Source: Salinibacterium sp. PAMC 21357
GTDB taxonomy: Bacteria > Actinomycetota > Actinomycetes > Actinomycetales > Microbacteriaceae
Assembly: GCF_000247645.1 (NCBI RefSeq)
Contig: NZ_AHWA01000004.1
Coordinates: 62,001 to 126,000 of the forward strand
Reading direction: 5' to 3'
DNA: 64,000 nucleotides
Shown: piece after piece, positions 1 to 64,000 of the stretch
Layout of the letters: each line of letters starts with the position of its first letter
Position numbering within the stretch: the stretch's first letter is position 1
Notes under the pieces: model-generated
The model's input: only the letters and a program-made list of their open reading frames with translations
Database searches by the model: none
Told to the model about the DNA's origin: nothing
Made by a program: the position numbers and the translations under genes

Positions 1-201
1 GAAGCTATGGCGCCCAAGTGGATGTGGCTTGAGGCAGAATTTGTCGTGCGGTCTGCCCTGCGCAGCGCGGCGCGCGGTCGCGCGGTGTCGATCCCGAGCG
101 TGCGCTACAAATTCCTCTGGGCCTTGATGAAGCTTGCACAACCGCTAATCCTGCTGTTTGTGGCGCGCGCGAGCCGAGCAGCGCACGAGCCTGCAAGCTG
201 A
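1..201 (+). CDS. C-terminal fragment of a short-chain dehydrogenase/reductase (partial)
   Basis: The reading frame is open from the first base of the window and stops at 199-201, so only about the last 66 residues are visible. They contain a W-x-E-A-E-x-V-V-R-S-A-L-x-S-A-x-R-G-R-A-V-S-I-P-S block followed by a hydrophobic tail. This resembles the C-terminal helix and substrate-cap end of classical SDR oxidoreductases, where a helix with 'VV..AL' precedes 'G+.V.VPS...Y'. The Rossmann fold and the YxxxK active site would lie upstream of the window. The SDR assignment rests on this tail only and is tentative; the substrate cannot be inferred. Confidence 0.5.
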   Translation, partial: EAMAPKWMWLEAEFVVRSALRSAARGRAVSIPSVRYKFLWALMKLAQPLILLFVARASRAAHEPAS

Positions 202-230
202 GCCCCTTAGCGTGCGGACGCCTCAGCGCC

Positions 231-1100
231 TCAGTTTATTGAGAACCCGCGTGACTCTACTTCGTCTTTGAGATGGTCGCGCAATGCAGCCGACGGTCCA
301 ACGAGTGTCTCTGGCTTGCTGGTACGACGTGCGGTGTGTTCCGCCCAACCATATTCGGCATCCGGAATTTGGGGGTCGCTGGCAACTTGGCGCCCGGCAT
401 ACAAACCGTTGGCAATCATGACCTCGTCATAGTCGCTCACGTGCTTCTCAATGTTCTCAGCGGAGTACTGCTCGCGATGCACGACCGCGTCGCTGGGGAG
501 GCGCGGCTTCACTCCGCGACGCACTCCCGGTTTCGGATAGCCGATTGTGAGGCCCGCAACCGCGAAGACGCCGGCGGGCAAGCCCAACTCCTCAGCGATG
601 AGACTGGGTCGATTGCGCACCGCTCCGATCGGCACAGCACCGAGACCGAGCGACTCTGCCGCGACAAGCGCGTTCTGAAGAGCGAGGGCCGCATCAATAG
701 AGGCCAGGAGAAACATCTCGAGATTATTCGCCGCATAATTGTGGCCCTGGCGTTCGGCGAGATAGGTCAGCCGTGAGATGTCAGCACAAAATATGAGCGT
801 GACCGGAGCGTCGGCTACATAGCGCTGGTCGCCCACGAGATGTGCAAGGCGAGCTCGTCGCTGCTCATCTTCGACAACGATGATGCTGTACGCCTGCAAA
901 TTCGACGACGTTGGCGCACTCCTTGCCGAGACCAAAATCGCCTCTAACACTTCGGCGGCGATGGGAGTGGAATCGAAGCTGCGGATTGATTCGTGACCGG
1001 TGAGCACCCGGATGGTATCCGTCACAAATTCGGGCGATATCAGCTGTTGCTCTAGTTCGATTCGGGTGTGTGGTGGTGTGATGTCAACGCCCTGAGTCAT
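231..1100 (-). CDS. NfsA/FRP-type FMN nitroreductase family protein
   Basis: Nitroreductase-fold flavoprotein of 289 residues, expected to be a cytoplasmic FMN- and NAD(P)H-dependent reductase of quinones, nitro compounds or flavins. Near residues 35-43 it has the family H-E-S-I-R-S-F motif that binds FMN, then A-R-S-A-P-T-S-S-N-L-Q at about 57-68, and a G-L-G-A-V-P-I-G segment around 150, all typical of the NfsA/FRP branch. The C-terminal 60 residues form the extended arm of this subfamily. The start is ATG at 1100. It lies 52 bp downstream of the metallophosphoesterase gene on the same strand, so co-transcription is possible. The physiological substrate is unknown. Confidence 0.85.
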   Translation of the reverse strand: MTQGVDITPPHTRIELEQQLISPEFVTDTIRVLTGHESIRSFDSTPIAAEVLEAILVSARSAPTSSNLQAYSIIVVEDEQRRARLAHLVGDQRYVADAPVTLIFCADISRLTYLAERQGHNYAANNLEMFLLASIDAALALQNALVAAESLGLGAVPIGAVRNRPSLIAEELGLPAGVFAVAGLTIGYPKPGVRRGVKPRLPSDAVVHREQYSAENIEKHVSDYDEVMIANGLYAGRQVASDPQIPDAEYGWAEHTARRTSKPETLVGPSAALRDHLKDEVESRGFSIN

Positions 1101-1152
1101 AACCCAATGCTTTCATGCCCAGCGGCACACCCCGTACGGTGGCACCCTCGCA

Positions 1153-2082
1153 CTACTCAGAAGCAGCGACCTCGGTGGCATTGAACGTCGAGTTCTTGGC
1201 CGAAAACGTTTCGAGTCGCTGCTCCGGCGTCATCGCCTCGATCTGAGCCCACGCCTCCGCCGAGTGACCAGTGATCTCCGCTGTGTCGCCGATCGGGATG
1301 ATCGAGTGCACCGTCTGCTTCTCGTACACATGCACGACGTTGACGGCTTGGCCGTAATCGACGCCAGAAAGCAACCGTTCGTGGGCGCTGAGATCGAGGG
1401 TGTAACACGTGGCCGATGCGACGGAGACGGGGATGCCCGCAAACGTCGAATGCGTTGAGTAGTGCAAGTGGCCAGCAAGAATCGCTCGCACATCGCTGCC
1501 CTGCAGAACTTCAGCTAGGCGTTCTTGACGCTGCAGCTCCAGCATCCCCATCGCTTCGAGCATGGGAGTAGGAATCGGCGGATGATGCACCGCCAGCAGA
1601 GTGCCGTGCGGTGCCGGGGTGGCAAGTTCGGTGCGCAGCCACTCCAGCTGCTCATCGCTAATGTCACCATGGTGGTAGCCAGGCACGGTCGTGTCGAAGG
1701 AGATGATGCGCAAGCCGTCGATCATGTAGACGCGGTCTTGCGGGGCATCTGATTCTTCGTCGAACAGCAGCTTGGAGTACTGGTCGCGCTCATCGTGGTT
1801 GCCCATCACCCAGATGATTTCGGCGTTCATACGTTTGGCGGCCGGCTCGACGATGGCGCGCAGTCGCACGTAGGCGTCGGCTTCTCCCAGATCAGCGAGG
1901 TCACCGGTGAAGACGATGGCTTGCGGTTGCGCTGTGGAGCGCTCGAGCTGGGCAAGAGCCTGCTCGAGGTGGTCGATCGTGTTGACCGCGCCATAGAGGG
2001 CCCGCCCGCCCGCGAGCAGATGGGTGTCGCTGACATGCGCGATGACGTGGCTGGGGGCAGGGTACTGGCCGAGTTGAATCAC
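1153..2082 (-). CDS. CpdA-like metallophosphoesterase (predicted cyclic-nucleotide phosphodiesterase)
   Basis: Calcineurin-like metallophosphoesterase of 309 residues. The dimetal-binding motifs appear in order: D19-T-H21 in H-V-S-D-T-H-L, GDLADLG near 60, GNHDE near 95, HHPPIP near 165 and GHLHYSTHS near 205. This set is that of class III 3',5'-cyclic-nucleotide phosphodiesterases such as CpdA and Rv0805, which hydrolyse cAMP in the cytoplasm. The substrate has not been shown for this copy, and other phosphodiesters are possible. A strong bidirectional hairpin lies between this gene and putP upstream, so it probably has its own promoter. Confidence 0.85.
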   Translation of the reverse strand: MIQLGQYPAPSHVIAHVSDTHLLAGGRALYGAVNTIDHLEQALAQLERSTAQPQAIVFTGDLADLGEADAYVRLRAIVEPAAKRMNAEIIWVMGNHDERDQYSKLLFDEESDAPQDRVYMIDGLRIISFDTTVPGYHHGDISDEQLEWLRTELATPAPHGTLLAVHHPPIPTPMLEAMGMLELQRQERLAEVLQGSDVRAILAGHLHYSTHSTFAGIPVSVASATCYTLDLSAHERLLSGVDYGQAVNVVHVYEKQTVHSIIPIGDTAEITGHSAEAWAQIEAMTPEQRLETFSAKNSTFNATEVAASE

Positions 2083-2142
2083 ACGCCCAGCCTAGGCCGC
2101 ACCAGCGTCATCCACTATGAGGTAGCCGCATCACGCTTAACC

Positions 2143-2180
2143 AAAGATGCCCGCTCCACGAACGTGGGGCGGGCATCTTT
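2143..2180. terminator. Perfect long inverted repeat, rho-independent terminator between putP and cpdA-like gene
   Basis: Arms AAAGATGCCCGC-t-CCACG and CGTGG-g-GCGGGCATCTTT enclose an AA loop: 17 paired positions with one internal mismatch. The arm ends in AAA on one side and TTT on the other, so the element can terminate in either direction. It lies 38 bp past the stop of the minus-strand putP gene and so most probably ends the putP transcript. Confidence 0.85.
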
Positions 2181-2217
2181 TGCACTCGCGCCTAGCTAGA
2201 CGAGCACACGCGGGTAA

Positions 2218-3738
2218 CTAGTTTTTCTTGTCGATTACCGGCAGCTGAACTGTTCCGGTGCGCACGCTTTCGAGCGTGGTGTCGAACTCTTCGGTGATCT
2301 TGTCACTGTTCTTGAAGGTGAGCAGGCTGACTACTACTGCGACAACAATGTTGAGAGCGAAGCCGGGGACGATTTCGTACATCACGCCCGAGAGCGCATC
2401 GATGTTGCCCCAGATAACGACGGTCACTGCACCGGCGATCATTCCGGCAATCGCTCCGACGCTGGTGAGCTTGCGCCAGAAGAGCGAGAGGATCACGATC
2501 GGCCCGAATGCAGCACCGAAACCAGCCCATGCGTAAGAAACGAGGTCGAGGATCGACGAGTTGGGGTCCCACGCGAGAATGATCGCAACGATCGACACGA
2601 TAAGAACACCCATACGACCGAGGACAACCTGCGCCTTGGGCGTTGCTTCCTTTTTGGCGACAATCTTGAACAGGTCTTCTACCAGCGCCGATGACGACAC
2701 GATGAGCTGCGATGAAATTGTGCTCATTACCGCTGCAAGCACTGCCGCTAGAACGAGGCCGGCGATGAGCGGGTGGAAGAAGATCTGTGCGAGTTCAAGG
2801 AACACACGCTCAGGGTTCTCAAGCGAGAGCCCCGGGTGCTGCTGGAAGTACGCAACACCGATGAGGGCCGATGCCATGGCACCAAGAACGGAGATGATCA
2901 TCCAGCTGATTCCGATACGGCGACCGGCAACGGCATCTCCTGGCGAGCGGAGCGCCATGAACCGCACGAGGATGTGTGGCTGGCCGAAGTAACCGAGGCC
3001 CCACGCTGCCGCAGAAATTGCTGCAAGCACTGTGCCGCCGGTGAAGAGGCTGAACATATCGATTTCGGTGTTCGCCGCACGGATCGATTCGATCGTGTTG
3101 GCGACGCCACCAGTCTGAGTGATACCGACGATCGGCACAGCGATGAGGGCGAGGAAGATCATGATGCCCTGCACCACGTCGGTGTAGGTTGCGCCGATGA
3201 ATCCACCGAAGAGGGTGTAGAGAACGGTTACGCCACCAACAACGAGCATTCCGATCCAGTATTCGGAACCGAATGCACTCTGGAAGAAGACACCACCGGC
3301 GACCATTCCGGAGGATACGTAGAAGGTGAAGAACACGAGAATGATGATTCCGGCGGTGACGCGCAGAATGCGTGACTTGTCGCGGAGGCGGTTCTCGAAG
3401 AAGCTAGGCAGCGTGATCGAGTTTTTGGAAACCTCGGTGTAGGCACGCAGTCGCGGCGCGACAAACTTCCAGTTGAGCCACGCACCGATCGTGAGGCCGA
3501 TGGCAATCCAGCCCTGGAAGAGGCCGCCCAGGTAGAAGGCGCCGGGGAGTCCGAGAAGGAGCCAACCCGACATGTCGGATGCTCCAGCGCTCAGCGCTGC
3601 TACTCCGGGGCTGAGCTTGCGTCCTGCGAGCATGTAGTCATCAAGGTTGCTTGTGCGCTTGTAGGCCCACCAACCGATGCCGAGCATTGCGGCCAGATAA
3701 ATGACCATTGCGATAATTTGGAAGAACTGATCGTTCAC
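2218..3738 (-). CDS. putP: Sodium/proline symporter (PutP)
   Basis: Sodium:solute symporter of about 506 residues with roughly 13 membrane segments; imports L-proline with Na+ through the cytoplasmic membrane. It has the family hallmarks S-A-G-A-S-D-M-S-G-W-L-L-L-G-L-P-G-A near residues 50-68 in TM2 and the W-G-L-G-Y-F-G-Q-P-H-I-L-V-R-F signature near 260. I chose the GTG at 3738 because an AGAAAGG ribosome site sits 7 bases ahead of it and the protein then begins MNDQFF, as in close PutP relatives; a GTG seven codons upstream (3759) has no such site. It is followed by a strong terminator, consistent with a monocistronic unit. Could serve in osmoprotection or proline catabolism. Confidence 0.93.
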   Translation of the reverse strand: MNDQFFQIIAMVIYLAAMLGIGWWAYKRTSNLDDYMLAGRKLSPGVAALSAGASDMSGWLLLGLPGAFYLGGLFQGWIAIGLTIGAWLNWKFVAPRLRAYTEVSKNSITLPSFFENRLRDKSRILRVTAGIIILVFFTFYVSSGMVAGGVFFQSAFGSEYWIGMLVVGGVTVLYTLFGGFIGATYTDVVQGIMIFLALIAVPIVGITQTGGVANTIESIRAANTEIDMFSLFTGGTVLAAISAAAWGLGYFGQPHILVRFMALRSPGDAVAGRRIGISWMIISVLGAMASALIGVAYFQQHPGLSLENPERVFLELAQIFFHPLIAGLVLAAVLAAVMSTISSQLIVSSSALVEDLFKIVAKKEATPKAQVVLGRMGVLIVSIVAIILAWDPNSSILDLVSYAWAGFGAAFGPIVILSLFWRKLTSVGAIAGMIAGAVTVVIWGNIDALSGVMYEIVPGFALNIVVAVVVSLLTFKNSDKITEEFDTTLESVRTGTVQLPVIDKKN

Positions 3739-4019
3739 TTTGTCGCCTTTCTTATGCACGTCCGTGGGCTAAGCCTGTCTACTTTGACAGAGATAAGGAT
3801 TAGGAACAATCTCAGTGGACGCGCATGAAGCATTAGTTTTTTTAACGCATGGGACCTATTTTGCAGGTTTACCGCTTGTTTATGGTGATTGTGGAGATTC
3901 GTTGCATTGCAGTGAGCGGGTTCACAGGTTTACCCCCTTGTGCGTGCAACGAAAATTGCGCGCTTTTTGTGTCAATATTTGATTTTGGCTGTGGGCTGCG
4001 GCCGTAGACTGACGCCATC

Positions 4020-4601
4020 ATGACGCTCGACTTCATTCTCGCGAACATCTCTGAATTAAAGAAAGCTGAGTCGACAGCGCTTATCGGCGTCTCGGGCTTC
4101 GGCGGTGCCGGCAAGTCGACTCTCGCTCGAGATCTCACTCATGCCCTTTCGGGAGGTGTGCGAATTCGCGGCGATGATTTTCTGGATCCGGACCGTTCGC
4201 ACCGACGCTCCTCCGAGTGGGATGGGGTGGAGCGCGTTCGGCTTCGCGACGAAGTTCTGTCGCCGCTCCGTCTCGGCGTCTCCGGCAGTTTCCGACGTTT
4301 CGACTGGTCGACTCGAGGGTTGGGCGTTGCGGAGGCACTTCCTGACGCTGAATTTGTTGTTGTTGACGCGATCGGGCTGTTTCATCCGGAACTCGATGGC
4401 GCGTTTGATTTGACCATCTGGATTGATGTCGATCTTGAGGTGGCGACCGCGCAGGGGAAGTCGCGCGATCAGCGACTAGGCCGCGATCATGAAGCGCTGT
4501 GGGATGAGGTGTGGGTTGCCAATGAACGGGACTTCGTCGAACGCTTCGACCCGCGAGGGTCCGCAGATCTGCTGCATGTGCCCGGCCACTTGGGGAACTA
4601 G
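4020..4601 (+). CDS. Uridine kinase-like P-loop NTPase
   Basis: Small kinase-fold protein of 193 residues. A Walker A motif, G28-G-A-G-K-S-T34, follows a hydrophobic beta strand; a D-D-F-x-D motif near 57 and R-D-E-V-L-x-P-L-R near 80 resemble the nucleoside-binding part of uridine kinase-related proteins, and V-V-V-D-A-I-G around 119 fits Walker B. These proteins probably phosphorylate a nucleoside or similar small molecule; the substrate is not known. A TAGACT hexamer ends 9 bp before the ATG and no ribosome site is visible, so the mRNA may be almost leaderless. The stop overlaps the convergent dprA stop by 4 bp. Confidence 0.75.
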   Translation: MTLDFILANISELKKAESTALIGVSGFGGAGKSTLARDLTHALSGGVRIRGDDFLDPDRSHRRSSEWDGVERVRLRDEVLSPLRLGVSGSFRRFDWSTRGLGVAEALPDAEFVVVDAIGLFHPELDGAFDLTIWIDVDLEVATAQGKSRDQRLGRDHEALWDEVWVANERDFVERFDPRGSADLLHVPGHLGN

Positions 4602-5974
4602 GGGCTTGGCTGCGCCGTGCCGCCCGCCGCGCCACTCGCTGCGGTGCGGGGTTGGCGCACTCTAGCTGCGGACGCTCGCTTCCAGCCTCGCTCGGTCTCA
4701 CTGACACGACCGTCGAGTTCGAGAATGCCGAGTTGAGAACGCACTGCCGCTAGCGAGAGCCCGCTGCGAGCGGCAATGTCGTCGGTGGTTCGGGCGCTGC
4801 GCGCGCTGAGGGCATCAAGAAGGCGGATCGTTTCGGTGTCGCGAGGGGTGTCAGCATCTTCGGTTTCAGCCACAGGGTGAGCGACTTTTTCGCTAGCGGC
4901 AACACTGGGCTGGGTCGCATCATTCGTAGGCCTATCGAGAGATTCCACGCTGAGCTGTCGGTTTTCGAGCGGGGCAAGTTCGGCCATTTGGTCGGGGTTG
5001 GTGACGCACACGGCGTCGTAGTCTCGGATGAGGCGATGGCACCCGGCGGAGGCTGCGCTAGTAACCGGGCCGGGCACCGCGCCAAGCGGTCTGCCGAGAG
5101 CGGCGGCGTGCCCTGCAGTGTTGAGAGAGCCGGAGCGCCAACCCGCTTCGAGCACGATAGTCGCGAGACTTGCCGCAGCTATCAATCTGTTGCGTTGCAA
5201 AAATCTCCACTTAGTTGGTGGAGAACCACAGGGGAGTTCCGAGATCACTGCACCGTTTTCGACGATGCGGGTGAGGAGACTGTCATGCCCGCTGGGATAA
5301 AAACGGTCGACTCCCCCGGCGAGGAAGGCAACGGTGAGGCCTTGACTTGCGAGGGCGGCGCGGTGTGCCATTCCGTCGATTCCGTAGGCGGCGCCCGAGA
5401 TGATGGTGTACCCACGATCAACGAGACCAGCGGAGGCTTCCATCGTGATGTGTTCGCCGTAGCCGGTGGCGGCCCTCGCCCCGACTAGGGCGATCCCGTG
5501 CACGATTCCCGCGAGCGCCGCATCGGTGCCGCGCACCCAGAGCGCGGAGGGGGCATGCCAGTCGAGATCGTTGAGGCGCTCGGGCCACAAGGTGTCGTCT
5601 GGCGTGAGCAGTCGAGCGCCGAAACGCGCGGCTTGGCGCAGAGCAATGAGCGCGGTGTCTGACTTGAGCCGCGGCATCCACCGCTCGATTGCTTGACGCA
5701 TGTCATCGCCGGACACTGGGTCACCATCCGCAGAGAGTTCGGTGGCGAACCGTTCCTCATCCCAGTGCTCGACGACGGCGGTGAGGGCTCGTGCCGGGCC
5801 CAGGTGTCGGATCGCGCGACCCGCGAGCCGATCGCCGGGTTCGGCAAGACCGCTCCAGGTGGCTCGCGCAAATCGGTTCTCGATTGCGGCGCGGTCCAGG
5901 TCGCTACCGCCGTCGACGCTCACCGCTCTGACGAGGGTCGCGATTTCTGATTCTTTAAGTCCAAACATGCTCAC
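4598..5974 (-). CDS. dprA: DNA-processing protein DprA (Smf)
   Basis: DprA loads RecA onto incoming single-stranded DNA during natural transformation. The 458-residue protein has a helical N-terminal region, a Rossmann-like DprA domain with L-V-G-A-R-A-A-T-G-Y-G and G-A-A-Y-G-I-D-G-M-A-H, then A-G-G-V-D-x-x-Y-P, S-E-L-P and R-N-R-L-I-A, all diagnostic for the family. A winged-helix DNA-binding segment follows a variable linker near the C-terminus (T-T-D-D-I-A-A-R-S-G-L). It overlaps yifB by 4 bp (ATGA-type), so the two are translationally coupled, and it ends the yraN-yifB-dprA operon common in Actinobacteria. The convergent kinase stop overlaps its stop by 4 bp. Confidence 0.95.
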   Translation of the reverse strand: MSMFGLKESEIATLVRAVSVDGGSDLDRAAIENRFARATWSGLAEPGDRLAGRAIRHLGPARALTAVVEHWDEERFATELSADGDPVSGDDMRQAIERWMPRLKSDTALIALRQAARFGARLLTPDDTLWPERLNDLDWHAPSALWVRGTDAALAGIVHGIALVGARAATGYGEHITMEASAGLVDRGYTIISGAAYGIDGMAHRAALASQGLTVAFLAGGVDRFYPSGHDSLLTRIVENGAVISELPCGSPPTKWRFLQRNRLIAAASLATIVLEAGWRSGSLNTAGHAAALGRPLGAVPGPVTSAASAGCHRLIRDYDAVCVTNPDQMAELAPLENRQLSVESLDRPTNDATQPSVAASEKVAHPVAETEDADTPRDTETIRLLDALSARSARTTDDIAARSGLSLAAVRSQLGILELDGRVSETERGWKRASAARVRQPRTAASGAAGGTAQPSP

Positions 5975-7506
5975 TGTGACATTGCCTTTCGTAGATACAG
6001 TGCTTGACCGACGTGAGTTTCGTCGGGTCGTGCGTCATCGGCGAGGTCAGCGAGAGACCAGGCGACGCGCAGCACGCGGTCATATCCGCGCATGGTGATT
6101 CCGCCGCGTTCGAGCGCGCGATCAAGGCCGGCCGTGACTTTCGGGGCGAGGCGCAATTCGCGGCCGCGAAGATAGGATCCCGGTACGTGCGAGTTGAGTC
6201 TCCATGGCGTTGCTGCAAGTCGCGCGCGGGAACGTTCGCGGGCCGCCGTGACTTTCGCTCGAGCATCCGCTGTCGACAACGATGGCCGCTCCCCCGCTAG
6301 TCGTAATTGGGCACTCGTGATGCGCTCGACCCGGAACTGGATATCGATGCGGTCTAGCAGCGGGCCCGAAAGCCGGGCGAGATAGCGCCGGCGGCTGTTG
6401 GGCGGGCAGGTACATTCGCTGTCTCGGGCACCCCATTGACCACAGGGGCACGGGTTAGCAGCCATTACGAGTTGAAAGCGGCCCGGAAAGTGGGCGACTG
6501 CGTTGGCTCGATGGATGCTGATGACTCCTGATTCGAGAGGTTGTCGCAGGGCGTCGAGGGCTGCAGGTGCGAACTCGGGCGCTTCGTCGAGGAAGAGCAC
6601 TCCGTCGGAGGCACGGGCGGCAGCACCTGGACGAATCTGGGAGCTGCCGCCTCCGACGAGCGCCGCGGCCGTCGCCGTGTGGTGTGGCGCTTCGAGCGGT
6701 GGACGGGTGGTGAGGCTGCTGCCGACGGGGAGTCCGGCGAGCGAGCGGATCGATGAAACTTCGAGGGCCGCCTGCGGGTCGAGATCGGGCAAAAGCCCTG
6801 GCAACCGAGCGGCGAGCATGGTTTTGCCCGCACCGGGTGGCCCGAGCAAGAACACGTGGTGACCACCGGCTGCCGCGACGAGCATCGCGTCGATCGCGTC
6901 ACTGCCGCCGATCATGTCGCTGAGGTCGCCACCGTCTGTCGGCACCGTGGTGGCGACTGGTCGGGTAATGACTTCGACTGGCTCTGGCTCGAACTCTCCT
7001 CCGTGCCAAATGGCGGCATCCCGCAATGACGGAACCGCGATAACGCGCACGTCAGGAACGAGCGACGCTTCATCGGCGTTTCCGCTCGGAACCATCACCG
7101 TCGTGAACCCGGCCCGAGATGCAGCAAGCACAGCGGGCAACACCCCATTGACCGGGCGGAGGCGTCCATCGAGACCCAGCTCGCCAATGTGCAGAACACG
7201 GTCAATGGACTCTGCCGAGACGGTACCGGAGGCGGCGAGCGCCGCGAGCGCTATCCCTAGGTCGAAGCCGGAGCCGTGTTTCGGCAGGGCAGCTGGCGAC
7301 AGGTTGACGGTGATCTTGCGGTTCGGTAGCCCGCATCCGGAGTTCGTCGCTGCTGCCCGCACGCGATCTTTTGCTTCGCCGAGCGCGGTGTCGGGTAAGC
7401 CAATGAGCACGAAACCCGGAAGGTTGTTGGAGAGGTCTGCTTCGATCTCGACGATCGCGCCTTCGAGACCGAGCAGTGAAACGGCGTAGGTTCTGCCGAT
7501 AGCCAT
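5971..7506 (-). CDS. YifB/ComM family Mg-chelatase-like AAA+ ATPase
   Basis: AAA+ ATPase of the ComM/YifB group, a hexameric helicase that promotes branch migration when transforming DNA is integrated. It has an N-terminal Lon/ribosomal S5-like (ChlI) domain starting Y-A-V-S-L-L-G-L-E-G, Walker A G-P-P-G-A-G-K-T near residue 220, Walker B F-L-D-E-A-P-E-F near 305 and a Mg-chelatase C-terminal domain containing a C-x-C-G-x-W-G cluster near 355. I chose ATG 7506 (MAIGRTYAV) because family proteins begin there; upstream in-frame starts at 7521 and 7551 (GTG, overlapping yraN) would add residues not seen in relatives. The gene sits between yraN and dprA. Confidence 0.92.
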   Translation of the reverse strand: MAIGRTYAVSLLGLEGAIVEIEADLSNNLPGFVLIGLPDTALGEAKDRVRAAATNSGCGLPNRKITVNLSPAALPKHGSGFDLGIALAALAASGTVSAESIDRVLHIGELGLDGRLRPVNGVLPAVLAASRAGFTTVMVPSGNADEASLVPDVRVIAVPSLRDAAIWHGGEFEPEPVEVITRPVATTVPTDGGDLSDMIGGSDAIDAMLVAAAGGHHVFLLGPPGAGKTMLAARLPGLLPDLDPQAALEVSSIRSLAGLPVGSSLTTRPPLEAPHHTATAAALVGGGSSQIRPGAAARASDGVLFLDEAPEFAPAALDALRQPLESGVISIHRANAVAHFPGRFQLVMAANPCPCGQWGARDSECTCPPNSRRRYLARLSGPLLDRIDIQFRVERITSAQLRLAGERPSLSTADARAKVTAARERSRARLAATPWRLNSHVPGSYLRGRELRLAPKVTAGLDRALERGGITMRGYDRVLRVAWSLADLADDARPDETHVGQALYLRKAMSQ

Positions 7507-7540
7507 CAGCAGGCGCCCCATCCGTCCACAACGACGCCGA

Positions 7541-7897
7541 TCATGAAACACGCTTCAAGTGTTCGATCTCCGCGACACCACGCGAAGGCACGATCACAGC
7601 AACCGCATCAATACGAATGGCCGCCGCTGTACCCTCATGGGCGTCACACCACGCGGCCGCCAGCCGACGCAACCGGGCAACCTTCGTCGCCGTGATCGAT
7701 TCGAACGGATGCCCAAACAGCACACTCGACCGGGTCTTCACTTCGACAAAAACGATCTCCTCTCGATCGCGCGCCACAATGTCGAGTTCACCTTGGGAAC
7801 ACCGCCAATTGCGGTCCACAATTTCGAGCCCTGCGCTAATCAGATGGTCTGCCGCGAGGTCTTCTCCCCGTGCACCAAGTACGTCTTTTGCTGCCAT
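7541..7897 (-). CDS. YraN family (UPF0102) endonuclease-like protein
   Basis: A 118-residue protein of the UPF0102/YraN family with a PD-(D/E)xK-like core: G-E-L-D-I-V-A around residues 37-43 and V-F-V-E-V-K-T-R near 49-56. The arrangement is that of small Holliday-junction resolvase-fold nucleases, but no activity is established for the family. Family length is about 120 residues, so it is intact. It begins the yraN-yifB-dprA unit, and its stop lies about 35 bp upstream of the preferred yifB start. Confidence 0.9.
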   Translation of the reverse strand: MAAKDVLGARGEDLAADHLISAGLEIVDRNWRCSQGELDIVARDREEIVFVEVKTRSSVLFGHPFESITATKVARLRRLAAAWCDAHEGTAAAIRIDAVAVIVPSRGVAEIEHLKRVS

Positions 7898-8048
7898 GGA
7901 TCAAGAGTGCTGGGAGGGGGCATCTCCTTTCATCGCCGCGAGCAGGTTGGCGCACACAGGCAACTGACGCTGCGGTGGTGAGGAGTAGACCACAACTAGA
8001 AATCAACTCACCCTTTTGGCATTCACCTTCGCGAGGTATCGTGCCCCT

Positions 8049-8573
8049 ATGACGCAGGGTGCGGACTCAGAGGTGTGGCTCGAACGTTGGCAATTTGATG
8101 ATCTTCCGGTGCTCGAACGAAGCAATACTCCCGAGATGACCGTGTTTTTGGGTGGGCCAGAAAGCGATCAACAGATTGTCACGAGGCACGCCAAGTTTTT
8201 GCGCCTGTGGGAGACAGACGAGGCGCGAATGTTCCGCATCCGATCCGCCACCGCGGACGAGCCCGTCGGCTCAGTGGGCTACTGGAAGAAAAGTTGGCGC
8301 GGCAATAACGTCTATGAAACCGGGTGGAGCGTGCACACCACCCATCAAGGCCACGGAATCGCCGCTCACGCGCTCTACCAATGCCTCCAGTACGCGGCAG
8401 ATAATGGCGACCGAGATCTGGTTTTCGCGTTCCCTCGCACCGATAATGCGGCATCCAATGCCCTCTGCGCTCGCACCGGCTTTACCCTCGCTGGCGAAGC
8501 CGATTTCGAATACCCGACGGGCCACCCCATCCGAGTAAACGAGTGGATGTTCGACCTCGCCGCCCTTCGCTAA
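8049..8573 (+). CDS. GNAT family N-acetyltransferase
   Basis: A 174-residue acyl-CoA N-acyltransferase related to the ribosomal-protein (RimJ/RimL-like) group. The central region has G-S-V-G-Y-W followed by W-S-V-H-T-T-H-Q-G-H-G-I-A, matching the acetyl-CoA pyrophosphate-binding loop (Q/R-x-x-G-x-G/A), and N-A-A-S-N-A-L-C-A-R-T-G-F near 140, the conserved GNAT C-terminal helix. I prefer ATG 8049: a TATCGT hexamer ends 6 bp before it, giving a leaderless pattern, while a TTG at 8016 would only add eleven residues upstream. The acceptor is unknown. Confidence 0.82.
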   Translation: MTQGADSEVWLERWQFDDLPVLERSNTPEMTVFLGGPESDQQIVTRHAKFLRLWETDEARMFRIRSATADEPVGSVGYWKKSWRGNNVYETGWSVHTTHQGHGIAAHALYQCLQYAADNGDRDLVFAFPRTDNAASNALCARTGFTLAGEADFEYPTGHPIRVNEWMFDLAALR

Positions 8574-8614
8574 CCCGGCGTCAGCGCGGCGACGGTCACA
8601 GCCCGTACGCTCAG

Positions 8615-9235
8615 CTACTGGAACAGCCCGGCGAGCAAACTCGCCGCCAGCACGACCATGATTACGGCAATCACGATATCGAGCACCCGCCACGCCATCG
8701 GCTTAGCGAACAATGGCCGCAGGTACCGACTGCCATAGCCGATTGCGGCAAACCAGACGACACTGCCGAGACACGCTCCAAGCGCGAACCACCAGCGGTC
8801 GTCACCATACGTTCCGCCGATGGAACCCAGCAGTAAAACGGTGTCGATGTAGACGTGCGGGTTGAGCCAGGTGAGCGCAAGCGCTGTCGAGAGGGCGGCG
8901 GCGAGTGTCATCCCCGTTCCGGATGCTGTTGCGGTGAGTGCTTGGGGTCGTGCCGCCCGCCGAACAGATAGGAACGCGTAGACGAGGAGGAACAGTGCGC
9001 CACCGACTCGGGCGACAACCAAGAGCCACCCCGCCTGCTGGATGAGGGCGCCAAGTCCGGCGACGCCGGCGACGATCAACACGATGTCGGAGAGCGTACA
9101 CACCAACACCACAGCGGTGACGTGTTCGCGGCGCAGCCCCTGACGAAGAACGAACGCGTTTTGCGCACCGATCGCGATAATCAGCGACAGCCCGAACCCG
9201 AATCCGGCAAGCACGATGGTGGCAATCAGGGGCAT
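8615..9235 (-). CDS. LysE/ArgO family amino-acid exporter
   Basis: Integral membrane protein of 206 residues with about six hydrophobic segments. The N-terminal G-F-G-x-G-L-S-L-I-I-A-I-G-A-Q-N-A-F-V-L-R is the LysE/ArgO signature, and T-W-L-N-P-H-V-Y-I-D-T-V around 150 is the second conserved loop of this family. LysE exports L-lysine and L-arginine, while ArgO exports arginine; which basic amino acid is moved here is not clear. The gene is divergent from the large FAD/Fe-S oxidoreductase, with only 28 bp between the two starts, so their promoters must overlap coding sequence or each other. No LysG-type LysR regulator is adjacent. Confidence 0.88.
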   Translation of the reverse strand: MPLIATIVLAGFGFGLSLIIAIGAQNAFVLRQGLRREHVTAVVLVCTLSDIVLIVAGVAGLGALIQQAGWLLVVARVGGALFLLVYAFLSVRRAARPQALTATASGTGMTLAAALSTALALTWLNPHVYIDTVLLLGSIGGTYGDDRWWFALGACLGSVVWFAAIGYGSRYLRPLFAKPMAWRVLDIVIAVIMVVLAASLLAGLFQ

Positions 9236-9263
9236 GAATTGACTCTAAGGGCACAATAGGGGG

Positions 9264-12200
9264 ATGCCAGACACTTCTCTGCACGATCGCAGCGAAGTCG
9301 TTCACGCCCTGCGCTCCGCGGTCGGTGGCGAGGTTGATGACAGCACCCGTCGTCGCGGCGAGTATTCGAGCGATGCCTCCAACTATCGGGTCGTGCCGCA
9401 GGTGGTCGTGTTTCCGCGCGACACCGGCGATGTGCTCGCGGCGCTAGCTGTCAGCCGCGAAAGCAGCACGCCCGTCACCTCTCGGGGCGGCGGCACTTCT
9501 ATTGCGGGCAACGCCATCGGCACAGGCATTGTTCTCGACTTCTCGCGCCACCTCAACCAAGTGATCGAGATTGATCCAGATGCCGGCACCGCCCGCGTGC
9601 AGCCCGGCACCGTTCTGGCGACCCTCCAAGCGGCAGCGCTACCCCACGGCCTGCGTTTCGGCCCCGACCCCTCGACCTGGGCGCGCTGCACGATCGGCGG
9701 AATGATCGGCAATAACGCCTGCGGTGCCCACTCTCTCCAGTTCGGCAAAACGGCAGACAACGTGCGCGCTCTTGACGTTGTCGACGGTCTGGGTCAAAAC
9801 TTCACCGCCGCCAACGACCTCGCGACGATTCCCGGACTCGCAATACTCGTCAGCGACAATCTTGCAACGATGCGCACCGAGCTCGGTCGCTTCGGCCGCC
9901 AAGTCTCCGGCTTCAGCCTCGAGCACCTCCTACCTGAGCGCGGGCATCACCTGGCCCGCAGTCTCGTGGGCACCGAGGGCAGCCTCGTGACCGTGCTCGA
10001 GGCAACCGTCGATCTTGTTGCCGAGCCGCAACATCCGCTACTCGTCGCGCTCGGTTACCCCGACATGGCTACTGCCGCCGACGCCGTGCCCGCGCTTCTC
10101 CCCCACCATCCCAGCGCCATTGAAGGACTCGACGCCCGCATTGTGGATGCCGTCAGCCGTCAGCGAGGCGCCCGCGCCGTCGCCGCGCTGCCCCAAGGCG
10201 CCGGATGGCTGCTCGTCGAGGTATCAGGAGCCGACCCCGCCGAGACGCTCCACCGTGCGAAACTGCTTGCCGCCGACTCCGCCGCCATCGAGGCACGAGT
10301 AATCACCGATACGGTGGCCGCGAAACAACTGTGGCGCATCCGAGAAGACGGTGCAGGATTGGCGGGGCGCACGTCATCCGGCAAGCAAGCCTGGCCAGGG
10401 TTCGAAGACGCGGCGGTGCCTCCCGAGCGTCTCGGTGCCTACCTGCGCGACTTCGACAAACTGCTGACCGAGTACGCAATAGAGGGGATGCCGTACGGCC
10501 ATTTCGGGGACGGTTGCGTTCATGTGCGGCTCGATATTCCTCTCGCGACGGATGGCACAGCTTTACGGGCCTTCGTGGATGACGCCGCCCAACTTGTGGC
10601 ATCCCATGGCGGCTCGCTGTCTGGCGAGCATGGCGACGGTCGCGCACGCAGCGAACTGTTGCCGCACATGTATTCGCCAGCCGCGATTGACCTGTTCGGG
10701 CAGTTCAAGCGGCTCTTCGACCCCCACAACCTGATGAATCCGGGCATCGTCGTTGACCCGGCGCCGGTCGATGCTGATCTGCGCCGTCCGGCCGCGCTGC
10801 CACTCATCAAGATCAATGGGTTCGCGTTCAGCGACGACGATGGCGACTTCACGACCGCCTCCCACCGCTGCGTCGGGGTCGGTAAGTGTCGCGCCGACAA
10901 TTCGGCTGCGGGTGGCGTGATGTGCCCGTCGTTTTTAGCGACCGGCGACGAGAAGGATTCCACTCGTGGTCGCGCCCGCGTGCTGCAAGAAATGGCCAAC
11001 GGCACTCTCGTCACGGGCGGCGTGAATTCACCCGAAGTCCACGACGCGCTCGACCTCTGCCTCTCCTGCAAAGCGTGCGCGAGCGACTGCCCCGCCGGCG
11101 TCGACATGGCCACGCTGAAAGCCGAAGTGTTGCACCGTCGCTACGCCGGCAAACTCCGCCCGCGCAGCCATTATCTCCTCGGCCAACTACCTCGCTGGGC
11201 ACGGCTCGTGTCGCCGATCGCCCCGCTCGCTAATGCGCTGCTGCGGGTGCCGCTCGTGCGACGCATCGCACTGTGGGCCGGAGGAATGGATGCTCGGCGC
11301 ACGTTCCCCGCGTTCGCGAAGCACCCCTTCCACTCGAGCTCCGAGGCTCACGCCCTGCGCGCGGCACCTCCCACCGACACAACCAACGTTGGACGGGCAC
11401 CCTCCGCCACGCCCTCCGCCGCAGCCCCCGCACCCCAGCCCGACAGCCCCGCCGTCGACCGCGACCCCGTGACTGACCACGTGACTGACCGCGAGTCTGC
11501 CCCGCGCCCCCGGGTGCTCCTCTGGGCCGACTCCTTCACCGACAACTTTTCGCCAGACATTGCCCGCGCCGCGATCCGCGTGCTCGACGCGGCCGGCTAC
11601 GACATCCTCCTGCCGGAGCGCGATGTCTGTTGCGGCCTCACGTGGATTACCACCGGGCAGTTGGAGGGCGCGCGAAAACGACTCACCACGCTGGTTGCCG
11701 AGTTCTCTCGCTACACGGCTCGCGGCATCCCGATCGTCGGCATCGAGCCCTCGTGCACGGCCGTGCTGCGCTCCGATCTCACCGAGTTGCTGCCCGACGA
11801 CCCTGCCGCAGCAGCTGTCGCCCGCTCGACCATGACGCTCTCCGAGCTGCTCACCGCACCCGCGCCGCTGGGCCCGAACGACTGGCGACCGCCCTCCCTC
11901 AGCGATCAGACCTTCGTCGTTCAGCCACACTGCCATCAGCATGCGGTGATGGGTTTTGATGCCGATCGCGCGCTGCTCTCCGCTACCGGAGCAACGGTGA
12001 CTGAGATCAGCGGATGCTGTGGGCTGGCCGGAAACTTCGGCATGGAGAAAGGACACTACGACGTATCGGTCGCGGTAGCCGAGAACGGCATCCTGCCTGC
12101 CCTGCGCGCAGCGGCCCCCGGCAGCACACTGCTCGCCGATGGCTTCTCCTGCCGAACGCAAGCCAGCCAGCTGACCAACACCGAGGGCAAGCACCTCGCC

Positions 12201-12278
12201 GAGGTTCTGGCCGCAGCGCTCCCAGCAAACCTTCCTGACGTCAGGCCGAAAGCCCCAAAACGCCGATCGCAATACTGA
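9264..12278 (+). CDS. FAD-binding and Fe-S two-domain D-2-hydroxyacid (D-lactate type) dehydrogenase
   Basis: A 1004-residue fusion combining the GlcD-like and GlcF-like halves of bacterial D-lactate/glycolate dehydrogenases. Residues about 35-265 are a PCMH-type FAD domain (R-G-G-G-T-S-I-A-G-N-A near 72), followed by a FAD-oxidase C-terminal domain with S-L-S-G-E-H-G-D-G-R-A. Two Fe-S clusters follow: C-V-G-V-G-K-C near 535 and C-L-S-C-K-A-C-x-x-x-C-P near 600. Two CCG domains end the protein (C-C-G-L-T-W near 789, C-C-G-L-A-G near 917). A Pro/Ala/Asp-rich linker at about 706-745 separates the Fe-S and CCG parts. It probably oxidises D-lactate or D-2-hydroxyglutarate and passes electrons to quinone at the membrane. 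Its 3' end overlaps mgtE by 38 bp. Confidence 0.88.
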   Translation: MPDTSLHDRSEVVHALRSAVGGEVDDSTRRRGEYSSDASNYRVVPQVVVFPRDTGDVLAALAVSRESSTPVTSRGGGTSIAGNAIGTGIVLDFSRHLNQVIEIDPDAGTARVQPGTVLATLQAAALPHGLRFGPDPSTWARCTIGGMIGNNACGAHSLQFGKTADNVRALDVVDGLGQNFTAANDLATIPGLAILVSDNLATMRTELGRFGRQVSGFSLEHLLPERGHHLARSLVGTEGSLVTVLEATVDLVAEPQHPLLVALGYPDMATAADAVPALLPHHPSAIEGLDARIVDAVSRQRGARAVAALPQGAGWLLVEVSGADPAETLHRAKLLAADSAAIEARVITDTVAAKQLWRIREDGAGLAGRTSSGKQAWPGFEDAAVPPERLGAYLRDFDKLLTEYAIEGMPYGHFGDGCVHVRLDIPLATDGTALRAFVDDAAQLVASHGGSLSGEHGDGRARSELLPHMYSPAAIDLFGQFKRLFDPHNLMNPGIVVDPAPVDADLRRPAALPLIKINGFAFSDDDGDFTTASHRCVGVGKCRADNSAAGGVMCPSFLATGDEKDSTRGRARVLQEMANGTLVTGGVNSPEVHDALDLCLSCKACASDCPAGVDMATLKAEVLHRRYAGKLRPRSHYLLGQLPRWARLVSPIAPLANALLRVPLVRRIALWAGGMDARRTFPAFAKHPFHSSSEAHALRAAPPTDTTNVGRAPSATPSAAAPAPQPDSPAVDRDPVTDHVTDRESAPRPRVLLWADSFTDNFSPDIARAAIRVLDAAGYDILLPERDVCCGLTWITTGQLEGARKRLTTLVAEFSRYTARGIPIVGIEPSCTAVLRSDLTELLPDDPAAAAVARSTMTLSELLTAPAPLGPNDWRPPSLSDQTFVVQPHCHQHAVMGFDADRALLSATGATVTEISGCCGLAGNFGMEKGHYDVSVAVAENGILPALRAAAPGSTLLADGFSCRTQASQLTNTEGKHLAEVLAAALPANLPDVRPKAPKRRSQY

Positions 12279-13587
12279 AGTAGACGAGTAGCCCGGTCGC
12301 GTCGCAGAAGGTAGCGATAAACGGCGTGGAGAACACGGCTGGATCAACGTGAATAGCCCGCGCGACGAGGGGAATTACCCCTCCAACGGTGGCAGCGATG
12401 GGACAGTTCACGAGCAGCGTCAGCCCGATTACCAGTCCGATATCGGTGCCGTAGGCCCACGACGCGATCGCAAATCCCAGCAGCGCCAGAAAGAAGCCCA
12501 GGAGCAGGCCAGTTCTTACTTCTTTGAAAGCGACGCGCCCCACATCCCGCGGCGTGACATCACCGAGGGCGAGCGCTCGAGTCACTGTCGTTGCGGCTTG
12601 CGACCCAGTATTGCCGCCGATTCCGATCAGCAACGGCACGAAGAGCGCGAGCGCGACGCGTTGATTCAACGTGGTTTCGAAAAGTTCGAGCACGCTCACG
12701 GTCAGCACTGCCGAAACGGCGAGCACCAGGAGCCAGACGATTCGAGAATTCACGACCTTACGGATGGGCGTAACCAAGTAAGCGCGCCGAAGGGGCTCGG
12801 CGGCACCGGCCCGCGCTTGGTCCTCGGCAACGGCTTCACGGTCGATTCGGGCGGCATCGCTGATGGGAAAAACGCCAACGAGTCGATCTTCGCGATCGAC
12901 GACCGGCAGCACGAGAATGCCACCATCCAGGGAGCGTCGGGCAACCTGTTCGGCGTCATCTTCCGTGCGCGCGGAAACCGGCGGGGCCATAACCGTGCCG
13001 ATAGTTTCGCTTTCGTCATGACGCAATAAAACCAGTGGGTCGACCACGCCGAGCAGAGTTCGGTTCGGGCCGATCACCGCGATTGCGCTCAAGAGCTCGA
13101 AGTCGGCTGAGCTGTTTCGTAAAGAGCTAAGAACATCGGCGACGGATGCCGTCGGTGCCGTCGTCAACGGAACGGGCGACATTCTGCGGCCCACTGAATC
13201 GTTCGGGTAGCCCAACAACAGCATTGCCGCGCTGTACTCCGCTTTGTCGAGCGACGCCATGAGGCGCTTGGCCACTTTGGCCGGTAGCTCATCGAGGAGC
13301 CAGGCTTGCTCTTCCGGGTCGAGTGCCGCGAATACACCAGCAATTTGGGCATCACCAAGTTCCGCGATTAGTTCGGCTTGGGCACCGGGATCGAGCGCGT
13401 CAAAGACCTCGATCGATTCATCTTTGCTGAGCAATCGAAAGACCACAGCAGCGTCGTCGGCGGGCAACGCCTCAAGAACGGCAACAACTTCTGCGCGCGG
13501 AGCAGCTCTGGCCTGAGATGCGAGTTCAGACAGCGATCTAGCGCGGATGAGTCGAACGAAGTCTGCGGGATCAATAGGTTCAGGCAT
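12241..13587 (-). CDS. mgtE: Magnesium transporter MgtE
   Basis: Mg2+ channel of 448 residues. The N-terminal superhelical domain (to about 130) and paired CBS domains (about 135-260) form the cytosolic Mg2+ sensor; the C-terminal part has five hydrophobic segments starting near 285. The pore signature is visible: P-L-L-I-G-I-G-G-N-T-G-S-Q-A, then P-x-A-A-T-V-G-G-x-I-P and a distal F-C-D-A-T-G. Length and domain order match the family. The gene is convergent to the FAD/Fe-S dehydrogenase and its last 38 bp are shared with that gene's 3' end. No Mg-sensing leader is possible in the 68-bp gap upstream, so regulation probably occurs through the protein's own CBS sensor. Confidence 0.93.
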   Translation of the reverse strand: MPEPIDPADFVRLIRARSLSELASQARAAPRAEVVAVLEALPADDAAVVFRLLSKDESIEVFDALDPGAQAELIAELGDAQIAGVFAALDPEEQAWLLDELPAKVAKRLMASLDKAEYSAAMLLLGYPNDSVGRRMSPVPLTTAPTASVADVLSSLRNSSADFELLSAIAVIGPNRTLLGVVDPLVLLRHDESETIGTVMAPPVSARTEDDAEQVARRSLDGGILVLPVVDREDRLVGVFPISDAARIDREAVAEDQARAGAAEPLRRAYLVTPIRKVVNSRIVWLLVLAVSAVLTVSVLELFETTLNQRVALALFVPLLIGIGGNTGSQAATTVTRALALGDVTPRDVGRVAFKEVRTGLLLGFFLALLGFAIASWAYGTDIGLVIGLTLLVNCPIAATVGGVIPLVARAIHVDPAVFSTPFIATFCDATGLLVYFSIAIGVLGLSA

Positions 13588-13655
13588 CCAACGTTCCCCT
13601 CAGCGTTTATCGCGCTGCTCAACGCGGCACACGCTCGCGTGCCCCGTGTCGAGCG

Positions 13656-13979
13656 CTATTCGTCGAGCGCGAGTTCCTTGGGAAGCTCGAGGTCTTTGGC
13701 ACTGAGCTCCTCGATGTTGACGTCCTTGAACGTCAGCACACGCACACTCTTGACGAAGCGGTCGGAGCGGTAAACATCCCACACCCAAACATCCGTCATC
13801 GAAAGCTCGAAATAGAAGTCATGCTCCGTATCGCGGCGCACCAAATCGACTTCGTTCGCGAGGTAAAAGCGTCGTTCCGTTTCGATCACAAAACGGAACT
13901 GGCTCACTACATCGCGGTACTCGCGGTACAGCGCTAGCTCGACCTCGCGGTCGTAGTCTTCAAACTCGTCTTCATCCAT
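13656..13979 (-). CDS. DUF2469 family protein
   Basis: Short acidic protein of 107 residues beginning MDEDEFEDYDREVELALYR. The whole sequence is of the actinobacterial DUF2469 family: an acidic N-terminus, then F-V-I-E-T-E-R-R-F-Y-L-A-N and a Y-F-E-L-x-M-x-D-V-W-V-W-D segment. Function is unknown. I chose ATG 13979 because family members begin with this acidic stretch; further upstream the frame runs into rnhB. It is 22 bp after rnhB and belongs to the rplS-lepB-rnhB-DUF2469 run, an order kept in many Actinobacteria. Confidence 0.88.
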   Translation of the reverse strand: MDEDEFEDYDREVELALYREYRDVVSQFRFVIETERRFYLANEVDLVRRDTEHDFYFELSMTDVWVWDVYRSDRFVKSVRVLTFKDVNIEELSAKDLELPKELALDE

Positions 13980-14001
13980 GCTGTGTTCATTGTAGGCCGC
14001 G

Positions 14002-14637
14002 CTAGCGCAACCATGTGTGCCGATGAAGTTCAGTGGCGCCGAGGCTACGAATCCCCTCAAAATGGGCGGCAGAACCGTACCCCTTATTGCTGAGCCAGTG
14101 ATACCCGGGGTACTCCCCGTCGGCCTCGATCATGAACCGATCGCGTTGCACCTTTGCCACTACGGATGCCGCAGCAACCGAAACGCAGTCGCGGTCGGCT
14201 TTGACTCTGGTGTGCACTCGCGGCGCAACGCTGAGGGCGCCAGTGAGCCAGTCGGTGCTGCCATCAAGCAGCACAACACTCGACATGATGTCGAGGCCCG
14301 CTTCGTGGAGTTGGATGAGCGCGCGCTTGCCTGCCAGCCCGAGGGCTGCGGTGATTCCGATGGAGTCGATCTCAGCGGCATCCGCATACCCGACGGCAGA
14401 GAGCGGAGCCCATTCGAGGGTGAGGGGTTCAAGGAGTTCGCGGCGTTTTTGGCTCAACATCTTTGAGTCACGGATACCAACAGGCCAAGCCCCCTGCGTC
14501 GGAGTCATTGCTGTCATGCCAACGCCAACGGGGCCAGCGATCGCACCCCTGCCCACTTCGTCGCAGCCGATGACGGCGTTCACTCCTGCAGCAAAAAGTT
14601 CGAGCTCTACAGCGCTGCTCGGATCTGCTACCGCCAA
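14002..14637 (-). CDS. rnhB: Ribonuclease HII
   Basis: Removes RNA primers and single misincorporated ribonucleotides from DNA; cytoplasmic, Mn2+/Mg2+ dependent. The 211-residue protein has the type 2 RNase H signature G-C-D26-E27-V-G-R-G-A-I-A-G-P, the D-S-K-M-L-S motif, L-L-D-G-S-T-D near 123 and A-A-A-S-V-V-A-K-V-x-R-D-R-x-M. All four acidic residues can be placed. It starts 3 bp after the lepB stop, so the two are probably one transcript, and a downstream DUF2469 gene follows. Confidence 0.95.
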   Translation of the reverse strand: MAVADPSSAVELELFAAGVNAVIGCDEVGRGAIAGPVGVGMTAMTPTQGAWPVGIRDSKMLSQKRRELLEPLTLEWAPLSAVGYADAAEIDSIGITAALGLAGKRALIQLHEAGLDIMSSVVLLDGSTDWLTGALSVAPRVHTRVKADRDCVSVAAASVVAKVQRDRFMIEADGEYPGYHWLSNKGYGSAAHFEGIRSLGATELHRHTWLR

Positions 14638-14640
14638 CGA

Positions 14641-15393
14641 CTACTCAGCGTTCTGCGTGACCCGCTGGAAGGTCGTCGGATAGTTGTCGAGCATGGTCCA
14701 CCGGTCGGTCGGCCAGCTGATGAGGAACGCGCGGCCCACAACAGAACCGATTTTCACGAATCCGCCGGTCGGGTCATCGCGGTGCGCCGCGGAGTCTGCA
14801 GAGTTGTAGCGATTGTCACCCATTACCCAGATGGAATCATCGGGCACGGTGACAGAGAAATCGTCTGGGGTTGCTTTGGTGACAGCATCCGGGAGGACAG
14901 TGTATGGCTCTTCCAACGGGATGCCGTTGACAATCAGTTGCCCAAACTCGTTGCAGCACTCAACGGTGTCACCCGGCAAGCCGATGACCCGCTTAATAAG
15001 GTGGTTACTGCTGTCGGGGGCACTAAGGCCAACGAAAGCGAGCACGCCATCGACCGCACCGATGAACCAGTTGTCTGGTTCGCTCGAGACTGCGGGAAGC
15101 CATCCTCCCGGATCAGTGAAGACGACGACGTCGCCGTGAGAGATCGGAAAGAACCTGGGCTCAAGCTGATTGACAAGAATGCGGTCGTCAACCTGCAAGG
15201 TGTTCACCATCGACGTCGAGGGAATGTAGAAAGAACGCACCAAATAGGTCTTGATCAGGAAAGAGATCAGGATGGCGGCGACGAAGATGATTACTAGGTC
15301 GCGCAGGAAGAGTTTCCAGCCACCGCCCTTTTGGGCATCGCGGCGGCTTCCGCGGCCGCTCGGCAGCGCGTTCTCAACAGTTTCGTTTGTCAT
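14641..15393 (-). CDS. lepB: Signal peptidase I
   Basis: Membrane serine protease that cleaves signal peptides from Sec- and Tat-exported proteins. The 250-residue protein has a basic N-terminal tail, a single transmembrane helix at about 33-52, the catalytic serine S61 in I-P-S-T-S-M, the general base K134 in L-I-K-R-V-I-G-L-P-G-D, and the W-V-M-G-D-N-R-x-x-S-x-D-S signature near 205. It belongs to the rplS-lepB-rnhB run, and the gap to rnhB is only 3 bp. Size and motifs are ordinary for actinobacterial LepB. Confidence 0.95.
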   Translation of the reverse strand: MTNETVENALPSGRGSRRDAQKGGGWKLFLRDLVIIFVAAILISFLIKTYLVRSFYIPSTSMVNTLQVDDRILVNQLEPRFFPISHGDVVVFTDPGGWLPAVSSEPDNWFIGAVDGVLAFVGLSAPDSSNHLIKRVIGLPGDTVECCNEFGQLIVNGIPLEEPYTVLPDAVTKATPDDFSVTVPDDSIWVMGDNRYNSADSAAHRDDPTGGFVKIGSVVGRAFLISWPTDRWTMLDNYPTTFQRVTQNAE

Positions 15394-15459
15394 TTAACCC
15401 CAAAGCTCCCAGCAAGCATAAGCCGCCGGGAGCAATTGGTTCGTGAATTGCGAGTCGTG

Positions 15460-15807
15460 TTAGTTGTCGCGCTTCTCTTTGATCTTTGCCTTCTTGCCGC
15501 GAAGTTCGCGCAAGTAGTACAGCTTGGCGCGGCGAACGAGACCACGCGAAACGAGTTCAATGTGGTCGATTACTGGGGAGTGAACCGGGAAGGTACGCTC
15601 TACGCCGACCTGAAAGCTGACCTTGCGAACCGTGAAGGTTTCGCGAACGCCGTGGCCCGAACGACCGATTACAACGCCCTGGAACACCTGGATACGCGAG
15701 CGCGTACCTTCGATGATGTTTACGTGAACCTTGACGTTATCGCCGGCACGGAAATCAGGAATGTTGTCTTTGAGAGACGCCTTGTCGACGTCATCGAGAA
15801 TATGCAT
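15460..15807 (-). CDS. rplS: 50S ribosomal protein L19
   Basis: Ribosomal protein of 115 residues at the 30S-50S interface. It has [11 protein letters not shown] near 20, E-G[13 protein letters not shown] near 35 and [14 protein letters not shown] near 95, the full L19 pattern. I chose ATG 15807 ([11 protein letters not shown]), the usual N-terminus; a start at 15846 would add 13 foreign residues. It stands at the head of the lepB-rnhB-DUF2469 run. The usual upstream neighbour trmD is 2.8 kb away here, split off by a lipoprotein gene, map and tetR. Confidence 0.96.
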
Positions 15808-15937
15808 TATTGATCGCTCTCTGCGCCCGCCATGAGTCGAACGCACTTAGTTAGATAAGAAAGATTGTGCTTCAAGCGGTTACGACGCCCTCATGGCAGA
15901 GTCGTGCGCGAGCACAATCAACAATTCTGCCACAGTT

Positions 15938-16423
15938 TCAGTTGAAAGTGCGATTCTCATCGGTGTCAATGATGATGACATTGCCGTTGTCGAGTCGCTC
16001 CCCCGGATGGGTAGGTCGCTGTGCGTCTCGCTCGAAGCCCTCTACAAGGGTCGTAAAACGATTGCGGGTCTCGGTAACGAGCTGCCAGAGCTCGACCCAG
16101 AAACCGCCGACTGCAACGAGGACGATGAGCGCTGCGAGCAGTGGAGCATCCACAAAACCGTACGCAATGATTACGGCGTGCCAAGCGGCAAGTAGCGCGG
16201 CGTCGATCCACGAAACGGCGCGCTCCGAACGAACGCTCTTGCGCGCCGTCGTTAATCCGGCGACGGCCAGCAGAGCAAACGCTAAAATGGGACACAGCAC
16301 CAAGAAGAGAACGAAGTCCCAACCAACGCTGGAACCGAAGACGCCCCGGCCGATCAACACCCACAGGGGCAAAAAGATTACAGCGATGAACTGCCAGTAA
16401 TAGAACGCGCGCCTGATCATCAT
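15938..16423 (-). CDS. Small integral membrane protein of unknown function
   Basis: A 161-residue protein with about four hydrophobic segments (roughly 8-28, 36-58, 70-92 and 96-115) and a charged cytosolic tail of about 45 residues ending D-N-G-N-V-I-I-I-D-T. It resembles small actinobacterial proteins that automated pipelines label permease-like, but it is too short for an MFS transporter and no substrate motif is visible. It is divergent from the TetR gene with 38 bp between starts, which makes it a candidate target of that repressor. No function is assigned. Confidence 0.7.
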   Translation of the reverse strand: MMIRRAFYYWQFIAVIFLPLWVLIGRGVFGSSVGWDFVLFLVLCPILAFALLAVAGLTTARKSVRSERAVSWIDAALLAAWHAVIIAYGFVDAPLLAALIVLVAVGGFWVELWQLVTETRNRFTTLVEGFERDAQRPTHPGERLDNGNVIIIDTDENRTFN

Positions 16424-16461
16424 GATTCACAGGGTATCTTCGTTGTGATTAGAAATGCTGA

Positions 16462-17121
16462 ATGACCCAGACTGAAAGACCATGGTGGCCTCCTGTGCCA
16501 AACCCCGCCATCGTACGCACCGAACCAGTGCAGCAACGAAGCGCTGAGCGCATCAACGTACTCCTCGATTCCGCCGCTGTGCTGCTCGATGAACTCGGCA
16601 TTGATGCGATCACTACGAGTGATGTTGCCAAGCGCGCACATTCATCCGTTGGAGTGATCTATCGCTACTTTCCCAACATCCAGTCACTGCTCCGCGCTTT
16701 GGCTTCTCGCAACTTTGACAAGTACCGCGCCGGCCTGACCGCAACACTCAATCAGCGAGCGACCAGCGCTCTCGACGCCCTCAACGTCGCGATCGATGTT
16801 TACGTGGAGTTGAGTCGCACCGAGCCAGGGTTTCGGGTGCTCTCGTTCGGCAACATCATCGACCGTCGCTTCAACGTCGATCGCAAGAGCAACAACACGG
16901 CGCTTGCCGAAATCTTGACCGGCCTGCTCGTGGCCACCTACAAGGTTCCGGCATCCGAAGCACTCACGTTTGACATCGAAGTCACGGTCGAAATAGCAGA
17001 TTCGCTACTCGAACGTGCATTCTTGTATGACCCGCGCGGTGAAGAACCGTTTATCGACAAACTCCGAGAGTTCATTGCACAACTCTTAGCACCGCATACG
17101 AAAGAGGCAACCACCGAATGA
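16462..17121 (+). CDS. TetR/AcrR family transcriptional regulator
   Basis: A 219-residue TetR-type regulator. The N-terminal helix-turn-helix lies at about residues 28-72: an A-A-V-L-L-D-E-L-G-I-D-A-I-T helix, the T-S-D-V-A-K-R-A turn, and S-V-G-V-I-Y-R-Y-F-P-N recognition helix. The C-terminal part is a helical ligand-binding domain with no recognisable ligand. It overlaps map by 4 bp (ATGA), so it is translationally coupled to an essential gene, and it is divergent from the small membrane protein at 15938-16423, the most obvious regulatory target. The first ATG is adopted. Confidence 0.85.
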   Translation: MTQTERPWWPPVPNPAIVRTEPVQQRSAERINVLLDSAAVLLDELGIDAITTSDVAKRAHSSVGVIYRYFPNIQSLLRALASRNFDKYRAGLTATLNQRATSALDALNVAIDVYVELSRTEPGFRVLSFGNIIDRRFNVDRKSNNTALAEILTGLLVATYKVPASEALTFDIEVTVEIADSLLERAFLYDPRGEEPFIDKLREFIAQLLAPHTKEATTE

Positions 17122-17885
17122 TCGAGTTGAGAACGCCAGCCGAAATCAATGAGATGAAAGCCGCCGGAGAATTCGTCGCCAGTGTTCTCACTGCCACACA
17201 GGCAGCATCGAAGGTGGGCATCAATCTGCTCGAGATCGACGCGCTAGCCCACAGCATGATTCGCGAACGTGGCGCCGAAAGCTGCTACATCGACTACCAC
17301 CCATCGTTTGGTGCTTCGCCGTTCGGCAAAGTCATTTGCACCTCAGTAAACGATGCGGCTCTTCACGGGCTCCCCCACGACTACACCCTCAAAGATGGCG
17401 ACCTACTCAGCCTCGACTTCGCCGTTGCTGTAGACGGTTGGGTTGCCGACTCGGCAATCACGTTCGCTGTTGGTACTCCCCGCGATGAAGACATCAAGTT
17501 GATGGAAGCCACCTCTCGCGCCCTAGATGCTGGCATCGCCGCGGCTGTGGTGGGCAATCGCATCGGCGGAATCTCCGCCGCAATCGGCGACGTCGCCTAC
17601 GGCGCCGGCTACGAAGTTAATCTCGACTTCGGCGGTCACGGCGTTGGTCGCGAAATGCACGGCGATCCGCACATCCCCAACGACGGCAAGGCCCGCCGGG
17701 GAATGCCGTTGAAGCCAGGACTCGTCTTCGCTATCGAACCGTGGCTCATGATCGGCACCGACGAGATTTATACGGATGACGACGGCTGGACTCTTCGCAG
17801 CATCGATGGTTCGCGGGCCGCCCATTTCGAGCACACTGTAGCGATCACGCCAGACGGTCCCCTAGTGCTCACCGCTCGCAAGTAA
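17118..17885 (+). CDS. map: Type I methionine aminopeptidase
   Basis: Removes the initiator methionine from nascent proteins; dinuclear metalloenzyme. The 255 residues have the five metal ligands in their usual settings: L-S-L-D-F-A near 97, D-S-A-I-T-F near 108, G-G-H-G-V-G-R-x-x-H near 172, F-A-I-E-P-W near 205 and H-F-E-H-T-V near 236. The N-terminus follows the short type Ia layout with no zinc-finger or proline-rich extension. It overlaps the tetR gene by 4 bp. Actinobacteria often have more than one map gene; whether this is the main copy cannot be told from the window. Confidence 0.93.
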   Translation: MIELRTPAEINEMKAAGEFVASVLTATQAASKVGINLLEIDALAHSMIRERGAESCYIDYHPSFGASPFGKVICTSVNDAALHGLPHDYTLKDGDLLSLDFAVAVDGWVADSAITFAVGTPRDEDIKLMEATSRALDAGIAAAVVGNRIGGISAAIGDVAYGAGYEVNLDFGGHGVGREMHGDPHIPNDGKARRGMPLKPGLVFAIEPWLMIGTDEIYTDDDGWTLRSIDGSRAAHFEHTVAITPDGPLVLTARK

Positions 17886-17890
17886 TCACG

Positions 17891-17917
17891 GACTGGCCGG
17901 CGAAGCGTCGGTCAGTC
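17891..17917. terminator. Hairpin between convergent map and lipoprotein genes
   Basis: GACTGGCCG and CGGTCAGTC form a 9-bp stem with one G-U pair across a 9-base loop, starting 6 bp past the map stop and overlapping the last codons of the convergent lipoprotein gene. There is only a short TT after the stem, so it is a likely but not canonical terminator. Confidence 0.45.
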
Positions 17918-18523
17918 TTGCGCGCCCACGCGCACTTCGAGTCGCACCTCGGGAACGCTGCTGGAGTAATCCCAGCTGCCCTCGCTGTTGGTCCCACTCT
18001 TCGGTATCGCGAACAGCACGTCGTAAGTCGTTTGCTTCGTGCACTCCCGTGACGACGGATGAGTCTCGTGCCCAACGCGCAGACTGTCGGGTTCAGGCAG
18101 AACCCACACCGCGATCAACTCACACGAGAGAATCTGGGCCGATACAACCAAGTCGCCTCCGCCGAGCGCGTCCTCAAGGTCGGCGGTCACTCGCGTCACG
18201 GTCGCGGCGGAATCGTCGGTAAGCACGTCTGTTGCGCGCCAGGCGTCAACCGACACTGCAGACTGCGTGTACCCGTTGGGAAGCGGGTGTTTGCTCAGGT
18301 CGACGACTGTCACGTCTTCGACGGTCGTGCGGCGGGTCGTGAGATTCGAATCGCTGGATTCAGCCGATCCGTCGACAGCAGAGGATGTCGAAGCCGAGCC
18401 GGGCGCCGGAGCATCGGCCTGCGAAGAATCGCTTGAGCCCGTATCCGCCGCTGTGCAGCCCGTCAGGAGTACTACCCCCGCCAACGCTGCCATCCACTTG
18501 CCGTACCCGCGTGATCGACTCAT
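17912..18523 (-). CDS. Predicted secreted lipoprotein of unknown function
   Basis: A 203-residue protein with an N-terminal basic stretch, a hydrophobic signal segment and a lipobox L-L-T-G-C23, so it is expected to be lipidated and anchored on the outside of the membrane. Residues about 25-65 are Ser/Ala/Asp-rich and probably unstructured. The remainder holds two cysteines (C-E-L and E-C-T) in a domain I do not recognise. It lies 57 bp downstream of trmD on the same strand and may be co-transcribed with it, which is not the usual trmD neighbour. Confidence 0.75.
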   Translation of the reverse strand: MSRSRGYGKWMAALAGVVLLTGCTAADTGSSDSSQADAPAPGSASTSSAVDGSAESSDSNLTTRRTTVEDVTVVDLSKHPLPNGYTQSAVSVDAWRATDVLTDDSAATVTRVTADLEDALGGGDLVVSAQILSCELIAVWVLPEPDSLRVGHETHPSSRECTKQTTYDVLFAIPKSGTNSEGSWDYSSSVPEVRLEVRVGAQD

Positions 18524-18580
18524 GACCTTATGGTTTCACAGACCGCACAAACGGCTACAGCGTTGTTATAGGGGGTTGTT

Positions 18581-19267
18581 TTACGGCGCGTCTGGCAGCA
18601 GGTCGGGGCGAACTCGTTTGGTGCGTTCGAGTTGCTGCTCGTGACGCCAATCAGCAATCGCTTTGTGGTTTCCACTGAGCAAAATATCGGGAACGGATCG
18701 TTCACGCCACGTAGCCGGCTTGGTGTAGCTCGGGTACTCGAGAAGACCCTGCTCGTGGCTCTCTTCAGTAAGGCTCTCGGGGTTGCCGATGACCCCGGGC
18801 ACGAGACGACCAATTGCTTCGATCATCGCCATCGTGGCAACTTCTCCACCATTGAGCACGTAGTCACCGAGACTAATCTCGCGAACGCGCGTCGTGGATG
18901 CCGCGTAGTCAACAACTCGCTGATCGATGCCCTCGTACCGGCCACAGGTGAAGACGAGATGCTTCTCCTGAGCGAGCTCGCGGGCAGCTGCCTGCGTGAA
19001 CGGGACTCCGGCAGGAGTGGGAACGATTACTACGGTTTCGGGAGTGAGAACGGCATCCAGAGCTTCACCCCACGGTTCGGGGCGCATCACCATGCCAGCG
19101 CCACCACCATAGGGAGTGTCGTCGACGGTACGATGCCGATCGTAAGTGAAATCACGCAAATCGTGAACGCCAAGATCGATGATTCCTCGCTCGCGGGCCT
19201 TGCCGAGCAAAGAAATGTCGAGCACCCCGAAGAAGTCGGGGAAGATCGTCACGATGTCGATACGCAC
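18581..19267 (-). CDS. trmD: tRNA (guanine-N1-)-methyltransferase TrmD
   Basis: SAM-dependent SPOUT-class enzyme that makes m1G37 in tRNA and so prevents +1 frameshifting. It has 228 residues and starts with GTG. Hallmarks are the N-terminal [14 protein letters not shown][11 protein letters not shown] near 50, and the knot region C-G-R-Y-E-G-I-D-x-R-V and [11 protein letters not shown]. It is 16 bp after rimM in the order rpsP-khpA-rimM-trmD, a conserved rRNA/tRNA maturation operon. Confidence 0.96.
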
Positions 19268-19283
19268 GCGCTGACCCTAACTA

Positions 19284-19862
19284 CTATTCGGATTCTGGTG
19301 CGTCAGTTTCGGGGATCTCTTCGAAGAGCCCGGGAGGTGGCGTAACAACCATTTCGCCGGTCGCGAGATCAACGCTGGCAACGATCGACTTGACGAAAGG
19401 AACGAGAACGTCGCCATTCTCTGTCGTGACCGTGAGTAAGTCTTGAGCGGGAAAGTGATCGACCTGAGCGAGGGTGCCGACCTGGACACCGTCGCGAATT
19501 ACTTTGAGCCCGATGAGCTGGTGATCGAACCACGCATCTTCTTCGGGTTCTTCGTTGGGATCGTGTTCGATCCAGAGAATGGCCTTAACTAAAGTTTCGG
19601 CCTCGCTGCGGTCGAGCACTCCCTTGAAGAAGGCGACCGGCTGCGCGTTGAACCACTTGAGCTCAATGAGCTCAAGTGTCTTACCGTGCCACGAAGAACT
19701 CGTGGGCACTTGGAGATCGAACACGGCGCCCGGAACGAAACGTCGTTCCGGGGCATCCGTGTACATCTCTACTTTGACGGCTCCCTTGAGCCCATGAGCC
19801 TTCGTCAGGCGCCCCACTCGCAGCTGTGTGCGACCTTCGCGGGGTGTTTTTACTTCGCCCAC
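19284..19862 (-). CDS. rimM: Ribosome maturation factor RimM
   Basis: Assists assembly of the 30S head and binds S19. The 192-residue protein has the N-terminal barrel motif V-G-R-L-T-K-A-H-G-L-K-G-A-V-K-V and a C-terminal PRC-barrel with D-Q-x-L-I-G-L-x-V and V-P-F-V-x-x-I-V. An acidic tail (E-I-P-E-T-D-A-P-E) ends it. It starts with GTG 3 bp after the khpA stop, consistent with tight coupling within rpsP-khpA-rimM-trmD. Confidence 0.95.
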   Translation of the reverse strand: MGEVKTPREGRTQLRVGRLTKAHGLKGAVKVEMYTDAPERRFVPGAVFDLQVPTSSSWHGKTLELIELKWFNAQPVAFFKGVLDRSEAETLVKAILWIEHDPNEEPEEDAWFDHQLIGLKVIRDGVQVGTLAQVDHFPAQDLLTVTTENGDVLVPFVKSIVASVDLATGEMVVTPPPGLFEEIPETDAPESE

Positions 19863-19865
19863 TGG

Positions 19866-20102
19866 TTAGAAGTCAGTGTCGACTACGTCGACACGTACCT
19901 TGCGACCATCGGCCAGTGCCGTGATCAGCGTACGCAGTGCTTTCGCGGTGCGACCAGAGCGACCGATTACGCGGCCAAGATCTTCTGGGTGCACGCGAAC
20001 CTCGAGAAGTTCACCGCGTTGCGTGTTCTTTGCAACGACCTGAACGTCTTCTGGGTGGTCGACGATACCTTTGACGAGGTGTTCTAGAGCGGGAGCAAGC
20101 AA
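19866..20102 (-). CDS. khpA: KH-domain RNA-binding protein KhpA
   Basis: A 78-residue single KH-domain protein, formerly YlqC. The G-R-S-G-R-T-A-K-A-L loop is the GxxG-type RNA-contacting segment. It begins with TTG, 3 bp after the rpsP stop, matching the homologous N-terminus L-A-P-A-L-E-H-L-V-K-G-I-V. In other bacteria KhpA pairs with KhpB in an RNA chaperone that affects cell size; no KhpB gene is in this window. Confidence 0.93.
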   Translation of the reverse strand: MLAPALEHLVKGIVDHPEDVQVVAKNTQRGELLEVRVHPEDLGRVIGRSGRTAKALRTLITALADGRKVRVDVVDTDF

Positions 20103-20105
20103 TTG

Positions 20106-20555
20106 CTAAGCCTTGTCTGCGTCAGCGGCAGGTGCGTCAGCAGCAGCCTCGTCAGCGACGGGAGCTTCTGCAGCAGGTGCCTCTTCAGCCTTAGGCTCAG
20201 CCTTTTCAACCTTGGGCTTGAGAACAGGCTTCTTCTTCTCGTCAGCCTGGAACTCTGCCTTGGCTTCCTTGAACTTGACGGTGCTTACCGCGTTCTTGTC
20301 ACCCTTGAAGATGCCCCAGTCGCCGGTCAGCTTGAGGATTGCCTCAACCTGCGGGCTAGGCTGCGCGCCAACGCTCAACCAGTACTGGGCACGCTCGGAC
20401 TCGACCTCGATGAACGAGGGCTCCTCGGTGGGGTGGTACTTTCCGATTTCTTCAATGACACGACCATCGCGCTTCTTGCGCGAGTCAGCAATGACGATGC
20501 GGTAGTAGGGTGCACGGATCTTGCCCATGCGCTTCAAACGAATCTTTACAGCCAC
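20106..20555 (-). CDS. rpsP: 30S ribosomal protein S16
   Basis: Early-assembling 30S protein. The first 85 residues are canonical S16 ([28 protein letters not shown]). A tail of about 60 residues, rich in Lys, Ala and Glu/Asp, makes it 149 residues compared with about 80-90 in many bacteria; long tails like this are normal in Actinobacteria. The GTG start has an AGGAGA ribosome site. It heads the rpsP-khpA-rimM-trmD operon. Confidence 0.97.
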
Positions 20556-20749
20556 AATTCTCCTGATTTAAATGTTATTGGTGGCGAACCGCTAGCCGTG
20601 AGCGTGGGGGCACACTCGGCAGAAAAGCTCTAGTGGATTCCATCCGGGCCTGATTAGAGGGTCGGGCTACGGAGGACTCAACCGCCTATTCTGCCAGAGT
20701 TTTCCGTGCTTGGGGAACCGATCGCCAAGAATGCCCCAAAGAGGTGCCG

Positions 20750-21532
20750 TTATCCGTTTTGCGAATCACGCCAGGCGAGCCATTGCTTGGCAATCGTAAG
20801 GTCATATTCGGGGCCCGTAATGCCCAAAGTGAAGAGTGTAATTCCCTGCTCGCGCATGCTGTCGGCATCTTCAACGCTCTTGTCGCGCAACTCATTCGAG
20901 AGTTCGATCTCATTGATGTCACGCCCCACGGCCTCGCAGTGGCCCGCCAGCACGCTCATTTTGTGCACGAGTGCCTCGCCGGTGGCAAAACTGTGCCAAA
21001 TATCGGCGTGCTTTGCGACCAACTTGAGAGTTTTCTTCTCTCCCCCACCACCGATCAACACGGGAATCTTGCGCGTCGGTGCCGGGTTCAGCTTGCTCCA
21101 GCGTGACTCGATACGCGGAAGGGCTTCGGCGAGGGCATCCAGACGCGACCCGGCAGTGCCGAACTCGTAGCCGTACTCGTCGTAGTCACGCTCGAACCAA
21201 CCAGAGCCGGTGCCAAAGATGAAGCGCCCGCCACTGATGTGGTCGAGGGTGCGCGCCATGTCCGCCTGAAGATCAGGATTGCGGTAGCTATTGCAGTTGA
21301 CGAGGGTGCCGAACTCAACGCGGCTCGTCAGCTCTGCCCACGATGCGAGCTCGGTCCAGGCTTCAAAGTGCAGACCGTCGGGCTCTCCATAGAGCGGAAA
21401 GAAGTGGTCCCAATTGAAGAGCACATCGACGCCCAGCTGTTCAAGCTCGCGAACCCGGTCACGAATGACCGAATATTCAGCGTGTTGAGGTTGAAGTTGA
21501 ACGGCAATACGCACGGGACGGCTCTGAGTCAT
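20750..21532 (-). CDS. LLM-class F420-dependent oxidoreductase
   Basis: A 260-residue luciferase-like TIM-barrel protein. The N-terminal beta strand A-V-Q-L-Q-P-Q-H-A, F-N-W-D-H-F-F-P-L near 38, L-A-S-W-A-E-L-T near 62 and G-R-F-I-F-G-T-G-S-G-W near 102 are features of the F420-binding LLM subfamily rather than FMN monooxygenases. The substrate is unknown. It lies between ffh and rpsP, which are adjacent or close in many relatives, so it is an insertion into a conserved order. It adds to the group of F420-using enzymes in this window. Confidence 0.85.
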   Translation of the reverse strand: MTQSRPVRIAVQLQPQHAEYSVIRDRVRELEQLGVDVLFNWDHFFPLYGEPDGLHFEAWTELASWAELTSRVEFGTLVNCNSYRNPDLQADMARTLDHISGGRFIFGTGSGWFERDYDEYGYEFGTAGSRLDALAEALPRIESRWSKLNPAPTRKIPVLIGGGGEKKTLKLVAKHADIWHSFATGEALVHKMSVLAGHCEAVGRDINEIELSNELRDKSVEDADSMREQGITLFTLGITGPEYDLTIAKQWLAWRDSQNG

Positions 21533-21615
21533 AACTCCACAATATCCTCTTGCGAAGCGACAACGATGACCCCTCAGAACGTGCCGAAATAGCGCTGCCG
21601 ATCATCACGATCGAC

Positions 21616-21645
21616 GACACGACACGACACGACACGACACAACAC
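21616..21645. repeat. Pentanucleotide tandem repeat (GACAC)5 plus a degenerate unit
   Basis: Five perfect GACAC units at 21616-21640, followed by one AACAC unit, lie in the 134-bp gap between the ffh stop and the start of the downstream LLM gene. The unit length is not a multiple of three and no gene covers it. Copy number could vary by slippage. Confidence 0.9.
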
Positions 21646-21666
21646 GCCCTACGCCGGCAGAAGGCT

Positions 21667-23235
21667 CTAGCGGCCCAGGAACTTTTGCAGGCTCTCAAGC
21701 TCTTCTGGCGATGGTCCGCCAGCAGCAGGCTTTGAGCCGCCGAGCCCGAACCCGGAACCGGACGGTGCCGAGGAGGTCACGCCGCCCTGAGCGCGAGCTG
21801 CTTCATCCGCTGCACGCTTCGCCGGGTTGCCTGACTTCGACCCCTTTTTCTTCTGGTTCTTCTTCGCGCTTGCCGACTTGCCGCCGTGACTACCCGGAAC
21901 CGGCCCCATGCCGGGAATCTGAGGCATGCCGCCCTTGGCAACCGTCTTCATCATCTTGGCAGCCTGCTCGAAGCGGTTGACCAGCGCGTTCACCTCGGTG
22001 ACCGTCGTTCCCGAACCACGGGCAATTCGAACCCGACGCGAGCCATTGAGCAGCTTGGGCACGGTGCGTTCTTGCTTCGTCATCGACTGGATGATGGCCT
22101 CAGTACGCGTAATCTCCGATTCATCGAAGTTGTCGAGCTGCTCGCGCATACCCTTCGCACCGGGCAGCATGCCGAGCATGCTCTTGATCGAGCCCATGTT
22201 CTTGAGCTGTTGCATCTGCTCAAGAAAGTCATCAAGCGTGAAGCTGTCGGTGGCAAATTTCTCGGCAACCTTGCGGGACTCTTCTTCATTGAAGGTCTTC
22301 TGCGCCTGCTCGATGAGGGTGAGAATGTCACCCAGATCGAGGATGCGGCTAGCCATACGGTCAGGATGGAAAGGCTCGAAATCGTCGAGACCTTCACCGG
22401 TCGAGGCGAACATGATCGGGCGACCAGTGATGGACGCAACCGAGAGTGCTGCACCACCGCGAGCATCACCATCGAGCTTCGAGAGCACGACACCGGTGAA
22501 ATCAACACCCTCTTGGAAGGCACGCGCCGTCGTAACCGCGTCTTGACCGATCATCGCGTCAATAACAAAGAGCACTTCATCGGGGTCGACAGCCTTGCGG
22601 ATGTTCGCTGCCTGCTTCATGAGCTCGGCATCCACACCCAAACGACCAGCGGTGTCAATGATCACAACATCGTGCTGCTTATCTTTTGCGAACTTGAGAG
22701 CCTGCTTGGCGACCTTGACCGGGTCGCCCTTACCATTGCCCGGCTCAGGCGCGAACACAGCGACACCCGCCTGCTCGGCAACAACCTGAAGCTGCGTAAC
22801 AGCGTTAGGGCGCTGAAGGTCGGCAGCAACCAGCAGCGGAGTGTGGCCATCGGCTGCGAGCCACTTAGAAAGTTTTCCGGCCAGAGTCGTCTTACCCGCA
22901 CCCTGAAGGCCAGCAAGCATGATGACCGTCGGCGGGTTCTTAGCGAACTCGATGCGTCGAGCTTCGCCACCAAGAATCGTGACGAGCTCGTCGTTGACGA
23001 TCTGCACAACCTGCTGGGCCGGGTTCAGCGCACCCGAAACCTCATGGCCAAGCGCGCGTTCACGAACACGGCCTGTGAAGTCTTTGACGACCTCAAGGGC
23101 AACGTCAGCGTCGAGCAGGGCACGGCGAATCTCGCGAACGGTGCGATCAACATCCGCTTCGCTGAGCTTGCCCTTGCCGCGCAGGTTTTTGAAGGTATCC
23201 GCGAGGCGGTCGGTGAGATTTCCAAAAGTGGCCAT
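21667..23235 (-). CDS. ffh: Signal recognition particle protein Ffh (SRP54)
   Basis: GTPase that binds signal sequences and 4.5S RNA and delivers nascent membrane proteins to FtsY. The 522-residue protein has an N domain, the G domain with G-L-Q-G-A-G-K-T-T near 108, D-T-A-G-R near 190 and S-K-L-D-G-D-A-R-G-G near 248, and a methionine-rich M domain. It ends in a low-complexity Lys/Ser/Gly/Ala tail, common in actinobacterial Ffh. The receptor gene ftsY is 2.7 kb away on the same strand. No 4.5S RNA gene was recognised here. Confidence 0.96.
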   Translation of the reverse strand: MATFGNLTDRLADTFKNLRGKGKLSEADVDRTVREIRRALLDADVALEVVKDFTGRVRERALGHEVSGALNPAQQVVQIVNDELVTILGGEARRIEFAKNPPTVIMLAGLQGAGKTTLAGKLSKWLAADGHTPLLVAADLQRPNAVTQLQVVAEQAGVAVFAPEPGNGKGDPVKVAKQALKFAKDKQHDVVIIDTAGRLGVDAELMKQAANIRKAVDPDEVLFVIDAMIGQDAVTTARAFQEGVDFTGVVLSKLDGDARGGAALSVASITGRPIMFASTGEGLDDFEPFHPDRMASRILDLGDILTLIEQAQKTFNEEESRKVAEKFATDSFTLDDFLEQMQQLKNMGSIKSMLGMLPGAKGMREQLDNFDESEITRTEAIIQSMTKQERTVPKLLNGSRRVRIARGSGTTVTEVNALVNRFEQAAKMMKTVAKGGMPQIPGMGPVPGSHGGKSASAKKNQKKKGSKSGNPAKRAADEAARAQGGVTSSAPSGSGFGLGGSKPAAGGPSPEELESLQKFLGR

Positions 23236-23520
23236 GATGACACCAGTTTATCCGGCAGCGACTCAACTATGAACCCACCCAGATCGATCCCACACTCCAC
23301 CTGATATCCGGTGCTTTCAGCTAAAAGAAAGCTAACTGGCAGATAAATCACAGCTAAAGCTATTGACAACTGCCCGAAGTGGGGGCGTTTCCACGGTTGC
23401 AGAGCGCTAGATTATGAAGCCATACTCAACAAGGTCGTTGGCAACTGGTACGAATACCGTGCACGACATCTCCACAAACGTGGATAACCACTCACAGCAA
23501 ACACCCGGAGGCTGCACAGC

Positions 23521-24354
23521 ATGACTACGCCCGAACCCACTCCTGAAACAACACCAGAACCGACCCCGGAAATACCGGCTGCACCTGCTACGCCCGCCGC
23601 ACCTGCTGCCAAGAAAGCTCGCAACACTCTCGGAATGGTTGCACTCGGTCTGGCGGTATTCGGTGCTCTTCTCGCTGTCATCCCGGCAACCAACGGTTTT
23701 TCGTGGGTAGTCCTTCTCGGCGCATTTATCGTGTCGATCGTTGCGCTGACCCGCAAGGGCCAAGGCAAGGGAATGGCGCTTATCGCGCTGATCGTCAGCT
23801 TCCTCTTCTGGATCATCTCGATCTTCGTCGGAATCGCCGTTGTAGCCACCGCGGTAAATGACGCCATCGACGACGCCCCCTCGGTCTCCGCTCCGAGCAC
23901 TTCCGACTCAGCCGAAGTCGAAGGCGAAGTCGAAGCAGCAGAAGAAGAAGAAGCAAACGCTGTAGCAGGAATTGGGGACACGGTCACGACAGACGACGGT
24001 GCAGAGATCACCCTCATCAGCATCACCCCCGGCGCAACGCCGCCCAACGATTTCCTTATTTCTGAGGTTCGCGGAACGCTCGTCGCAGTAAGCATGTCGA
24101 TGACCAATGGAACCAACGAAGCAATCTCCATTTCGGAAAGTTCAATTGCAGGGTTCATCGGTGACGCTGAGTACGGAGCCTCTGCGCTGTATGGCACCGA
24201 AAGCAACGAATGGTATATCTACGAGGAAATCAACCCCGGGCTCGCGGTAAACTTCACTGCGTACATCGACGTTCCAGCGGATATCGCACTCGATTTGGTA
24301 ACGTTCAAGACCAATATTTTCTTCGGCGACTCGGTCACGTTCGCAACTAAGTAG
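23521..24354 (+). CDS. Membrane-anchored protein with DUF4190-like and DUF4352-like parts
   Basis: A 277-residue protein. Residues 1-34 are a Pro/Thr/Glu/Ala-rich cytosolic tail; two hydrophobic segments at about 37-60 and 65-100 resemble DUF4190-type small membrane modules; an acidic linker (E-V-E-A-A-E-E-E-E-A) leads to a beta-rich extracytoplasmic domain like DUF4352/telokin-like immunogenic lipoprotein domains. The ATG has a GGAGG ribosome site. It is divergent from ffh and is followed by a hairpin, so it is probably monocistronic. Function is unknown; envelope localisation is inferred. Confidence 0.75.
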   Translation: MTTPEPTPETTPEPTPEIPAAPATPAAPAAKKARNTLGMVALGLAVFGALLAVIPATNGFSWVVLLGAFIVSIVALTRKGQGKGMALIALIVSFLFWIISIFVGIAVVATAVNDAIDDAPSVSAPSTSDSAEVEGEVEAAEEEEANAVAGIGDTVTTDDGAEITLISITPGATPPNDFLISEVRGTLVAVSMSMTNGTNEAISISESSIAGFIGDAEYGASALYGTESNEWYIYEEINPGLAVNFTAYIDVPADIALDLVTFKTNIFFGDSVTFATK

Positions 24355-24371
24355 TACCGTCTGAACTTAAT

Positions 24372-24415
24372 GAGGCGTGAGGCTACCGGCGTGAACGCCG
24401 ACAGCCTCACGCCTC
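24372..24415. terminator. Hairpin after the DUF4190/DUF4352-like gene
   Basis: Perfect 13-bp arms GAGGCGTGAGGCT and AGCCTCACGCCTC begin 17 bp after the stop codon. The interior contains a second small dyad (GGCG..CGCC). No T-tract follows, so it may act as a terminator or as a 3' mRNA stabiliser. Confidence 0.6.
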
Positions 24416-24502
24416 TCGCAGTTAATGCAAGAGGCAGCTGCGGCGATTCCCGTATCAGCATGACTCCACAACGCCGACAGCGCGGCCGACTAGGGTGAGA
24501 AC

Positions 24503-25384
24503 GTGAGACATGGCATCGTAATCCTCCCCCAACAGCCCTGGGCTGAAGCCAAACATCGCTGGATCCAGGCTGAAGAACTTGGCTTCGATCACGCGTGGAC
24601 TTACGACCATCTGTCGTGGCGTTCACTCGCCGACGAGCAGTGGTACGCCACCATTCCCACCCTCACGGCAGCCGCGAGCGTAACCAGCCGCATCGGGCTC
24701 GGCACCTTTGTGGCGTCACCCAACTTTCGGCATCCCGTGCCGTTCGCTAAAGAACTTGCCACGCTTGATGACGTGAGCGAAGGGCGCTTTCTGCTCGGCG
24801 TCGGCTCGGGCGGCACTGGCTTCGATTCCGTCGTGCTCGGGCAAGCCGAACTCAATCCTCGTGAACGTCACGCGCGATTCGAAGAATTCGTGCGCGGTCT
24901 CGACGAGCTTCTGCGGTTCGAAGACCCCGGCAGCGGCGGCATCAGCTTCAACGGCGACTGGTTCACCGCGGTGAATGCACGGATGGTCGGGGCACCAGCC
25001 CAACGCCCACGCCTGCCCTTCGTGGTTGCCGCCGAGGGCCCTCGTGGCTTGCGACTGGCCGCCAAACTCGCTGATGGTTGGCTCACCCTCGGGCGCACTG
25101 CCGACACCCTCGATGAGTGGTGGCAGATTGTTGCCGAAACTGGAGCGCGCATGGATGATGCCCTCGAGAAGGCCGGCCGAGCATCCAGCAGCCTTGATCG
25201 CTACCTCAATTTGGATGGTGCCCCGCAATTCAGTCTCGAAAGCGTCGATTCCTGGCAAGACGCGGTCGGTCGCGCTGATGCGCTCGGCTTCACTGATGTA
25301 ATCGGGCACTGGCCCCGCGCTGAAGGAATTTATGTCGGCAAGGAAAGCGTGCTGGTTGAAATCGCGTCACGTTTCTCGCAGTAG
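24503..25384 (+). CDS. LLM-class F420-dependent oxidoreductase
   Basis: A 293-residue luciferase-like protein. It starts R-H-G-I-V-I-L-P-Q and contains W-T-Y-D-H-L-S-W near 37, R-I-G-L-G-T-F-V-A-S-P-N-F-R-H-P near 60 and G-R-F-L-L-G-V-G-S-G-G-T-G-F-D near 100. These are the barrel segments seen in F420-binding LLM enzymes. The start is GTG at 24503, with a purine-rich TAGGGTGAGAA just ahead. Substrate is unknown. It is followed 51 bp later by a gamma carbonic anhydrase-like gene, possibly in the same transcript. Confidence 0.85.
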   Translation: MRHGIVILPQQPWAEAKHRWIQAEELGFDHAWTYDHLSWRSLADEQWYATIPTLTAAASVTSRIGLGTFVASPNFRHPVPFAKELATLDDVSEGRFLLGVGSGGTGFDSVVLGQAELNPRERHARFEEFVRGLDELLRFEDPGSGGISFNGDWFTAVNARMVGAPAQRPRLPFVVAAEGPRGLRLAAKLADGWLTLGRTADTLDEWWQIVAETGARMDDALEKAGRASSSLDRYLNLDGAPQFSLESVDSWQDAVGRADALGFTDVIGHWPRAEGIYVGKESVLVEIASRFSQ

Positions 25385-25435
25385 AGCGAGCACCAAGCAC
25401 CGCAATCCGTGGCCCAATCGCGATAGCTTAGTCAG

Positions 25436-25957
25436 ATGACAGCTCTCATCGTTCCCATCGGCGGGCACACCCCCCATGTTTCCGACAGCGCCTTTCTGGC
25501 GCCAAACGCAACCCTGATTGGGCAGGTCACACTTGGTGAGCGCTCGAGCATCTTCTATGGCGCGGTATTGCGCGCCGACGTTGATTCCATCACCATCGGC
25601 GACGGATCGAACCTGCAAGACAATGTCACCGTCCACTGCGATGAAGGCTTTCCGACAACGGTCGGCACTGGGGTGAGCGTTGGGCACGGTGCAGTGCTTC
25701 ACGGCTGCACGGTCGAAGACGACTGCCTGATCGGGATGAGCGCCACCGTACTCAACGGAGCGGTCATCGGCACCGGATCCCTCGTTGCCGCCGGGGCTGT
25801 AGTGCTCGAAGGCACCATCGTGCCGCCCGGATCACTTGTCGCCGGTGTTCCCGCCAAGGTTCGTCGCGAACTCAGCGAAGAAGAGATCGCCGGAGTGCGC
25901 CAAAACGCCACCCACTATCTCGACATCTCTGCCGCTCACCAAGCAGCGCTCAGCTAG
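25436..25957 (+). CDS. Gamma carbonic anhydrase family / hexapeptide-repeat protein
   Basis: A 173-residue left-handed beta-helix protein related to YrdA, PaaY and CaiE. Imperfect hexapeptide repeats run from about residue 10 to 145, and the expected zinc-ligand histidines are visible in V-T-V-H-C-D near 65 and in V-G-H-G-A-V-L-H near 82-87. Such proteins bind metal and some hydrate CO2 or hydrolyse thioesters; activity cannot be predicted. Its stop overlaps the convergent ftsY stop by 4 bp. Confidence 0.88.
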   Translation: MTALIVPIGGHTPHVSDSAFLAPNATLIGQVTLGERSSIFYGAVLRADVDSITIGDGSNLQDNVTVHCDEGFPTTVGTGVSVGHGAVLHGCTVEDDCLIGMSATVLNGAVIGTGSLVAAGAVVLEGTIVPPGSLVAGVPAKVRRELSEEEIAGVRQNATHYLDISAAHQAALS

Positions 25958-26823
25958 CCAACGAGGTTTTGCACGAATACGTGCGGGGTGAAACCAGTGA
26001 GGTCGTTGATGCCCTCGCCCTGACCCACAAGTTTGATCGGGATGCCCGTGCGCTCTTGCACCGCAAGAACGAAACCTGCTTTAGCGGAGCCGTCAAGTTT
26101 CGTAATCACTAGGCCCGTGACGCCAGCATGCTGGATGAACGCTTCGGCCTGCGCAACACCGTTCTGGCCCGTCGTGGCATCGAGCACGAGAAGCACTTCC
26201 GCAATTTCGGTCTGTTTCTCGACGACGCGACGAATCTTGCCAAGCTCATCCATCAGACCGCTCTTAGTCTGCAAACGACCAGCCGTATCAATAATCGCGA
26301 TGTCGATACCGTCACGCTGGGCACGCTCTACCGTCTGGAAAGCAACGGATGCCGGATCCTGGCCCTGCTGCTGCGGGCGCACAATCTCTGCTCCCCCACG
26401 CTCGGCCCATGTCGCCAGCTGCTCAACAGCGGCAGCACGGAACGTGTCAGCTGCCCCCACTACAACCGTGCGGCCATGCCCAACCAAGAACTTGGCAAAC
26501 TTGCCGATCGTGGTGGTCTTTCCGACGCCATTGACCCCAACGACAAGCACCACCGCGGGGCGGGCGCTGAGCGTGAGAGTCGGGTCGAGACGGGCGAGTC
26601 TTTCCTCTAGGGTCTCGCGCAGCATCCGCTTCAGATCTGCAGGGTCGTCAGTTTTGAACTTCGCGACGCTCGCTCGCAACTCTTCGATTACTGAGTCTGT
26701 GATGTCGGGGCCGAAGTCGGCGGAAATCATTGCGTCTTCAAGATCGTTCCAGGTATCGGCGTCGATCGTGTCGCGCGCGAACATAGATTTGAGTGCGCCC
26801 GAAAGCGACCAGGATGCTGCCAT
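25954..26823 (-). CDS. ftsY: Signal recognition particle receptor FtsY
   Basis: SRP receptor GTPase. The 289-residue protein is the minimal NG form: N domain, then G-V-N-G-V-G-K-T-T near 102, D-T-F-R-A-A-A near 130, D-T-A-G-R near 185 and T-K-L-D-G-S-A-K-A-G near 245. The long acidic A domain of proteobacterial FtsY is absent, as in related actinobacteria, so membrane docking must use the N-terminal helix. It follows smc in the same orientation, with a plus-strand phosphatase gene inserted between them. Confidence 0.96.
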   Translation of the reverse strand: MAASWSLSGALKSMFARDTIDADTWNDLEDAMISADFGPDITDSVIEELRASVAKFKTDDPADLKRMLRETLEERLARLDPTLTLSARPAVVLVVGVNGVGKTTTIGKFAKFLVGHGRTVVVGAADTFRAAAVEQLATWAERGGAEIVRPQQQGQDPASVAFQTVERAQRDGIDIAIIDTAGRLQTKSGLMDELGKIRRVVEKQTEIAEVLLVLDATTGQNGVAQAEAFIQHAGVTGLVITKLDGSAKAGFVLAVQERTGIPIKLVGQGEGINDLTGFTPHVFVQNLVG

Positions 26824-26878
26824 GACTACAGGTTAAGGCAGGTGAACGCCCTTGCCCTAACCGCGCTAGGGTTTTTGG

Positions 26879-27442
26879 ATGCTCTCACTGATTCGCCACG
26901 GCCAAACCAACTGGAACGCTGAAGGCCGCATGCAAGGCTCTAGCAACATTCCCCTCAACGACACTGGGCGTCAACAAGCCCGCGAAGCCGTAGAAGTGTT
27001 GCGTGGCTCCGACTGGGATGTGATCGTCAGCTCGCCCCTGCAGCGTGCCCGCGAAACCGCGCAGATCATTGCCGACGGCCTTGGCCTGGAGCTTGGTCGA
27101 AGCTACGACCTACTCATCGAGCGCAACTATGGCGAAGGCGAGGGTCTCACGACCGCCGAAATCAACGAACGCTGGCCCAACCACAGCGGCTACCCCGGGC
27201 TAGAAACGCTGCACAATGTGGTTGAGCGCGGCATTGCAGCACTCAACGAGGTGTCTGCCGACTACCCCAACAAAAAAGTGATCGTCGTCTGCCACGGCAC
27301 CATCATCCGTTACACGCTGTCGCAATTGGCCGGTCGCGACTTTGACCACATTCTCAATGGGTCAGTCTCCACAATCGAAAAGCTGCACACCGGATGGTGC
27401 GTGCACACCGTCAACGGTGAGCCGCTCGAGCGAGTCGACTAA
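26879..27442 (+). CDS. Histidine phosphatase family (phosphoglycerate mutase-like) protein
   Basis: A 187-residue protein with the catalytic R6-H7-G-Q-T-N-W-N at the N-terminus, S-S-P-L-Q-R-A-R-E-T-A near 58, the E-R-N-Y-G-E-G-E-G proton-donor region near 82 and V-V-C-H-G-T-I-I-R near 139. This is the cofactor-dependent PGM/acid phosphatase fold. The substrate is probably a small phosphate ester rather than 3-phosphoglycerate, but that is inference. It lies between ftsY and smc on the opposite strand, 27 bp from the smc stop. Confidence 0.88.
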   Translation: MLSLIRHGQTNWNAEGRMQGSSNIPLNDTGRQQAREAVEVLRGSDWDVIVSSPLQRARETAQIIADGLGLELGRSYDLLIERNYGEGEGLTTAEINERWPNHSGYPGLETLHNVVERGIAALNEVSADYPNKKVIVVCHGTIIRYTLSQLAGRDFDHILNGSVSTIEKLHTGWCVHTVNGEPLERVD

Positions 27443-27469
27443 CCACCACACCATTACGCTCGGCGTGCT

Positions 27470-30400
27470 CTAGCTGGCGTCGGCTGAGGCTGTTTCTTTT
27501 GCGACGCGCTGGCCAACGACGGCACTGATTCCATCGGCTCGCATGCTGACGCCGTAAAGAGCGTCAGCGATTTCCATCGTGCGCTTCTGGTGCGTGATGA
27601 CAATGAGCTGGCTGGTCTGGCGCAGGTCTTCGAAGATCGCGAGCAATCGGCCAAGGTTGGCATCGTCGAGCGCTGCCTCGACCTCATCCATGATGTAAAA
27701 CGGGCTGGGGCGGGCCTTGAAGATTGCAATGAGGAGCGCAACTGCGGCCAGTGATCGCTCACCACCGCTCAGCAGCGAAAGACGTTCGATCTTCTTGCCA
27801 GCGGGCTTCACCGTCACCTCGATGCCCGTCGTGAGCAACTCATCCGGATTCGTCAAAAAGATGCTTCCCGTGCCGCCCGGGAAGAGCACGGGAAAGACAT
27901 CGTTGAACGCATTTTTGGTGTCTTCGAAGGCACTAGAGAAAATCGCCTGCATCTTCTCGTCGAGCTCGTCGATGATCGTCAACAAGTCTTTTCGAGTGTT
28001 CGAGAGGTCAGTGAGTTGCTCGGTCAAGAACTTGTGACGCTGCTCAAGCGCCTCGAACTCTTCAAGAGCGAGCGGGTTGACCCGCCCCAAACGCGCAAGC
28101 TTTCGCTCAGCTTTCTGCAAACGAACTTCTTGTTCGGCGCGAACAAACGGGCGACCGGATGCTGCGGGCTCGGCTGCGGGGGCATCAATTGCTGTGGCAT
28201 CAGCGGCTGACTCTTCAACCGCGGAGGCATTAGCCGTTGAGACTTCGCTTGCCGAGTCGTCGACGGCTAGGTCATCGGGCACATTAACCTGCGGGCCATA
28301 TTCCGCAACGAGTACATCTTCGACAAGACCGAGCTCCTCACCCGATCGTTCAAGCAGGCTAGAAAGGTGCAGCTTCTTTTCGTAGATCTGCATTTCGAGA
28401 CCATGCACGCTTTCGCTGACGGCCGAGAGGCGTTCGCGCAGTGCTGACTCTTCGCGGCGCAGCCCGGAGAGTTCTTGGTTTTGCGCCGACCGTTCCGACT
28501 CCTTGGCGGCGAGAACAACGCGTGCTTCCGACAGCGAGCGATCCACAGAGTCGAGAACGGCGGGCAACATGTCGACCACCCGAGTTGCGGAGGCAATCTG
28601 GCGTTGGCGGATCACGGCTAGCCGTGCCTGCTCTTGGGCTGCTTCGCGTTCGCGCACCAGCTGCGCGGCCAGCTGCTCAGCACGGGCACGTTCGGCGCGC
28701 ACGCGCTCGCGAACGGTTTCCATCTGGATGCGCAATTCAACTTCGTGCGCGCGAGCAGCATCCACTTCAGCAAGCATAGGTTCACGTTCTGAGACGTCGA
28801 GCATGGGGCGCGGTGCCGCCTGATATTCGTCGGCGGCAGTTTGGGCGCGAGTCACCTCGGTGGTGGTATCGGCGACAGCCTGTTCAGCTACCGCGACGGC
28901 ACGGGCCAGGCGGTCGCACTCGGCCTGAGCCGCTTCGGCCTGGATGCGGTGGCGCCCTAAAAGTTCGGATTGCGCAGCAAGCTGGGCATCATATTCGCGC
29001 AACGTGATGAGCGCCGTTTCGGCATCCGCTTTCGCTGAGGTCAGTTCGCGGCGCTTTTCGTCGAGTTCGAAACTCGTGCGCTCAATCTGGGTCGTCACGA
29101 TGCCCAGCTTGTCGGCAGCAGCATCCCGCTCGGCAACGAGTTCGAGGCGCGAACGCTTAGCTCCCGAACCACCACGCAGCACGAATTGGGTGAGAACGTC
29201 GCCGTCACGAGTGACAAAGGTGAGGTCGGCAGCGTTAGGGAGTGAACCATAGGCTGCGCGCGCAGCTTCGAGATCGTCAACGACGAGCACATGAGTGAGG
29301 AGTCCGTGGACTCCATCGGGAGCGGTCACGACGTCAGTGGCTGGCACAGTTCCCGCGGCGGCACCGAACGAGATTGTGTGCTTTGCAGCGTTCGCTACAA
29401 CAACTTCGACGCGCCCAAAATCGCGGCGGGAAGACTCTGCCAGCGCGTTGATAGCAGAATCACGATCGTCAGCAAGAACGGCATCTGCCAACGAGCCGAG
29501 AGCAGCGGCGATTGCAGCTTCGTAGCCGGGCGTGATTTTGACGTGCTCCGCAACGAGACCGCGGATGCCAAAAAGCTTGGCGGCGACGAGTGCGCTCGAG
29601 CCATCCTTTTGATCGACTGCGAGGGACAGCGCCGATTGACGGGCGGCGAGAGCGTCGCGCTCGCGCTCGGAGGTGTGAAGGGCATCCCGCAGTGTCTCGA
29701 TTTCAGCTTGCACGCTGGCGACTTTGGCCTCGGCAGCCTCATACGCGCTATCGAGAGACCCGTCGGTTTCGATCGTGGAGTTGCCCGCTTCTGCCTCGAG
29801 GCCTTCGAACTCAGCGTGAGCGGCTTCGCGACGGGACTGAGCTTCGGCGAGCGCCTGCTGCTGACGCACGAGTTCGCCCTGAGCCGCAGTGAGCGTGGAG
29901 GTGGCAACTTCTACGCGGGCGGTGAGACCAGCGCTTTCCAATTCGTGGCGTGAGACGAGGGCGCTTTGCGCGGCAATCTCTTCATCAAGCGAGTCGAGTG
30001 CGGCCTTCGCTGTCGCCGTTGTGGCAGCGGCAGCACCGACAGCTTTCTCCGCATCTGCGACTCCGGCGGCAAGTGCGTCGGCTTCCGCCTTCACCTCGTC
30101 GATGAGGGTCTGGCTGACCGTGTTCCCTGATGTCGGAGCGTCACCCTGCTGGCCCAACAGCGAGAGCCGCTGGTTCGCTAGCGTGTACAAGCTCCGGAGG
30201 CGTTCTTGCACAGACTCAAGCCCGAACGACACGCGTCGAGCTTCGTCAACGTCATCGCCAACCTGAGCTTGCTCGAGGCGGGCTTCGCGCAACTTGTTTT
30301 GATCGAGCTGCTCTTGCAGAACAATGCGCTGGGTCTTGCGTTCGCTCTCGCTTCGGCTGAAATCGTTGATGCTTGAGCGCAGTTCAACAACCTCGTCGGC

Positions 30401-31090
30401 GAGGAGTCTGGCGCGGGCATCCCGAACGATCGACGCAATCGAGGCAGCTTCTTTGGCAATCTCAGCCTGTTGACCGAGTGGTTTCAGTTGGCGGCGGATC
30501 TCCCCCGCGAGGTCAGAGAGCCGCGTGAGGTTCGCCTGCATCGCGTCAAGCTTGCGCAGCGTTTTCTCTTTGCGGCGGCGGTGCTTCAGGATGCCAGCGG
30601 CTTCTTCAATGAAGCCACGTCGGTCTTCGGGGCTCGCCCGCAGCACCGCATCCAGCTGCCCCTGGCCAACGATGACATGCATTTCGCGGCCGAGACCGGA
30701 GTCACTCAGGAGTTCTTGAACGTCTAGCAGCCGGCACGAACTGCCATTAATGGCGTACTCACTGCCGCCATTGCGAAACAGTGTGCGGCTGATCGTGACT
30801 TCGCTGTACTCGATCGGCAGCGCGCCATCCGCGTTATCGATCGTGAGAATAACCTCGGCGCGACCCAAAGGCCCCTTCGTGGCGGTGCCAGCAAAGATGA
30901 CGTCTTCCATCTTGCCGCCGCGCAACGTCTTCGCGCCCTGCTCACCCATGACCCAGGCGAGAGCATCCACCACATTCGACTTGCCAGAACCGTTAGGGCC
31001 AACAACACACGTGACGCCCTGTTCGAAAGCAAAAGTGGTTGGTTGAGCGAACGACTTGAACCCTTTGAGGGTCAAACTCTTGAGGTACAC
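27470..31090 (-). CDS. smc: Chromosome segregation ATPase SMC
   Basis: Condensin subunit of 1206 residues that compacts and helps segregate the chromosome. The N-terminal head has G-P-N-G-S-G-K-S-N near 32-40; two long coiled coils flank a hinge at about 505-670 (D-V-V-T-A-P-D-G-V-H-G); the C-terminal head has L-S-G-G-E-R-S-L near 1110 and D-E-V-E-A-A-L-D near 1145. A low-complexity Ala/Asp/Glu/Ser insertion of about 40 residues lies around 945-985, near the C-terminal coil's return to the head. It starts with GTG. An in-frame stop lies upstream, beyond a 12-bp repeat array. Confidence 0.95.
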   Translation of the reverse strand: MYLKSLTLKGFKSFAQPTTFAFEQGVTCVVGPNGSGKSNVVDALAWVMGEQGAKTLRGGKMEDVIFAGTATKGPLGRAEVILTIDNADGALPIEYSEVTISRTLFRNGGSEYAINGSSCRLLDVQELLSDSGLGREMHVIVGQGQLDAVLRASPEDRRGFIEEAAGILKHRRRKEKTLRKLDAMQANLTRLSDLAGEIRRQLKPLGQQAEIAKEAASIASIVRDARARLLADEVVELRSSINDFSRSESERKTQRIVLQEQLDQNKLREARLEQAQVGDDVDEARRVSFGLESVQERLRSLYTLANQRLSLLGQQGDAPTSGNTVSQTLIDEVKAEADALAAGVADAEKAVGAAAATTATAKAALDSLDEEIAAQSALVSRHELESAGLTARVEVATSTLTAAQGELVRQQQALAEAQSRREAAHAEFEGLEAEAGNSTIETDGSLDSAYEAAEAKVASVQAEIETLRDALHTSERERDALAARQSALSLAVDQKDGSSALVAAKLFGIRGLVAEHVKITPGYEAAIAAALGSLADAVLADDRDSAINALAESSRRDFGRVEVVVANAAKHTISFGAAAGTVPATDVVTAPDGVHGLLTHVLVVDDLEAARAAYGSLPNAADLTFVTRDGDVLTQFVLRGGSGAKRSRLELVAERDAAADKLGIVTTQIERTSFELDEKRRELTSAKADAETALITLREYDAQLAAQSELLGRHRIQAEAAQAECDRLARAVAVAEQAVADTTTEVTRAQTAADEYQAAPRPMLDVSEREPMLAEVDAARAHEVELRIQMETVRERVRAERARAEQLAAQLVREREAAQEQARLAVIRQRQIASATRVVDMLPAVLDSVDRSLSEARVVLAAKESERSAQNQELSGLRREESALRERLSAVSESVHGLEMQIYEKKLHLSSLLERSGEELGLVEDVLVAEYGPQVNVPDDLAVDDSASEVSTANASAVEESAADATAIDAPAAEPAASGRPFVRAEQEVRLQKAERKLARLGRVNPLALEEFEALEQRHKFLTEQLTDLSNTRKDLLTIIDELDEKMQAIFSSAFEDTKNAFNDVFPVLFPGGTGSIFLTNPDELLTTGIEVTVKPAGKKIERLSLLSGGERSLAAVALLIAIFKARPSPFYIMDEVEAALDDANLGRLLAIFEDLRQTSQLIVITHQKRTMEIADALYGVSMRADGISAVVGQRVAKETASADAS

Positions 31091-31107
31091 GTCACCGCCC
31101 GGTCGCT

Positions 31108-31155
31108 GCTGGTCAAATCGTTGGTCGAATCTCTGGCCAAGTTGCTGGTCAGAAC
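31108..31155. repeat. Four degenerate 12-bp tandem repeats upstream of smc
   Basis: The units GCTGGTCAAATC, GTTGGTCGAATC, TCTGGCCAAGTT and GCTGGTCAGAAC follow one another without gaps just upstream of the smc start. They share the core TGGTC/TGGCC followed by an A-rich half. They could be a regulator-binding array, remnants of an in-frame coding repeat or slippage; a stop codon upstream in the smc frame and the lack of a start argue against translation. Confidence 0.65.
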
Positions 31156-31312
31156 CTTGCTATACGGTACCGGATGCGCGGGGTCTCGCCGTTCTGCCGC
31201 GCAGGAAAAGACGCTCCAACACTGACCGTTGACATTGGCAAGCCCGAGGAGTCAACTGGTTTCAGTCGCGTGCGCGTCCTCGTGCCGTTGGGGGTAACGA
31301 TTTGGAGATCCA

Positions 31313-32266
31313 ATGCGTCCCCCACTACCCGTAACTACTGCCCTCGACGCCATCGGAAACACGCCGGTCGTTGAACTTCGACACCTCAGTTCGCCAGACT
31401 CTGCGGCGGTCTACGTCAAGCTCGAAGGTTTCAATCCCACCGGTTCCTATAAAGACCGGATGGCGCTCGCCATGATCGAAGAAGCCGAGCAACGCGGCGC
31501 CCTCACTCCGAATCTGACCGTGATCGAATACACCGGCGGAAGCACCGGCTCCTCACTTGCCTTTGTATGTGCGGCAAAGGGGTACCGGTTTCACGCTGTA
31601 TCTTCCGATGCCTTTGCTGCGTCCAAGCTGAACACCATGCGAGCATTCGGGGCTCAGCTCACCCTCGTTCACAGCCCGAGTGGGGAAATCAGCCCGGATC
31701 TCATCCCGGAGATGATGTCTGTTGCCGCGACAATCGCAGCGCAGGGTGGCTACTACCAGACCGATCAATTCAACAACCAAGACTCCCTTATTGGGTATGC
31801 CGGGATCGGGCACGAACTCCTCGCCCAGTTTCCCGAAGGTGTCGACGTGTTCTGTGGGGCTGTCGGTACCGCTGGGATGCTGATGGGGGTCGCTGGGGTA
31901 CTCAAAGACAATTCCTCGACCACTCGCGTTGTGGCGCTCGAACCCGCATCAGCGCCCATGCTCACGCTCGGGCATCCAGGACAACACCACGTTGAGGGCA
32001 TCGGCGTTGGTTTCCTCCCTCCCCTTCTCGACAGCGAGTTGTACGACGAAGCTCGGGCCATAGATGAAGCGGCGGCACGCTGGACGTGTCGGCAGTTGGC
32101 CGCACAGGAGGGGCTACTGGTCGGCACGTCCTCCGGATTGAATGTTGCCGCGGCGCTCGAGCTTGCTAGTGAACTCGGGCCGGGAAAAGTTGTCGTGACC
32201 GTCGCCTGCGACACCGGGTTGAAGTACCTCGAGGGCGATCTGTTCGCACGACCACCAACCAGCTGA
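31313..32266 (+). CDS. PLP-dependent cysteine synthase/cystathionine beta-synthase family protein
   Basis: A fold-type II PLP enzyme of 317 residues. The Schiff-base lysine is K47 in N-P-T-G-S-Y-K-D-R; true O-acetylserine sulfhydrylases normally read N-P-x-x-S-V/I-K-D-R. T-G-G-S-T-G-S-S near 75 fits the substrate loop, G-A-V-G-T-A-G near 183 the phosphate loop and G-T-S-S-G-L-N near 270 the PLP-nitrogen contact. It may use O-acetylserine, O-phosphoserine or another beta-substituted serine. A GGAG site precedes ATG 31313. It is divergent from smc and at the edge of the accessory block, with no cysE nearby. Confidence 0.82.
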   Translation: MRPPLPVTTALDAIGNTPVVELRHLSSPDSAAVYVKLEGFNPTGSYKDRMALAMIEEAEQRGALTPNLTVIEYTGGSTGSSLAFVCAAKGYRFHAVSSDAFAASKLNTMRAFGAQLTLVHSPSGEISPDLIPEMMSVAATIAAQGGYYQTDQFNNQDSLIGYAGIGHELLAQFPEGVDVFCGAVGTAGMLMGVAGVLKDNSSTTRVVALEPASAPMLTLGHPGQHHVEGIGVGFLPPLLDSELYDEARAIDEAAARWTCRQLAAQEGLLVGTSSGLNVAAALELASELGPGKVVVTVACDTGLKYLEGDLFARPPTS

Positions 32267-32291
32267 GCCGCCTCCCCAGAACGGTGCGACC

Positions 32292-32682
32292 ATGAAAGAC
32301 TTCGACATCGCCGCGGTCGAGATCCCCACCCACCGTGATCCCAGCGGCCGCGATGAATTCTGCCAAGCGAATTTGAGAGTTACCGGATGCTCGTCGTGAC
32401 CGTCGATGGCCGCGTCGATGGCCGCGGCGATTATGACACCACGGATGGTGACGATGGCGAGAACGAGTCCCGGCTCATTGCGGGCGCGCTCACTCCCGTG
32501 GTCACCGGCTGGGGATGCTCGTAAAGGTGGTGAACTTGGCCCACCTTGACCGAGTTGCCCCCGGCCAACCCTCAGTGATTACTTACAACGCTGACGAGAA
32601 CCGCCACATGCTCGCCGTCAACGAAGCTGTCGGTTTTGTACCCATTGGCTACGAAGGCGTGTGGAAGAAAGAGCTGCGCTAG
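32292..32682 (+). pseudogene. Decayed GNAT acetyltransferase
   Basis: From an ATG at 32292 about 35 codons read to a TGA. A second frame at about 32430-32520 holds a short fragment, and from about 32517 a third segment reads L-V-K-V-V-N-L-A-H-L, then N-A-D-E-N-R-H-M-L-A-V-N-E-A-V-G-F and I-G-Y-E-G-V-W-K-K-E-L before TAG at 32680. That last block is the characteristic C-terminal end of a two-domain actinobacterial GNAT acetyltransferase. Pieces are in different frames and most of the middle is missing, so the gene is a remnant with deletions. It is the only content of the gap between the PLP enzyme and the Lrp gene. Confidence 0.72.
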
Positions 32683-32692
32683 CGGCAATGCC

Positions 32693-33637
32693 TTAGGGCG
32701 ATGCGACCGCGCCGCGATCAGCCGATCCAGCGGCGGCCTCGCGAATGCGGTGCAAGCTGTGCTGGTAGCGCTCCTTGTGGATGCGGGCGTGCAGCCACGT
32801 TTCCAACGACTTCACGCTGGACAGCGCGCGCAGTTCCGCGACAAAGTCGTTGAAGTCGCTGAGAGTCGGGAACGAGATGGTTGTCACGAAATCGAAGCGA
32901 CCTATCGTGCGTGCCATGAACTCCACCCCGGGCTGCTCGTCGATGAGTCGCACGATCGGGTCGGCATTACCCGTGGTGATGAATCCGAAACCGAAGGTGA
33001 GATGCGAGGTCATGTCAGTGCGTTCACGCAAGAGGCCAATGCGCATCGCCCCGGTTTCGGTGAGGCGATTGATGCGAGTGCGACATCCGCTGATTGATAA
33101 GTCAACGGCTTCAGCGAGTTCGGCGTAGCCCATGCGGCCATCAATTTGGAGCAGTTCCATCAACTTAAGATCAGTCGCATCGAGCGGCAAGTCTGCCAGA
33201 GCAGGTTCTTCGCCAAGGAAGAAGCTCTTGAGCGTTCGTTCGTAAATCATGACTTGCACGTCGACGACGCCGTCGCAGGCACGAATAGCTCGAATCTCTT
33301 CGTGTAGTTCGGCCATGGTCGCAGTGTGAAGCTCTGAGATCAGCTGGTACTTGCCCGTGCGCTCCGAGACGAACACAGGTGAATTCAACTGGCAAATTCT
33401 TTCCGCGAGCTCTCCCGCATCACCCTCTGTCTGGATCGACAAGTGAGCAAGTACGTGAAGCCCGAGAAGCCGCGGGTGAACGGCCGCGATGATGCGGATG
33501 TCGCCCGAGAGCAGAAGCGGGTTCAGCCGCTTGGCAACGCTTGCCCGGTTGGTATCAAGTTGGCGCGCAATATCGCTGAACGACGTTCGGCCGTCCTGGC
33601 GCAGAATTGCGAAAGATTGCTCGGTTAGCTGGTCCAC
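32693..33637 (-). CDS. Lrp/AsnC family regulator with duplicated HTH-RAM modules
   Basis: A 314-residue tandem Lrp/AsnC protein, about twice the usual 150 residues. Module 1 begins with an HTH in about residues 3-45 (F-S-D-I-A-R-Q-L-D-T-N-R-A-S-V) and a RAM effector domain to about 140. Module 2 has a second HTH near 155-200 (M-G-Y-A-E-L-A-E-A-V-D-L-S) and a RAM domain to about 290. The GTG start is at 33637. It is divergent from the ABC transporter/catabolic operon across a 234-bp region containing a long-spaced inverted repeat, so I infer that it controls that operon and itself in response to an amino acid or related compound. Confidence 0.9.
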   Translation of the reverse strand: MDQLTEQSFAILRQDGRTSFSDIARQLDTNRASVAKRLNPLLLSGDIRIIAAVHPRLLGLHVLAHLSIQTEGDAGELAERICQLNSPVFVSERTGKYQLISELHTATMAELHEEIRAIRACDGVVDVQVMIYERTLKSFFLGEEPALADLPLDATDLKLMELLQIDGRMGYAELAEAVDLSISGCRTRINRLTETGAMRIGLLRERTDMTSHLTFGFGFITTGNADPIVRLIDEQPGVEFMARTIGRFDFVTTISFPTLSDFNDFVAELRALSSVKSLETWLHARIHKERYQHSLHRIREAAAGSADRGAVASP

Positions 33638-33655
33638 GCGGCCAGACTATCTCAA

Positions 33656-33744
33656 GCAACTCTTGAAACGTAGCGTTTTGTCACTTTATTGGGTGAAATT
33701 CCACTATTTACCCCCGAGAAACCACTCATTCGTTTCAAGTTTGC
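33656..33744. promoter_or_regulatory. Candidate Lrp-type operator: spaced inverted repeat
   Basis: CTTGAAACG (33662-33670) and CGTTTCAAG (33731-33739) form a perfect 9-bp inverted repeat with 60 bp between the arms. The similarity extends outward with one indel: GCAA precedes the left arm and TTGC follows the right arm. A compact dyad AAACG-tag-CGTTT at 33666-33678 overlaps the left arm. Spacing of multiple turns suits an Lrp octamer that wraps DNA. Regulator identity is inferred from its position between the divergent lrp-like and transporter genes. Confidence 0.5.
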
Positions 33745-33775
33745 GTCTTTTGGGTTACAAGACTGCAAATATGCA

Positions 33776-33804
33776 TTGACTTTCCCGTCACGTGTGAACA
33801 CAAT
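33776..33804 (+). promoter_or_regulatory. Sigma70-like promoter for the catabolic ABC operon
   Basis: TTGACT at 33776-33781 and CACAAT at 33799-33804 are separated by 17 bp. It lies downstream of the inverted repeat and about 68 bp upstream of the substrate-binding-protein start, in the correct orientation. It would give an RNA leader of about 60 bases. Confidence 0.55.
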
Positions 33805-33871
33805 GGTCAGAACCAAATCACCCTCCCCAGCACATCCGGGGATGAATCGTTCTGCAGCCACAGGAGAAACA

Positions 33872-34726
33872 ATGAAGAAATCGATCATGGGCATCGCCGC
33901 AGCAGTATCGCTCGCGGTAGTGCTCACCGGATGTGCCGCTGGCACTGAAGCCACGACAGACACCACAGACTCCACCTCCTCCAACGCCCCTGAAGGGCTC
34001 GTAAACGCCAACGCGTTCACCGCGTGCATCGACCCCGAGTACGCCCCCCTCGAGTACTACGCAGACTCAACCGGTGGAGACATCATCGGCTTCGATGCTG
34101 ACGGAATCCGCGCTGTTGCGGACTACTGGGGCGTCGAAACCAAATTCGAAATCACCTCGTTTGATGGCCTCATGCCCGGACTCCAGACCGGTCGCTGCGA
34201 CGTTATCTTCGGCGGCCTGTACATGAGCGAAGAGCGCCTACAGATCGCCGACGCATCCGCCGTCATGAATGCGGGCCCCGCAGCACTGGCAGCACCCGAC
34301 CTCGCAGCGAAGCTCAAAGAAGGCGCCGACTTGTGCGGACTGCGCGTTGCAACGCAGGCAGCATCCAGCAACACGGTGAGCGTTGAGAAGCTCAGCGACG
34401 AATGTGTGGCCGATGGCAAAGAAGCCATCACCCTCACCGAATACCCTAAGACTGCAGAAACCGTGCTCGCAGTGATCAACGGCAAGTCAGACGTACTTGT
34501 CGAAACCAACGTCGCTGCCGCTTACATGGCAACCCAGAACGATGGGCTGCTCTCCGTAGCTAACGGCGTCTTCGATCCAGACACCACCTTCGGAGTCTTC
34601 ACCCCCAAGGATGGCGTGCTCACCGCTGCTGTCGCTGAAGCACTCCGCGCGCTCTACGACGACGGCACTCTCGAGAAGATTGCCTCCGACTACAACCTCG
34701 ACGCCTCGATCGTCGACGTTTACTAA
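33872..34726 (+). CDS. Amino-acid-type ABC transporter substrate-binding lipoprotein
   Basis: Family 3 solute-binding protein of 284 residues. A Lys-rich start, hydrophobic signal and lipobox V-L-T-G-C21 predict a surface lipoprotein; a Thr/Ser/Asp-rich linker follows. The binding domain begins F-T-A-C-I-D-P-E-Y-A-P-L-E-Y and includes G-F-D-A-D-G-I-R-A-V-A and S-F-D-G-L-M-P-G-L-Q-T-G-R-C-D, typical of polar amino-acid or opine binders. ATG 33872 has an AGGAGA site. It heads the operon, with a 13-bp hairpin between it and the permease. The ligand is not predictable; candidates are amino acids or N-modified amino acids given the catabolic genes downstream. Confidence 0.9.
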   Translation: MKKSIMGIAAAVSLAVVLTGCAAGTEATTDTTDSTSSNAPEGLVNANAFTACIDPEYAPLEYYADSTGGDIIGFDADGIRAVADYWGVETKFEITSFDGLMPGLQTGRCDVIFGGLYMSEERLQIADASAVMNAGPAALAAPDLAAKLKEGADLCGLRVATQAASSNTVSVEKLSDECVADGKEAITLTEYPKTAETVLAVINGKSDVLVETNVAAAYMATQNDGLLSVANGVFDPDTTFGVFTPKDGVLTAAVAEALRALYDDGTLEKIASDYNLDASIVDVY

Positions 34727-34737
34727 GCACACTCGAC

Positions 34738-34768
34738 TGTGGGTGGTCACCTCGCGTGACCACCCACA
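34738..34768. terminator. Intercistronic hairpin after the binding-protein gene
   Basis: Perfect 13-bp arms TGTGGGTGGTCAC and GTGACCACCCACA enclose a CTCGC loop, 11 bp past the stop and 18 bp before the permease ATG. No T-tract follows. Hairpins in this place usually stabilise or partly terminate the upstream mRNA and so raise binding protein relative to membrane components. Confidence 0.65.
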
Positions 34769-34786
34769 ACCAGGGAGTCACACCAC

Positions 34787-35536
34787 ATGATCTTTGATCC
34801 AGAAATCTTCTTCACCCAACTCGTCAACCCCGCCTACCTCTGGGGTGCGCTCATCTCTGTCGGAGTCGCAGCGTGCTCGCTCGTCATCGCCACAGTGCTC
34901 GGCTTCTTCCTCGCCATCGGACGAACCTCCAAGCAGCGCTACCTTCGCGCTCCAGCACACCTCTATGTCTGGTTCTTCCGGGCACTGCCAGCATTGCTCG
35001 TTCTGCTCATCATGTGGAACGCACTCCCCCAAATGTTTCCCGCCCTGCGCTCCGACTGGTACACACCGTTCGTGGCAGCATCCGTCGGTCTCGGCTTGGT
35101 CGAAGCAGCCTTCATGGCAGAAATCATTCGCTCAGCGCTGAGCAGTGTGGATGATGGTCAAGAACTTGCCGCTCGCGCGCTGGGAATGAAGCCTGGCTCC
35201 GTAATGCGCCGGGTGGTCTTGCCGCAGGCAATCCGTACCGCGCTTCCCCCGACCGGCAACGAGTTCATCGGACTCATCAAGTACTCCTCTCTCGCGTCAG
35301 TGATCTCGCTTAAGGAACTCCTCACTACGGCCCAAGTCGGGGTGAACATCACCTTCCGCTATGCCGAGTACTACACCGTCGCAATCATGTACTACCTCGT
35401 CATCGTGACGATCATCACGCTCGTGCAGAGTCGGATCGAGAAGCGTTTCCTCTGGACGTCTCGTGGCGTAAAGAAGAACACCGACCCGATCAGCCTGAGC
35501 ACACGCGCACTCGCAACGGTCTCGAAGGAGAAATAA
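34787..35536 (+). CDS. Amino-acid ABC transporter permease
   Basis: HisM/GlnP-type membrane subunit of 249 residues with about five membrane spans. The EAA loop is clear: E-L-A-A-R-A-L-G-M-K-P-G near 127 followed by V-L-P-Q-A-I-R-T-A-L-P-P, the contact site for the ATPase. Only one permease gene is present, so the transporter probably uses a homodimer. It lies 60 bp after the binding protein and 2 bp before the ATPase gene. Confidence 0.92.
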   Translation: MIFDPEIFFTQLVNPAYLWGALISVGVAACSLVIATVLGFFLAIGRTSKQRYLRAPAHLYVWFFRALPALLVLLIMWNALPQMFPALRSDWYTPFVAASVGLGLVEAAFMAEIIRSALSSVDDGQELAARALGMKPGSVMRRVVLPQAIRTALPPTGNEFIGLIKYSSLASVISLKELLTTAQVGVNITFRYAEYYTVAIMYYLVIVTIITLVQSRIEKRFLWTSRGVKKNTDPISLSTRALATVSKEK

Positions 35537-35538
35537 GC

Positions 35539-36321
35539 ATGAGCACAGAAACCGTGAACACCGTTCCTACCCTGCAAGTTGCGAACCTTCATAAGGCGTA
35601 CAACGGAACCGAAGTTCTCAAGGGCGTCGAATTCCAGATCAACAAAGGTCAAGTCAAGGCAGTTCTCGGCCCATCGGGTTCGGGCAAATCGACGATGCTG
35701 CGTTTGATGGCGTTGCTCGAGCCTGCCGACCGGGGAGAAATCAGCCTCGATGGCAAGCGAATCGGCGCTTCAGACAACAATGGCCGCATCGCGCATCACT
35801 CCGAACGCAGACTCGCCGTGCAACGACGTGATATCGGCATGGTGTTCCAGAAATTCAACCTGTTTCCCCACCTCAACGCCCTCGAAAATGTGGTGCTTGC
35901 ACTCACTGAAGTGCAAAAAGTCGGAAAAGCCGAAGCTCGCGAGCGCGCCTTCCTCATGCTCAACAAAGTAGGGCTCGGAGATCGAGACCGACACTTTCCC
36001 TCCGAACTTTCCGGTGGCCAGCAGCAGCGGGTAGCGATCGCGCGGGCACTCGTGCTGAACCCGCACGTCATGCTCTTTGACGAGCCCACATCCGCCCTCG
36101 ACCCTGAGCTGGTCGGTGAAGTGCTCGAGGTCATGGAAAACCTCGCTGCCGGCGGAATGACGATGATCGTGGTAACTCACGAAGTGAAGTTCGCCCGTCG
36201 CGCGGCCGATGAGGTCACCCTCTTCGACAGCGGAGTGATTGTTGAACAGGCAGAACCTGGCGAGTTCTTCGATAACCCGCAGCACGAGCGCACGAAGCAG
36301 TTCTTGAGCCATGTCCACTAG
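35539..36321 (+). CDS. Amino-acid ABC transporter ATP-binding protein
   Basis: GlnQ/HisP-type ATPase of 260 residues. Walker A G-P-S-G-S-G-K-S-T is near 44-52, a Q-loop V-F-Q-K-F near 104, the signature L-S-G-G-Q-Q-Q-R near 156 and Walker B L-F-D-E-P-T-S-A-L-D near 180. It starts 2 bp after the permease stop and overlaps the following dehydrogenase by 11 bp, which ties transporter and enzymes into one operon. Confidence 0.94.
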   Translation: MSTETVNTVPTLQVANLHKAYNGTEVLKGVEFQINKGQVKAVLGPSGSGKSTMLRLMALLEPADRGEISLDGKRIGASDNNGRIAHHSERRLAVQRRDIGMVFQKFNLFPHLNALENVVLALTEVQKVGKAEARERAFLMLNKVGLGDRDRHFPSELSGGQQQRVAIARALVLNPHVMLFDEPTSALDPELVGEVLEVMENLAAGGMTMIVVTHEVKFARRAADEVTLFDSGVIVEQAEPGEFFDNPQHERTKQFLSHVH

Positions 36322-37327
36322 AAACAACGACGTGCTTCGCGCCGTCTACACCGACCTCGACGGCACTGATTTCTCGGCCGGGCGCGAGCTACTGAGCTCC
36401 GCCGGGTTCGAGGTCAGCTACCTCGACTCGCTGGATGCGGAAACGATCGTTGCCGGCGCGGATGGCGCCAGCGCACTGCTTGTGGGCTACGCCGAGATCA
36501 CCCGTTCCATGATCGAACGCATGCCGTCGGTCAAGATCATTGCCCTCATGTCGATGGGCTTCAATCACATTGATGTGGATGCTGCCACCGAACACGGAAT
36601 CTGGGTCACCACCATCGTGGGGGCGGCCACCGAAGAGGTAGCGACGCACGCCTTGGCGATGGCACTCCACCTGACACGTGGCATCACGTTCTCGCAGCAG
36701 GCGGTCGTTTTCGATCGCTGGAACGAGCGGGATACTCTCGTGCAACCGCGTCTGAGCGAGCTCACTCTCGGACTCATGGGCCTGGGCCGGATCGGCATGA
36801 AATTTGCCGAACTTGCGCGCCCCCTGTTCGGCGAGATCATCGGCTACGACCCTTTTATCCCCGACACCGACGAGACTCGCGAGCACTTTGCCGAAGCGGG
36901 AGTTCGCCGCGTAGATGCTGACGCTGTCCGTTCGCAGTCAGACGTTCTTTCGCTGCACCTGCCGCTCACGAACGACACCGCGAACATGGTCGATGCCGAC
37001 TTCCTCAGCACGATGAAGCCGCTCTCGTACCTCATCAACGTGAGCCGTGGCGGACTCGTCGACAGCGCTGCCCTTCGAGCCTCTCTCGATAACAGTCACC
37101 TCGCCGGCGCTGGTCTCGACGTGCTGGATGTCGAACCAGCTACCGCCGAGCATCCGCTCCTCGGTCACCCCCGGGCTCTGATCACGCCGCACATCGCCTA
37201 CTTCTCTGGTCGCAGCGAAGCGGAGTATGTGCGCCTGCAGGCCCAAAACGTTGTCTCGTGGGCCTCAACCGGCACCCCCGACACTCCTCTCGTGTCGTTG
37301 TCGGCACCCTCAACCTCCACTCACTAA
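36311..37327 (+). CDS. D-isomer-specific 2-hydroxyacid dehydrogenase family protein
   Basis: NAD(P)-dependent enzyme of 338 residues that interconverts a 2-oxo acid and a D-2-hydroxy acid. The dinucleotide motif G-L-G-R-I-G is near 157; catalytic residues sit in N-V-S-R-G-G-L-V-D (Arg, near 240), D-V-L-D-V-E-P (Glu, near 271) and T-P-H-I-A (His, near 295). It resembles the CtBP/phosphoglycerate-dehydrogenase-like branch. The first 11 bp overlap the ABC ATPase gene, so it is coupled to uptake. It could reduce or generate the 2-oxo acid that the downstream TPP enzyme decarboxylates; the substrate is not known. Confidence 0.88.
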   Translation: MSTRNNDVLRAVYTDLDGTDFSAGRELLSSAGFEVSYLDSLDAETIVAGADGASALLVGYAEITRSMIERMPSVKIIALMSMGFNHIDVDAATEHGIWVTTIVGAATEEVATHALAMALHLTRGITFSQQAVVFDRWNERDTLVQPRLSELTLGLMGLGRIGMKFAELARPLFGEIIGYDPFIPDTDETREHFAEAGVRRVDADAVRSQSDVLSLHLPLTNDTANMVDADFLSTMKPLSYLINVSRGGLVDSAALRASLDNSHLAGAGLDVLDVEPATAEHPLLGHPRALITPHIAYFSGRSEAEYVRLQAQNVVSWASTGTPDTPLVSLSAPSTSTH

Positions 37328-37346
37328 GAACCTCACCGGAGTACTC

Positions 37347-39029
37347 ATGCGCAAGCTTTCGGCCTTTGACGTGCCACTTTCAGACTTCACCCCCACCGTT
37401 GTGACCGCGCGAGCGATTCACACCCTCGATGCCGCCAACACCGTCGTCACCGCAATTCTCATGTTCGCGGGCACGGTTGCTGCGGTGGGAACAGCAGAGG
37501 AGTGCCTCGCTGCCGCGGCAAAGCTGTCGCCGAGTGAGCCAGCACGCGTTGACTTCGGCAGCCAGGTCATCGTGCCCGGCTTCATTGACGCTCACGCTCA
37601 TCCGCTCATGCTCGGTCAGTTGATGAGCTGGGTGGATTGTGGTCCAGACAAGGCCTCGAGCATTCCGGAGATTGTGGCGCTATTGAAGGCTGCAGCAAAC
37701 ACCGTTCCCGAGGGGCAACCGATTCGTGGCTACGGTTACGAACAGCGCAATCTTGCCGAAAAGCGTCACCCGCACCGCACTGAACTCGACGACGTCGCCC
37801 TCGATCGCGAGGTGTACCTCATGAACGCCTCCGGCCACGGCGGCGTGGTGAACAGCTACACCTTCGAACTCTTTGGCATCACTCGCGAGACCGAAAACCC
37901 TCAGGGTGGTGAATTCTTCCGCGATGCCGACGGCGACCTCACGGGCGAGCTTTCGGATGCCGCCTGCAACATTCTTACCGGCCTCGGCGGAGTGAAGGTC
38001 GGCCACCACGGCCCCAACTTCCATCTCGCCGACACCCCGGCCGAGCACGTGCGGCAGCTCGCCGTGGCGCAGAACGCGTTCCTCCAGGGCGGCGTGACGA
38101 CCATCGGCGACGCGCAAGTATCGCGCCGCGAATTCGACACCTACCTGCGTTTGGCCGAGCAGAACCAGCTGAAGACCCGCATCTCGATGTACCTGCTCTC
38201 GCACCTGCTCGACGAAGCGATCGAGACCGGAATGCACGGAGCCTTCGGCAACGCCCACTTGAGCTTCTCGGGCATCAAGTTCTACGCCGACGGCACTCTC
38301 GGCGGCTGGACCGCGTACTTCCCCGACGGCTACGTCGGAGACCCCTGCCGCACCGGCCAGCTCTACCATGAGCCCGCCGACTACAAGGCACTCATCAGCC
38401 GCGCGCACGCCGTCGGTCTCCAGACCGCAACCCACGCCCAGTCCCCCACCGCCATCGAAATGGTCGTCGACGCGATTGAAGCGGCCCTCGCCGAGAATCC
38501 AGACAGCGACGCCCGGCACCGCATCGAACACTGTGGCCTGCCTACCCCCGATCAGATCTCGCGGATGGCGGCAGCCGGCATCCGGCCCGTCAACCAGCCG
38601 CAGCACCACTTCAACTGGGGTGAGGGCGTCGAGCAGGCCATCGGCACCCCCGGCGAGCGCTTCAACCCGCTTGGCGAGTTTACTGCGGCTGGCGTTCCCA
38701 TCACGATCAGCTCGGATGCCCCGGTTGCTGACCCGCGTCCGCTCGAAGCAATTCAGGCGGCCACCACGCGCGTCACGCGCCGCGGCACACAGCTCGGCCC
38801 AGATTCCCTCGCGATTACCCGCGAACAGGCGCTGCGGGCTCACACCATCAACGCGGCCCACTCGCTGGGGCGCGAAGATGATCTGGGAAGCCTTGAAGTC
38901 GGCAAACGCGCTGACTTTGCCGTGCTCAGCGCCGATATTTTCGAAACCGAATGCGCTCAGATCGGCGCGATCACCGTCGCCGAGACCTGGGTCGATGGCG
39001 TTCGCCAGTACAGCGCCGACGAGAAGTGA
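37347..39029 (+). CDS. YtcJ/NfdA-type metal-dependent amidohydrolase
   Basis: Amidohydrolase-superfamily TIM-barrel enzyme of 560 residues (YtcJ-like, amidohydrolase family 3). Metal ligands are in D-A-H-A-H-P near 82, a barrel lysine in G-I-K-F-Y-A-D-G-T near 310, histidines in T-A-T-H-A-Q near 357 and H-R-I-E-H-C near 392, and D in S-S-D-A-P near 453. Members include N-substituted formamide deformylase, so an amide or formamide bond is a plausible target. I chose ATG 37347, which has a CCGGAG site 20 bp after the previous gene; an upstream frame extension would run inside that gene. Predicted cytosolic. Confidence 0.85.
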   Translation: MRKLSAFDVPLSDFTPTVVTARAIHTLDAANTVVTAILMFAGTVAAVGTAEECLAAAAKLSPSEPARVDFGSQVIVPGFIDAHAHPLMLGQLMSWVDCGPDKASSIPEIVALLKAAANTVPEGQPIRGYGYEQRNLAEKRHPHRTELDDVALDREVYLMNASGHGGVVNSYTFELFGITRETENPQGGEFFRDADGDLTGELSDAACNILTGLGGVKVGHHGPNFHLADTPAEHVRQLAVAQNAFLQGGVTTIGDAQVSRREFDTYLRLAEQNQLKTRISMYLLSHLLDEAIETGMHGAFGNAHLSFSGIKFYADGTLGGWTAYFPDGYVGDPCRTGQLYHEPADYKALISRAHAVGLQTATHAQSPTAIEMVVDAIEAALAENPDSDARHRIEHCGLPTPDQISRMAAAGIRPVNQPQHHFNWGEGVEQAIGTPGERFNPLGEFTAAGVPITISSDAPVADPRPLEAIQAATTRVTRRGTQLGPDSLAITREQALRAHTINAAHSLGREDDLGSLEVGKRADFAVLSADIFETECAQIGAITVAETWVDGVRQYSADEK

Positions 39030-39037
39030 GCACCACA

Positions 39038-40720
39038 ATGACTACAACCACCAATGACAACTACACCGCCGAAGCTGCCGCGACGGCCTCGGCGGTTGGC
39101 GTCGACGTCAATAACGCGGGCCTCGCCCTGATGACGGTGTTGCGCAACTACGGCATCGATACGGTGTTCGGCATTCCTGGCACCCACAACCTCGAGCTCT
39201 ACCGCCCCCTCAGCGCGCTCGGCATACACCCCGTGACCACTCGTCACGAACAAGGAGCGAGCTACGGATCGGATGGCTGGTCGCAGCAGACCGGTCTGCC
39301 CGGTGTCGTGATCACCACCTCTGGCCCTGGCTTGCTTAACGCTCTGTCGGGTGCGGGAACCGCGTACTGCGAATCGCGCCCGATGATCCTCATCTCCCCC
39401 GGTGTTGCCGAGGGCAGCGAGTTTGCCGACAATGGTGCACTGCACGAGACTAAAGATTCCACGGGTGCCGCTGGCGCCATCGTCGAGTGGAGCCGTCGAG
39501 TCACGAGTGCCACGGATGCCGTCACCGCCGTTCACGATGCCTTCGAACTGTTCCGCTACGGTCGCCCGCGCCCCGTGCACATCGAGATTCCACTCAACGT
39601 GCTCGAGTCGGCGAGCGATTGTCCCGAAGAGCTGTTGCAGGCCCGCCCCGAGCGTGCCCGCGCGGCCGCTGATGCCGCTGCCGTCGAACGTGCCGCCGAG
39701 ATCTTGGCTGCTGCCGCCCATCCCGTCATCATCGCTGGTGGCGGCGCAAGCCGCATCGGCGCCGAGCTCACCGCTCTGGCCGAATCGCTGAATGCGCCCG
39801 TCGTGACAACGCTCAACGGCAAGGCGTCGATCCCCGAGACGCACCCGCTGTCGCTGGCCTCCGAGATTCGTTTGCCGGTCATCCACGAACTGATCAACCA
39901 GTCGGATGCCGTACTCATCATCGGTTCAAAGCTGGGCGAAGCGGAGCTGTGGGGCGGCGTCATCGCGCCGGCGGGCACGGTCATCCGCGTGGATGTCTTG
40001 GAGTCGCAACTCAACAAGAACGTCGCGAGCGATCTCGGTCTGGTCGGAGACAGCACGGTGATCGTCGGCCAGCTGCGCGATGCTCTGGCTGCACGCACCA
40101 TCACGGGCAACGCCACGACAGCTACGGAGCTTGCCGCCGTGCGCGACACCGCAGTTCGTGAGGCTCAAGAGGTCTCGCCGACGCTGCATCGAGTGGCGAG
40201 CATGATCAATGATGCGATCCCTGAGAACGCGATCGTCGCGGGCGACTCTTCGCAAATCACCTACTTCGGAATGGCGAGCGTCGTTCGCCAAGAGACCTCG
40301 CACTCATTCCTCTACACCCCCGCCTATGCGACGCTCGGCTACGGACTGCCGGCAACGATCGGCGCCAAGGTAGCCTCGCCCGATCGCCCCGTCGTTTGCG
40401 TGCTTGGCGACGGCGCGTTGATGTTCGCCGTGCAAGAGTTCATCACCGCGATCGAACAGGGTTTGGACATCACCATCGTGTGCGTCGATAACGGCGGTTA
40501 TGCCGAGATCAACCAGAATGAGCGCGATCGCGGCATCACTCCTGTCGGAGTTGTACTGGCGCAACCAAACTGGTCGGTGCTCTCCGCGGCCTTTGGGGGT
40601 CACGGTTTTTCGGTTACCGATCCCACCCAACTCACCGACACCGTCGCCCAGGCAATTGCCACTCCCGGATTCGCTCTTGTGCACGTGCCGCTCGGCATTT
40701 TTGAAGCCCACAACGGTTGA
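39038..40720 (+). CDS. Thiamine-pyrophosphate enzyme, 2-oxo acid decarboxylase type (AruI-like)
   Basis: A 560-residue TPP enzyme. The PYR domain has F-G-I-P-G-T-H-N-L-E-L-Y and the catalytic Glu in T-R-H-E-Q-G-A near 66; a central Rossmann domain lies at about 205-330; the PP domain has G-D-G-A-L-M-F near 455 and ends its TPP motif with V-D-N-G-G-Y. The N-terminal pattern is closest, by eye, to 5-guanidino-2-oxopentanoate decarboxylase (AruI of the arginine transaminase route) rather than acetolactate synthase. No transaminase is nearby. It starts 8 bp after the amidohydrolase stop. Substrate would be a 2-oxo acid; which one is open. Confidence 0.85.
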   Translation: MTTTTNDNYTAEAAATASAVGVDVNNAGLALMTVLRNYGIDTVFGIPGTHNLELYRPLSALGIHPVTTRHEQGASYGSDGWSQQTGLPGVVITTSGPGLLNALSGAGTAYCESRPMILISPGVAEGSEFADNGALHETKDSTGAAGAIVEWSRRVTSATDAVTAVHDAFELFRYGRPRPVHIEIPLNVLESASDCPEELLQARPERARAAADAAAVERAAEILAAAAHPVIIAGGGASRIGAELTALAESLNAPVVTTLNGKASIPETHPLSLASEIRLPVIHELINQSDAVLIIGSKLGEAELWGGVIAPAGTVIRVDVLESQLNKNVASDLGLVGDSTVIVGQLRDALAARTITGNATTATELAAVRDTAVREAQEVSPTLHRVASMINDAIPENAIVAGDSSQITYFGMASVVRQETSHSFLYTPAYATLGYGLPATIGAKVASPDRPVVCVLGDGALMFAVQEFITAIEQGLDITIVCVDNGGYAEINQNERDRGITPVGVVLAQPNWSVLSAAFGGHGFSVTDPTQLTDTVAQAIATPGFALVHVPLGIFEAHNG

Positions 40721-40790
40721 GCTCGACGCCAGTACGGCATCGTTTCACTCCATTTCTCGCATGCTCACTCTTCAGTAAAAGGATCACCTC

Positions 40791-42365
40791 ATGACCGAAA
40801 CTGCTCTCGCCGCCGACGCCAAAGTCACCGCCCGCACCTGGGTGGATGACAACATGCCGCGCCTCTCCGAGTGGCACAGCCACATCTGGCAGCTCGCCGA
40901 GCCTGCCTGGCGCGAGTTCCGTTCGGCTCAGTGGTACGTCGAGCTACTGCGCACCGAGGGCTTCACTGTTGAAGAAGGTTCTGCCGGGATGCCGACCGCC
41001 TTCAGCGCGGAATGGACCAACGGCACGGGCGGCCCCACGATGTTGAGCTACGCCGAATACGATGCCGTGCCCGGCAACAACCAGTCGGCATCCGTCACTC
41101 AAGACAGCCGCGAGGGTATGAGCCGCTTCGCTCCCGGCCACACCGACCCGCACTCCGCGCTCGGAATTTCGACGCTCGCTGGCCTGCTCGCTACCAAGCA
41201 CGCCATGGAAAAGCACAACATCCCTGGCTCCCTCAAGTACACGGGCGAGCCCGCCGAAAAGATGCATGGCTCCAAGGTCGTTCACGGCCTGCGCGGCTAC
41301 TACGACAACGTGGATGCCATCGTGAGCTTTCACCCCTTCTACATGCTGCCGCTCTGCAACACCGCCCGCTGGGACACCCAGTGCGGTGCGTACTACAGCA
41401 AGGTATACACCTTCATTTGTGACGAGCCGGAGTCGTGGCAGCTCAACGCCAACCCCAACTCCCCCATCCCTGCTTCGCACTCCGCAGCGCGCGCTCCCGG
41501 CGCCAACGTTGCTCTGATGTCGATGTATACCTCGTCGCGCATCATGCAGGATGCCATGCTCCCGAGCTTTGGAGGGTGGAGTCTCAGCGACGCCATCTTG
41601 CTCGACGGTCAAGCGACCGCCGACAATCTGCCGGCGCGCGTTGCCCGCATCCAGTATTCCTGGCGCACCCCGAACATCGAGATGGCGGAGCATGTGCTCG
41701 CTGTGCTCGACCGTAACGCTGAGCACGCCGGTGCGATGGCTCACTGCGACGTGGAGACCACGTGGGTGGCACGCAGCCGCCCCGGTCGCACCAACCACGC
41801 GATGTCGACCGTTCTCTACAACAACCTCGAAGCGGTGGGAGCACCCCGCTACGGCGCTGACGCGATCGCTGTGGCGCAGGAGATTCAGCGCAACCTTGGT
41901 CTCGAGGCGATGGAGAAGCCGTTCCTCGACGAGTGCGAGCAGCTCATCACCCCGCAGGATGCCGAAAAGGCGCTGCGCGAACACCTCGCCCCGTGGCAGC
42001 AGAACTGGACGAGCGATGACTACGTCGAAATGACGCACTACGCGCCGACCGTGCGCTTCTACGTCTCACGCCCCGCTCTCAAGCCCGCGCCGGGTAAGGG
42101 TGCGTACCCGGGGTGGGTCATGAACGCTCTCGGCGGTATTCCGGAGACGATCGACCCCACCATCGAAACCGCGGGCAAGACCGTCGCCGGCACGTTCATC
42201 GACCTGCTGGTTGACCCTGCCCTCCTCGCCGAGGCCAAGAGCGAGTTCGACAAGCGAGTCGCTGAAGAGCCGATGCCCGCCCTGCTGCCGGTGGATTTCC
42301 AGCCGCCGATCGATCTCCCCTGGCCTGACTACCGCACCAACGGTGACGCGCGCACCTGGGGCTAA
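40791..42365 (+). CDS. AbgB-like M20 family amidohydrolase
   Basis: A 524-residue M20D-like metallohydrolase related to the p-aminobenzoyl-glutamate hydrolase subunit B. Likely metal ligands are D in A-E-Y-D-A-V-P-G near 90, H in G-H-T-D-P-H-S near 111-115, E in G-E-P-A-E-K near 146 and H in S-F-H-P near 171. The usual G-H-x-C-G-H-N motif is replaced by G-H-T-D-P-H-S, as though the Cys ligand were substituted. A helical dimerisation domain seems to be inserted from about 180. It would cleave an N-acyl or peptide-like amide. Last gene of the operon, 70 bp after the TPP enzyme, ahead of a strong hairpin. Confidence 0.82.
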   Translation: MTETALAADAKVTARTWVDDNMPRLSEWHSHIWQLAEPAWREFRSAQWYVELLRTEGFTVEEGSAGMPTAFSAEWTNGTGGPTMLSYAEYDAVPGNNQSASVTQDSREGMSRFAPGHTDPHSALGISTLAGLLATKHAMEKHNIPGSLKYTGEPAEKMHGSKVVHGLRGYYDNVDAIVSFHPFYMLPLCNTARWDTQCGAYYSKVYTFICDEPESWQLNANPNSPIPASHSAARAPGANVALMSMYTSSRIMQDAMLPSFGGWSLSDAILLDGQATADNLPARVARIQYSWRTPNIEMAEHVLAVLDRNAEHAGAMAHCDVETTWVARSRPGRTNHAMSTVLYNNLEAVGAPRYGADAIAVAQEIQRNLGLEAMEKPFLDECEQLITPQDAEKALREHLAPWQQNWTSDDYVEMTHYAPTVRFYVSRPALKPAPGKGAYPGWVMNALGGIPETIDPTIETAGKTVAGTFIDLLVDPALLAEAKSEFDKRVAEEPMPALLPVDFQPPIDLPWPDYRTNGDARTWG

Positions 42366-42370
42366 CACGC

Positions 42371-42406
42371 GCTCGCTAGATTGCCGGCATTGGCGATCTA
42401 GCGAGC
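42371..42406. terminator. Bidirectional terminator hairpin between the catabolic operon and mutM
   Basis: GCTCGCTAGATTGCC and GGCGATCTAGCGAGC pair over 15 positions with one G-T wobble and a six-base loop. It begins 5 bp past the M20 gene and its right arm contains the mutM stop codon and the last mutM codons. The paired strength makes termination likely for both convergent transcripts, although no T-tract follows. Confidence 0.7.
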
Positions 42407-43294
42407 TGCACTCCCGCGAACGCGTTGGCAAAATTTGCAGAAGTGCGAACCGCGGTTCATGAACTGCTCGCGCACGACTTCGCGACCGCAGCGGGGGCAC
42501 TCCCGACCCTGCTGGCCGTACACGTTTAGTGAGTGCGCAAAGTAGCCCGATTCACCATTCACGTTGAGGTACTGGGTGTCGAAGCTCGTGCCGCCCTCGG
42601 CAAGCGCTTTCGCGAACACCTCCCTCGCCTCAGCGAGTAGCAGCACAGCCTTGGCCCGACTCAGCGACTCGGTCGGCTGGTTGTAATGAACCTGCGCGGC
42701 CCACAATGCTTCATCGGCATAGATATTGCCGATGCCGCTCACGAGGGTCTGATCGAGCAACGCCCGTTTCACCGTGGTGCGTTTGGCCTTCAGAGCGCGT
42801 AAGAACTTCGCATCGTCGAAGTAGGGGTCGAGCGGGTCACGCGCGATGTGTGCGACCTGGCTCGGCACCGCGAACGCGGGCTGATCGACAGAGGGCAGCA
42901 TGCTGTCGATCGCCATCGAGCCGAAGATGCGCTGGTCGACAAAGTTGAGGCGCAGTGCGCCGTGGTCGGGATGATCAAGTTCGATGCGGATGCGCGTGAG
43001 CCGGTCATCCGTATTCCTATCGCGCAAAAGCACTTGCCCACTCATACCAAGATGCGTGACAAGTGCTTCATCGTGTCCTTCTGCACTATCGGCCAGAGGG
43101 AGCCACATGAACTTGCCCCGGCGCTGAGGCGTGAGAAACGTACGACCAGTCAGACGGTCGATAAAGTCTTCGCTCGGTCCCTCATGACGACGCAGCGAGC
43201 GCTCATCAAAGACGGTGACGGATGCCGCAGTCGCGCCAGTGACCGCCGGTTCGAGGCCAGCGCGCACAACTTCGACCTCGGGAAGCTCGGGCAC
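42398..43294 (-). CDS. mutM: Formamidopyrimidine-DNA glycosylase MutM (Fpg)
   Basis: Base-excision repair enzyme that removes 8-oxoguanine and cleaves the abasic site. The N-terminal catalytic proline follows the initiator: P2-E-L-P-E-V-E. A helix-two-turn-helix (L-V-S-G-I-G-N-I-Y-A-D-E) is near 165, and a C4 zinc finger (C-P-R-C and C-K-F-C) is close to the end. I chose GTG 43294 because cleavage at P2 needs this start; a longer frame to 43330 would overlap rnc and bury the catalytic proline. It follows rnc by 5 bp. Confidence 0.95.
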   Translation of the reverse strand: MPELPEVEVVRAGLEPAVTGATAASVTVFDERSLRRHEGPSEDFIDRLTGRTFLTPQRRGKFMWLPLADSAEGHDEALVTHLGMSGQVLLRDRNTDDRLTRIRIELDHPDHGALRLNFVDQRIFGSMAIDSMLPSVDQPAFAVPSQVAHIARDPLDPYFDDAKFLRALKAKRTTVKRALLDQTLVSGIGNIYADEALWAAQVHYNQPTESLSRAKAVLLLAEAREVFAKALAEGGTSFDTQYLNVNGESGYFAHSLNVYGQQGRECPRCGREVVREQFMNRGSHFCKFCQRVRGSAAR

Positions 43295-43299
43295 TGTGG

Positions 43300-44001
43300 T
43301 TAGGCCTGTGGGGCTTGAAGGAGGGTCCAAGCTTCGAGCGCGGCAGCCATTTCGGCATGCTTCTTGCTGGAGCCGATGCCAGTGGAGATAACCTCGCCAG
43401 AGAGCACAACGCTCGCGTGAAAACGCTTGGAATGGTCGGGGCCACTATCTTCGATGCGATAGTCGGGGGCGCCGCGACCCATTTTTGCGGCGAGCTCTTG
43501 AAGGCTCGTCTTGGGGTCCATAGCGGCACCAAACCGCTCAGGATCAGCCAGAAGCGGTGCTACCAGTCTTAAGACGAGCGCAGTGGCTTCGTCTCCGCCC
43601 TGATCGAGATACGCGGCACCAATAATTGCTTCGACCGTGTCGGCCAAAATTGACGGCTTTTCGCGGCCGCCTGTCTGCTCTTCGCCTTTGCCCAGTCGGA
43701 TGTACGCACCCAGACCGATTTGACGCGCGATTTCAGCGAGCGCGACCGAAGAAACAAGACTAGCCCGACGCTTGGCAAGGTCTCCCTCGTCAAGATTCGG
43801 GTTATCGCGATACAGCTTGACCGTTACTGCTTGGCCAAGAATTGAGTCACCAAGAAACTCGAGTCGCTCATTGTTCGCGATTCCGCCGTTTTCGTACGCG
43901 AAAGAGCGATGCGTCAACGCAAGCGCCAACAACTCGGGATCAATACTGATCCCGAGCACGGCGGAGAGCTCAGCCGGTGCGCTAGAGCCCGTGACCGCCA
44001 T
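43300..44001 (-). CDS. rnc: Ribonuclease III
   Basis: Double-strand-specific RNase that processes rRNA and mRNA. The 233 residues contain the RNase III signature N-N-E-R-L-E-F-L-G-D-S-I-L near 42-54, a second acidic cluster D-T-V-E-A-I-I-G near 122, and a dsRNA-binding domain from about 160 with K-K-H-A-E-M-A-A-A near the end. It is part of the yceD-rpmF-rnc-mutM run, normally followed by smc. Confidence 0.96.
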   Translation of the reverse strand: MAVTGSSAPAELSAVLGISIDPELLALALTHRSFAYENGGIANNERLEFLGDSILGQAVTVKLYRDNPNLDEGDLAKRRASLVSSVALAEIARQIGLGAYIRLGKGEEQTGGREKPSILADTVEAIIGAAYLDQGGDEATALVLRLVAPLLADPERFGAAMDPKTSLQELAAKMGRGAPDYRIEDSGPDHSKRFHASVVLSGEVISTGIGSSKKHAEMAAALEAWTLLQAPQA

Positions 44002-44027
44002 GATTCGACCCGAGTAAAGGAAACTAG

Positions 44028-44231
44028 TTAAACGTCAGCGACCTTGCGACCCTTGTACTCCATGTACAGGGGCGTGCCGGCGGAGTCTTCGACTACCTTG
44101 GCGCGGTGCGGGAGGCTGTAAACGGTCTTGCCGTTTTCAACGGTCTTGACGAGAGTGGGAGGGGTTGCCTTCCACTGGGCGCGGCGCATGCGGGTGCTGG
44201 CCCGCGACATTTTGCGCTTTGGTACTGCCAT
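44028..44231 (-). CDS. rpmF: 50S ribosomal protein L32 (zinc-free form)
   Basis: A 67-residue L32 beginning A-V-P-K-R-K-M-S-R. There is no cysteine at all, so it lacks the CxxC zinc ribbon of the C+ paralogue. Zinc-free copies are the form that can replace the zinc type under zinc limitation. It starts 2 bp after the yceD stop, the universal yceD-rpmF pairing. A second zinc-type L32 could exist elsewhere. Confidence 0.95.
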
Positions 44232-44233
44232 GA

Positions 44234-44821
44234 CTAACTCTTTTCTTCTTGGGTCTCAGATGAATCGTTCGCGTCGTTCAAGTCTTGATCGTGCGAGTCT
44301 TGCGTGAAATCTTGGAGGCCAGCCAACGCTGCCCAGCGGGCATCAATCGGCGCTTCGTGTTCGTGTCCTGGATTATCGAGCAACCGAACCCCACACTCGG
44401 GGCACAGGCCAAGGCAATCCTTCTGACAGACCGGCTGGAACGGTAGTGACAAAACCACCGCATCCCGCACTACAGGTTCTAGATCGATGTATTCGTCGAT
44501 AACCGTGTAGTCGAAAGCTTCGTCCTCAGAATACGCGAAAAGTTCTTGAAACTCGACTCGAACCGGCAGCGTGACGTCAATAAGGCAGCGAACACACTCT
44601 GCCTTAGCTTTTCCCGCCACAACGGCATCCACCAAAATGCCGTCATGAAGTGATTCAAAACGGCCATCGATGGACAATTCCGCACCCTTAGAGACCTCAA
44701 TAACGGTGGTACCAAAGGTTTCGGGTACGACGATGTCGAGCGAGTGCTCTCTCATCTCACCTGGGCGGTGCATGAGATCGCGCACCAACACGGCATACGG
44801 ACTCTCGTTGATTCTAGACAC
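44234..44821 (-). CDS. YceD/DUF177 family protein
   Basis: An approximately 195-residue protein of the YceD (DUF177) family, needed for 23S rRNA accumulation in some bacteria and nearly always upstream of rpm[13 protein letters not shown] near the start, C-V-R-C-L in the middle and C-L-G-L-C-P-E-C-G further on are family features; the four-cysteine set may hold a metal. The acidic C-terminus runs [10 protein letters not shown] prefer GTG 44821, preceded by GGGGG at 12 bp; a GTG at 44884 would add 21 residues not usual in the family. Start uncertain. Confidence 0.88.
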
Positions 44822-45064
44822 GATCGTCGATTCTACCCCCGCAACCGGCTCGCTGTCGCCCCCGGTCAGCGATCGCACAGACACTGCTCACATGCGTAGC
44901 GGACACCAGCACCCTCTGCACGTCAATAGACTGACCTACACAGACCCGTGCGCTTGGTATGGCGTGGTTGGTTTGCCCAGGATTGGGCTTCCGGTCTTCT
45001 TGAAACACTTTTCATCCTGATGAGCGTATTTCTGCGCCCAATCCGTCGTTTCTGGGAAGGCTCC

Positions 45065-46069
45065 ATGTCTGTTGTTTCTCGCACCACTTTCTCGCGCTCC
45101 GTGTTCTCGCGCACTGTTCTGCTTGCAGGCGTCTCCGTTCTTGCCGTGAGCGGATGCACGGCTGCCGCTCCCGAAGCGGTAACGCCCTCTCCTGATGCCG
45201 CCGCGCAGTCCGTTGAGCTCAGCAACTGCGGCGTTGACGTGACCTTCGATTCGGCTCCTGAACGCGTCATCACCATCAAGTCGTCGACCACCGAAATGCT
45301 TTTGGCACTCGGTCTGGGTGATCGCATTATTGGCACTGCCTTTCAGGATGGCCCGGTGCCCGAGCAGTGGGCATCCGAGGCGGCAGACCTGACATCCATC
45401 GCCGAACGCGTCCCGAGCCAAGAGGCCGTGCTCGATCTCGAACCCGATCTGGTATTTGCGGGTTGGGAGTCCACTTTTAGCGCTGACGGTGCTGGCGAAC
45501 GCGCCGACCTCACTTCCCTCGGCATCAACACTCTGGTGGCCCCATCTGCCTGCCAGAGTGCCGAACAGCCGGCTCAGCTCAGCTTCGACGACGTGTTTAG
45601 CGATATCGAAACTGTTGCCTCCATCTTCCGAGTGGACGCCACCAGCCTCCTCGCCGAACAGGCCGCTCAGCTCGCCGCCGTTGACGCTAACGGCGATGCT
45701 CGCACCGCCCTCTGGTTCTCGTCAGGTTCGGACACTCCTTATGTAGGGGCCGGCATCGGTGCACCGCAGCTGCTGCTCGACACTGTTGGTCTCACCAACA
45801 TCGCCGCTGACGTGAAGTCGACCTGGGCTCCCTACAACTGGGAGGCCGTCGTCGACGCTGACCCCGACTTCATTGTTCTCGTGGATGCCGCCTGGAACTC
45901 GGCAGACAAGAAGATCGGTGTGCTCGAGACGAACCCGGCAACCGCTAACCTCAGTGCGGTGAAGGCTGGCCGTTACCTCGTGGTGCCATTCGCAGCGAGC
46001 GAGGCTGGCGTGCGCAGCGTTGAAGCTGCTCAACTCCTCTCGACTCAAATTGCGGAGCTTGATGGCTAA
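45065..46069 (+). CDS. Substrate-binding lipoprotein of proposed F420-0 ABC transporter
   Basis: A 334-residue FecB/BtuF-class binding protein. Lipobox L-A-V-S-G-C31 predicts an external lipoprotein. The periplasmic-binding region has R-V-I-T-I-K-S-S-T-T-E-M-L-L-A-L-G-L, then Y-V-G-A-G-I-G-A-P-Q and A-A-D-V-K-S-T-W. Siderophore/cobalamin-type binders of this sort occur in a three-gene actinobacterial cassette proposed (TIGR03868 family) to take up F420-0. The F420 role here is inference strengthened by cofE, fgd and LLM genes nearby. ATG 45065 has a GGAAGG site; upstream frame extension is not needed. It overlaps the permease start by 8 bp. Confidence 0.82.
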   Translation: MSVVSRTTFSRSVFSRTVLLAGVSVLAVSGCTAAAPEAVTPSPDAAAQSVELSNCGVDVTFDSAPERVITIKSSTTEMLLALGLGDRIIGTAFQDGPVPEQWASEAADLTSIAERVPSQEAVLDLEPDLVFAGWESTFSADGAGERADLTSLGINTLVAPSACQSAEQPAQLSFDDVFSDIETVASIFRVDATSLLAEQAAQLAAVDANGDARTALWFSSGSDTPYVGAGIGAPQLLLDTVGLTNIAADVKSTWAPYNWEAVVDADPDFIVLVDAAWNSADKKIGVLETNPATANLSAVKAGRYLVVPFAASEAGVRSVEAAQLLSTQIAELDG

Positions 46070-47072
46070 GGTTTCTCCGCTCACCTTTGGCGCCGCGCTG
46101 GCGATCGCACTTCTCGTGTCGATCACCATCGCGGTGACGATCGGCCCTGCCGACATCCGGTTTGACGAGGTCTGGCGCTCCATCGGGAGCCACCTCGGAA
46201 TTGGGGTGAGCCCGCTGACAGAACTGCGGGATGGCATTGTGTGGCAGTTGCGGCTGCCTCGCGTGCTCACTGCTGCGGCGGTGGGTGCTGGGCTCGCGTT
46301 GAGCGGTGCAGTGATGCAAGCGATTACGCGCAACCCTCTTGCTGACCCGTATCTTTTGGGGCTGTCTTCGGGGGCGGCGCTGGGCGCGGTGTCGGTGATT
46401 TTGCTCGGGGCTGCAGTCTTGTTGCCGTTCGCCGCGTTCGTGGGCGCACTGCTGGCCTTAACCCTCACGTTGTTGCTGGCGGGATCGCTCGGGGCGATCA
46501 CGCCATCGCGCACAGTGCTCGCCGGAATCGCCGTCTCCGCGCTCGCCTCAGCAATCACCAGCTTTGTCATCTTCTGGAGTGTCACCGGCGACTCCTACCG
46601 CGAAGTGTTGTCTTGGCTACTCGGTTCGCTCAGCGGAGCGCGCTGGCCGGCTGTCGGCATCACCATGGTCGCCATAATTGTGATCGGCATCCCCGTGATG
46701 CTCACCGGCCGCCTGCTCGACTCCTTTGCCTTCGGCGACGTGCAGGCAGCCTCACTCGGGGTAAACGTCAGCGCGACCCGCTGGGGGCTGCTGGCGGCAT
46801 CCGCCTTGGTCACCGGCGCCATGGTCTCGGTGAGTGGATCGATCGGGTTCGTCGGCCTGATCTTGCCGCATGCTGTTCGCTTGCTCGTCGGCCCGGGGCA
46901 CCGCGCCCTGTTGCCCCTTAGCGCGCTACTGGGAGCTGTGTTTCTCGTGTGGGCAGACACCCTTGCGCGCACACTTTTTGATCCCCGCGAAATTCCCGTT
47001 GGCATCGTGACCGCCATGATCGGTGCCCCCATCTTCGCGTTCCTGCTGACCCGGCGAAAGAGTTCCACATGA
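46062..47072 (+). CDS. Permease of proposed F420-0 ABC transporter (FecCD family)
   Basis: FecCD/BtuC-type permease of 336 residues with about nine or ten membrane spans. L-R-L-P-R-V-L-T-A-A-A-V-G-A-G-L-A-L-S-G near 65 and G-S-I-G-F-V-G-L-I-L-P-H near 260 are the family motifs, the latter contacting the ATPase. ATG 46062 has GGAG nearby and overlaps the binding-protein gene by 8 bp; a TTG at 46020 is unlikely. It is part of a three-gene cassette with the binding protein and ATPase. Confidence 0.88.
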   Translation: MAKVSPLTFGAALAIALLVSITIAVTIGPADIRFDEVWRSIGSHLGIGVSPLTELRDGIVWQLRLPRVLTAAAVGAGLALSGAVMQAITRNPLADPYLLGLSSGAALGAVSVILLGAAVLLPFAAFVGALLALTLTLLLAGSLGAITPSRTVLAGIAVSALASAITSFVIFWSVTGDSYREVLSWLLGSLSGARWPAVGITMVAIIVIGIPVMLTGRLLDSFAFGDVQAASLGVNVSATRWGLLAASALVTGAMVSVSGSIGFVGLILPHAVRLLVGPGHRALLPLSALLGAVFLVWADTLARTLFDPREIPVGIVTAMIGAPIFAFLLTRRKSST

Positions 47073-47860
47073 GCCACGACAGCAACTCTGGTCTCGTCGG
47101 TGAGCGCATCACCATCACCGCCGACGGCTCACTGCTCATCGACAACGTCGACTGCACGGTCGCTCAAGGTTCACTCAGCGCCCTAGTCGGGCCGAACGGT
47201 GCCGGCAAATCCACCCTGCTGCGCGCGCTCACTGCTGTGCAGGCCCCAGCATCCGGCAGCGTGCACTTTGACGGCAACAACCTGCTCGGGATGCCGCGGA
47301 GACAACGCGCCCGCCTTGCCGCGTTCGTCGAGCAAGATTCGACCACCGACTCGTCGCTCTCCGTCGACATGGTTGTGCAGCTCGGCAGGCTCCCCCACCA
47401 GTCTTTGTGGGAAGCGGATTCTGCGGAATCCACCGCCATCGTCAGCGCCAGCCTCGCCACTGTCGAAATGACCGCATTTCGCGATCGAGAGTTTCAGAGC
47501 CTCTCTGGCGGCGAAAAACAGCGAGTGATGCTTGCGCGGGCGCTCGCACAGCAGCCGCAACTGTTGGCCCTCGACGAACCGACGAACCATCTCGATATTG
47601 CCGCGCAGCTAGCGGTGCTTGAACTGCTCGCGCACTTGCGTACGACCGGGGTTACCATTCTGGCGGCACTTCACGATCTCTCTCTGGCAGCGAGTTACTG
47701 CGACCACATCATCGTGCTCTCCCATGGGCGCGTTGTTGCCGCCGGGGCCACCGAAACGGTACTCACCGAAGCGCTCATTGCTGAGGTCTACGGGGTGCGA
47801 GCATCCATTCTGACGAACCCCGTCACGGGCAAACCCGTTATTGGGTTTAGCCCGGCCTAG
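47069..47860 (+). CDS. ATP-binding protein of proposed F420-0 ABC transporter
   Basis: FepC/BtuD-like ATPase of 263 residues. Walker A G-P-N-G-A-G-K-S-T is near 41-49, the Q-loop E-Q-D near 88, the signature L-S-G-G-E-K-Q-R near 146 and Walker B L-A-L-D-E-P-T-N-H-L-D near 168. It overlaps the permease by 4 bp and completes the cassette. A hairpin is embedded in its last codons and a hexamer repeat follows. Confidence 0.92.
   Translation: MSHDSNSGLVGERITITADGSLLIDNVDCTVAQGSLSALVGPNGAGKSTLLRALTAVQAPASGSVHFDGNNLLGMPRRQRARLAAFVEQDSTTDSSLSVDMVVQLGRLPHQSLWEADSAESTAIVSASLATVEMTAFRDREFQSLSGGEKQRVMLARALAQQPQLLALDEPTNHLDIAAQLAVLELLAHLRTTGVTILAALHDLSLAASYCDHIIVLSHGRVVAAGATETVLTEALIAEVYGVRASILTNPVTGKPVIGFSPA
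47826..47854 (+). terminator. Hairpin in the last codons of the F420-0 transporter ATPase
   Basis: CGGGC-AAACCC pairs with GGGTTT-a-GCCCG across a GTTATT loop, with one bulged A. It ends 6 bp before the stop codon end and has no T-tract. It may mark the 3' end of the cassette or only be an incidental dyad. Confidence 0.4.
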
Positions 47861-47880
47861 AGCATCCGATTCGCGGAGTC

Positions 47881-47910
47881 GCAGTTGCAGTTGCAGTTGC
47901 AGTTGCAGTT
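47881..47910. repeat. Hexanucleotide tandem repeat (GCAGTT)5
   Basis: Five perfect GCAGTT copies sit 20 bp after the transporter ATPase stop, in the 114-bp gap before the convergent transglutaminase gene. No coding sequence is supported across it. On the minus strand it would be (AACTGC)5. Confidence 0.92.
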
Positions 47911-47974
47911 GCGCAATCACGCCCTTCGCGGTGGTGAAGCCGGGGAGTTTCCTGCGCGACCTCATCCGTCGGGC

Positions 47975-50196
47975 TCAACGCGTTCGGTCGATGCGCCCGA
48001 ACGCGGTTCGTGGTGCCCACCGGGCTCGCAGTCGCGCCTTCCAGCGTGCGGATGCTCGGAGTGACGCCAGCGCGGCCGTCACGGCAGACGCACTAACCTG
48101 TGTTTCTCGCGCACTGAACGCGGCAGTCTCGACGCGGGCTAGAAGCTTTTCCAGCGCGATGCTGCCTGAGGTTCCCATCTCCGCGATGAGTTCTTCGTAC
48201 TGTTGACGCGGGTCGCGGTCGCGCTGACGTTAAAGCCCAGGTCTCTGGCGGTATCGCGTACTTCGCGCCACGCCGGAGCAACAGCACCGCGAGATACTGC
48301 CGCAAGGCGAAGGCCGCGACGAATCAGTCTCACCATGGTCGGAACCAACAGCAGGACGGGCAGGGCGATCAGCAACCACCAGAACGGCGAAGACGCCACG
48401 GGGTTAGCCGTTTCCGTTGTTGGCTGCTCATCGAGCGGCAAGTCTGGTCGCGCACCGGGGGTAGCGGTGGGTGTCGGGGCTGGCAGGTCTGCCGGCTCGG
48501 GCTGAGACTCATCGATATCGGGAGTGCTGGGATCATCGTTGATGCTCTGCGCGAATCGGGGTTCGGTGCCGACAGAAACGGTGGGCTCGAAGCGGAGCCA
48601 GCCAATAGTCGGAAAGTACAGTTCTGGCCACGAGTGCAAGTTGTCGGTCGAGACCACGAACTCAACCTCGTCGGAATCCGGGTCGGCCTTCTTTTGACCC
48701 GGAGTGAACCCCACAACAACACGGGCGGGGATGTCGAGCGTGCGGGCCATCGCGGCCATTGCCGACGCAAAGTGCACGCAGTAGCCGCTCTTGGCATCCA
48801 AGAATTCGGCGAGCACTTCGGCACCAGAGCCGTCATAGTCGTCCGCCAGCGGTGCCTCTTCTGAGTATTCGAAGTCGCCATCCTTGAAAAACGATTGAAG
48901 CGCGAGGGCCTGGTCAATGCGCGTGGCCGCACCACCGACAACTTCTTGAGCTGTCTCAGCGACAACGCTTGGCAGCGTTTCGGGCAGCGCGAGATACTTC
49001 TCGTAGCCTTCTGGCAGCGTTGTGGGAGCAGCCTGCAGGAGCTCGATCGAGGGCGCCGGGGTGACGTACGACACTTCGTACTCTTGGTCCTTCGAATTCG
49101 CGCTGGCTGTAGAGACGGTGAGACCTTCAGACTCCCACGTCCAATCTCCCGTGAGTCCGGCGACTTCCGTCGTGGCATAGGGCACCGGGAGATACCTGCC
49201 GCGGATACGTTCGATCTGGATCTGCATCTGACTCTCCGAAAACGGCACGGCATCAGTGAAGCCCGCAGGCAACGCAAAGGCGTCCATGTTGTCGCCGCTG
49301 TCACCACCATTGCCCGACGGCTGCCACGTATCGTCGCCAAACTCGTCGAGCACGGCAACACGCAAATATTCACCCGTGCCCTCAGCGGTATACGTCAGCG
49401 CTAAGAGTGGTGCACTTCGCCGAAGATCGCTGCTCAAGTTGATTATGGGGTTCACCCCGGTGGAGATGAGCCCAGGGCGACTTCCCGGCTCCACGGCCTG
49501 TTCAACACTCGGTAACAACAGCGGGACGACGAGCGAAAGCACCAGCGCGCCTGACGCTAATGGCCACGCTGCTCGCACGCTCAGCCGAGGCGAGGCGACA
49601 ATCAGGATCGTCACATAGGCCAATGCCGTCAACGCAAAAACGAAGGCGTCATGCAACTCGCTGCGCACAAAACTGGGCACGAGAAGTAAGACGAGAAGGG
49701 GGATGCCGGTGAGCGCCGGCTTGCGGATGACGAACGCCGCAACATCCATCGCCAGCGTCACCGCCAGCGCCCCCAAACAGATCAGGTAAACGATGCCGGT
49801 TTCGGCATCGGCCGGAAAACGCTGATTGGCTATCGATTCGTTCCCATCACGAGCCAGCTGGGCGAAGCGCGCGAAGGTCTCGCCCGTTGGCACTATTCCC
49901 GCAATCGCTGTATCGGCGGCGAACATGAGAACAAGAAGTACCCCGGCGGCAATCAGCCCCGCAATCGAGCCCACGATGGCTCGGGGGCTCATATTGCGCA
50001 CGGCGGCAGCGGTCGCCAGAACCACCACTGCAACCGCCATGAGCGGGAACCACCACGCACCCTCGGTAAGCACCGCACCGAGGCTGCTCGCCGCGACACC
50101 GATAGCCAACACCATGACGCCGGCCAGCGACCACGAACGGAGTCGACGAGCGTGACGTTCGACACTCGATGACCGCGCTGTCTCAGCTACGCTCAC
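47975..50196 (-). CDS. TgpA-like membrane transglutaminase with apparent 1-base frameshift
   Basis: Multi-span membrane protein with a transglutaminase-like papain-fold domain, of the TgpA/DUF3488 type, in a MoxR-DUF58 operon. Several membrane helices lie in the first 230 residues and one near 600. The catalytic region has S-G-Y-C-V-H-F-A-S-A-M-A near 475 and N-L-H-S-W-P-E-L-Y-F near 520. The frame from GTG 50196 runs to 48139, but the C-terminus after G-F-N-V-S-A-T-A-T is non-homologous. The other frame continues R-Q-Q-Y-E-E-L-I-A-E-M-G-T-S-G to a stop at 47975. One missing G at 48210-48212 (+ strand) explains it; restored length is about 740 residues. Overlaps DUF58 by 14 bp. Confidence 0.78.
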
Positions 50197-51553
50197 GGGC
50201 CACCCTCGATTCAGTGACATACAGATTCCAGACATCGGCAACGTCGTCGAACGATTGCACCGAGATAACCTTCCAGCCCGCAGCCCGCAACTCCTCCGCC
50301 AGCGGCGGACGCTTCGCGGCACCGAACCGCTCGCGATCACCAAAGCCAGAACTTGGTTCGACAACGAACACCACCGCAAGCACTGTGCTCGTCGACTGGC
50401 TCAGCAAAAAGTCCACCGTCGCCGGCTCAGGATTAGCAACGAGAGCAATGACGGGACCCCGCGCGAAGGAACGCGAGGATGGCTCTCCCCACCAGTCTGC
50501 AGGAGACTCAATCGGCGTCAATGCCGCGAGACGCGTCAATAACTCTTGTTCGGCAGACGAGCGACGGTGCAGCGTTGCGGCATCCGTGAGTTGGGACTGG
50601 CCGGTCTCGATGATCTGCACCAAAAAGCCCTCACGGCGCAATTGCACCGCAGCGGAAGCCAGCATCGCGACGACCCATTCGAACCGGACGCTATGCGACG
50701 GCGACAGGCCACTGTCGCCGACTGCCCGCAAGACCGTTGCCCGGCTCGCATCGGGATACCCCTCCAATCGCGTATCGACAATGATGCGCGCCTCGGGATA
50801 GCTGTGTTGCTCTTCTTGGCGCACCATCAAACTGCCGTGGCGTGCGGATGCCTTCCAGTGCACCCGCCGCATAGCGTCACCTCGGCGATACTCGCGCGTC
50901 ATCGCATCGTCGTCGTCGCCAGAGGAACGGCGCTGCACGACGCGAGCCTCGCCATCACCGGACTGCGCGATGAGGGCCGTCGTCGCCAGTTGCGCCACCC
51001 GCGGAGTGACGACCAAGGAGGTCACGGACCCAACGTTCCAGGCGCCCCACGCCAATTCGAATGGATCAGTCGTCTCCACTACTAGCGGACCGATCTCAAA
51101 AACCCCACGCTTAGTCGGCGTCAACGCGTACGACAATTGCGCGGCGCTGCGATCGCTCGCCAGTCGCGACTTAACCGTCAGCCGAGGAAGCCAACCATTG
51201 TCTGTCACCCACGGGCGCCACGGCAGGGCGTCCCGCCACCGAACCGGAGCCGTCGCACGCTTCGACTCGTTATCAACGCGCAACGTCACCGCCGTGGTAT
51301 TGCCGGCCTCGACGACGGGGAACGAAAATCTGCGCGACACGCTCAATGTCGACTCTCTGGTGCGCACAAAAATCACCGCCACGATCGGCAGAGCAAGTGC
51401 GAAAGAACTGACATATAACAGAATCGGAATGCCTAGAGCGAATCCGGCGATACCAACCCCAACGCCCAGCGCAAGAAACGTTATTCCACGCCGAGTCAGG
51501 CGCGCGCCGCCCAACACAATGCGGATCGATCGCCGAAATTCTGCGCGAGGCAT
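50183..51553 (-). CDS. DUF58 domain-containing membrane protein
   Basis: A 456-residue protein with two N-terminal membrane segments at about 22-62 and a DUF58 (von Willebrand A-like) C-terminal part. The signature D-D-D-D-A-M-T-R-E-Y-R-R-G-D followed by R-R-V-H-W-K-A-S-A-R-H-G-S-L-M-V-R is near 215-245. DUF58 proteins work with MoxR ATPases, often on cell-envelope complexes. It follows moxR by 9 bp and overlaps the transglutaminase gene by 14 bp. Confidence 0.9.
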   Translation of the reverse strand: MPRAEFRRSIRIVLGGARLTRRGITFLALGVGVGIAGFALGIPILLYVSSFALALPIVAVIFVRTRESTLSVSRRFSFPVVEAGNTTAVTLRVDNESKRATAPVRWRDALPWRPWVTDNGWLPRLTVKSRLASDRSAAQLSYALTPTKRGVFEIGPLVVETTDPFELAWGAWNVGSVTSLVVTPRVAQLATTALIAQSGDGEARVVQRRSSGDDDDAMTREYRRGDAMRRVHWKASARHGSLMVRQEEQHSYPEARIIVDTRLEGYPDASRATVLRAVGDSGLSPSHSVRFEWVVAMLASAAVQLRREGFLVQIIETGQSQLTDAATLHRRSSAEQELLTRLAALTPIESPADWWGEPSSRSFARGPVIALVANPEPATVDFLLSQSTSTVLAVVFVVEPSSGFGDRERFGAAKRPPLAEELRAAGWKVISVQSFDDVADVWNLYVTESRVARERS

Positions 51554-51562
51554 GAGCGGTTC

Positions 51563-52558
51563 CTAAGACGTCGCGGCGGCTACGGGAACCGGAGTTTCAG
51601 CGACAATACGCTCAATGACATCAGCAATCGAATGACCAGATAGAACTGCAGCGGTATCGCCCGTGTGCCGGGCAGGAATCATCCGGTGAGCCAGCACCGT
51701 TACTGCCAGCGCATCGATGTCATCCGGCAACACAAATTCGCGGCCATCAATAGCCGCGCGAGCCTTAGCTGCCCGCACCAAATGAAGAGTCGCTCGGGGG
51801 CTCGCCCCCACCCGAACTTCGCGGTCACGGCGAGTTGCCTGAGCAATCGCCACGGCGTACTCCTCAACTGCGGTGCTCACATAAACGCCGCGCACTGTCG
51901 CAATGAGATCGCGTAGCTGCTCGACCGTAACGACCGGAATAAGTGCATCTAGCGGACTCGTCAGTTCGCGTGAGCGCAACATCGCTAACTCAGCCGCAGC
52001 ATCGGGATAGCCCATTGAAATGCGGGCCATGAAGCGATCCCGCTGGGCCTCCGGCAGAGGATAAGTGCCCTCCATCTCGATGGGGTTCTGGGTCGCAACA
52101 ACAATGAACGGGCTCGTGAGCTCGTAGGTGTGGCCATCGACCGTCACGCTCGACTCTGCCATGCACTCGAGCAACGCCGACTGTGTCTTAGGGCTGGCAC
52201 GATTAATCTCGTCGCCAATGACAATGTTGGCGAAAACAGGGCCCTTTTTGAACTCGAAGTCGCGGGTGTTTTGGTTGTAGACCGAAACGCCAGTGATGTC
52301 GGCAGGCAGCAAATCGGGAGTGAACTGCACTCGCGATACCGAGCAATCCACTGAGCGTGCCAACGCTCGGGCCAGCATAGTTTTACCCACCCCCGGTACG
52401 TCTTCAATGAGGAGATGCCCCTCAGCCAAAAGCACCGTGAGGGCAAGCCGCACGGCGTCAGCTTTACCGTCAATTACGGTGGAAACGCTGCGCACAATCG
52501 CGGCGCAGTGATCATGGAACACGTCATCGGGCATCGGTGTGGAACTCACATCATCCAT
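51563..52558 (-). CDS. MoxR family AAA+ ATPase
   Basis: A 331-residue AAA+ ATPase of the MoxR branch. Walker A is G-V-G-K-T-M-L-A near 57-62 inside E-D-V-P-G-V-G-K-T, Walker B is G-D-E-I-N-R-A near 121, and Q-N-P-I-E-M-E-G-T-Y-P-L-P-E-A-Q near 160 is diagnostic. MoxR ATPases remodel or mature partner proteins containing VWA domains; the DUF58 gene directly downstream is the expected partner. It follows the small PLDc_N gene in the same orientation with a 26-bp gap. Confidence 0.93.
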   Translation of the reverse strand: MDDVSSTPMPDDVFHDHCAAIVRSVSTVIDGKADAVRLALTVLLAEGHLLIEDVPGVGKTMLARALARSVDCSVSRVQFTPDLLPADITGVSVYNQNTRDFEFKKGPVFANIVIGDEINRASPKTQSALLECMAESSVTVDGHTYELTSPFIVVATQNPIEMEGTYPLPEAQRDRFMARISMGYPDAAAELAMLRSRELTSPLDALIPVVTVEQLRDLIATVRGVYVSTAVEEYAVAIAQATRRDREVRVGASPRATLHLVRAAKARAAIDGREFVLPDDIDALAVTVLAHRMIPARHTGDTAAVLSGHSIADVIERIVAETPVPVAAATS

Positions 52559-52584
52559 TCGTTGAGTCTGTCAGCGCTTACGCA

Positions 52585-52941
52585 CTAGGGCAATTGCTTG
52601 CGATTGCGCAGCTTCTCTTCGAGCTCACGAATCTTTTCTTGATTCTGAAAGAACTCAATTTCGGCATCGAGCTTGGCGAGTTGCGCCTCCGTGTTGCTCG
52701 TGTCAAGAGGCGGCAGCGCATCTCGACGCTGAGGCGCGCCAAAGCTACTGACGGGCTGCGCCGGCGCGTATTCACGGCCGATCGCGAACCAGAGAATGGA
52801 GCCGATGAGCGGAAGAAAGATCACCACGAAGACCCACGTGATCTTGCCCAAGTTCTTGATGCGCGATTCGTCGATCAGGATAACGTCGACCAGTACCGCG
52901 ATAAGCATCGCGAAGTACCCGAGTGAAATCAGACTTCCCAT
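52585..52941 (-). CDS. Small membrane protein with phospholipase-D nuclease N-terminal-like domain
   Basis: A 118-residue protein with two membrane helices at about 5-22 and 33-52. The motif W-V-F-V-V-I-F-L-P-L-I-G-S-I-L-W-F-x-I-G-R near 36-56 is that of PLDc_N, here without any HKD nuclease domain. A coiled-coil-like charged tail (E-K-I-R-E-L-E-E-K-L) ends it. It is located between cofE and moxR on the same strand. Function unknown. Confidence 0.82.
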   Translation of the reverse strand: MGSLISLGYFAMLIAVLVDVILIDESRIKNLGKITWVFVVIFLPLIGSILWFAIGREYAPAQPVSSFGAPQRRDALPPLDTSNTEAQLAKLDAEIEFFQNQEKIRELEEKLRNRKQLP

Positions 52942-52979
52942 CAGATCAGGATAGAGTCAAACTCCCTCACAGTCGAGCA

Positions 52980-53786
52980 TTATTCCCTTTTGGGGTCGTC
53001 CCAATTGGCACGGTCAGGATCATCGTGAGCTTCATCGAACCCGGCCATCCACGCCTCCTTGGTTCCCAGCCGAAACATGTCTTCTGGCCCAGTGCGCACG
53101 AGCGAACGCGCCCCTGCAGATTCGAGATCAGCAACATGCTGACCGAGCCCGCGCATGACAGCGACCGGCAACCCGCCAGCCTTACCCTTCACGAGATCCG
53201 TCGCCGCAGCGATTTCGTCAGCAACAGCCGTGACGCTCACAGCCAGAGGGCGACCAGATGCATCCACCGTTCCCCGCAAATCATCAAGCACGTGGATCCC
53301 GGCCGCACCAATCGCGATATCGGCTTGCCCTCTGCGCCAGGGCCGGCCAACCGTGTCGGTAATGACCACTCCGACCCGCACCCCGAACCGCTCGCGCAGA
53401 CCGGCGCAGAGACGACGCGCGGTTGCGTCTGGATCGAGCGGCAGCAACAGAACGATCCCATCAGGAGTATTGCTGGAGTCAACCCCGGCCGCGGCCATCA
53501 CGAGTCCAAGACGGTTCTCCACAATGCGAGTCACGCCATTAGGGTGCTCCCTCGACGCCACCACACGCACTGTTTCGTCAGTAATCGCTTGCTCACGGTC
53601 AGCGGCCTGAACGGTACGACCCTCTGCCTTGCTGACAATTTTGGAAGTCACTGTGAGAATGTCGCCATCCTCAAGGCCACCAGACTCCGAGTTACCAGAG
53701 TCAACAGAGATCGCTTTCACGATCACCGCGAGCAGATCGTCGCCGGAAATAATTTCGGGGATGCCGGGTACGGCCCAGGCGCTCAT
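52980..53786 (-). CDS. cofE: Coenzyme F420-0:L-glutamate ligase CofE
   Basis: GTP-dependent enzyme that adds gamma-linked glutamates to F420-0, the last step in making active F420. The 268 residues have V-P-G-I-P-E-I near the start, [11 protein letters not shown] near 48, and [20 protein letters not shown], the strongest CofE signature, near 160. No FbiB-type nitroreductase fusion is present. I chose ATG 53786; upstream frame would enter the LLM gene. It follows the FGD-family gene by 38 bp, tying tail addition to F420-using enzymes. Confidence 0.93.
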
Positions 53787-53824
53787 TCTCACGCCTCTAG
53801 TGTGGGGCATTCGTGCGTTTGCCA

Positions 53825-54838
53825 CTACTTGCGCAGCGTCGGCAGCACATCTCGACCAAATACGTCGAGAAATTGCGTCTGATTGCGGCCGACATTGTGC
53901 AGGTAAATACGGTCGAAACCGAGATCAAGATAGCTTTGGATGTAGGCGCGATGCACGTCCGGATCGGCGCTGACCGGCATCCGTCCTTCAAAGTCTTCTG
54001 GGCGCACCATGCGCGCGAGTTGTTCGATTTCGAATGGCGACCGGATGTCGTTCTTCGCGAACCGCAGGCCACCGTTCGGCCACTCAGTTATGGCGTTACT
54101 CATCGCTTGCTCGTCGGTCTCTGCCCAACTGAGGTGCAAGCGAAGCACGCGGCTCTGCTGGGAAGTGTCGCGCCCCGCTTCACGAGCGCCCTCAGCGAAT
54201 CGTTTGAGAAGCAGCTCGACTTTCTCGAGGGGCGCAGCTTCTGTGATGAGACCGTCAACGGTCTTGCCCGCGCGTTTGGCGGCGACAGGGCCGGCTGTTG
54301 CCACCAAGATCTCGGGCGCAGTTTCGGGCATTGTCCAAAGTCGGGTCGATTCCAGTCGATAAAACTGACCATCGTGCCGAACATCTTTGCCAGTCAAGCC
54401 CGACGCGAAAAGCTTCTTGATGATTTCGACCGCCTCGAACATACGGTTAATACGTTCTGGTGCCTCCGGCCAATACTGGCCAACGACATGCTCGTTGATC
54501 GCTTCGCCGCTGCCCAAACCCAACCAGTGGCGACCGGGGTTCATTGCGGCCAGTGTTGCTGAGGCTTGAGCAACCATTGCGGGATGCCAACGAAACGTTG
54601 GCGCGGTTACTCCGGTGCCCAGATCACCGGTCGTGGTCTGGCCAAGAGCACTCAACACGTTCCACACGAAGGACGCCTGCCCCTGCTGCGGAGTCCACGG
54701 CTGATAATGATCAGCCGCCATCACGCCACGAAAACCGCGTGACTCTGCATGCTGGGCGAACTCCAACACCTCGAGCGGATGAAACCTCTCGAGCATGGCG
54801 GCATAACCAATGTGGGGCGCAGAAACGGGTGCGGGCAT
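53825..54838 (-). CDS. FGD-family F420-dependent LLM oxidoreductase
   Basis: A 337-residue F420-dependent oxidoreductase of the glucose-6-phosphate-dehydrogenase-like family. It starts with [11 protein letters not shown], and has M-A-A-D-H-Y-Q-P-W near 38, [12 protein letters not shown] near 72, and [12 protein letters not shown] near 105. It shares the F420-binding layout with fgd in this window but differs in the phosphate pocket, so G6P need not be its substrate. I chose ATG 54838; the longer frame to 54910 reaches into the promoter region. It is the first gene of a run with cofE. Confidence 0.88.
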
Positions 54839-54883
54839 CTGTCTATTGTTGCGCGGACTGGGATGCAGCCGCACGCACCGCTG

Positions 54884-54910
54884 ATTATCGTGGCCACAAA
54901 AACTCGTCAA
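54884..54910 (-). promoter_or_regulatory. Promoter candidate for the FGD-family/cofE unit
   Basis: On the minus strand TTGACG (54910-54905) and GATAAT (54889-54884) are separated by 15 bp, slightly short of the optimum. Transcription would begin about 40 bases before the ATG at 54838. The hexamers are good; the spacing is the weakness. Confidence 0.4.
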
Positions 54911-54918
54911 ATTGGGTC

Positions 54919-54948
54919 TTGATTCTCACTCAGCGATAGTTCTACACT
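54919..54948 (+). promoter_or_regulatory. Sigma70-like promoter for the leader ORF and 93-residue protein
   Basis: TTGATT at 54919-54924 and TACACT at 54943-54948 are spaced by 18 bp. It points to the small upstream ORF at 54981, about 30 bases further on, and is back-to-back with the cofE-unit promoter. Confidence 0.6.
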
Positions 54949-54980
54949 GAGCAAACGCCAACAATCGAAAGGAGCCCAGC

Positions 54981-55046
54981 GTGTTTATTTCAACTATCGG
55001 AATGATTCCGACTGCCGCCGGCTCCGTCGGCGCCTTCCCCGTCTAA
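54981..55046 (+). CDS. 21-residue upstream ORF (possible leader peptide)
   Basis: A GTG start with an AAAGGAG ribosome site 6 bp ahead is followed by 21 codons and TAA. The peptide has a hydrophobic N-terminal half (M-F-I-S-T-I-G-M-I-P) and a small-residue C-terminal half rich in Gly, Ala, Ser, Pro and Val. It contains no run of one amino acid that would suggest ribosome-mediated attenuation by a simple amino acid. A strong hairpin follows 14 bp after the stop. It may be a leader peptide, a small membrane-active protein or just an efficient short ORF. Confidence 0.5.
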   Translation: MFISTIGMIPTAAGSVGAFPV

Positions 55047-55060
55047 CCGGCTAGCGATTT

Positions 55061-55086
55061 CCGCCAACCGGTTCTGACGGTGGCGG
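55061..55086 (+). promoter_or_regulatory. Hairpin after the leader ORF
   Basis: CCGCCA-a-CCG pairs with CGG-TGGCGG around a GTTCTGA loop: nine base pairs, mostly G-C, with one bulge. A second hairpin, GCACGC-tatcg-GCGTGC, lies at 55121-55137 and a longer-range CTGACG/CGTCAG pair at 55139-55171. Together they form a structured leader of about 310 bases before the gene at 55268. None is followed by a T-tract. Confidence 0.5.
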
Positions 55087-55267
55087 CGCTCACGGAGCAC
55101 TACCCGGCTTGATTGCCTCTGCACGCTATCGGCGTGCGCTGACGCCTCACCCCTGCGGGCCGCATCGTCAGTTCTTCAAGTATTGCCGGGCGACCCACCT
55201 CACGAGACAGCGCGTACTTCTGCGCGCAAAATTTCGTAAAAACTCACTCATTGAAAGAGAAATCAGA

Positions 55268-55549
55268 ATGAATACACTGGTGACCGGCTCACGAAGTCGT
55301 CACAACGATCCCCCCGATAATCAGCAATCAGAACAACAGCACTCGTCGCGCCGTGCCTCACGGGTCGGCATAATTGATCGCCTCGCCCTGCACCTCGGAG
55401 TAGCTCTCGTCACGTGGAGCCGACGCCCGCGACGCAGCAACAACGTGGACCGTGTGAGGAATCAGGTTAACCGACAACTCGCCATCGAACGTCTCGAGAA
55501 AGTTCGCGCCCGCGATGAGTCCACGTATCCCTGGTTCATCATCCGATGA
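55268..55549 (+). CDS. Small basic protein of unknown function
   Basis: A 93-residue protein beginning [13 protein letters not shown] Gln/Ser-rich hydrophilic stretch precedes a short amphipathic/hydrophobic segment [18 protein letters not shown] near 48-65, followed by an Arg/Glu-rich helix. Small proteins with this hydrophobic-then-R-R-P pattern recur in Microbacteriaceae but have no known role. ATG 55268 has a GAAAGAGA-type ribosome site. It lies between the F420 oxidoreductase genes on the opposite strand, downstream of the structured leader. Confidence 0.65.
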
Positions 55550-55621
55550 ACCGACCGTCTGGCGGTCGTCGTCGAAGCAATTCTTCGACGACCGTCAGCC
55601 CGGTTGTTATCTAGGCAGAAG

Positions 55622-56637
55622 TTACAGCGCCCGCAAACGTGGGGCGATGTCGCGCCGAAGAGTTCAAGAAAGCGGCGCTGGTCGCCACCGGGCGCATGGA
55701 ACACCAGGTGGTTGAGGCCGGCATCCACATACTGACGAATCTCTTCGACAATCTTGTCTGGGTCATTACCCACGATCCAACGCGAGGCAATCTGCTCGAT
55801 GGGCAGAGCATCCGCTGCTCGTTCCATCTCGATGGGGTCAGTGATGTCGTGCTTCTGCTCTTTCGAGAGCGCGAGCGGCGCCCAGAAACGGGTGTTCTCG
55901 AGGGCGACGTCGGCATCGGTGTCGTACGAGAGCTTGATCTCGATCATCCGGTCAATGTCTTCGAACTTGCGGTCAGCCTTCGCCGCACCCTCCTTGACGC
56001 CCGGGATCAGCGCATCGTTGTACAGCGCCATACCCTTGCCCGACGTGCAAATGAAACCATCGCCCGCACGACCGGCATAGCGAGCAACCATCGGGCCACC
56101 GGCCGCAATGTAGATCGGGATGGGCTGGTCGGGGCGGTCATAGATGCTGGCTTCGTGAGTGGAATAGTACTCCCCCTCGAACGAAACGCGATCCTCGGTC
56201 CAGAGCGCTCGCATCAGTCGAACCGATTCGCGCAACCGAGCAAAGCGCTCCTTGAACTCAGGCCAATCTTGTTCGCCAGCACCACGGAATCCGGTCGCGA
56301 TCTCATTGAGAGCTTCACCGCTGCCGACACCGAGCATGATGCGCCCCGGATACAGACACCCCATCGTGGCGAAGGCCTGCGCCAAAACGGCAGGGTTGTA
56401 ACGGAACGTCGGAGTCATCACACTCGTGCCGATGCGAATAGTGCTGGTGCGTTCCCCCACAGCAGCCATCCAGCTCAACGAGAAGGGCGCGTGGCCGCCT
56501 TCGTGACGCCAGGGCTGAAAGTGGTCGCTGACCGCAACACTCTCCATACCGTGAGCTTCAGCCGCCACCGCAATCTCTACGAGCTCACGCGGGGCGAACT
56601 GTTCAGCAGAAGCTTTGTATCCGAGTGTGAGAGTCAT
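55622..56637 (-). CDS. fgd: F420-dependent glucose-6-phosphate dehydrogenase with apparent 1-base frameshift near its end
   Basis: FGD oxidises glucose 6-phosphate to 6-phosphogluconolactone and reduces F420, supplying F420H2 to LLM reductases. The N-terminus [25 protein letters not shown] near 40, [11 protein letters not shown] near 73 and F-I-C-T-S-G-K-G near 195 match FGD closely. After R-F-L-E-L-F-G the frame changes: the expected [10 protein letters not shown]-stop is in the other frame, ending at 55622-55624. A base missing in the CGCGCC tract at 55651-55656 explains it. Uncorrected, the frame runs on to 55462. Corrected length is about 338 residues. It follows coaD by 18 bp. Confidence 0.88.
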
Positions 56638-56655
56638 AGACCCATTGTGCCGGTG

Positions 56656-57144
56656 TTAGTCGCGAGGCGCTTGCAAAAAATCAGAAACAACACGAGGAAC
56701 GTACGACGCGACATCTCCCCCGAGCGCAGCAACCTGACGCACCAGCGAACTTGACACATAAGCGTGAGCAGGGTTCGGGAGCATGAAAATAGTTTCTACG
56801 GCAGCCAAATCACGGTTCACAATCGCCATCGGGGTTTCGTAGGCGACATCCACTTGAGAACGGATGCCCTTGACGATCACACTGGCACCAACATCGGTGC
56901 AGTAATCAACAAGAAGCCCCATGCTCCAACTCGTGACCCGGATGTTGCCCTCGAGGCCGGCATCAGCAACCGCTTGCTCGATGAGCGAAACGCGCTGCGC
57001 AATCGGCAAAAGCGCAGTCTTGCCGGGATTGTGCACAACCAGAACGTGCACTTCGTCAAAAGTTTTTGCCGCCCGTTCAATCACATCCAGGTGGCCCAGG
57101 GTGACAGGGTCAAAGGACCCAGGAACGACAGCGATCCGACTCAT
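56656..57144 (-). CDS. coaD: Phosphopantetheine adenylyltransferase
   Basis: Fourth step of CoA biosynthesis; joins 4'-phosphopantetheine and ATP to give dephospho-CoA. The 162 residues include the nucleotidyltransferase motif [11 protein letters not shown] near 9-19, K-G-I-R near 92 and the I-S/V-S-S-S-L-V-R motif near 133. It follows recG by 72 bp and precedes fgd by 18 bp on the same strand, so fgd is probably co-transcribed with it. Confidence 0.96.
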
Positions 57145-57216
57145 GCTTCAACGATAGTGGCTCAGTGCTGCTCGCCGCGTGGGAGTTCGCTGTGCGGAAA
57201 ACTTGACCGCGGTGCG

Positions 57217-59394
57217 CTAGTTCTTGCCTAGGAAGGCTTCGGCACTTTCGTCGAGGCGACGGGTGAGAGCTTCGGCGAGCGCCGGGTGCTCCCCCAACGT
57301 CGGGTCGATGGCCAAGACTGTCTGCGCAGCCTCACGCGCTTCAGTGATGAGTTGCCCATCGTTGGCAACCCGCAGCAGTTTGAGGCTGGAACGCCCGCCA
57401 GACTGAACGCCGCCGAGCACGTCGCCTTCTCGCCGAAGCTCCAGGTCTTTGTTGGCGAGCTCGAAACCGTCCAGAGTGGATGCCACAGCCTCAACGCGTT
57501 CGCGCGCCAACGACTCAACTTCGGCTGCGGTCACAAACAGGCAGAGCCCCGGAACGCCGCCGCGACCAACGCGGCCACGCAATTGATGCAACTGAGAAAC
57601 GCCAAAGCGATCAGCATCGAGCACCACCATGACCGAAGCGTTCGGTACGTCAACGCCAACCTCGATCACCGTTGTCGCTACGAGAACATCGATGTCGCCG
57701 GCGGCGAACGCCTGCATGAGCTCATCTTTTTCTTCGCTAGAGAGCTTGCCGTGCAGCGCTTCAATGCGTTTGCCTGCGAGAACCTCGTTGCTGCGCAGCG
57801 ATGCCAGCACCTCGGTGACGTTAGCTATCGGCCGGGGCGGGGCGCCATCCGGATCGTCAGATGCTTTCGGCGCGGGTTCGCTGCCGGGTTCTTCACTCTT
57901 GGCATCGATCGCCGGGCACACGACGAAACCTTGACGGCCGATCGCAAGTTCTTCGGCTAGACGTTGCCACACGCGCGATACCCAGCCCGGTTTCTCGGCG
58001 AGCGGCACAACATGGCTACTGATCGGCTGGCGACCGGCCGGCAGCTCGGCAATCGACGAAATATCGAGGTCACCGAACACTGTCATGGCGACAGTGCGCG
58101 GGATGGGGGTCGCTGTGAGAACAAGAACGTGCGGCGGCTTAGCGCCCTTGAGACGCAACGCTTCGCGCTGGTCGACCCCGAAGCGGTGCTGCTCGTCGAC
58201 AACGACAAGCCCGAGATCGATGAAACTGACCGCGTCACCGAGAAGCGCGTGCGTGCCGATGACAATGCGCGATGCCCCCGAGATAGTCGCCAGCAGTGCC
58301 TTCTTGCGTTCGGCCGTTGGCAACTGGCCGGTGATGATGGTCGGGCGCAGTTCGGCCGCCAGATCAGGGCCAAGCGTGCGCACAATGGAACGGAAATGCT
58401 GATGAGCCAAAACCTCCGTGGGGGCAAGGAGAGCGGATTGGCCACCCGATTGAGCCACCGCGAGCATTGCCCGCAACGCAACGAGAGTCTTACCGGAACC
58501 CACCTCGCCCTGCACCAGTCGATTCATCGGCACTGGCTCAGCGAGGTCGAGGAAAATCTGCTCACCAACCGTCTGTTGGTCGCCCGTGAGCGTAAACGGA
58601 AGCGCAGCGTCGAAACCCTCAAGCAACGAACCCGCCGTGCGCGCAATAGCCTCAGACTCGCGCTGCTTCTGACGCTGTTGCAACAGCGCAGACTGCAACA
58701 CGAACGCCTCCTGAAACCGCAGCGCGTCTCGAGCTGCCCGCCAGTCAGAATCAACTTTGGGCCGATGAATCTGCTCGAGCGCCTTCGCGAACGGCAACAG
58801 CTCACGTTCGCGACGAACGGCATCCGGCACGGGGTCGTCAAGCGGCCCCAGAGTATCCAGCACGACCTCGACGGCTTTCTGAATTTGCCAACTCGCCACC
58901 GTCGACGTCGCCGGATAAATCGGGATGGGTTGCTCGGCCCACGACTTGGCCTGCTCGGGCTTCTTCAGCTCGAGAGCATCCCGGTCAAAAAGTTCGTAGT
59001 CGGGGTGAGCGAGCTGGCGGGTGCCCCGATATTGGCCAACCTTGCCCGCAAAAATCCCGCGCACGCCAGGCGAGAGCTCATTAGCGCGCCACGCCTGATT
59101 GAAAAACGTGAGAGTCAGGATGCCGGTGCCGTCGCTGATCGACACCTCAAGAATCGAGCCACGCTTATTGCGCATCGGACGATTGCGCACCTCCCGCACC
59201 TCGGCCACGATCGTAACCGCCTCATCCAGTGGCAACTGGGCCAGCGCGGTAAGTTCGCCCCGCCGCGCATAACGCCGCGGATAGTGGGTCATGAGATCGC
59301 CCACCGTCTGCAGGCCCAGACCACGTTGCATCGACGTGGCGGTGCGCCCGCCCAAGACGGCGCTGAGCTTCTGATCGAGGGGCGAGGTCACCAT
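57217..59394 (-). CDS. recG: ATP-dependent DNA helicase RecG
   Basis: Branch-migrating superfamily 2 helicase that rescues stalled forks. From ATG 59394 it has 725 residues. The N-terminal wedge/OB domain includes H-Y-P-R-R-Y near 35; helicase motifs are G-E-V-G-S-G-K-T near 307, D-E-Q-H-R-F-G-V near 415, T-A-T-P-I-P-R-T near 437 and H-Q-L-R-G-R-V-G-R-G near 625. The longer frame to 59457 adds a segment not typical of RecG. Divergent from rsmD with 133 bp between starts. Confidence 0.95.
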   Translation of the reverse strand: MVTSPLDQKLSAVLGGRTATSMQRGLGLQTVGDLMTHYPRRYARRGELTALAQLPLDEAVTIVAEVREVRNRPMRNKRGSILEVSISDGTGILTLTFFNQAWRANELSPGVRGIFAGKVGQYRGTRQLAHPDYELFDRDALELKKPEQAKSWAEQPIPIYPATSTVASWQIQKAVEVVLDTLGPLDDPVPDAVRRERELLPFAKALEQIHRPKVDSDWRAARDALRFQEAFVLQSALLQQRQKQRESEAIARTAGSLLEGFDAALPFTLTGDQQTVGEQIFLDLAEPVPMNRLVQGEVGSGKTLVALRAMLAVAQSGGQSALLAPTEVLAHQHFRSIVRTLGPDLAAELRPTIITGQLPTAERKKALLATISGASRIVIGTHALLGDAVSFIDLGLVVVDEQHRFGVDQREALRLKGAKPPHVLVLTATPIPRTVAMTVFGDLDISSIAELPAGRQPISSHVVPLAEKPGWVSRVWQRLAEELAIGRQGFVVCPAIDAKSEEPGSEPAPKASDDPDGAPPRPIANVTEVLASLRSNEVLAGKRIEALHGKLSSEEKDELMQAFAAGDIDVLVATTVIEVGVDVPNASVMVVLDADRFGVSQLHQLRGRVGRGGVPGLCLFVTAAEVESLARERVEAVASTLDGFELANKDLELRREGDVLGGVQSGGRSSLKLLRVANDGQLITEAREAAQTVLAIDPTLGEHPALAEALTRRLDESAEAFLGKN

Positions 59395-59527
59395 AGAAGA
59401 GTACCGGGGACCACCGGCGTTCACTCTGCACGGCCGAGTGATCGTGGCGCAACGCAAGCACTGCCGAACACGAACCCCACGAGTGCCTTCCCACCCACGC
59501 GCTCACCCGGGCTAGGCTCGACACGCT

Positions 59528-60100
59528 ATGACACGCATCATTGCCGGATATGCCGGCTCCCTCACCATTGCCGTTCCGAGCGCGGGAACCCGCCCTACAA
59601 GCGACCGCCTGCGCGAAGCGATCTTCTCCGCGCTCGAAGCCCGGAACGCCATCGATGGCGCCCGCGTGCTCGACCTCTATGCCGGCACCGGAGCACTCGG
59701 ACTCGAATCGGCCTCGCGCGGCGCACCCCACGTCACCCTCGTGGAGAATAATTCGCGGGCTGCCGCCACCTGCCGCAAGAACGCCACGCTCATCGCCGCA
59801 AAGGCTCCGCGCGGGTCAAAGCCGATCATCCTCACCGCCGCCCGCACCGTACACACTTTTTTGGAGACATCCGGAGATCAGTGGGATCTGGTATTCATCG
59901 ACCCGCCCTACGAACTCGGCAATGGCGAACTTCTCGTGGCTCTCGAACTGCTCGCCAGCCAGCTCAGCCCTGACGCGCTCGTCATCGTCGAACGCAGCTC
60001 ACGGGACCCCGAACCGGCCTGGCCTGCCGGTCTCGAACTCGACCGCCGCAAAGACTACGGCGACACCACGCTCTACTGGGTTCAGCCAACCGAGATCTAG
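59528..60100 (+). CDS. rsmD: 16S rRNA (guanine966-N2)-methyltransferase RsmD
   Basis: SAM-dependent methyltransferase that modifies G966 in 16S rRNA. The 190 residues have R-I-I-A-G at the start, R-P-T-S-D-R-L-R-E-A-I-F near 25, L-D-L-Y-A-G-T-G-A-L-G near 48-58 and the catalytic D-P-P-Y near 123. It is divergent from recG; rsmD is usually codirectional with coaD, so this region has been rearranged or inverted. Stop is 42 bp from the thiL stop. Confidence 0.95.
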   Translation: MTRIIAGYAGSLTIAVPSAGTRPTSDRLREAIFSALEARNAIDGARVLDLYAGTGALGLESASRGAPHVTLVENNSRAAATCRKNATLIAAKAPRGSKPIILTAARTVHTFLETSGDQWDLVFIDPPYELGNGELLVALELLASQLSPDALVIVERSSRDPEPAWPAGLELDRRKDYGDTTLYWVQPTEI

Positions 60101-60142
60101 CTGGCAGCCGCCTATGCGTCAGCAAGTCCAGCCAGACGCAAT

Positions 60143-61135
60143 TCAGCCGACCGCGCCATCCCAGCCCGCATAAGGATCCCAACCGCCACGCTCGGTGTAC
60201 GCAACACCATCGACGAGCAAACCTTCGCCGTCGACGACATGACCGATCGCGCGGAATCCCGCCGGCAACGGCGTTGACTTGGGAAAAGTTGCGAGCAGCG
60301 AATGATCTTCTCCACCGTCTAGCTGCACGCGGCCACCCACCGCCTCCGCTGACAGATCAAGACCAACACCGCTCGCGGTAGCAATGCGGCGGGCATCAAT
60401 CGCTAGCCCGTCGCTGAGATCGAGCATGGCCGTCGCGCCACCGAGCGACGCGGCTTTGCCATCAGCGATCGGTGGAGCAGGCCGGAGCTGGGCGGCAATG
60501 GCAGCGGGATGCTGGGTCGCTAGCGCTAGGGCGGCTGCAGCATCCGGTTCCCCATCGACGACACCGTCAGTAAACAGCAGGCGCAGACCCTCGGCCGCGA
60601 GACCGAGCGTGCCGGAAACCGCAATTATGTCGCCGACGCGGGCGCCCGAACGCAACACGGGCGAACGGCCCTCAAGATCACCAAACGCCGTGATGACAAT
60701 CGTCAACACCGTCGAGACTGAAAGGTCACCACCGATGACTCCGCAGCCGGGCGCGAGAGTCTCGCAACCGTCGCGTAAACCATCCGCAATCGCCTCGAGT
60801 GATGCCACCGGGGTGTCATTGGGGGCAGCGATAGCGACAACAAGCCCGGTGGGCACTGCCCCCATCGCAGCGATATCAGAAAGGTTCGTGGCCGCAGCTT
60901 TCCAGCCGAGGTCGTACGGTGTCGACCAGGCAAGCCGAAAGTCGGGGCCATGGATCATCATGTCGGTCGTGATGACCATGCGCTTATCCGGGGCGGCGAG
61001 AACAGCTGAGTCGTCACCGGGACCGATCAGTTCCGCTGCAGCGGAGGGCAGTCGCGGAAAGATGCGTTTGAGGGCATCTAACTCGCCAACGTGGCCGAGC
61101 GTGTCACTGTGGTCGCCCTCGCGGTCAATCGTCAT
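60143..61135 (-). CDS. thiL: Thiamine-monophosphate kinase
   Basis: Phosphorylates thiamine monophosphate to TPP, the cofactor required by the TPP enzyme at 39-40.7 kb and by core metabolism. The 330 residues have G-P-G-D-D-S-A-V-L near 45, T-T-D-M-M-I near 60, W-K-A-A-A-T-N-L-S-D-I-A-A-M-G-A near 78 and G-G-D-L-S near 125. ATG 61135 is chosen since M-T-I-D-R-E-G fits and the next upstream frame overlaps the divergent lipoprotein gene. No TPP riboswitch is seen in the 23-bp divergent gap. Confidence 0.94.
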   Translation of the reverse strand: MTIDREGDHSDTLGHVGELDALKRIFPRLPSAAAELIGPGDDSAVLAAPDKRMVITTDMMIHGPDFRLAWSTPYDLGWKAAATNLSDIAAMGAVPTGLVVAIAAPNDTPVASLEAIADGLRDGCETLAPGCGVIGGDLSVSTVLTIVITAFGDLEGRSPVLRSGARVGDIIAVSGTLGLAAEGLRLLFTDGVVDGEPDAAAALALATQHPAAIAAQLRPAPPIADGKAASLGGATAMLDLSDGLAIDARRIATASGVGLDLSAEAVGGRVQLDGGEDHSLLATFPKSTPLPAGFRAIGHVVDGEGLLVDGVAYTERGGWDPYAGWDGAVG

Positions 61136-61158
61136 ATTCTCACGGTAGCCTGAAGCAG

Positions 61159-61707
61159 ATGAGATCGACGACCCGCACCCCCGTTTTGGCACTGCTTGCA
61201 GTCGCTCCGTTGCTTGCCACGCTGGCCGGATGCTCGACGATCCTTCCCCTTGAACCCGCCGACGATGCCGCAAACCCCGCGTGCGCAGACGTAATTGTTC
61301 GGCTGCCAGACACCGTTGCCGGCCTCGATATTCGCGAAACTAACGCGCAAGGCACAGCAGCGTGGGGAGAACCCGCGAATGTGCTGGTGCGGTGCGGAGT
61401 CGCCGTTCCGGATCCGACTGCGGCTCTGGCCTGTGTGACGGCCCCCGAAAATGGCATCGACTGGTTGCGCGACGATAGCGACGCCCCGAACTTCGTCTTC
61501 ACGACCTACGGCCGCGACCCCGCCGTGCAAGTCATTATTGACAGCGATGGCGACCCCGATGTTGAAGGCGATGAGGTGTCTGGCCTCGATGCGTTGACTG
61601 AGCTTGCTGGCGCCGTGAGTCAGATCACAGCAGAGCGGTTTTGTGTCGCATTGTCCGACGCCCCCGCGCCAACAGCAACGCCCACACCCGCCGCAGAATC
61701 CGAGTAG
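61159..61707 (+). CDS. DUF3515 family lipoprotein
   Basis: A 182-residue protein of the actinobacterial DUF3515 family. The lipobox A-T-L-A-G-C25 predicts a surface lipoprotein. The domain has A-N-P-A-C-A-D-V near 40, W-G-E-P-A-N-V-L-V-R-C-G near 70 and D-W-L-R near 101. The two Cys after the lipobox may pair. The Pro/Thr tail ends it. It is regularly found between ddl and thiL in relatives, here on the opposite strand. Function is unknown. Confidence 0.88.
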   Translation: MRSTTRTPVLALLAVAPLLATLAGCSTILPLEPADDAANPACADVIVRLPDTVAGLDIRETNAQGTAAWGEPANVLVRCGVAVPDPTAALACVTAPENGIDWLRDDSDAPNFVFTTYGRDPAVQVIIDSDGDPDVEGDEVSGLDALTELAGAVSQITAERFCVALSDAPAPTATPTPAAESE

Positions 61708-61754
61708 CCAGCGGGCAGCAGCTGTTATCGACGGCGAGGCAGCCGCTTGCCGCG

Positions 61755-62891
61755 CTAGCGAACAGTCTCGCGCCCGAGCTCGATAAGTTCATCGATGAGT
61801 TCGGGATACGTCATCCCGCTCGCTGCCCAGCACTTGGGGAACATAGAAATGGGCGTGAACCCGGGCAACGTGTTGATTTCGTTGACCACAAATTCGACGC
61901 CATCGAAGAAGAAATCCACGCGGGCTAGCCCTGCGCCACCAATTGCTTCGAAGGCACGGGCCGCAGTGCGCTGCATCTGCCACAATTCGCCATCGTGCAA
62001 CGGTGCGGGGCAAATCAGTTCGGCAGCCGAGACGTCAAGATATTTAGCTTCGAAGTCGTAGAAGTCCCGCCCCGTGACCACAATTTCGCCCGCGACACTC
62101 ACGCGAGTATCGCCGCCGTCGCGCCCAGAGAGCACGCCACATTCGATTTCGCGGCCCGTCATCGCCTGCTCGACCAGTGCTGTGGAATCTTCTGCAAAAG
62201 CAGTCGCGAATGCATTGACAAGCTCGTCGGGGCTCGTCACTTTCGTCACTCCCACTGAGGAACCCGCACGCGCTGGCTTCACGAAGACAGGAAATCCGAG
62301 ACTCGACGCCCGTTGACGCCAGACCGCCGGCTGACGTTGCCACTGCACCGCAGAGACCGTCACCCACGGAGCAACAGCTACCCCGGCAGCTTCTAGAGCA
62401 AGCTTCGTAAAGTGCTTGTTCATTCCCATCGCCGACGCGAGCACACCGTTGCCGACATAAGGCAGGCCAGTGAGCTCGATGAGCCCCTGAATTGTGCCGT
62501 CTTCACCAAAAGGGCCGTGCAGGATCGGGAACACAACATCGACATCGCCGAGGCTGCGGGTGCTGCCGTCGGCATCCGTCACTGTTAGCTCGCTAGAGAG
62601 CGCCGATTCTGGCCAGTGGATGCGGGTGTCATTGTCGGTAACTTCCGGCATCTCATCCGGGTTCAGCGCAAACTTGTCGGCATCATCCGGCTGCAAGGTG
62701 AAAGCACCGTCACGAGTAATCCCGACCGGGATCACCGTGTACTTCGCGCGATCGATTGCTGACAATACCCCGCCTGCGGTAGCGCAGCTGATGCTGTGTT
62801 CCGAAGAACGACCGCCGAACAGCAACACAACGGTGGTTGTGGGCTTGGCCGGCAATGGGGACATGGCCGTTGTGGTGGGCTGGTCCGTCAT
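61755..62891 (-). CDS. ddl: D-alanine--D-alanine ligase
   Basis: ATP-grasp enzyme forming D-Ala-D-Ala for peptidoglycan. The 378 residues have L-F-G-G-R-S-S-E-H-S near 25-34, H-G-P-F-G-E-D-G-T near 130, K-P-A-R-A-G-S-S-V-G near 215 and N-E-I-N-T-L-P-G-F near 345. It follows gpsA by 3 bp and is in the conserved plsC-gpsA-ddl order. Confidence 0.96.
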   Translation of the reverse strand: MTDQPTTTAMSPLPAKPTTTVVLLFGGRSSEHSISCATAGGVLSAIDRAKYTVIPVGITRDGAFTLQPDDADKFALNPDEMPEVTDNDTRIHWPESALSSELTVTDADGSTRSLGDVDVVFPILHGPFGEDGTIQGLIELTGLPYVGNGVLASAMGMNKHFTKLALEAAGVAVAPWVTVSAVQWQRQPAVWRQRASSLGFPVFVKPARAGSSVGVTKVTSPDELVNAFATAFAEDSTALVEQAMTGREIECGVLSGRDGGDTRVSVAGEIVVTGRDFYDFEAKYLDVSAAELICPAPLHDGELWQMQRTAARAFEAIGGAGLARVDFFFDGVEFVVNEINTLPGFTPISMFPKCWAASGMTYPELIDELIELGRETVR

Positions 62892-62894
62892 CGT

Positions 62895-63944
62895 TTACTC
62901 CCCCTGAGGAAGATCGTCAGTTGTTAAATGCGGAGCGATATCCCGCGGAGCGAGCGTACCTGCCAAAACCTCAGCAACTTGGCTCACGATCGGCATGTCG
63001 ACTCCCTTAGAAAGTGCCAATTCCAGAATTGGCGCCACCGACGAAAGCCCCTCAGCTGTCTGGTTCATCTGTTTGATCACTTCAGAGAAGCTGTAGCCCT
63101 GACCGAGCAGGCGACCGGCGGTGTTATTGCGTGACAGCGAAGATTCGCAGGTCGCAATGAGGTCACCAAGCCCGGCAAGGCCCGCGAGCGTTTCAGCGCG
63201 GGCACCGAACGCAACCGAGAAGTCGGTCATCTCGGCCAGCCCTCGAGTGATGATGGATGCCTTGGTGTTCTCGCCGTAGCCGACACCATCGACGATGCCG
63301 ATAGCAACCGCAATGAGGTTTTTCAGCACTCCACCAAATTCGGTACCGATGACATCGGTGTTCACAAAAGAACGGAAGTAGCGGTTGCGCGCGGTGACCG
63401 CCACCGTGGTTGCGGTCTCGAGGCTCGCGCTGCTCATTACCGCGGCAGTCGGCTGCTCTTTGGCGATTTCTAGAGCAAGGTTGGGGCCGGATGCCACGGC
63501 GACGCGGTTGGGGTCGACACCAAGCTCTTGCAAGATAACTTCGCTCATGCGGGCACCGGTGCCCTTTTCGACACCCTTCATGAGGGAGACGATGAGTGCA
63601 TCTTCGGGAATCAGTTCCCGAACGATGCGTAGGTTCTCACGCAGGGACTGGCTGGGCACAGAAAGGTAAACCTGTTCTGCTCCCTCAAGCACTTCGTGCA
63701 ATTTGTCGCTCGCCCACAGTGATCGCGGCAGGTTGATACCTGGCAGGTAGTCACTGTTGCGCTTGGATTGCGAGATTTCGCGAGCGAGTTCTGGGCGGCG
63801 AGCCCACAGCGCTACATCGTTGCCGCCATCGGCAAGGATTTTGGAGAACGTTGTGCCCCACGATCCAGCACCGAGCACGGCAACGCGGCGGGCGGGAGCG
63901 TGATCGGAACCGGCGTTAGCGTTGATCAAAACGGCCAACCTCAC
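62895..63944 (-). CDS. gpsA: Glycerol-3-phosphate dehydrogenase (NAD(P)+)
   Basis: Makes sn-glycerol-3-phosphate for phospholipids. G-A-G-S-W-G-T-T near 26-33 is the nucleotide-binding motif, S-L-M-K-G-V-E near 118 and the K in V-L-K-N-L-I-A near 210 are family residues. Three GTG/TTG starts are possible. GTG 63944 overlaps the upstream gene by 29 bp and has no ribosome site; TTG 63929 has GAGG at 9 bp and may be the real start. It is followed by ddl. Confidence 0.94.
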   Translation of the reverse strand: MRLAVLINANAGSDHAPARRVAVLGAGSWGTTFSKILADGGNDVALWARRPELAREISQSKRNSDYLPGINLPRSLWASDKLHEVLEGAEQVYLSVPSQSLRENLRIVRELIPEDALIVSLMKGVEKGTGARMSEVILQELGVDPNRVAVASGPNLALEIAKEQPTAAVMSSASLETATTVAVTARNRYFRSFVNTDVIGTEFGGVLKNLIAVAIGIVDGVGYGENTKASIITRGLAEMTDFSVAFGARAETLAGLAGLGDLIATCESSLSRNNTAGRLLGQGYSFSEVIKQMNQTAEGLSSVAPILELALSKGVDMPIVSQVAEVLAGTLAPRDIAPHLTTDDLPQGE

Positions 63945-64000
63945 TCTGACCGTGATCGGCCGGGTTGTAGCGAACCTTCGGAGCAGTTTCGCCGCGGAGC
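63916..64000 (-). CDS. C-terminal end of upstream gene, probably plsC acyltransferase (partial)
   Basis: From the right edge about 28 codons are open in one frame, ending at TAA 63918-63916 and overlapping gpsA. The visible tail reads T-A-P-K-V-R-Y-N-P-A-D-H-G and is followed by Q-S-E-V-G-R-F-D-Q-R. In actinobacteria the gene upstream of gpsA is normally the 1-acylglycerol-3-phosphate acyltransferase plsC; I assign it from position, since no catalytic motif is in view. Confidence 0.5.
   Translation of the reverse strand, partial: LRGETAPKVRYNPADHGQSEVGRFDQR

Follow-up and report, generated by a model that had tools for sequence, protein, structure and literature searches.

A candidate operon of Salinibacterium with an altered M20 hydrolase, probably spread horizontally and possibly for the catabolism of arginine-like compounds

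The arginine transaminase pathway consists of AruH, AruI, an aldehyde dehydrogenase and guanidinobutyrase. An arginine transamination network is present in S. meliloti, in which the AruI homologue IlvB1 has a sevenfold higher activity with 5-amino-oxopentanoate (PMC7268258). The operon described here, from Salinibacterium sp. PAMC 21357, has an AruI-like TPP enzyme and an amino-acid-type importer in common with this pathway and with this network, but it has an M20 hydrolase, a YtcJ-type amidohydrolase and a D-2-hydroxyacid dehydrogenase in addition, and its TPP enzyme scores below the AruI cut-off. Only the AruI-like gene of the pathway is linked in the operon; no aminotransferase, aldehyde dehydrogenase or ureohydrolase lies inside, and an aminotransferase or aldehyde dehydrogenase is near it only in some relatives. 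A different comparison is offered by an alphaproteobacterial set of DDAH/ADI-like genes with a carbamoylase-family hydrolase (locus L192). The resemblance lies in a guanidine-hydrolase-like gene that adjoins an M20-superfamily hydrolase and an ABC importer; the operon differs in having a YtcJ-type amidohydrolase and an altered M20 protein instead. The sequence-only reading of this DNA had recognised no described pathway with this gene set, and none appears among the matches listed from the full text of open papers, where no paper contained at least four of six terms for the set.

Coordinates are positions in the window, the whole 64,000-nt stretch analysed from contig NZ_AHWA01000004.1 (Table 1). 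All eight open frames are where the sequence-only reading had placed them, and the arrangement that it described is confirmed: a double-module Lrp gene points away from a compact run of seven genes on the plus strand, with intergenic gaps of 60, 2, -11, 19, 8 and 70 bp. These gaps assume start positions of 37347 for the amidohydrolase and 39038 for the TPP enzyme, although both frames could also be extended to earlier starts (37227 and 38951, respectively). Pfam assigns a family to every gene except the last, which has no Pfam match.

Table 1. Features of the operon and its surroundings in the window.
Feature	Position	Strand	Evidence
Double-module Lrp/AsnC-type regulator	32693..33637	-	Two AsnC HTH stretches, AsnC_trans_reg (Pfam)
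Family-3 solute-binding lipoprotein	33872..34726	+	SBP_bac_3 82.1 bits, cut-off 26.4 (Pfam)
Polar amino-acid-type ABC permease	34787..35536	+	BPD_transp_1 87.7 bits, cut-off 26.4 (Pfam)
ABC ATPase	35539..36321	+	ABC_tran 122.2 bits, cut-off 25 (Pfam)
D-isomer 2-hydroxyacid dehydrogenase	36311..37327	+	2-Hacid_dh_C 170.7 bits, cut-off 25.1 (Pfam)
YtcJ/NfdA-type amidohydrolase	37347..39029	+	Amidohydro_3 310.3 bits, cut-off 29.7 (Pfam)
AruI-like TPP enzyme, probable 2-oxo-acid decarboxylase	39038..40720	+	Three TPP-enzyme domains (Pfam); NF005712 434.6 bits
M20 hydrolase, altered-metal-site subfamily	40791..42365	+	TIGR01891 84.1 bits, below cut-off
Changed metal-site motifs of M20 protein (His117-Thr-Asp119-Pro-His121; Pro154-Ala-Glu156-Lys157)	41139..41261	+	Alignment
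Pro440-Gly-Trp442 codons of M20 gene (His-Ser-Trp in canonical outgroups)	42108..42116	+	Alignment
Block missing from smc-mutM junction in two same-genus genomes	32684..42405	.	blastn break points

Across several genera, 17 of the 25 Micrococcales loci tabulated carry the seven genes in the window order and all on the same strand; L044 is among them, with an identical order but the Lrp gene downstream. In 24 of these 25 loci the M20 gene has an Lrp-type gene nearby. The table omits L165 and the decayed locus L066/L170, as well as L156 and L157, because these two duplicate the genomes of L041 and L045. L165 has Lrp and M20 genes and no match to the TPP enzyme, amidohydrolase or dehydrogenase in the 17.3 kb examined; with this and the decayed locus added, a TPP gene is near M20 in 25 of 27 loci and an amidohydrolase gene in 24 of 27. 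In Leucobacter L048 there is no amidohydrolase or dehydrogenase match within the stretch examined. Homology to the window (blastn) stops at 32683 and restarts at 42406 in L187, and stops at 32667 and restarts at 42438 in L186, both of the same genus; these two genomes thus lack approximately 32684-42405 at the smc-mutM junction, which supports the presence or absence of the operon as a block at this site, in keeping with the block insertion that had been proposed. Because order and strand are kept in 17 of 25 loci and the block as a whole is absent from two genomes of the genus, the seven genes are a real unit, beyond chance. We infer that the operon has spread horizontally and is controlled by the Lrp protein.

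The two halves of the Lrp protein align over 127 aa with 20% identity (E 1.2e-9), and Pfam matches two HTH stretches but only one AsnC_trans_reg stretch. The binding lipoprotein has an LTGC lipobox-like stretch in the window copy, and Asp56, Arg124 and Glu213, presumably functional residues in this family, are invariant in 16 aligned copies; as judged from sequence only, the pocket singles out no ligand. The permease exceeds the cut-off of TIGR01726 (70.9 versus 42.2 bits), named 'HEQRo_perm' for His/Glu/Gln/Arg/opine. The dehydrogenase scored below the cut-off of each of the 21 NCBIfam models listed for it, and the substrates of this enzyme and of the TPP enzyme are not separable by sequence.

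The protein encoded by the last gene has the overall M20 amidohydrolase fold, and its closest folds are HmrA and human PM20D2, the latter labelled an Xaa-Arg dipeptidase in the PDB; both are nearer than aminoacylase or the aminobenzoyl-glutamate protein 3io1. Its earlier description as an AbgB-like M20 amidohydrolase is refined accordingly, and AbgB as nearest relative is rejected (AbgB itself is absent from the lists compared), aminobenzoyl-glutamate utilization proteins of the AbgA/AbgB type being clearly more distant. There is no PF01546 match at E 0.001, and the sole NCBIfam match, to TIGR01891, falls short of the cut-off of 153.75 bits, against which the canonical relative L171 scores 234.5; one subfamily member, L023, narrowly passes PF01546 (25.7 versus 24.6). 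The window protein is also longer than HmrA (524 versus 394 residues).

Canonical M20 enzymes bind two metals through Cys-x-His, Glu-Glu, a His and a C-terminal His. We aligned the window protein with 39 of the 56 M20 frames located, two of which (L171 and L172) are canonical outgroups 26% identical to it; the other 38 sequences are at least 29% identical, so that the subfamily was defined by similarity and the motifs were read only afterwards. Asp119 and Lys157 occur in 38 of the 40 sequences, the two outgroups having Cys and Glu. Column 440 is His in the outgroups and another residue in the remaining 38, with L147, L158 and L167 having a His at column 441, one column past the canonical position. 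Glu156, the catalytic Glu, is kept in all 40. HmrA and PM20D2, of the Xaa-Arg and beta-alanyl-lysine dipeptidase branch, align to the first two motifs with GHACGH and PAEE, in contrast to the 38 members, which have Asp and Lys there and no last His in its place. The subfamily thus lacks the complete two-metal ligand set, and because the Cys, the second Glu and the last His are all changed in 38 of 38 members it is predicted to hold one metal, not two; the family appears to have lost half of the usual catalytic centre. This altered site had no place in the sequence-only reading, and among the matches listed the open literature on one-metal M20 enzymes and PM20D2/HmrA added nothing.

The best NCBIfam match of the TPP enzyme is AruI (NF005712, 5-guanidino-2-oxopentanoate decarboxylase), ahead of a runner-up at 348.2 bits. 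It does not reach the curated cut-off of 500 bits, which is passed by proteins of Phyllobacterium (759.5) and Shinella (728.4). In a single small tree (FastTree), the AruI side is split from the acetolactate-synthase-like side with support of 0.978, and its internal branch order is partly unresolved. The AruI side includes the operon TPP enzymes, those of L158 and L167 (from other actinobacterial M20 clusters), alphaproteobacterial AruI, and a few further TPP enzymes of the same genomes (L088-L091 and L102); the exact placement of the window enzyme relative to AruI is poorly resolved, a neighbouring node having support of 0.571. The TPP enzyme of L153 is not AruI-like in the tree and was rejected as AruI. 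The Glu of the RHEQGA motif has an established role in TPP enzymes; the window enzyme retains it, for which reason glyoxylate carboligase was rejected. The window enzyme is probably a 2-oxo-acid decarboxylase.

The amidohydrolase resembles YtcJ/NfdA-type enzymes both in family, passing the Pfam cut-off, and in conserved metal-binding-type residues, with His84, His86, Lys312, His364, His396 and Asp458, presumably metal-site residues, unchanged across 11 copies. N-substituted formamide deformylase was considered, but all 18 NCBIfam models listed for the protein stayed below their cut-offs; the best, HutI, scores 59.9 bits against 298.15 and matches residues 344-552 only. The predicted model is poor around the active site (mean pLDDT 70.2), so its fold matches serve only to confirm the superfamily, and the nearest structures, 3icj and 3igh, are both called uncharacterised.

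In the Alphaproteobacteria, we scored the same-strand neighbour of M20 within 500 bp in 42 tabulated loci (omitting L076, with M20 beside DDAH, other plasmid matches, and loci not read at 20 kb). The neighbour is DDAH-like (dimethylargininase-like) in 25, ADI-like (arginine-deiminase-like) in three, YtcJ-type in two and none of these in 12; a remote YtcJ-type amidohydrolase thus fills, in two loci, the slot occupied by DDAH/ADI-like genes in 28 others. In view of this swap, amide cleavage by two of the enzymes, as stated in the sequence-only reading, is only a possibility. In an alignment to Pseudomonas DDAH, the triad His, Glu and Cys and two Arg are kept in the DDAH-like L081 and ADI-like L078 partners. 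AruI (at least 45% identity to a reference) lies within approximately 10 kb of M20 in 13 of the 42 loci and is absent from the stretches examined in 29. The alphaproteobacterial loci are not independent, seven of these 13 being Phyllobacterium and the rest Metarhizobium, Sinorhizobium, Shinella, Pararhizobium and two more of the same order sample.

Among other genes near M20, an aldehyde dehydrogenase is present in four and an aminotransferase in seven of the 25 Micrococcales loci, and L153 has a GABA transaminase gene above cut-off. An 'aminotransferase' was scored in 13 alphaproteobacterial loci, but that of L150 is a MocR-type regulator and those of L148, L151 and L152 are probably the same, by likeness to L150 only; all four were rejected. 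Relatives of the DDAH-like gene have other company elsewhere: in L192 their neighbours encode a carbamoylase-family hydrolase, an arginase and an agmatinase, and in L197 the neighbour is annotated as a Zn-dependent hydrolase. Polysaccharide-deacetylase genes resembling allantoinase PuuE are present in Shinella, Sinorhizobium and Kozakia clusters, the Shinella protein scoring 116 bits against a PuuE cut-off of 424.6. Elsewhere in its genome, the host has four arginase-family genes and an aminotransferase homologue 45% identical to that of Homoserinimonas.

The reading that we favour, at a probability of about 0.4, is that this is an Lrp-controlled, horizontally spread operon whose products take up and break down an arginine-like compound, either a 2-amino or 2-hydroxy acid of guanidino or basic type or a small conjugate of such an acid. 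The lipoprotein and ABC importer would bring the compound into the cell. The M20 enzyme, in which a single metal is probably bound and Lys157 stands in for a ligand of the second, would hydrolyse the conjugate and free the basic acid. The 2-oxo acid would be formed by the dehydrogenase or by an aminotransferase whose gene lies outside the operon (close to it in some relatives), and the AruI-like enzyme would decarboxylate this acid to an aldehyde for oxidation by an aldehyde dehydrogenase. The YtcJ-type amidohydrolase may hydrolyse the guanidine or amidine, the presumed role of DDAH/ADI-type enzymes in the alphaproteobacterial versions. Guanidino chemistry is suggested by the genes adjoining M20 in Alphaproteobacteria, with the triad kept in two of these partners, and by the neighbours of the DDAH-like relatives in L192 and L197, and an arginine-like substrate by the TPP enzyme being on the AruI side and by HmrA and PM20D2 (Xaa-Arg) as closest folds; the GABA transaminase, aldehyde dehydrogenase and aminotransferase genes of some relatives could serve such a route. 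The reading is weakened by the sub-cut-off score and poorly resolved placement of the TPP enzyme, the higher activity of IlvB1 with 5-amino-oxopentanoate, the non-independence of the alphaproteobacterial loci, the 12 of these with no partner of these types and the 29 with no AruI, the missing matches in Leucobacter L048, the probable MocR-type regulators among the 'aminotransferase' loci, the L153 TPP enzyme and the arginase-family genes of the host, and the lack of DDAH/ADI, aminotransferase and aldehyde dehydrogenase genes in the window operon counts against it. The earlier proposal of an imported N-substituted amino acid or opine-like compound is partly supported, by the conserved transport-enzyme unit and the permease match, and is refined here towards guanidino or arginine-like compounds, an opine as such being neither favoured nor disfavoured. 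More tentatively, the M20 subfamily may have traded one metal for a lysine, work with a single metal, and form the core of a mobile pathway for guanidino or arginine conjugates in Actinomycetota and Alphaproteobacteria, in which unrelated guanidine or amidine hydrolases (DDAH/ADI and YtcJ-type) are exchanged around it.

Several other scenarios would account for parts of these data. The imported compound could be a common amino acid derivative, N-acylated or otherwise N-substituted and of hydrophobic, aromatic or opine-like character, that the M20 enzyme and amidohydrolase deacylate, with the 2-oxo acid decarboxylated or reduced in an Ehrlich-like manner and no guanidine involved; we consider this less likely, since the TPP enzyme is on the AruI side, DDAH/ADI partners adjoin the orthologous M20 genes, and aminoacylase is further from the M20 protein in fold than HmrA and PM20D2. 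The M20 enzyme might instead be the last hydrolase, cleaving a ureido group after guanidine hydrolysis (such as 4-ureidobutyrate to GABA) in place of guanidinobutyrase. The DDAH or ADI genes directly adjoining M20 in 28 of 42 loci, the GABA transaminase gene of L153 and, in L192, a carbamoylase-family hydrolase gene paired with a remoter relative of DDAH are consistent with this order, which we nonetheless regard as rather improbable.

An arginine derivative whose guanidine carries a cyclic amide, such as a glycation hydroimidazolone opened by an amidohydrolase distantly like imidazolonepropionase, would fit the HutI match and the PuuE-like genes; this match is far sub-threshold and confined to part of the protein, no direct evidence points to the compound class, and nothing relevant is in the literature among the matches listed; we regard it as a distant prospect. 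Among the matches listed from open papers, literature on modified arginines, ureidobutyrate and canavanine likewise added nothing. Least credible is a chance neighbourhood with no shared pathway: the transporter, dehydrogenase or amidohydrolase is missing in some relatives, so gene content varies, but this is set against the order and strand retained across genera, the tight spacing and the presence or absence of the block at one site.

The operon probably enables certain bacteria of soil, sea and plant habitats to take up and degrade a nutrient that is perhaps arginine-like. If the arginine-like reading is correct, these bacteria would have a further catabolic route for arginine-related compounds, and an M20 branch with a lysine in a metal-ligand place would provide a testable case of a two-metal hydrolase becoming a one-metal enzyme. 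The swap of DDAH/ADI-type and YtcJ-type genes in one slot would then suggest a function within a large and poorly characterised amidohydrolase family.

The eight open frames of the sequence-only reading, with their strands and spacing, are borne out in the window. Pfam and NCBIfam searches identify the regulator as a double-HTH Lrp type, the two halves of which align with one another, followed by a family-3 binding protein, a polar amino-acid-type permease, an ATPase, a D-isomer 2-hydroxyacid dehydrogenase and an Amidohydro_3 enzyme. The top NCBIfam model for the TPP enzyme is AruI (5-guanidino-2-oxopentanoate decarboxylase, NF005712), at 434.6 bits against a cut-off of 500. The last gene has no match in the Pfam search and only a sub-threshold NCBIfam match to an M20-type amidohydrolase. 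The same operon is present in a named S. amurskyense assembly, with M20 98% identical, and the source genome is therefore Salinibacterium-like.

Positions of features and homology boundaries (window coordinates, except where a contig is named)
Feature	Position	Remark
Lrp gene and seven-gene operon	32693-42365	block G+C 0.614; rest of window 0.606
smc start	31090	
Cysteine-synthase-like PLP enzyme gene	31313-32266	between smc and the Lrp gene
Stretch around this gene	31205-32496	no blastn match in L039, L186 or L187
Homology to G242 (L187), same genus	to 32683, from 42406	gap spans Lrp through M20
Homology to G145 (L186), same genus	to 32667, from 42438	gap spans Lrp through M20
Homology to G282 (L188)	to 31090, from 42416	upstream homology ends at smc start
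Lipoprotein-like open frame	44948-46069	beyond rnc
Arginase/agmatinase-family genes, own genome	C3:1008723, C3:585919, C3:550857, C2:41855	four genes

M20 matches occur at E 3.2e-117 or better in 15 of 299 genomes of the window's family (own genome included; one is a decayed copy), at E 1e-40 in 2 of 396 genomes of the phylum sample (own genome being one), and, with a Phyllobacterium protein as query, at E 1e-80 in 28 of 397 genomes of that genus's order, and the distribution is thus patchy. A sixteenth family genome (G060, locus L168) has an M20 only 29-33% identical, yet the Asp/Lys motifs are common to both. One Arthrobacter copy sits on a 754-kb plasmid.

As to co-occurrence of the families elsewhere, 17 of 25 tabulated Micrococcales loci retain the seven-gene order on one strand, including one (L044) with its Lrp gene downstream. 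Near M20 in these loci are the TPP gene (25/25), the amidohydrolase and Lrp genes (24/25 each), the dehydrogenase (21/25), the binding protein (19/25), an aminotransferase (7/25) and an aldehyde dehydrogenase (4/25); the table excludes L165, which in the 17.3 kb read has only Lrp and M20 of the operon genes. Reduced versions are seen in Leucobacter (transporter, TPP, M20; L048) and Arthrobacter castelli (Lrp, M20, TPP, amidohydrolase; L055). In Kibdelosporangium (L053) an Lrp-type gene is divergent from M20, a flavin amine oxidase follows M20 and an amino-acid permease is nearby; the stretch read around M20 contains no AruI-like gene.

Alphaproteobacterial M20 relatives are about 44-60% identical, and 33 of 42 tabulated loci have a LysR-type gene nearby. 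The same-strand gene within 500 bp of M20 is dimethylargininase (DDAH)-like in 25, arginine deiminase (ADI)-like in three, YtcJ-type in two and none of these in 12. AruI is present in 13 of the 42. Many of these alphaproteobacterial genomes are closely related (seven of the 13 with AruI are Phyllobacterium), so that fewer loci count as independent. Three genomes with a match above the AruI cut-off were checked and carry a single such match each; it lies within the M20 locus in two (L056, L068) and not within the M20 stretch read in the third (L069). Shinella and Sinorhizobium clusters also hold an allantoinase-like deacetylase, a carbamoylase-family hydrolase, an aminotransferase and a class II aldolase. 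A FAD-linked oxidase akin to a Pararhizobium gene, in 17 of 42 loci, may substitute for the window's NAD-type dehydrogenase. The GABA transaminase at locus L153 passes its model cut-off, and relatives of the window amidohydrolase adjoin a 2-hydroxyacid dehydrogenase gene (L194) or lie about 5 kb from one (L196).

At two loci (L143, L145) the genes after M20 encode a remote YtcJ-type amidohydrolase (25% identity) as well as a probable CobW-like GTPase, presumably with groEL near. On three alphaproteobacterial plasmids (L192, L193, L197) DDAH/ADI-like genes cluster with ABC importer genes, together with, variously, a gene annotated as a Zn-dependent hydrolase (in L197, and in L192, where it tests as carbamoylase family), a class III aminotransferase (L193, L197) and arginase and agmatinase genes (L192); these clusters perhaps serve a guanidino-acid catabolism of their own.

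The operon had been proposed to be a block inserted at the smc-mutM junction. Its absence from same-genus relatives (L187, L186) agrees with this, though the block may instead have been lost from the relatives. In a third genome, L188, which has no M20 match, about 3 kb separates smc from mutM. Block G+C differs little from the value for the remainder of the window, and composition therefore gives no sign of recent foreign origin. A fourth genome, Salinibacterium sp. SWN167 (G082; L066/L170/L189), has a decayed copy in which M20 is reduced to its C-terminal part near smc, with an in-frame stop inside; a second mutM fragment is about 11 kb distant from the longer match to that gene, a match itself listed with two stops. 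The stretch with the cysteine-synthase-like gene, unmatched in S. amurskyense (L039) and the operon-free relatives and with a CysK match in strain PHSC20C1 (L040), was apparently inserted or replaced in an event of its own. We take the lipoprotein-like frame beyond rnc to resemble an iron-siderophore or cobalamin binding protein.

A FastTree analysis covered the operon TPPs together with AruI proteins and further TPP enzymes from the same genomes. A split with support 0.978 places operon TPPs, AruI, the TPPs of two other actinobacterial M20 clusters (L158, L167) and five genomic TPPs (L088-L091, L102) opposite acetolactate-synthase-like enzymes and the L153 protein. Branching order on the AruI side is resolved only in part, and the window enzyme is therefore described here as AruI-like and not as a sister of AruI. 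AruI relatives are of loose specificity: according to PMC7268258, S. meliloti IlvB1 has sevenfold higher activity with 5-amino-oxopentanoate.

We tentatively propose an arginine-like substrate because of the AruI kinship, the guanidine-hydrolase partners and the Xaa-Arg dipeptidase-like fold. The compound would be imported and hydrolysed by M20, a 2-oxo acid would be formed and decarboxylated, and the aldehyde would be oxidised. The amidohydrolase might hydrolyse guanidine or amidine, the one line of evidence being the partner swap, in which a YtcJ-type enzyme takes the place of DDAH/ADI-type partners in two alphaproteobacterial loci (L143, L145) and in the operons of Micrococcales. For the scheme as a whole confidence is somewhat below even (about 0.4): every step is a proposal, and the window operon has neither DDAH/ADI nor aminotransferase genes; elsewhere the genome encodes a homologue 45% identical to a Homoserinimonas aminotransferase. 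Among the matches listed in open-access full text there was no described pathway with this gene set. The families are known; their combination, not found described in that literature, is widely conserved, and the M20 subfamily appears to have a reduced metal site.
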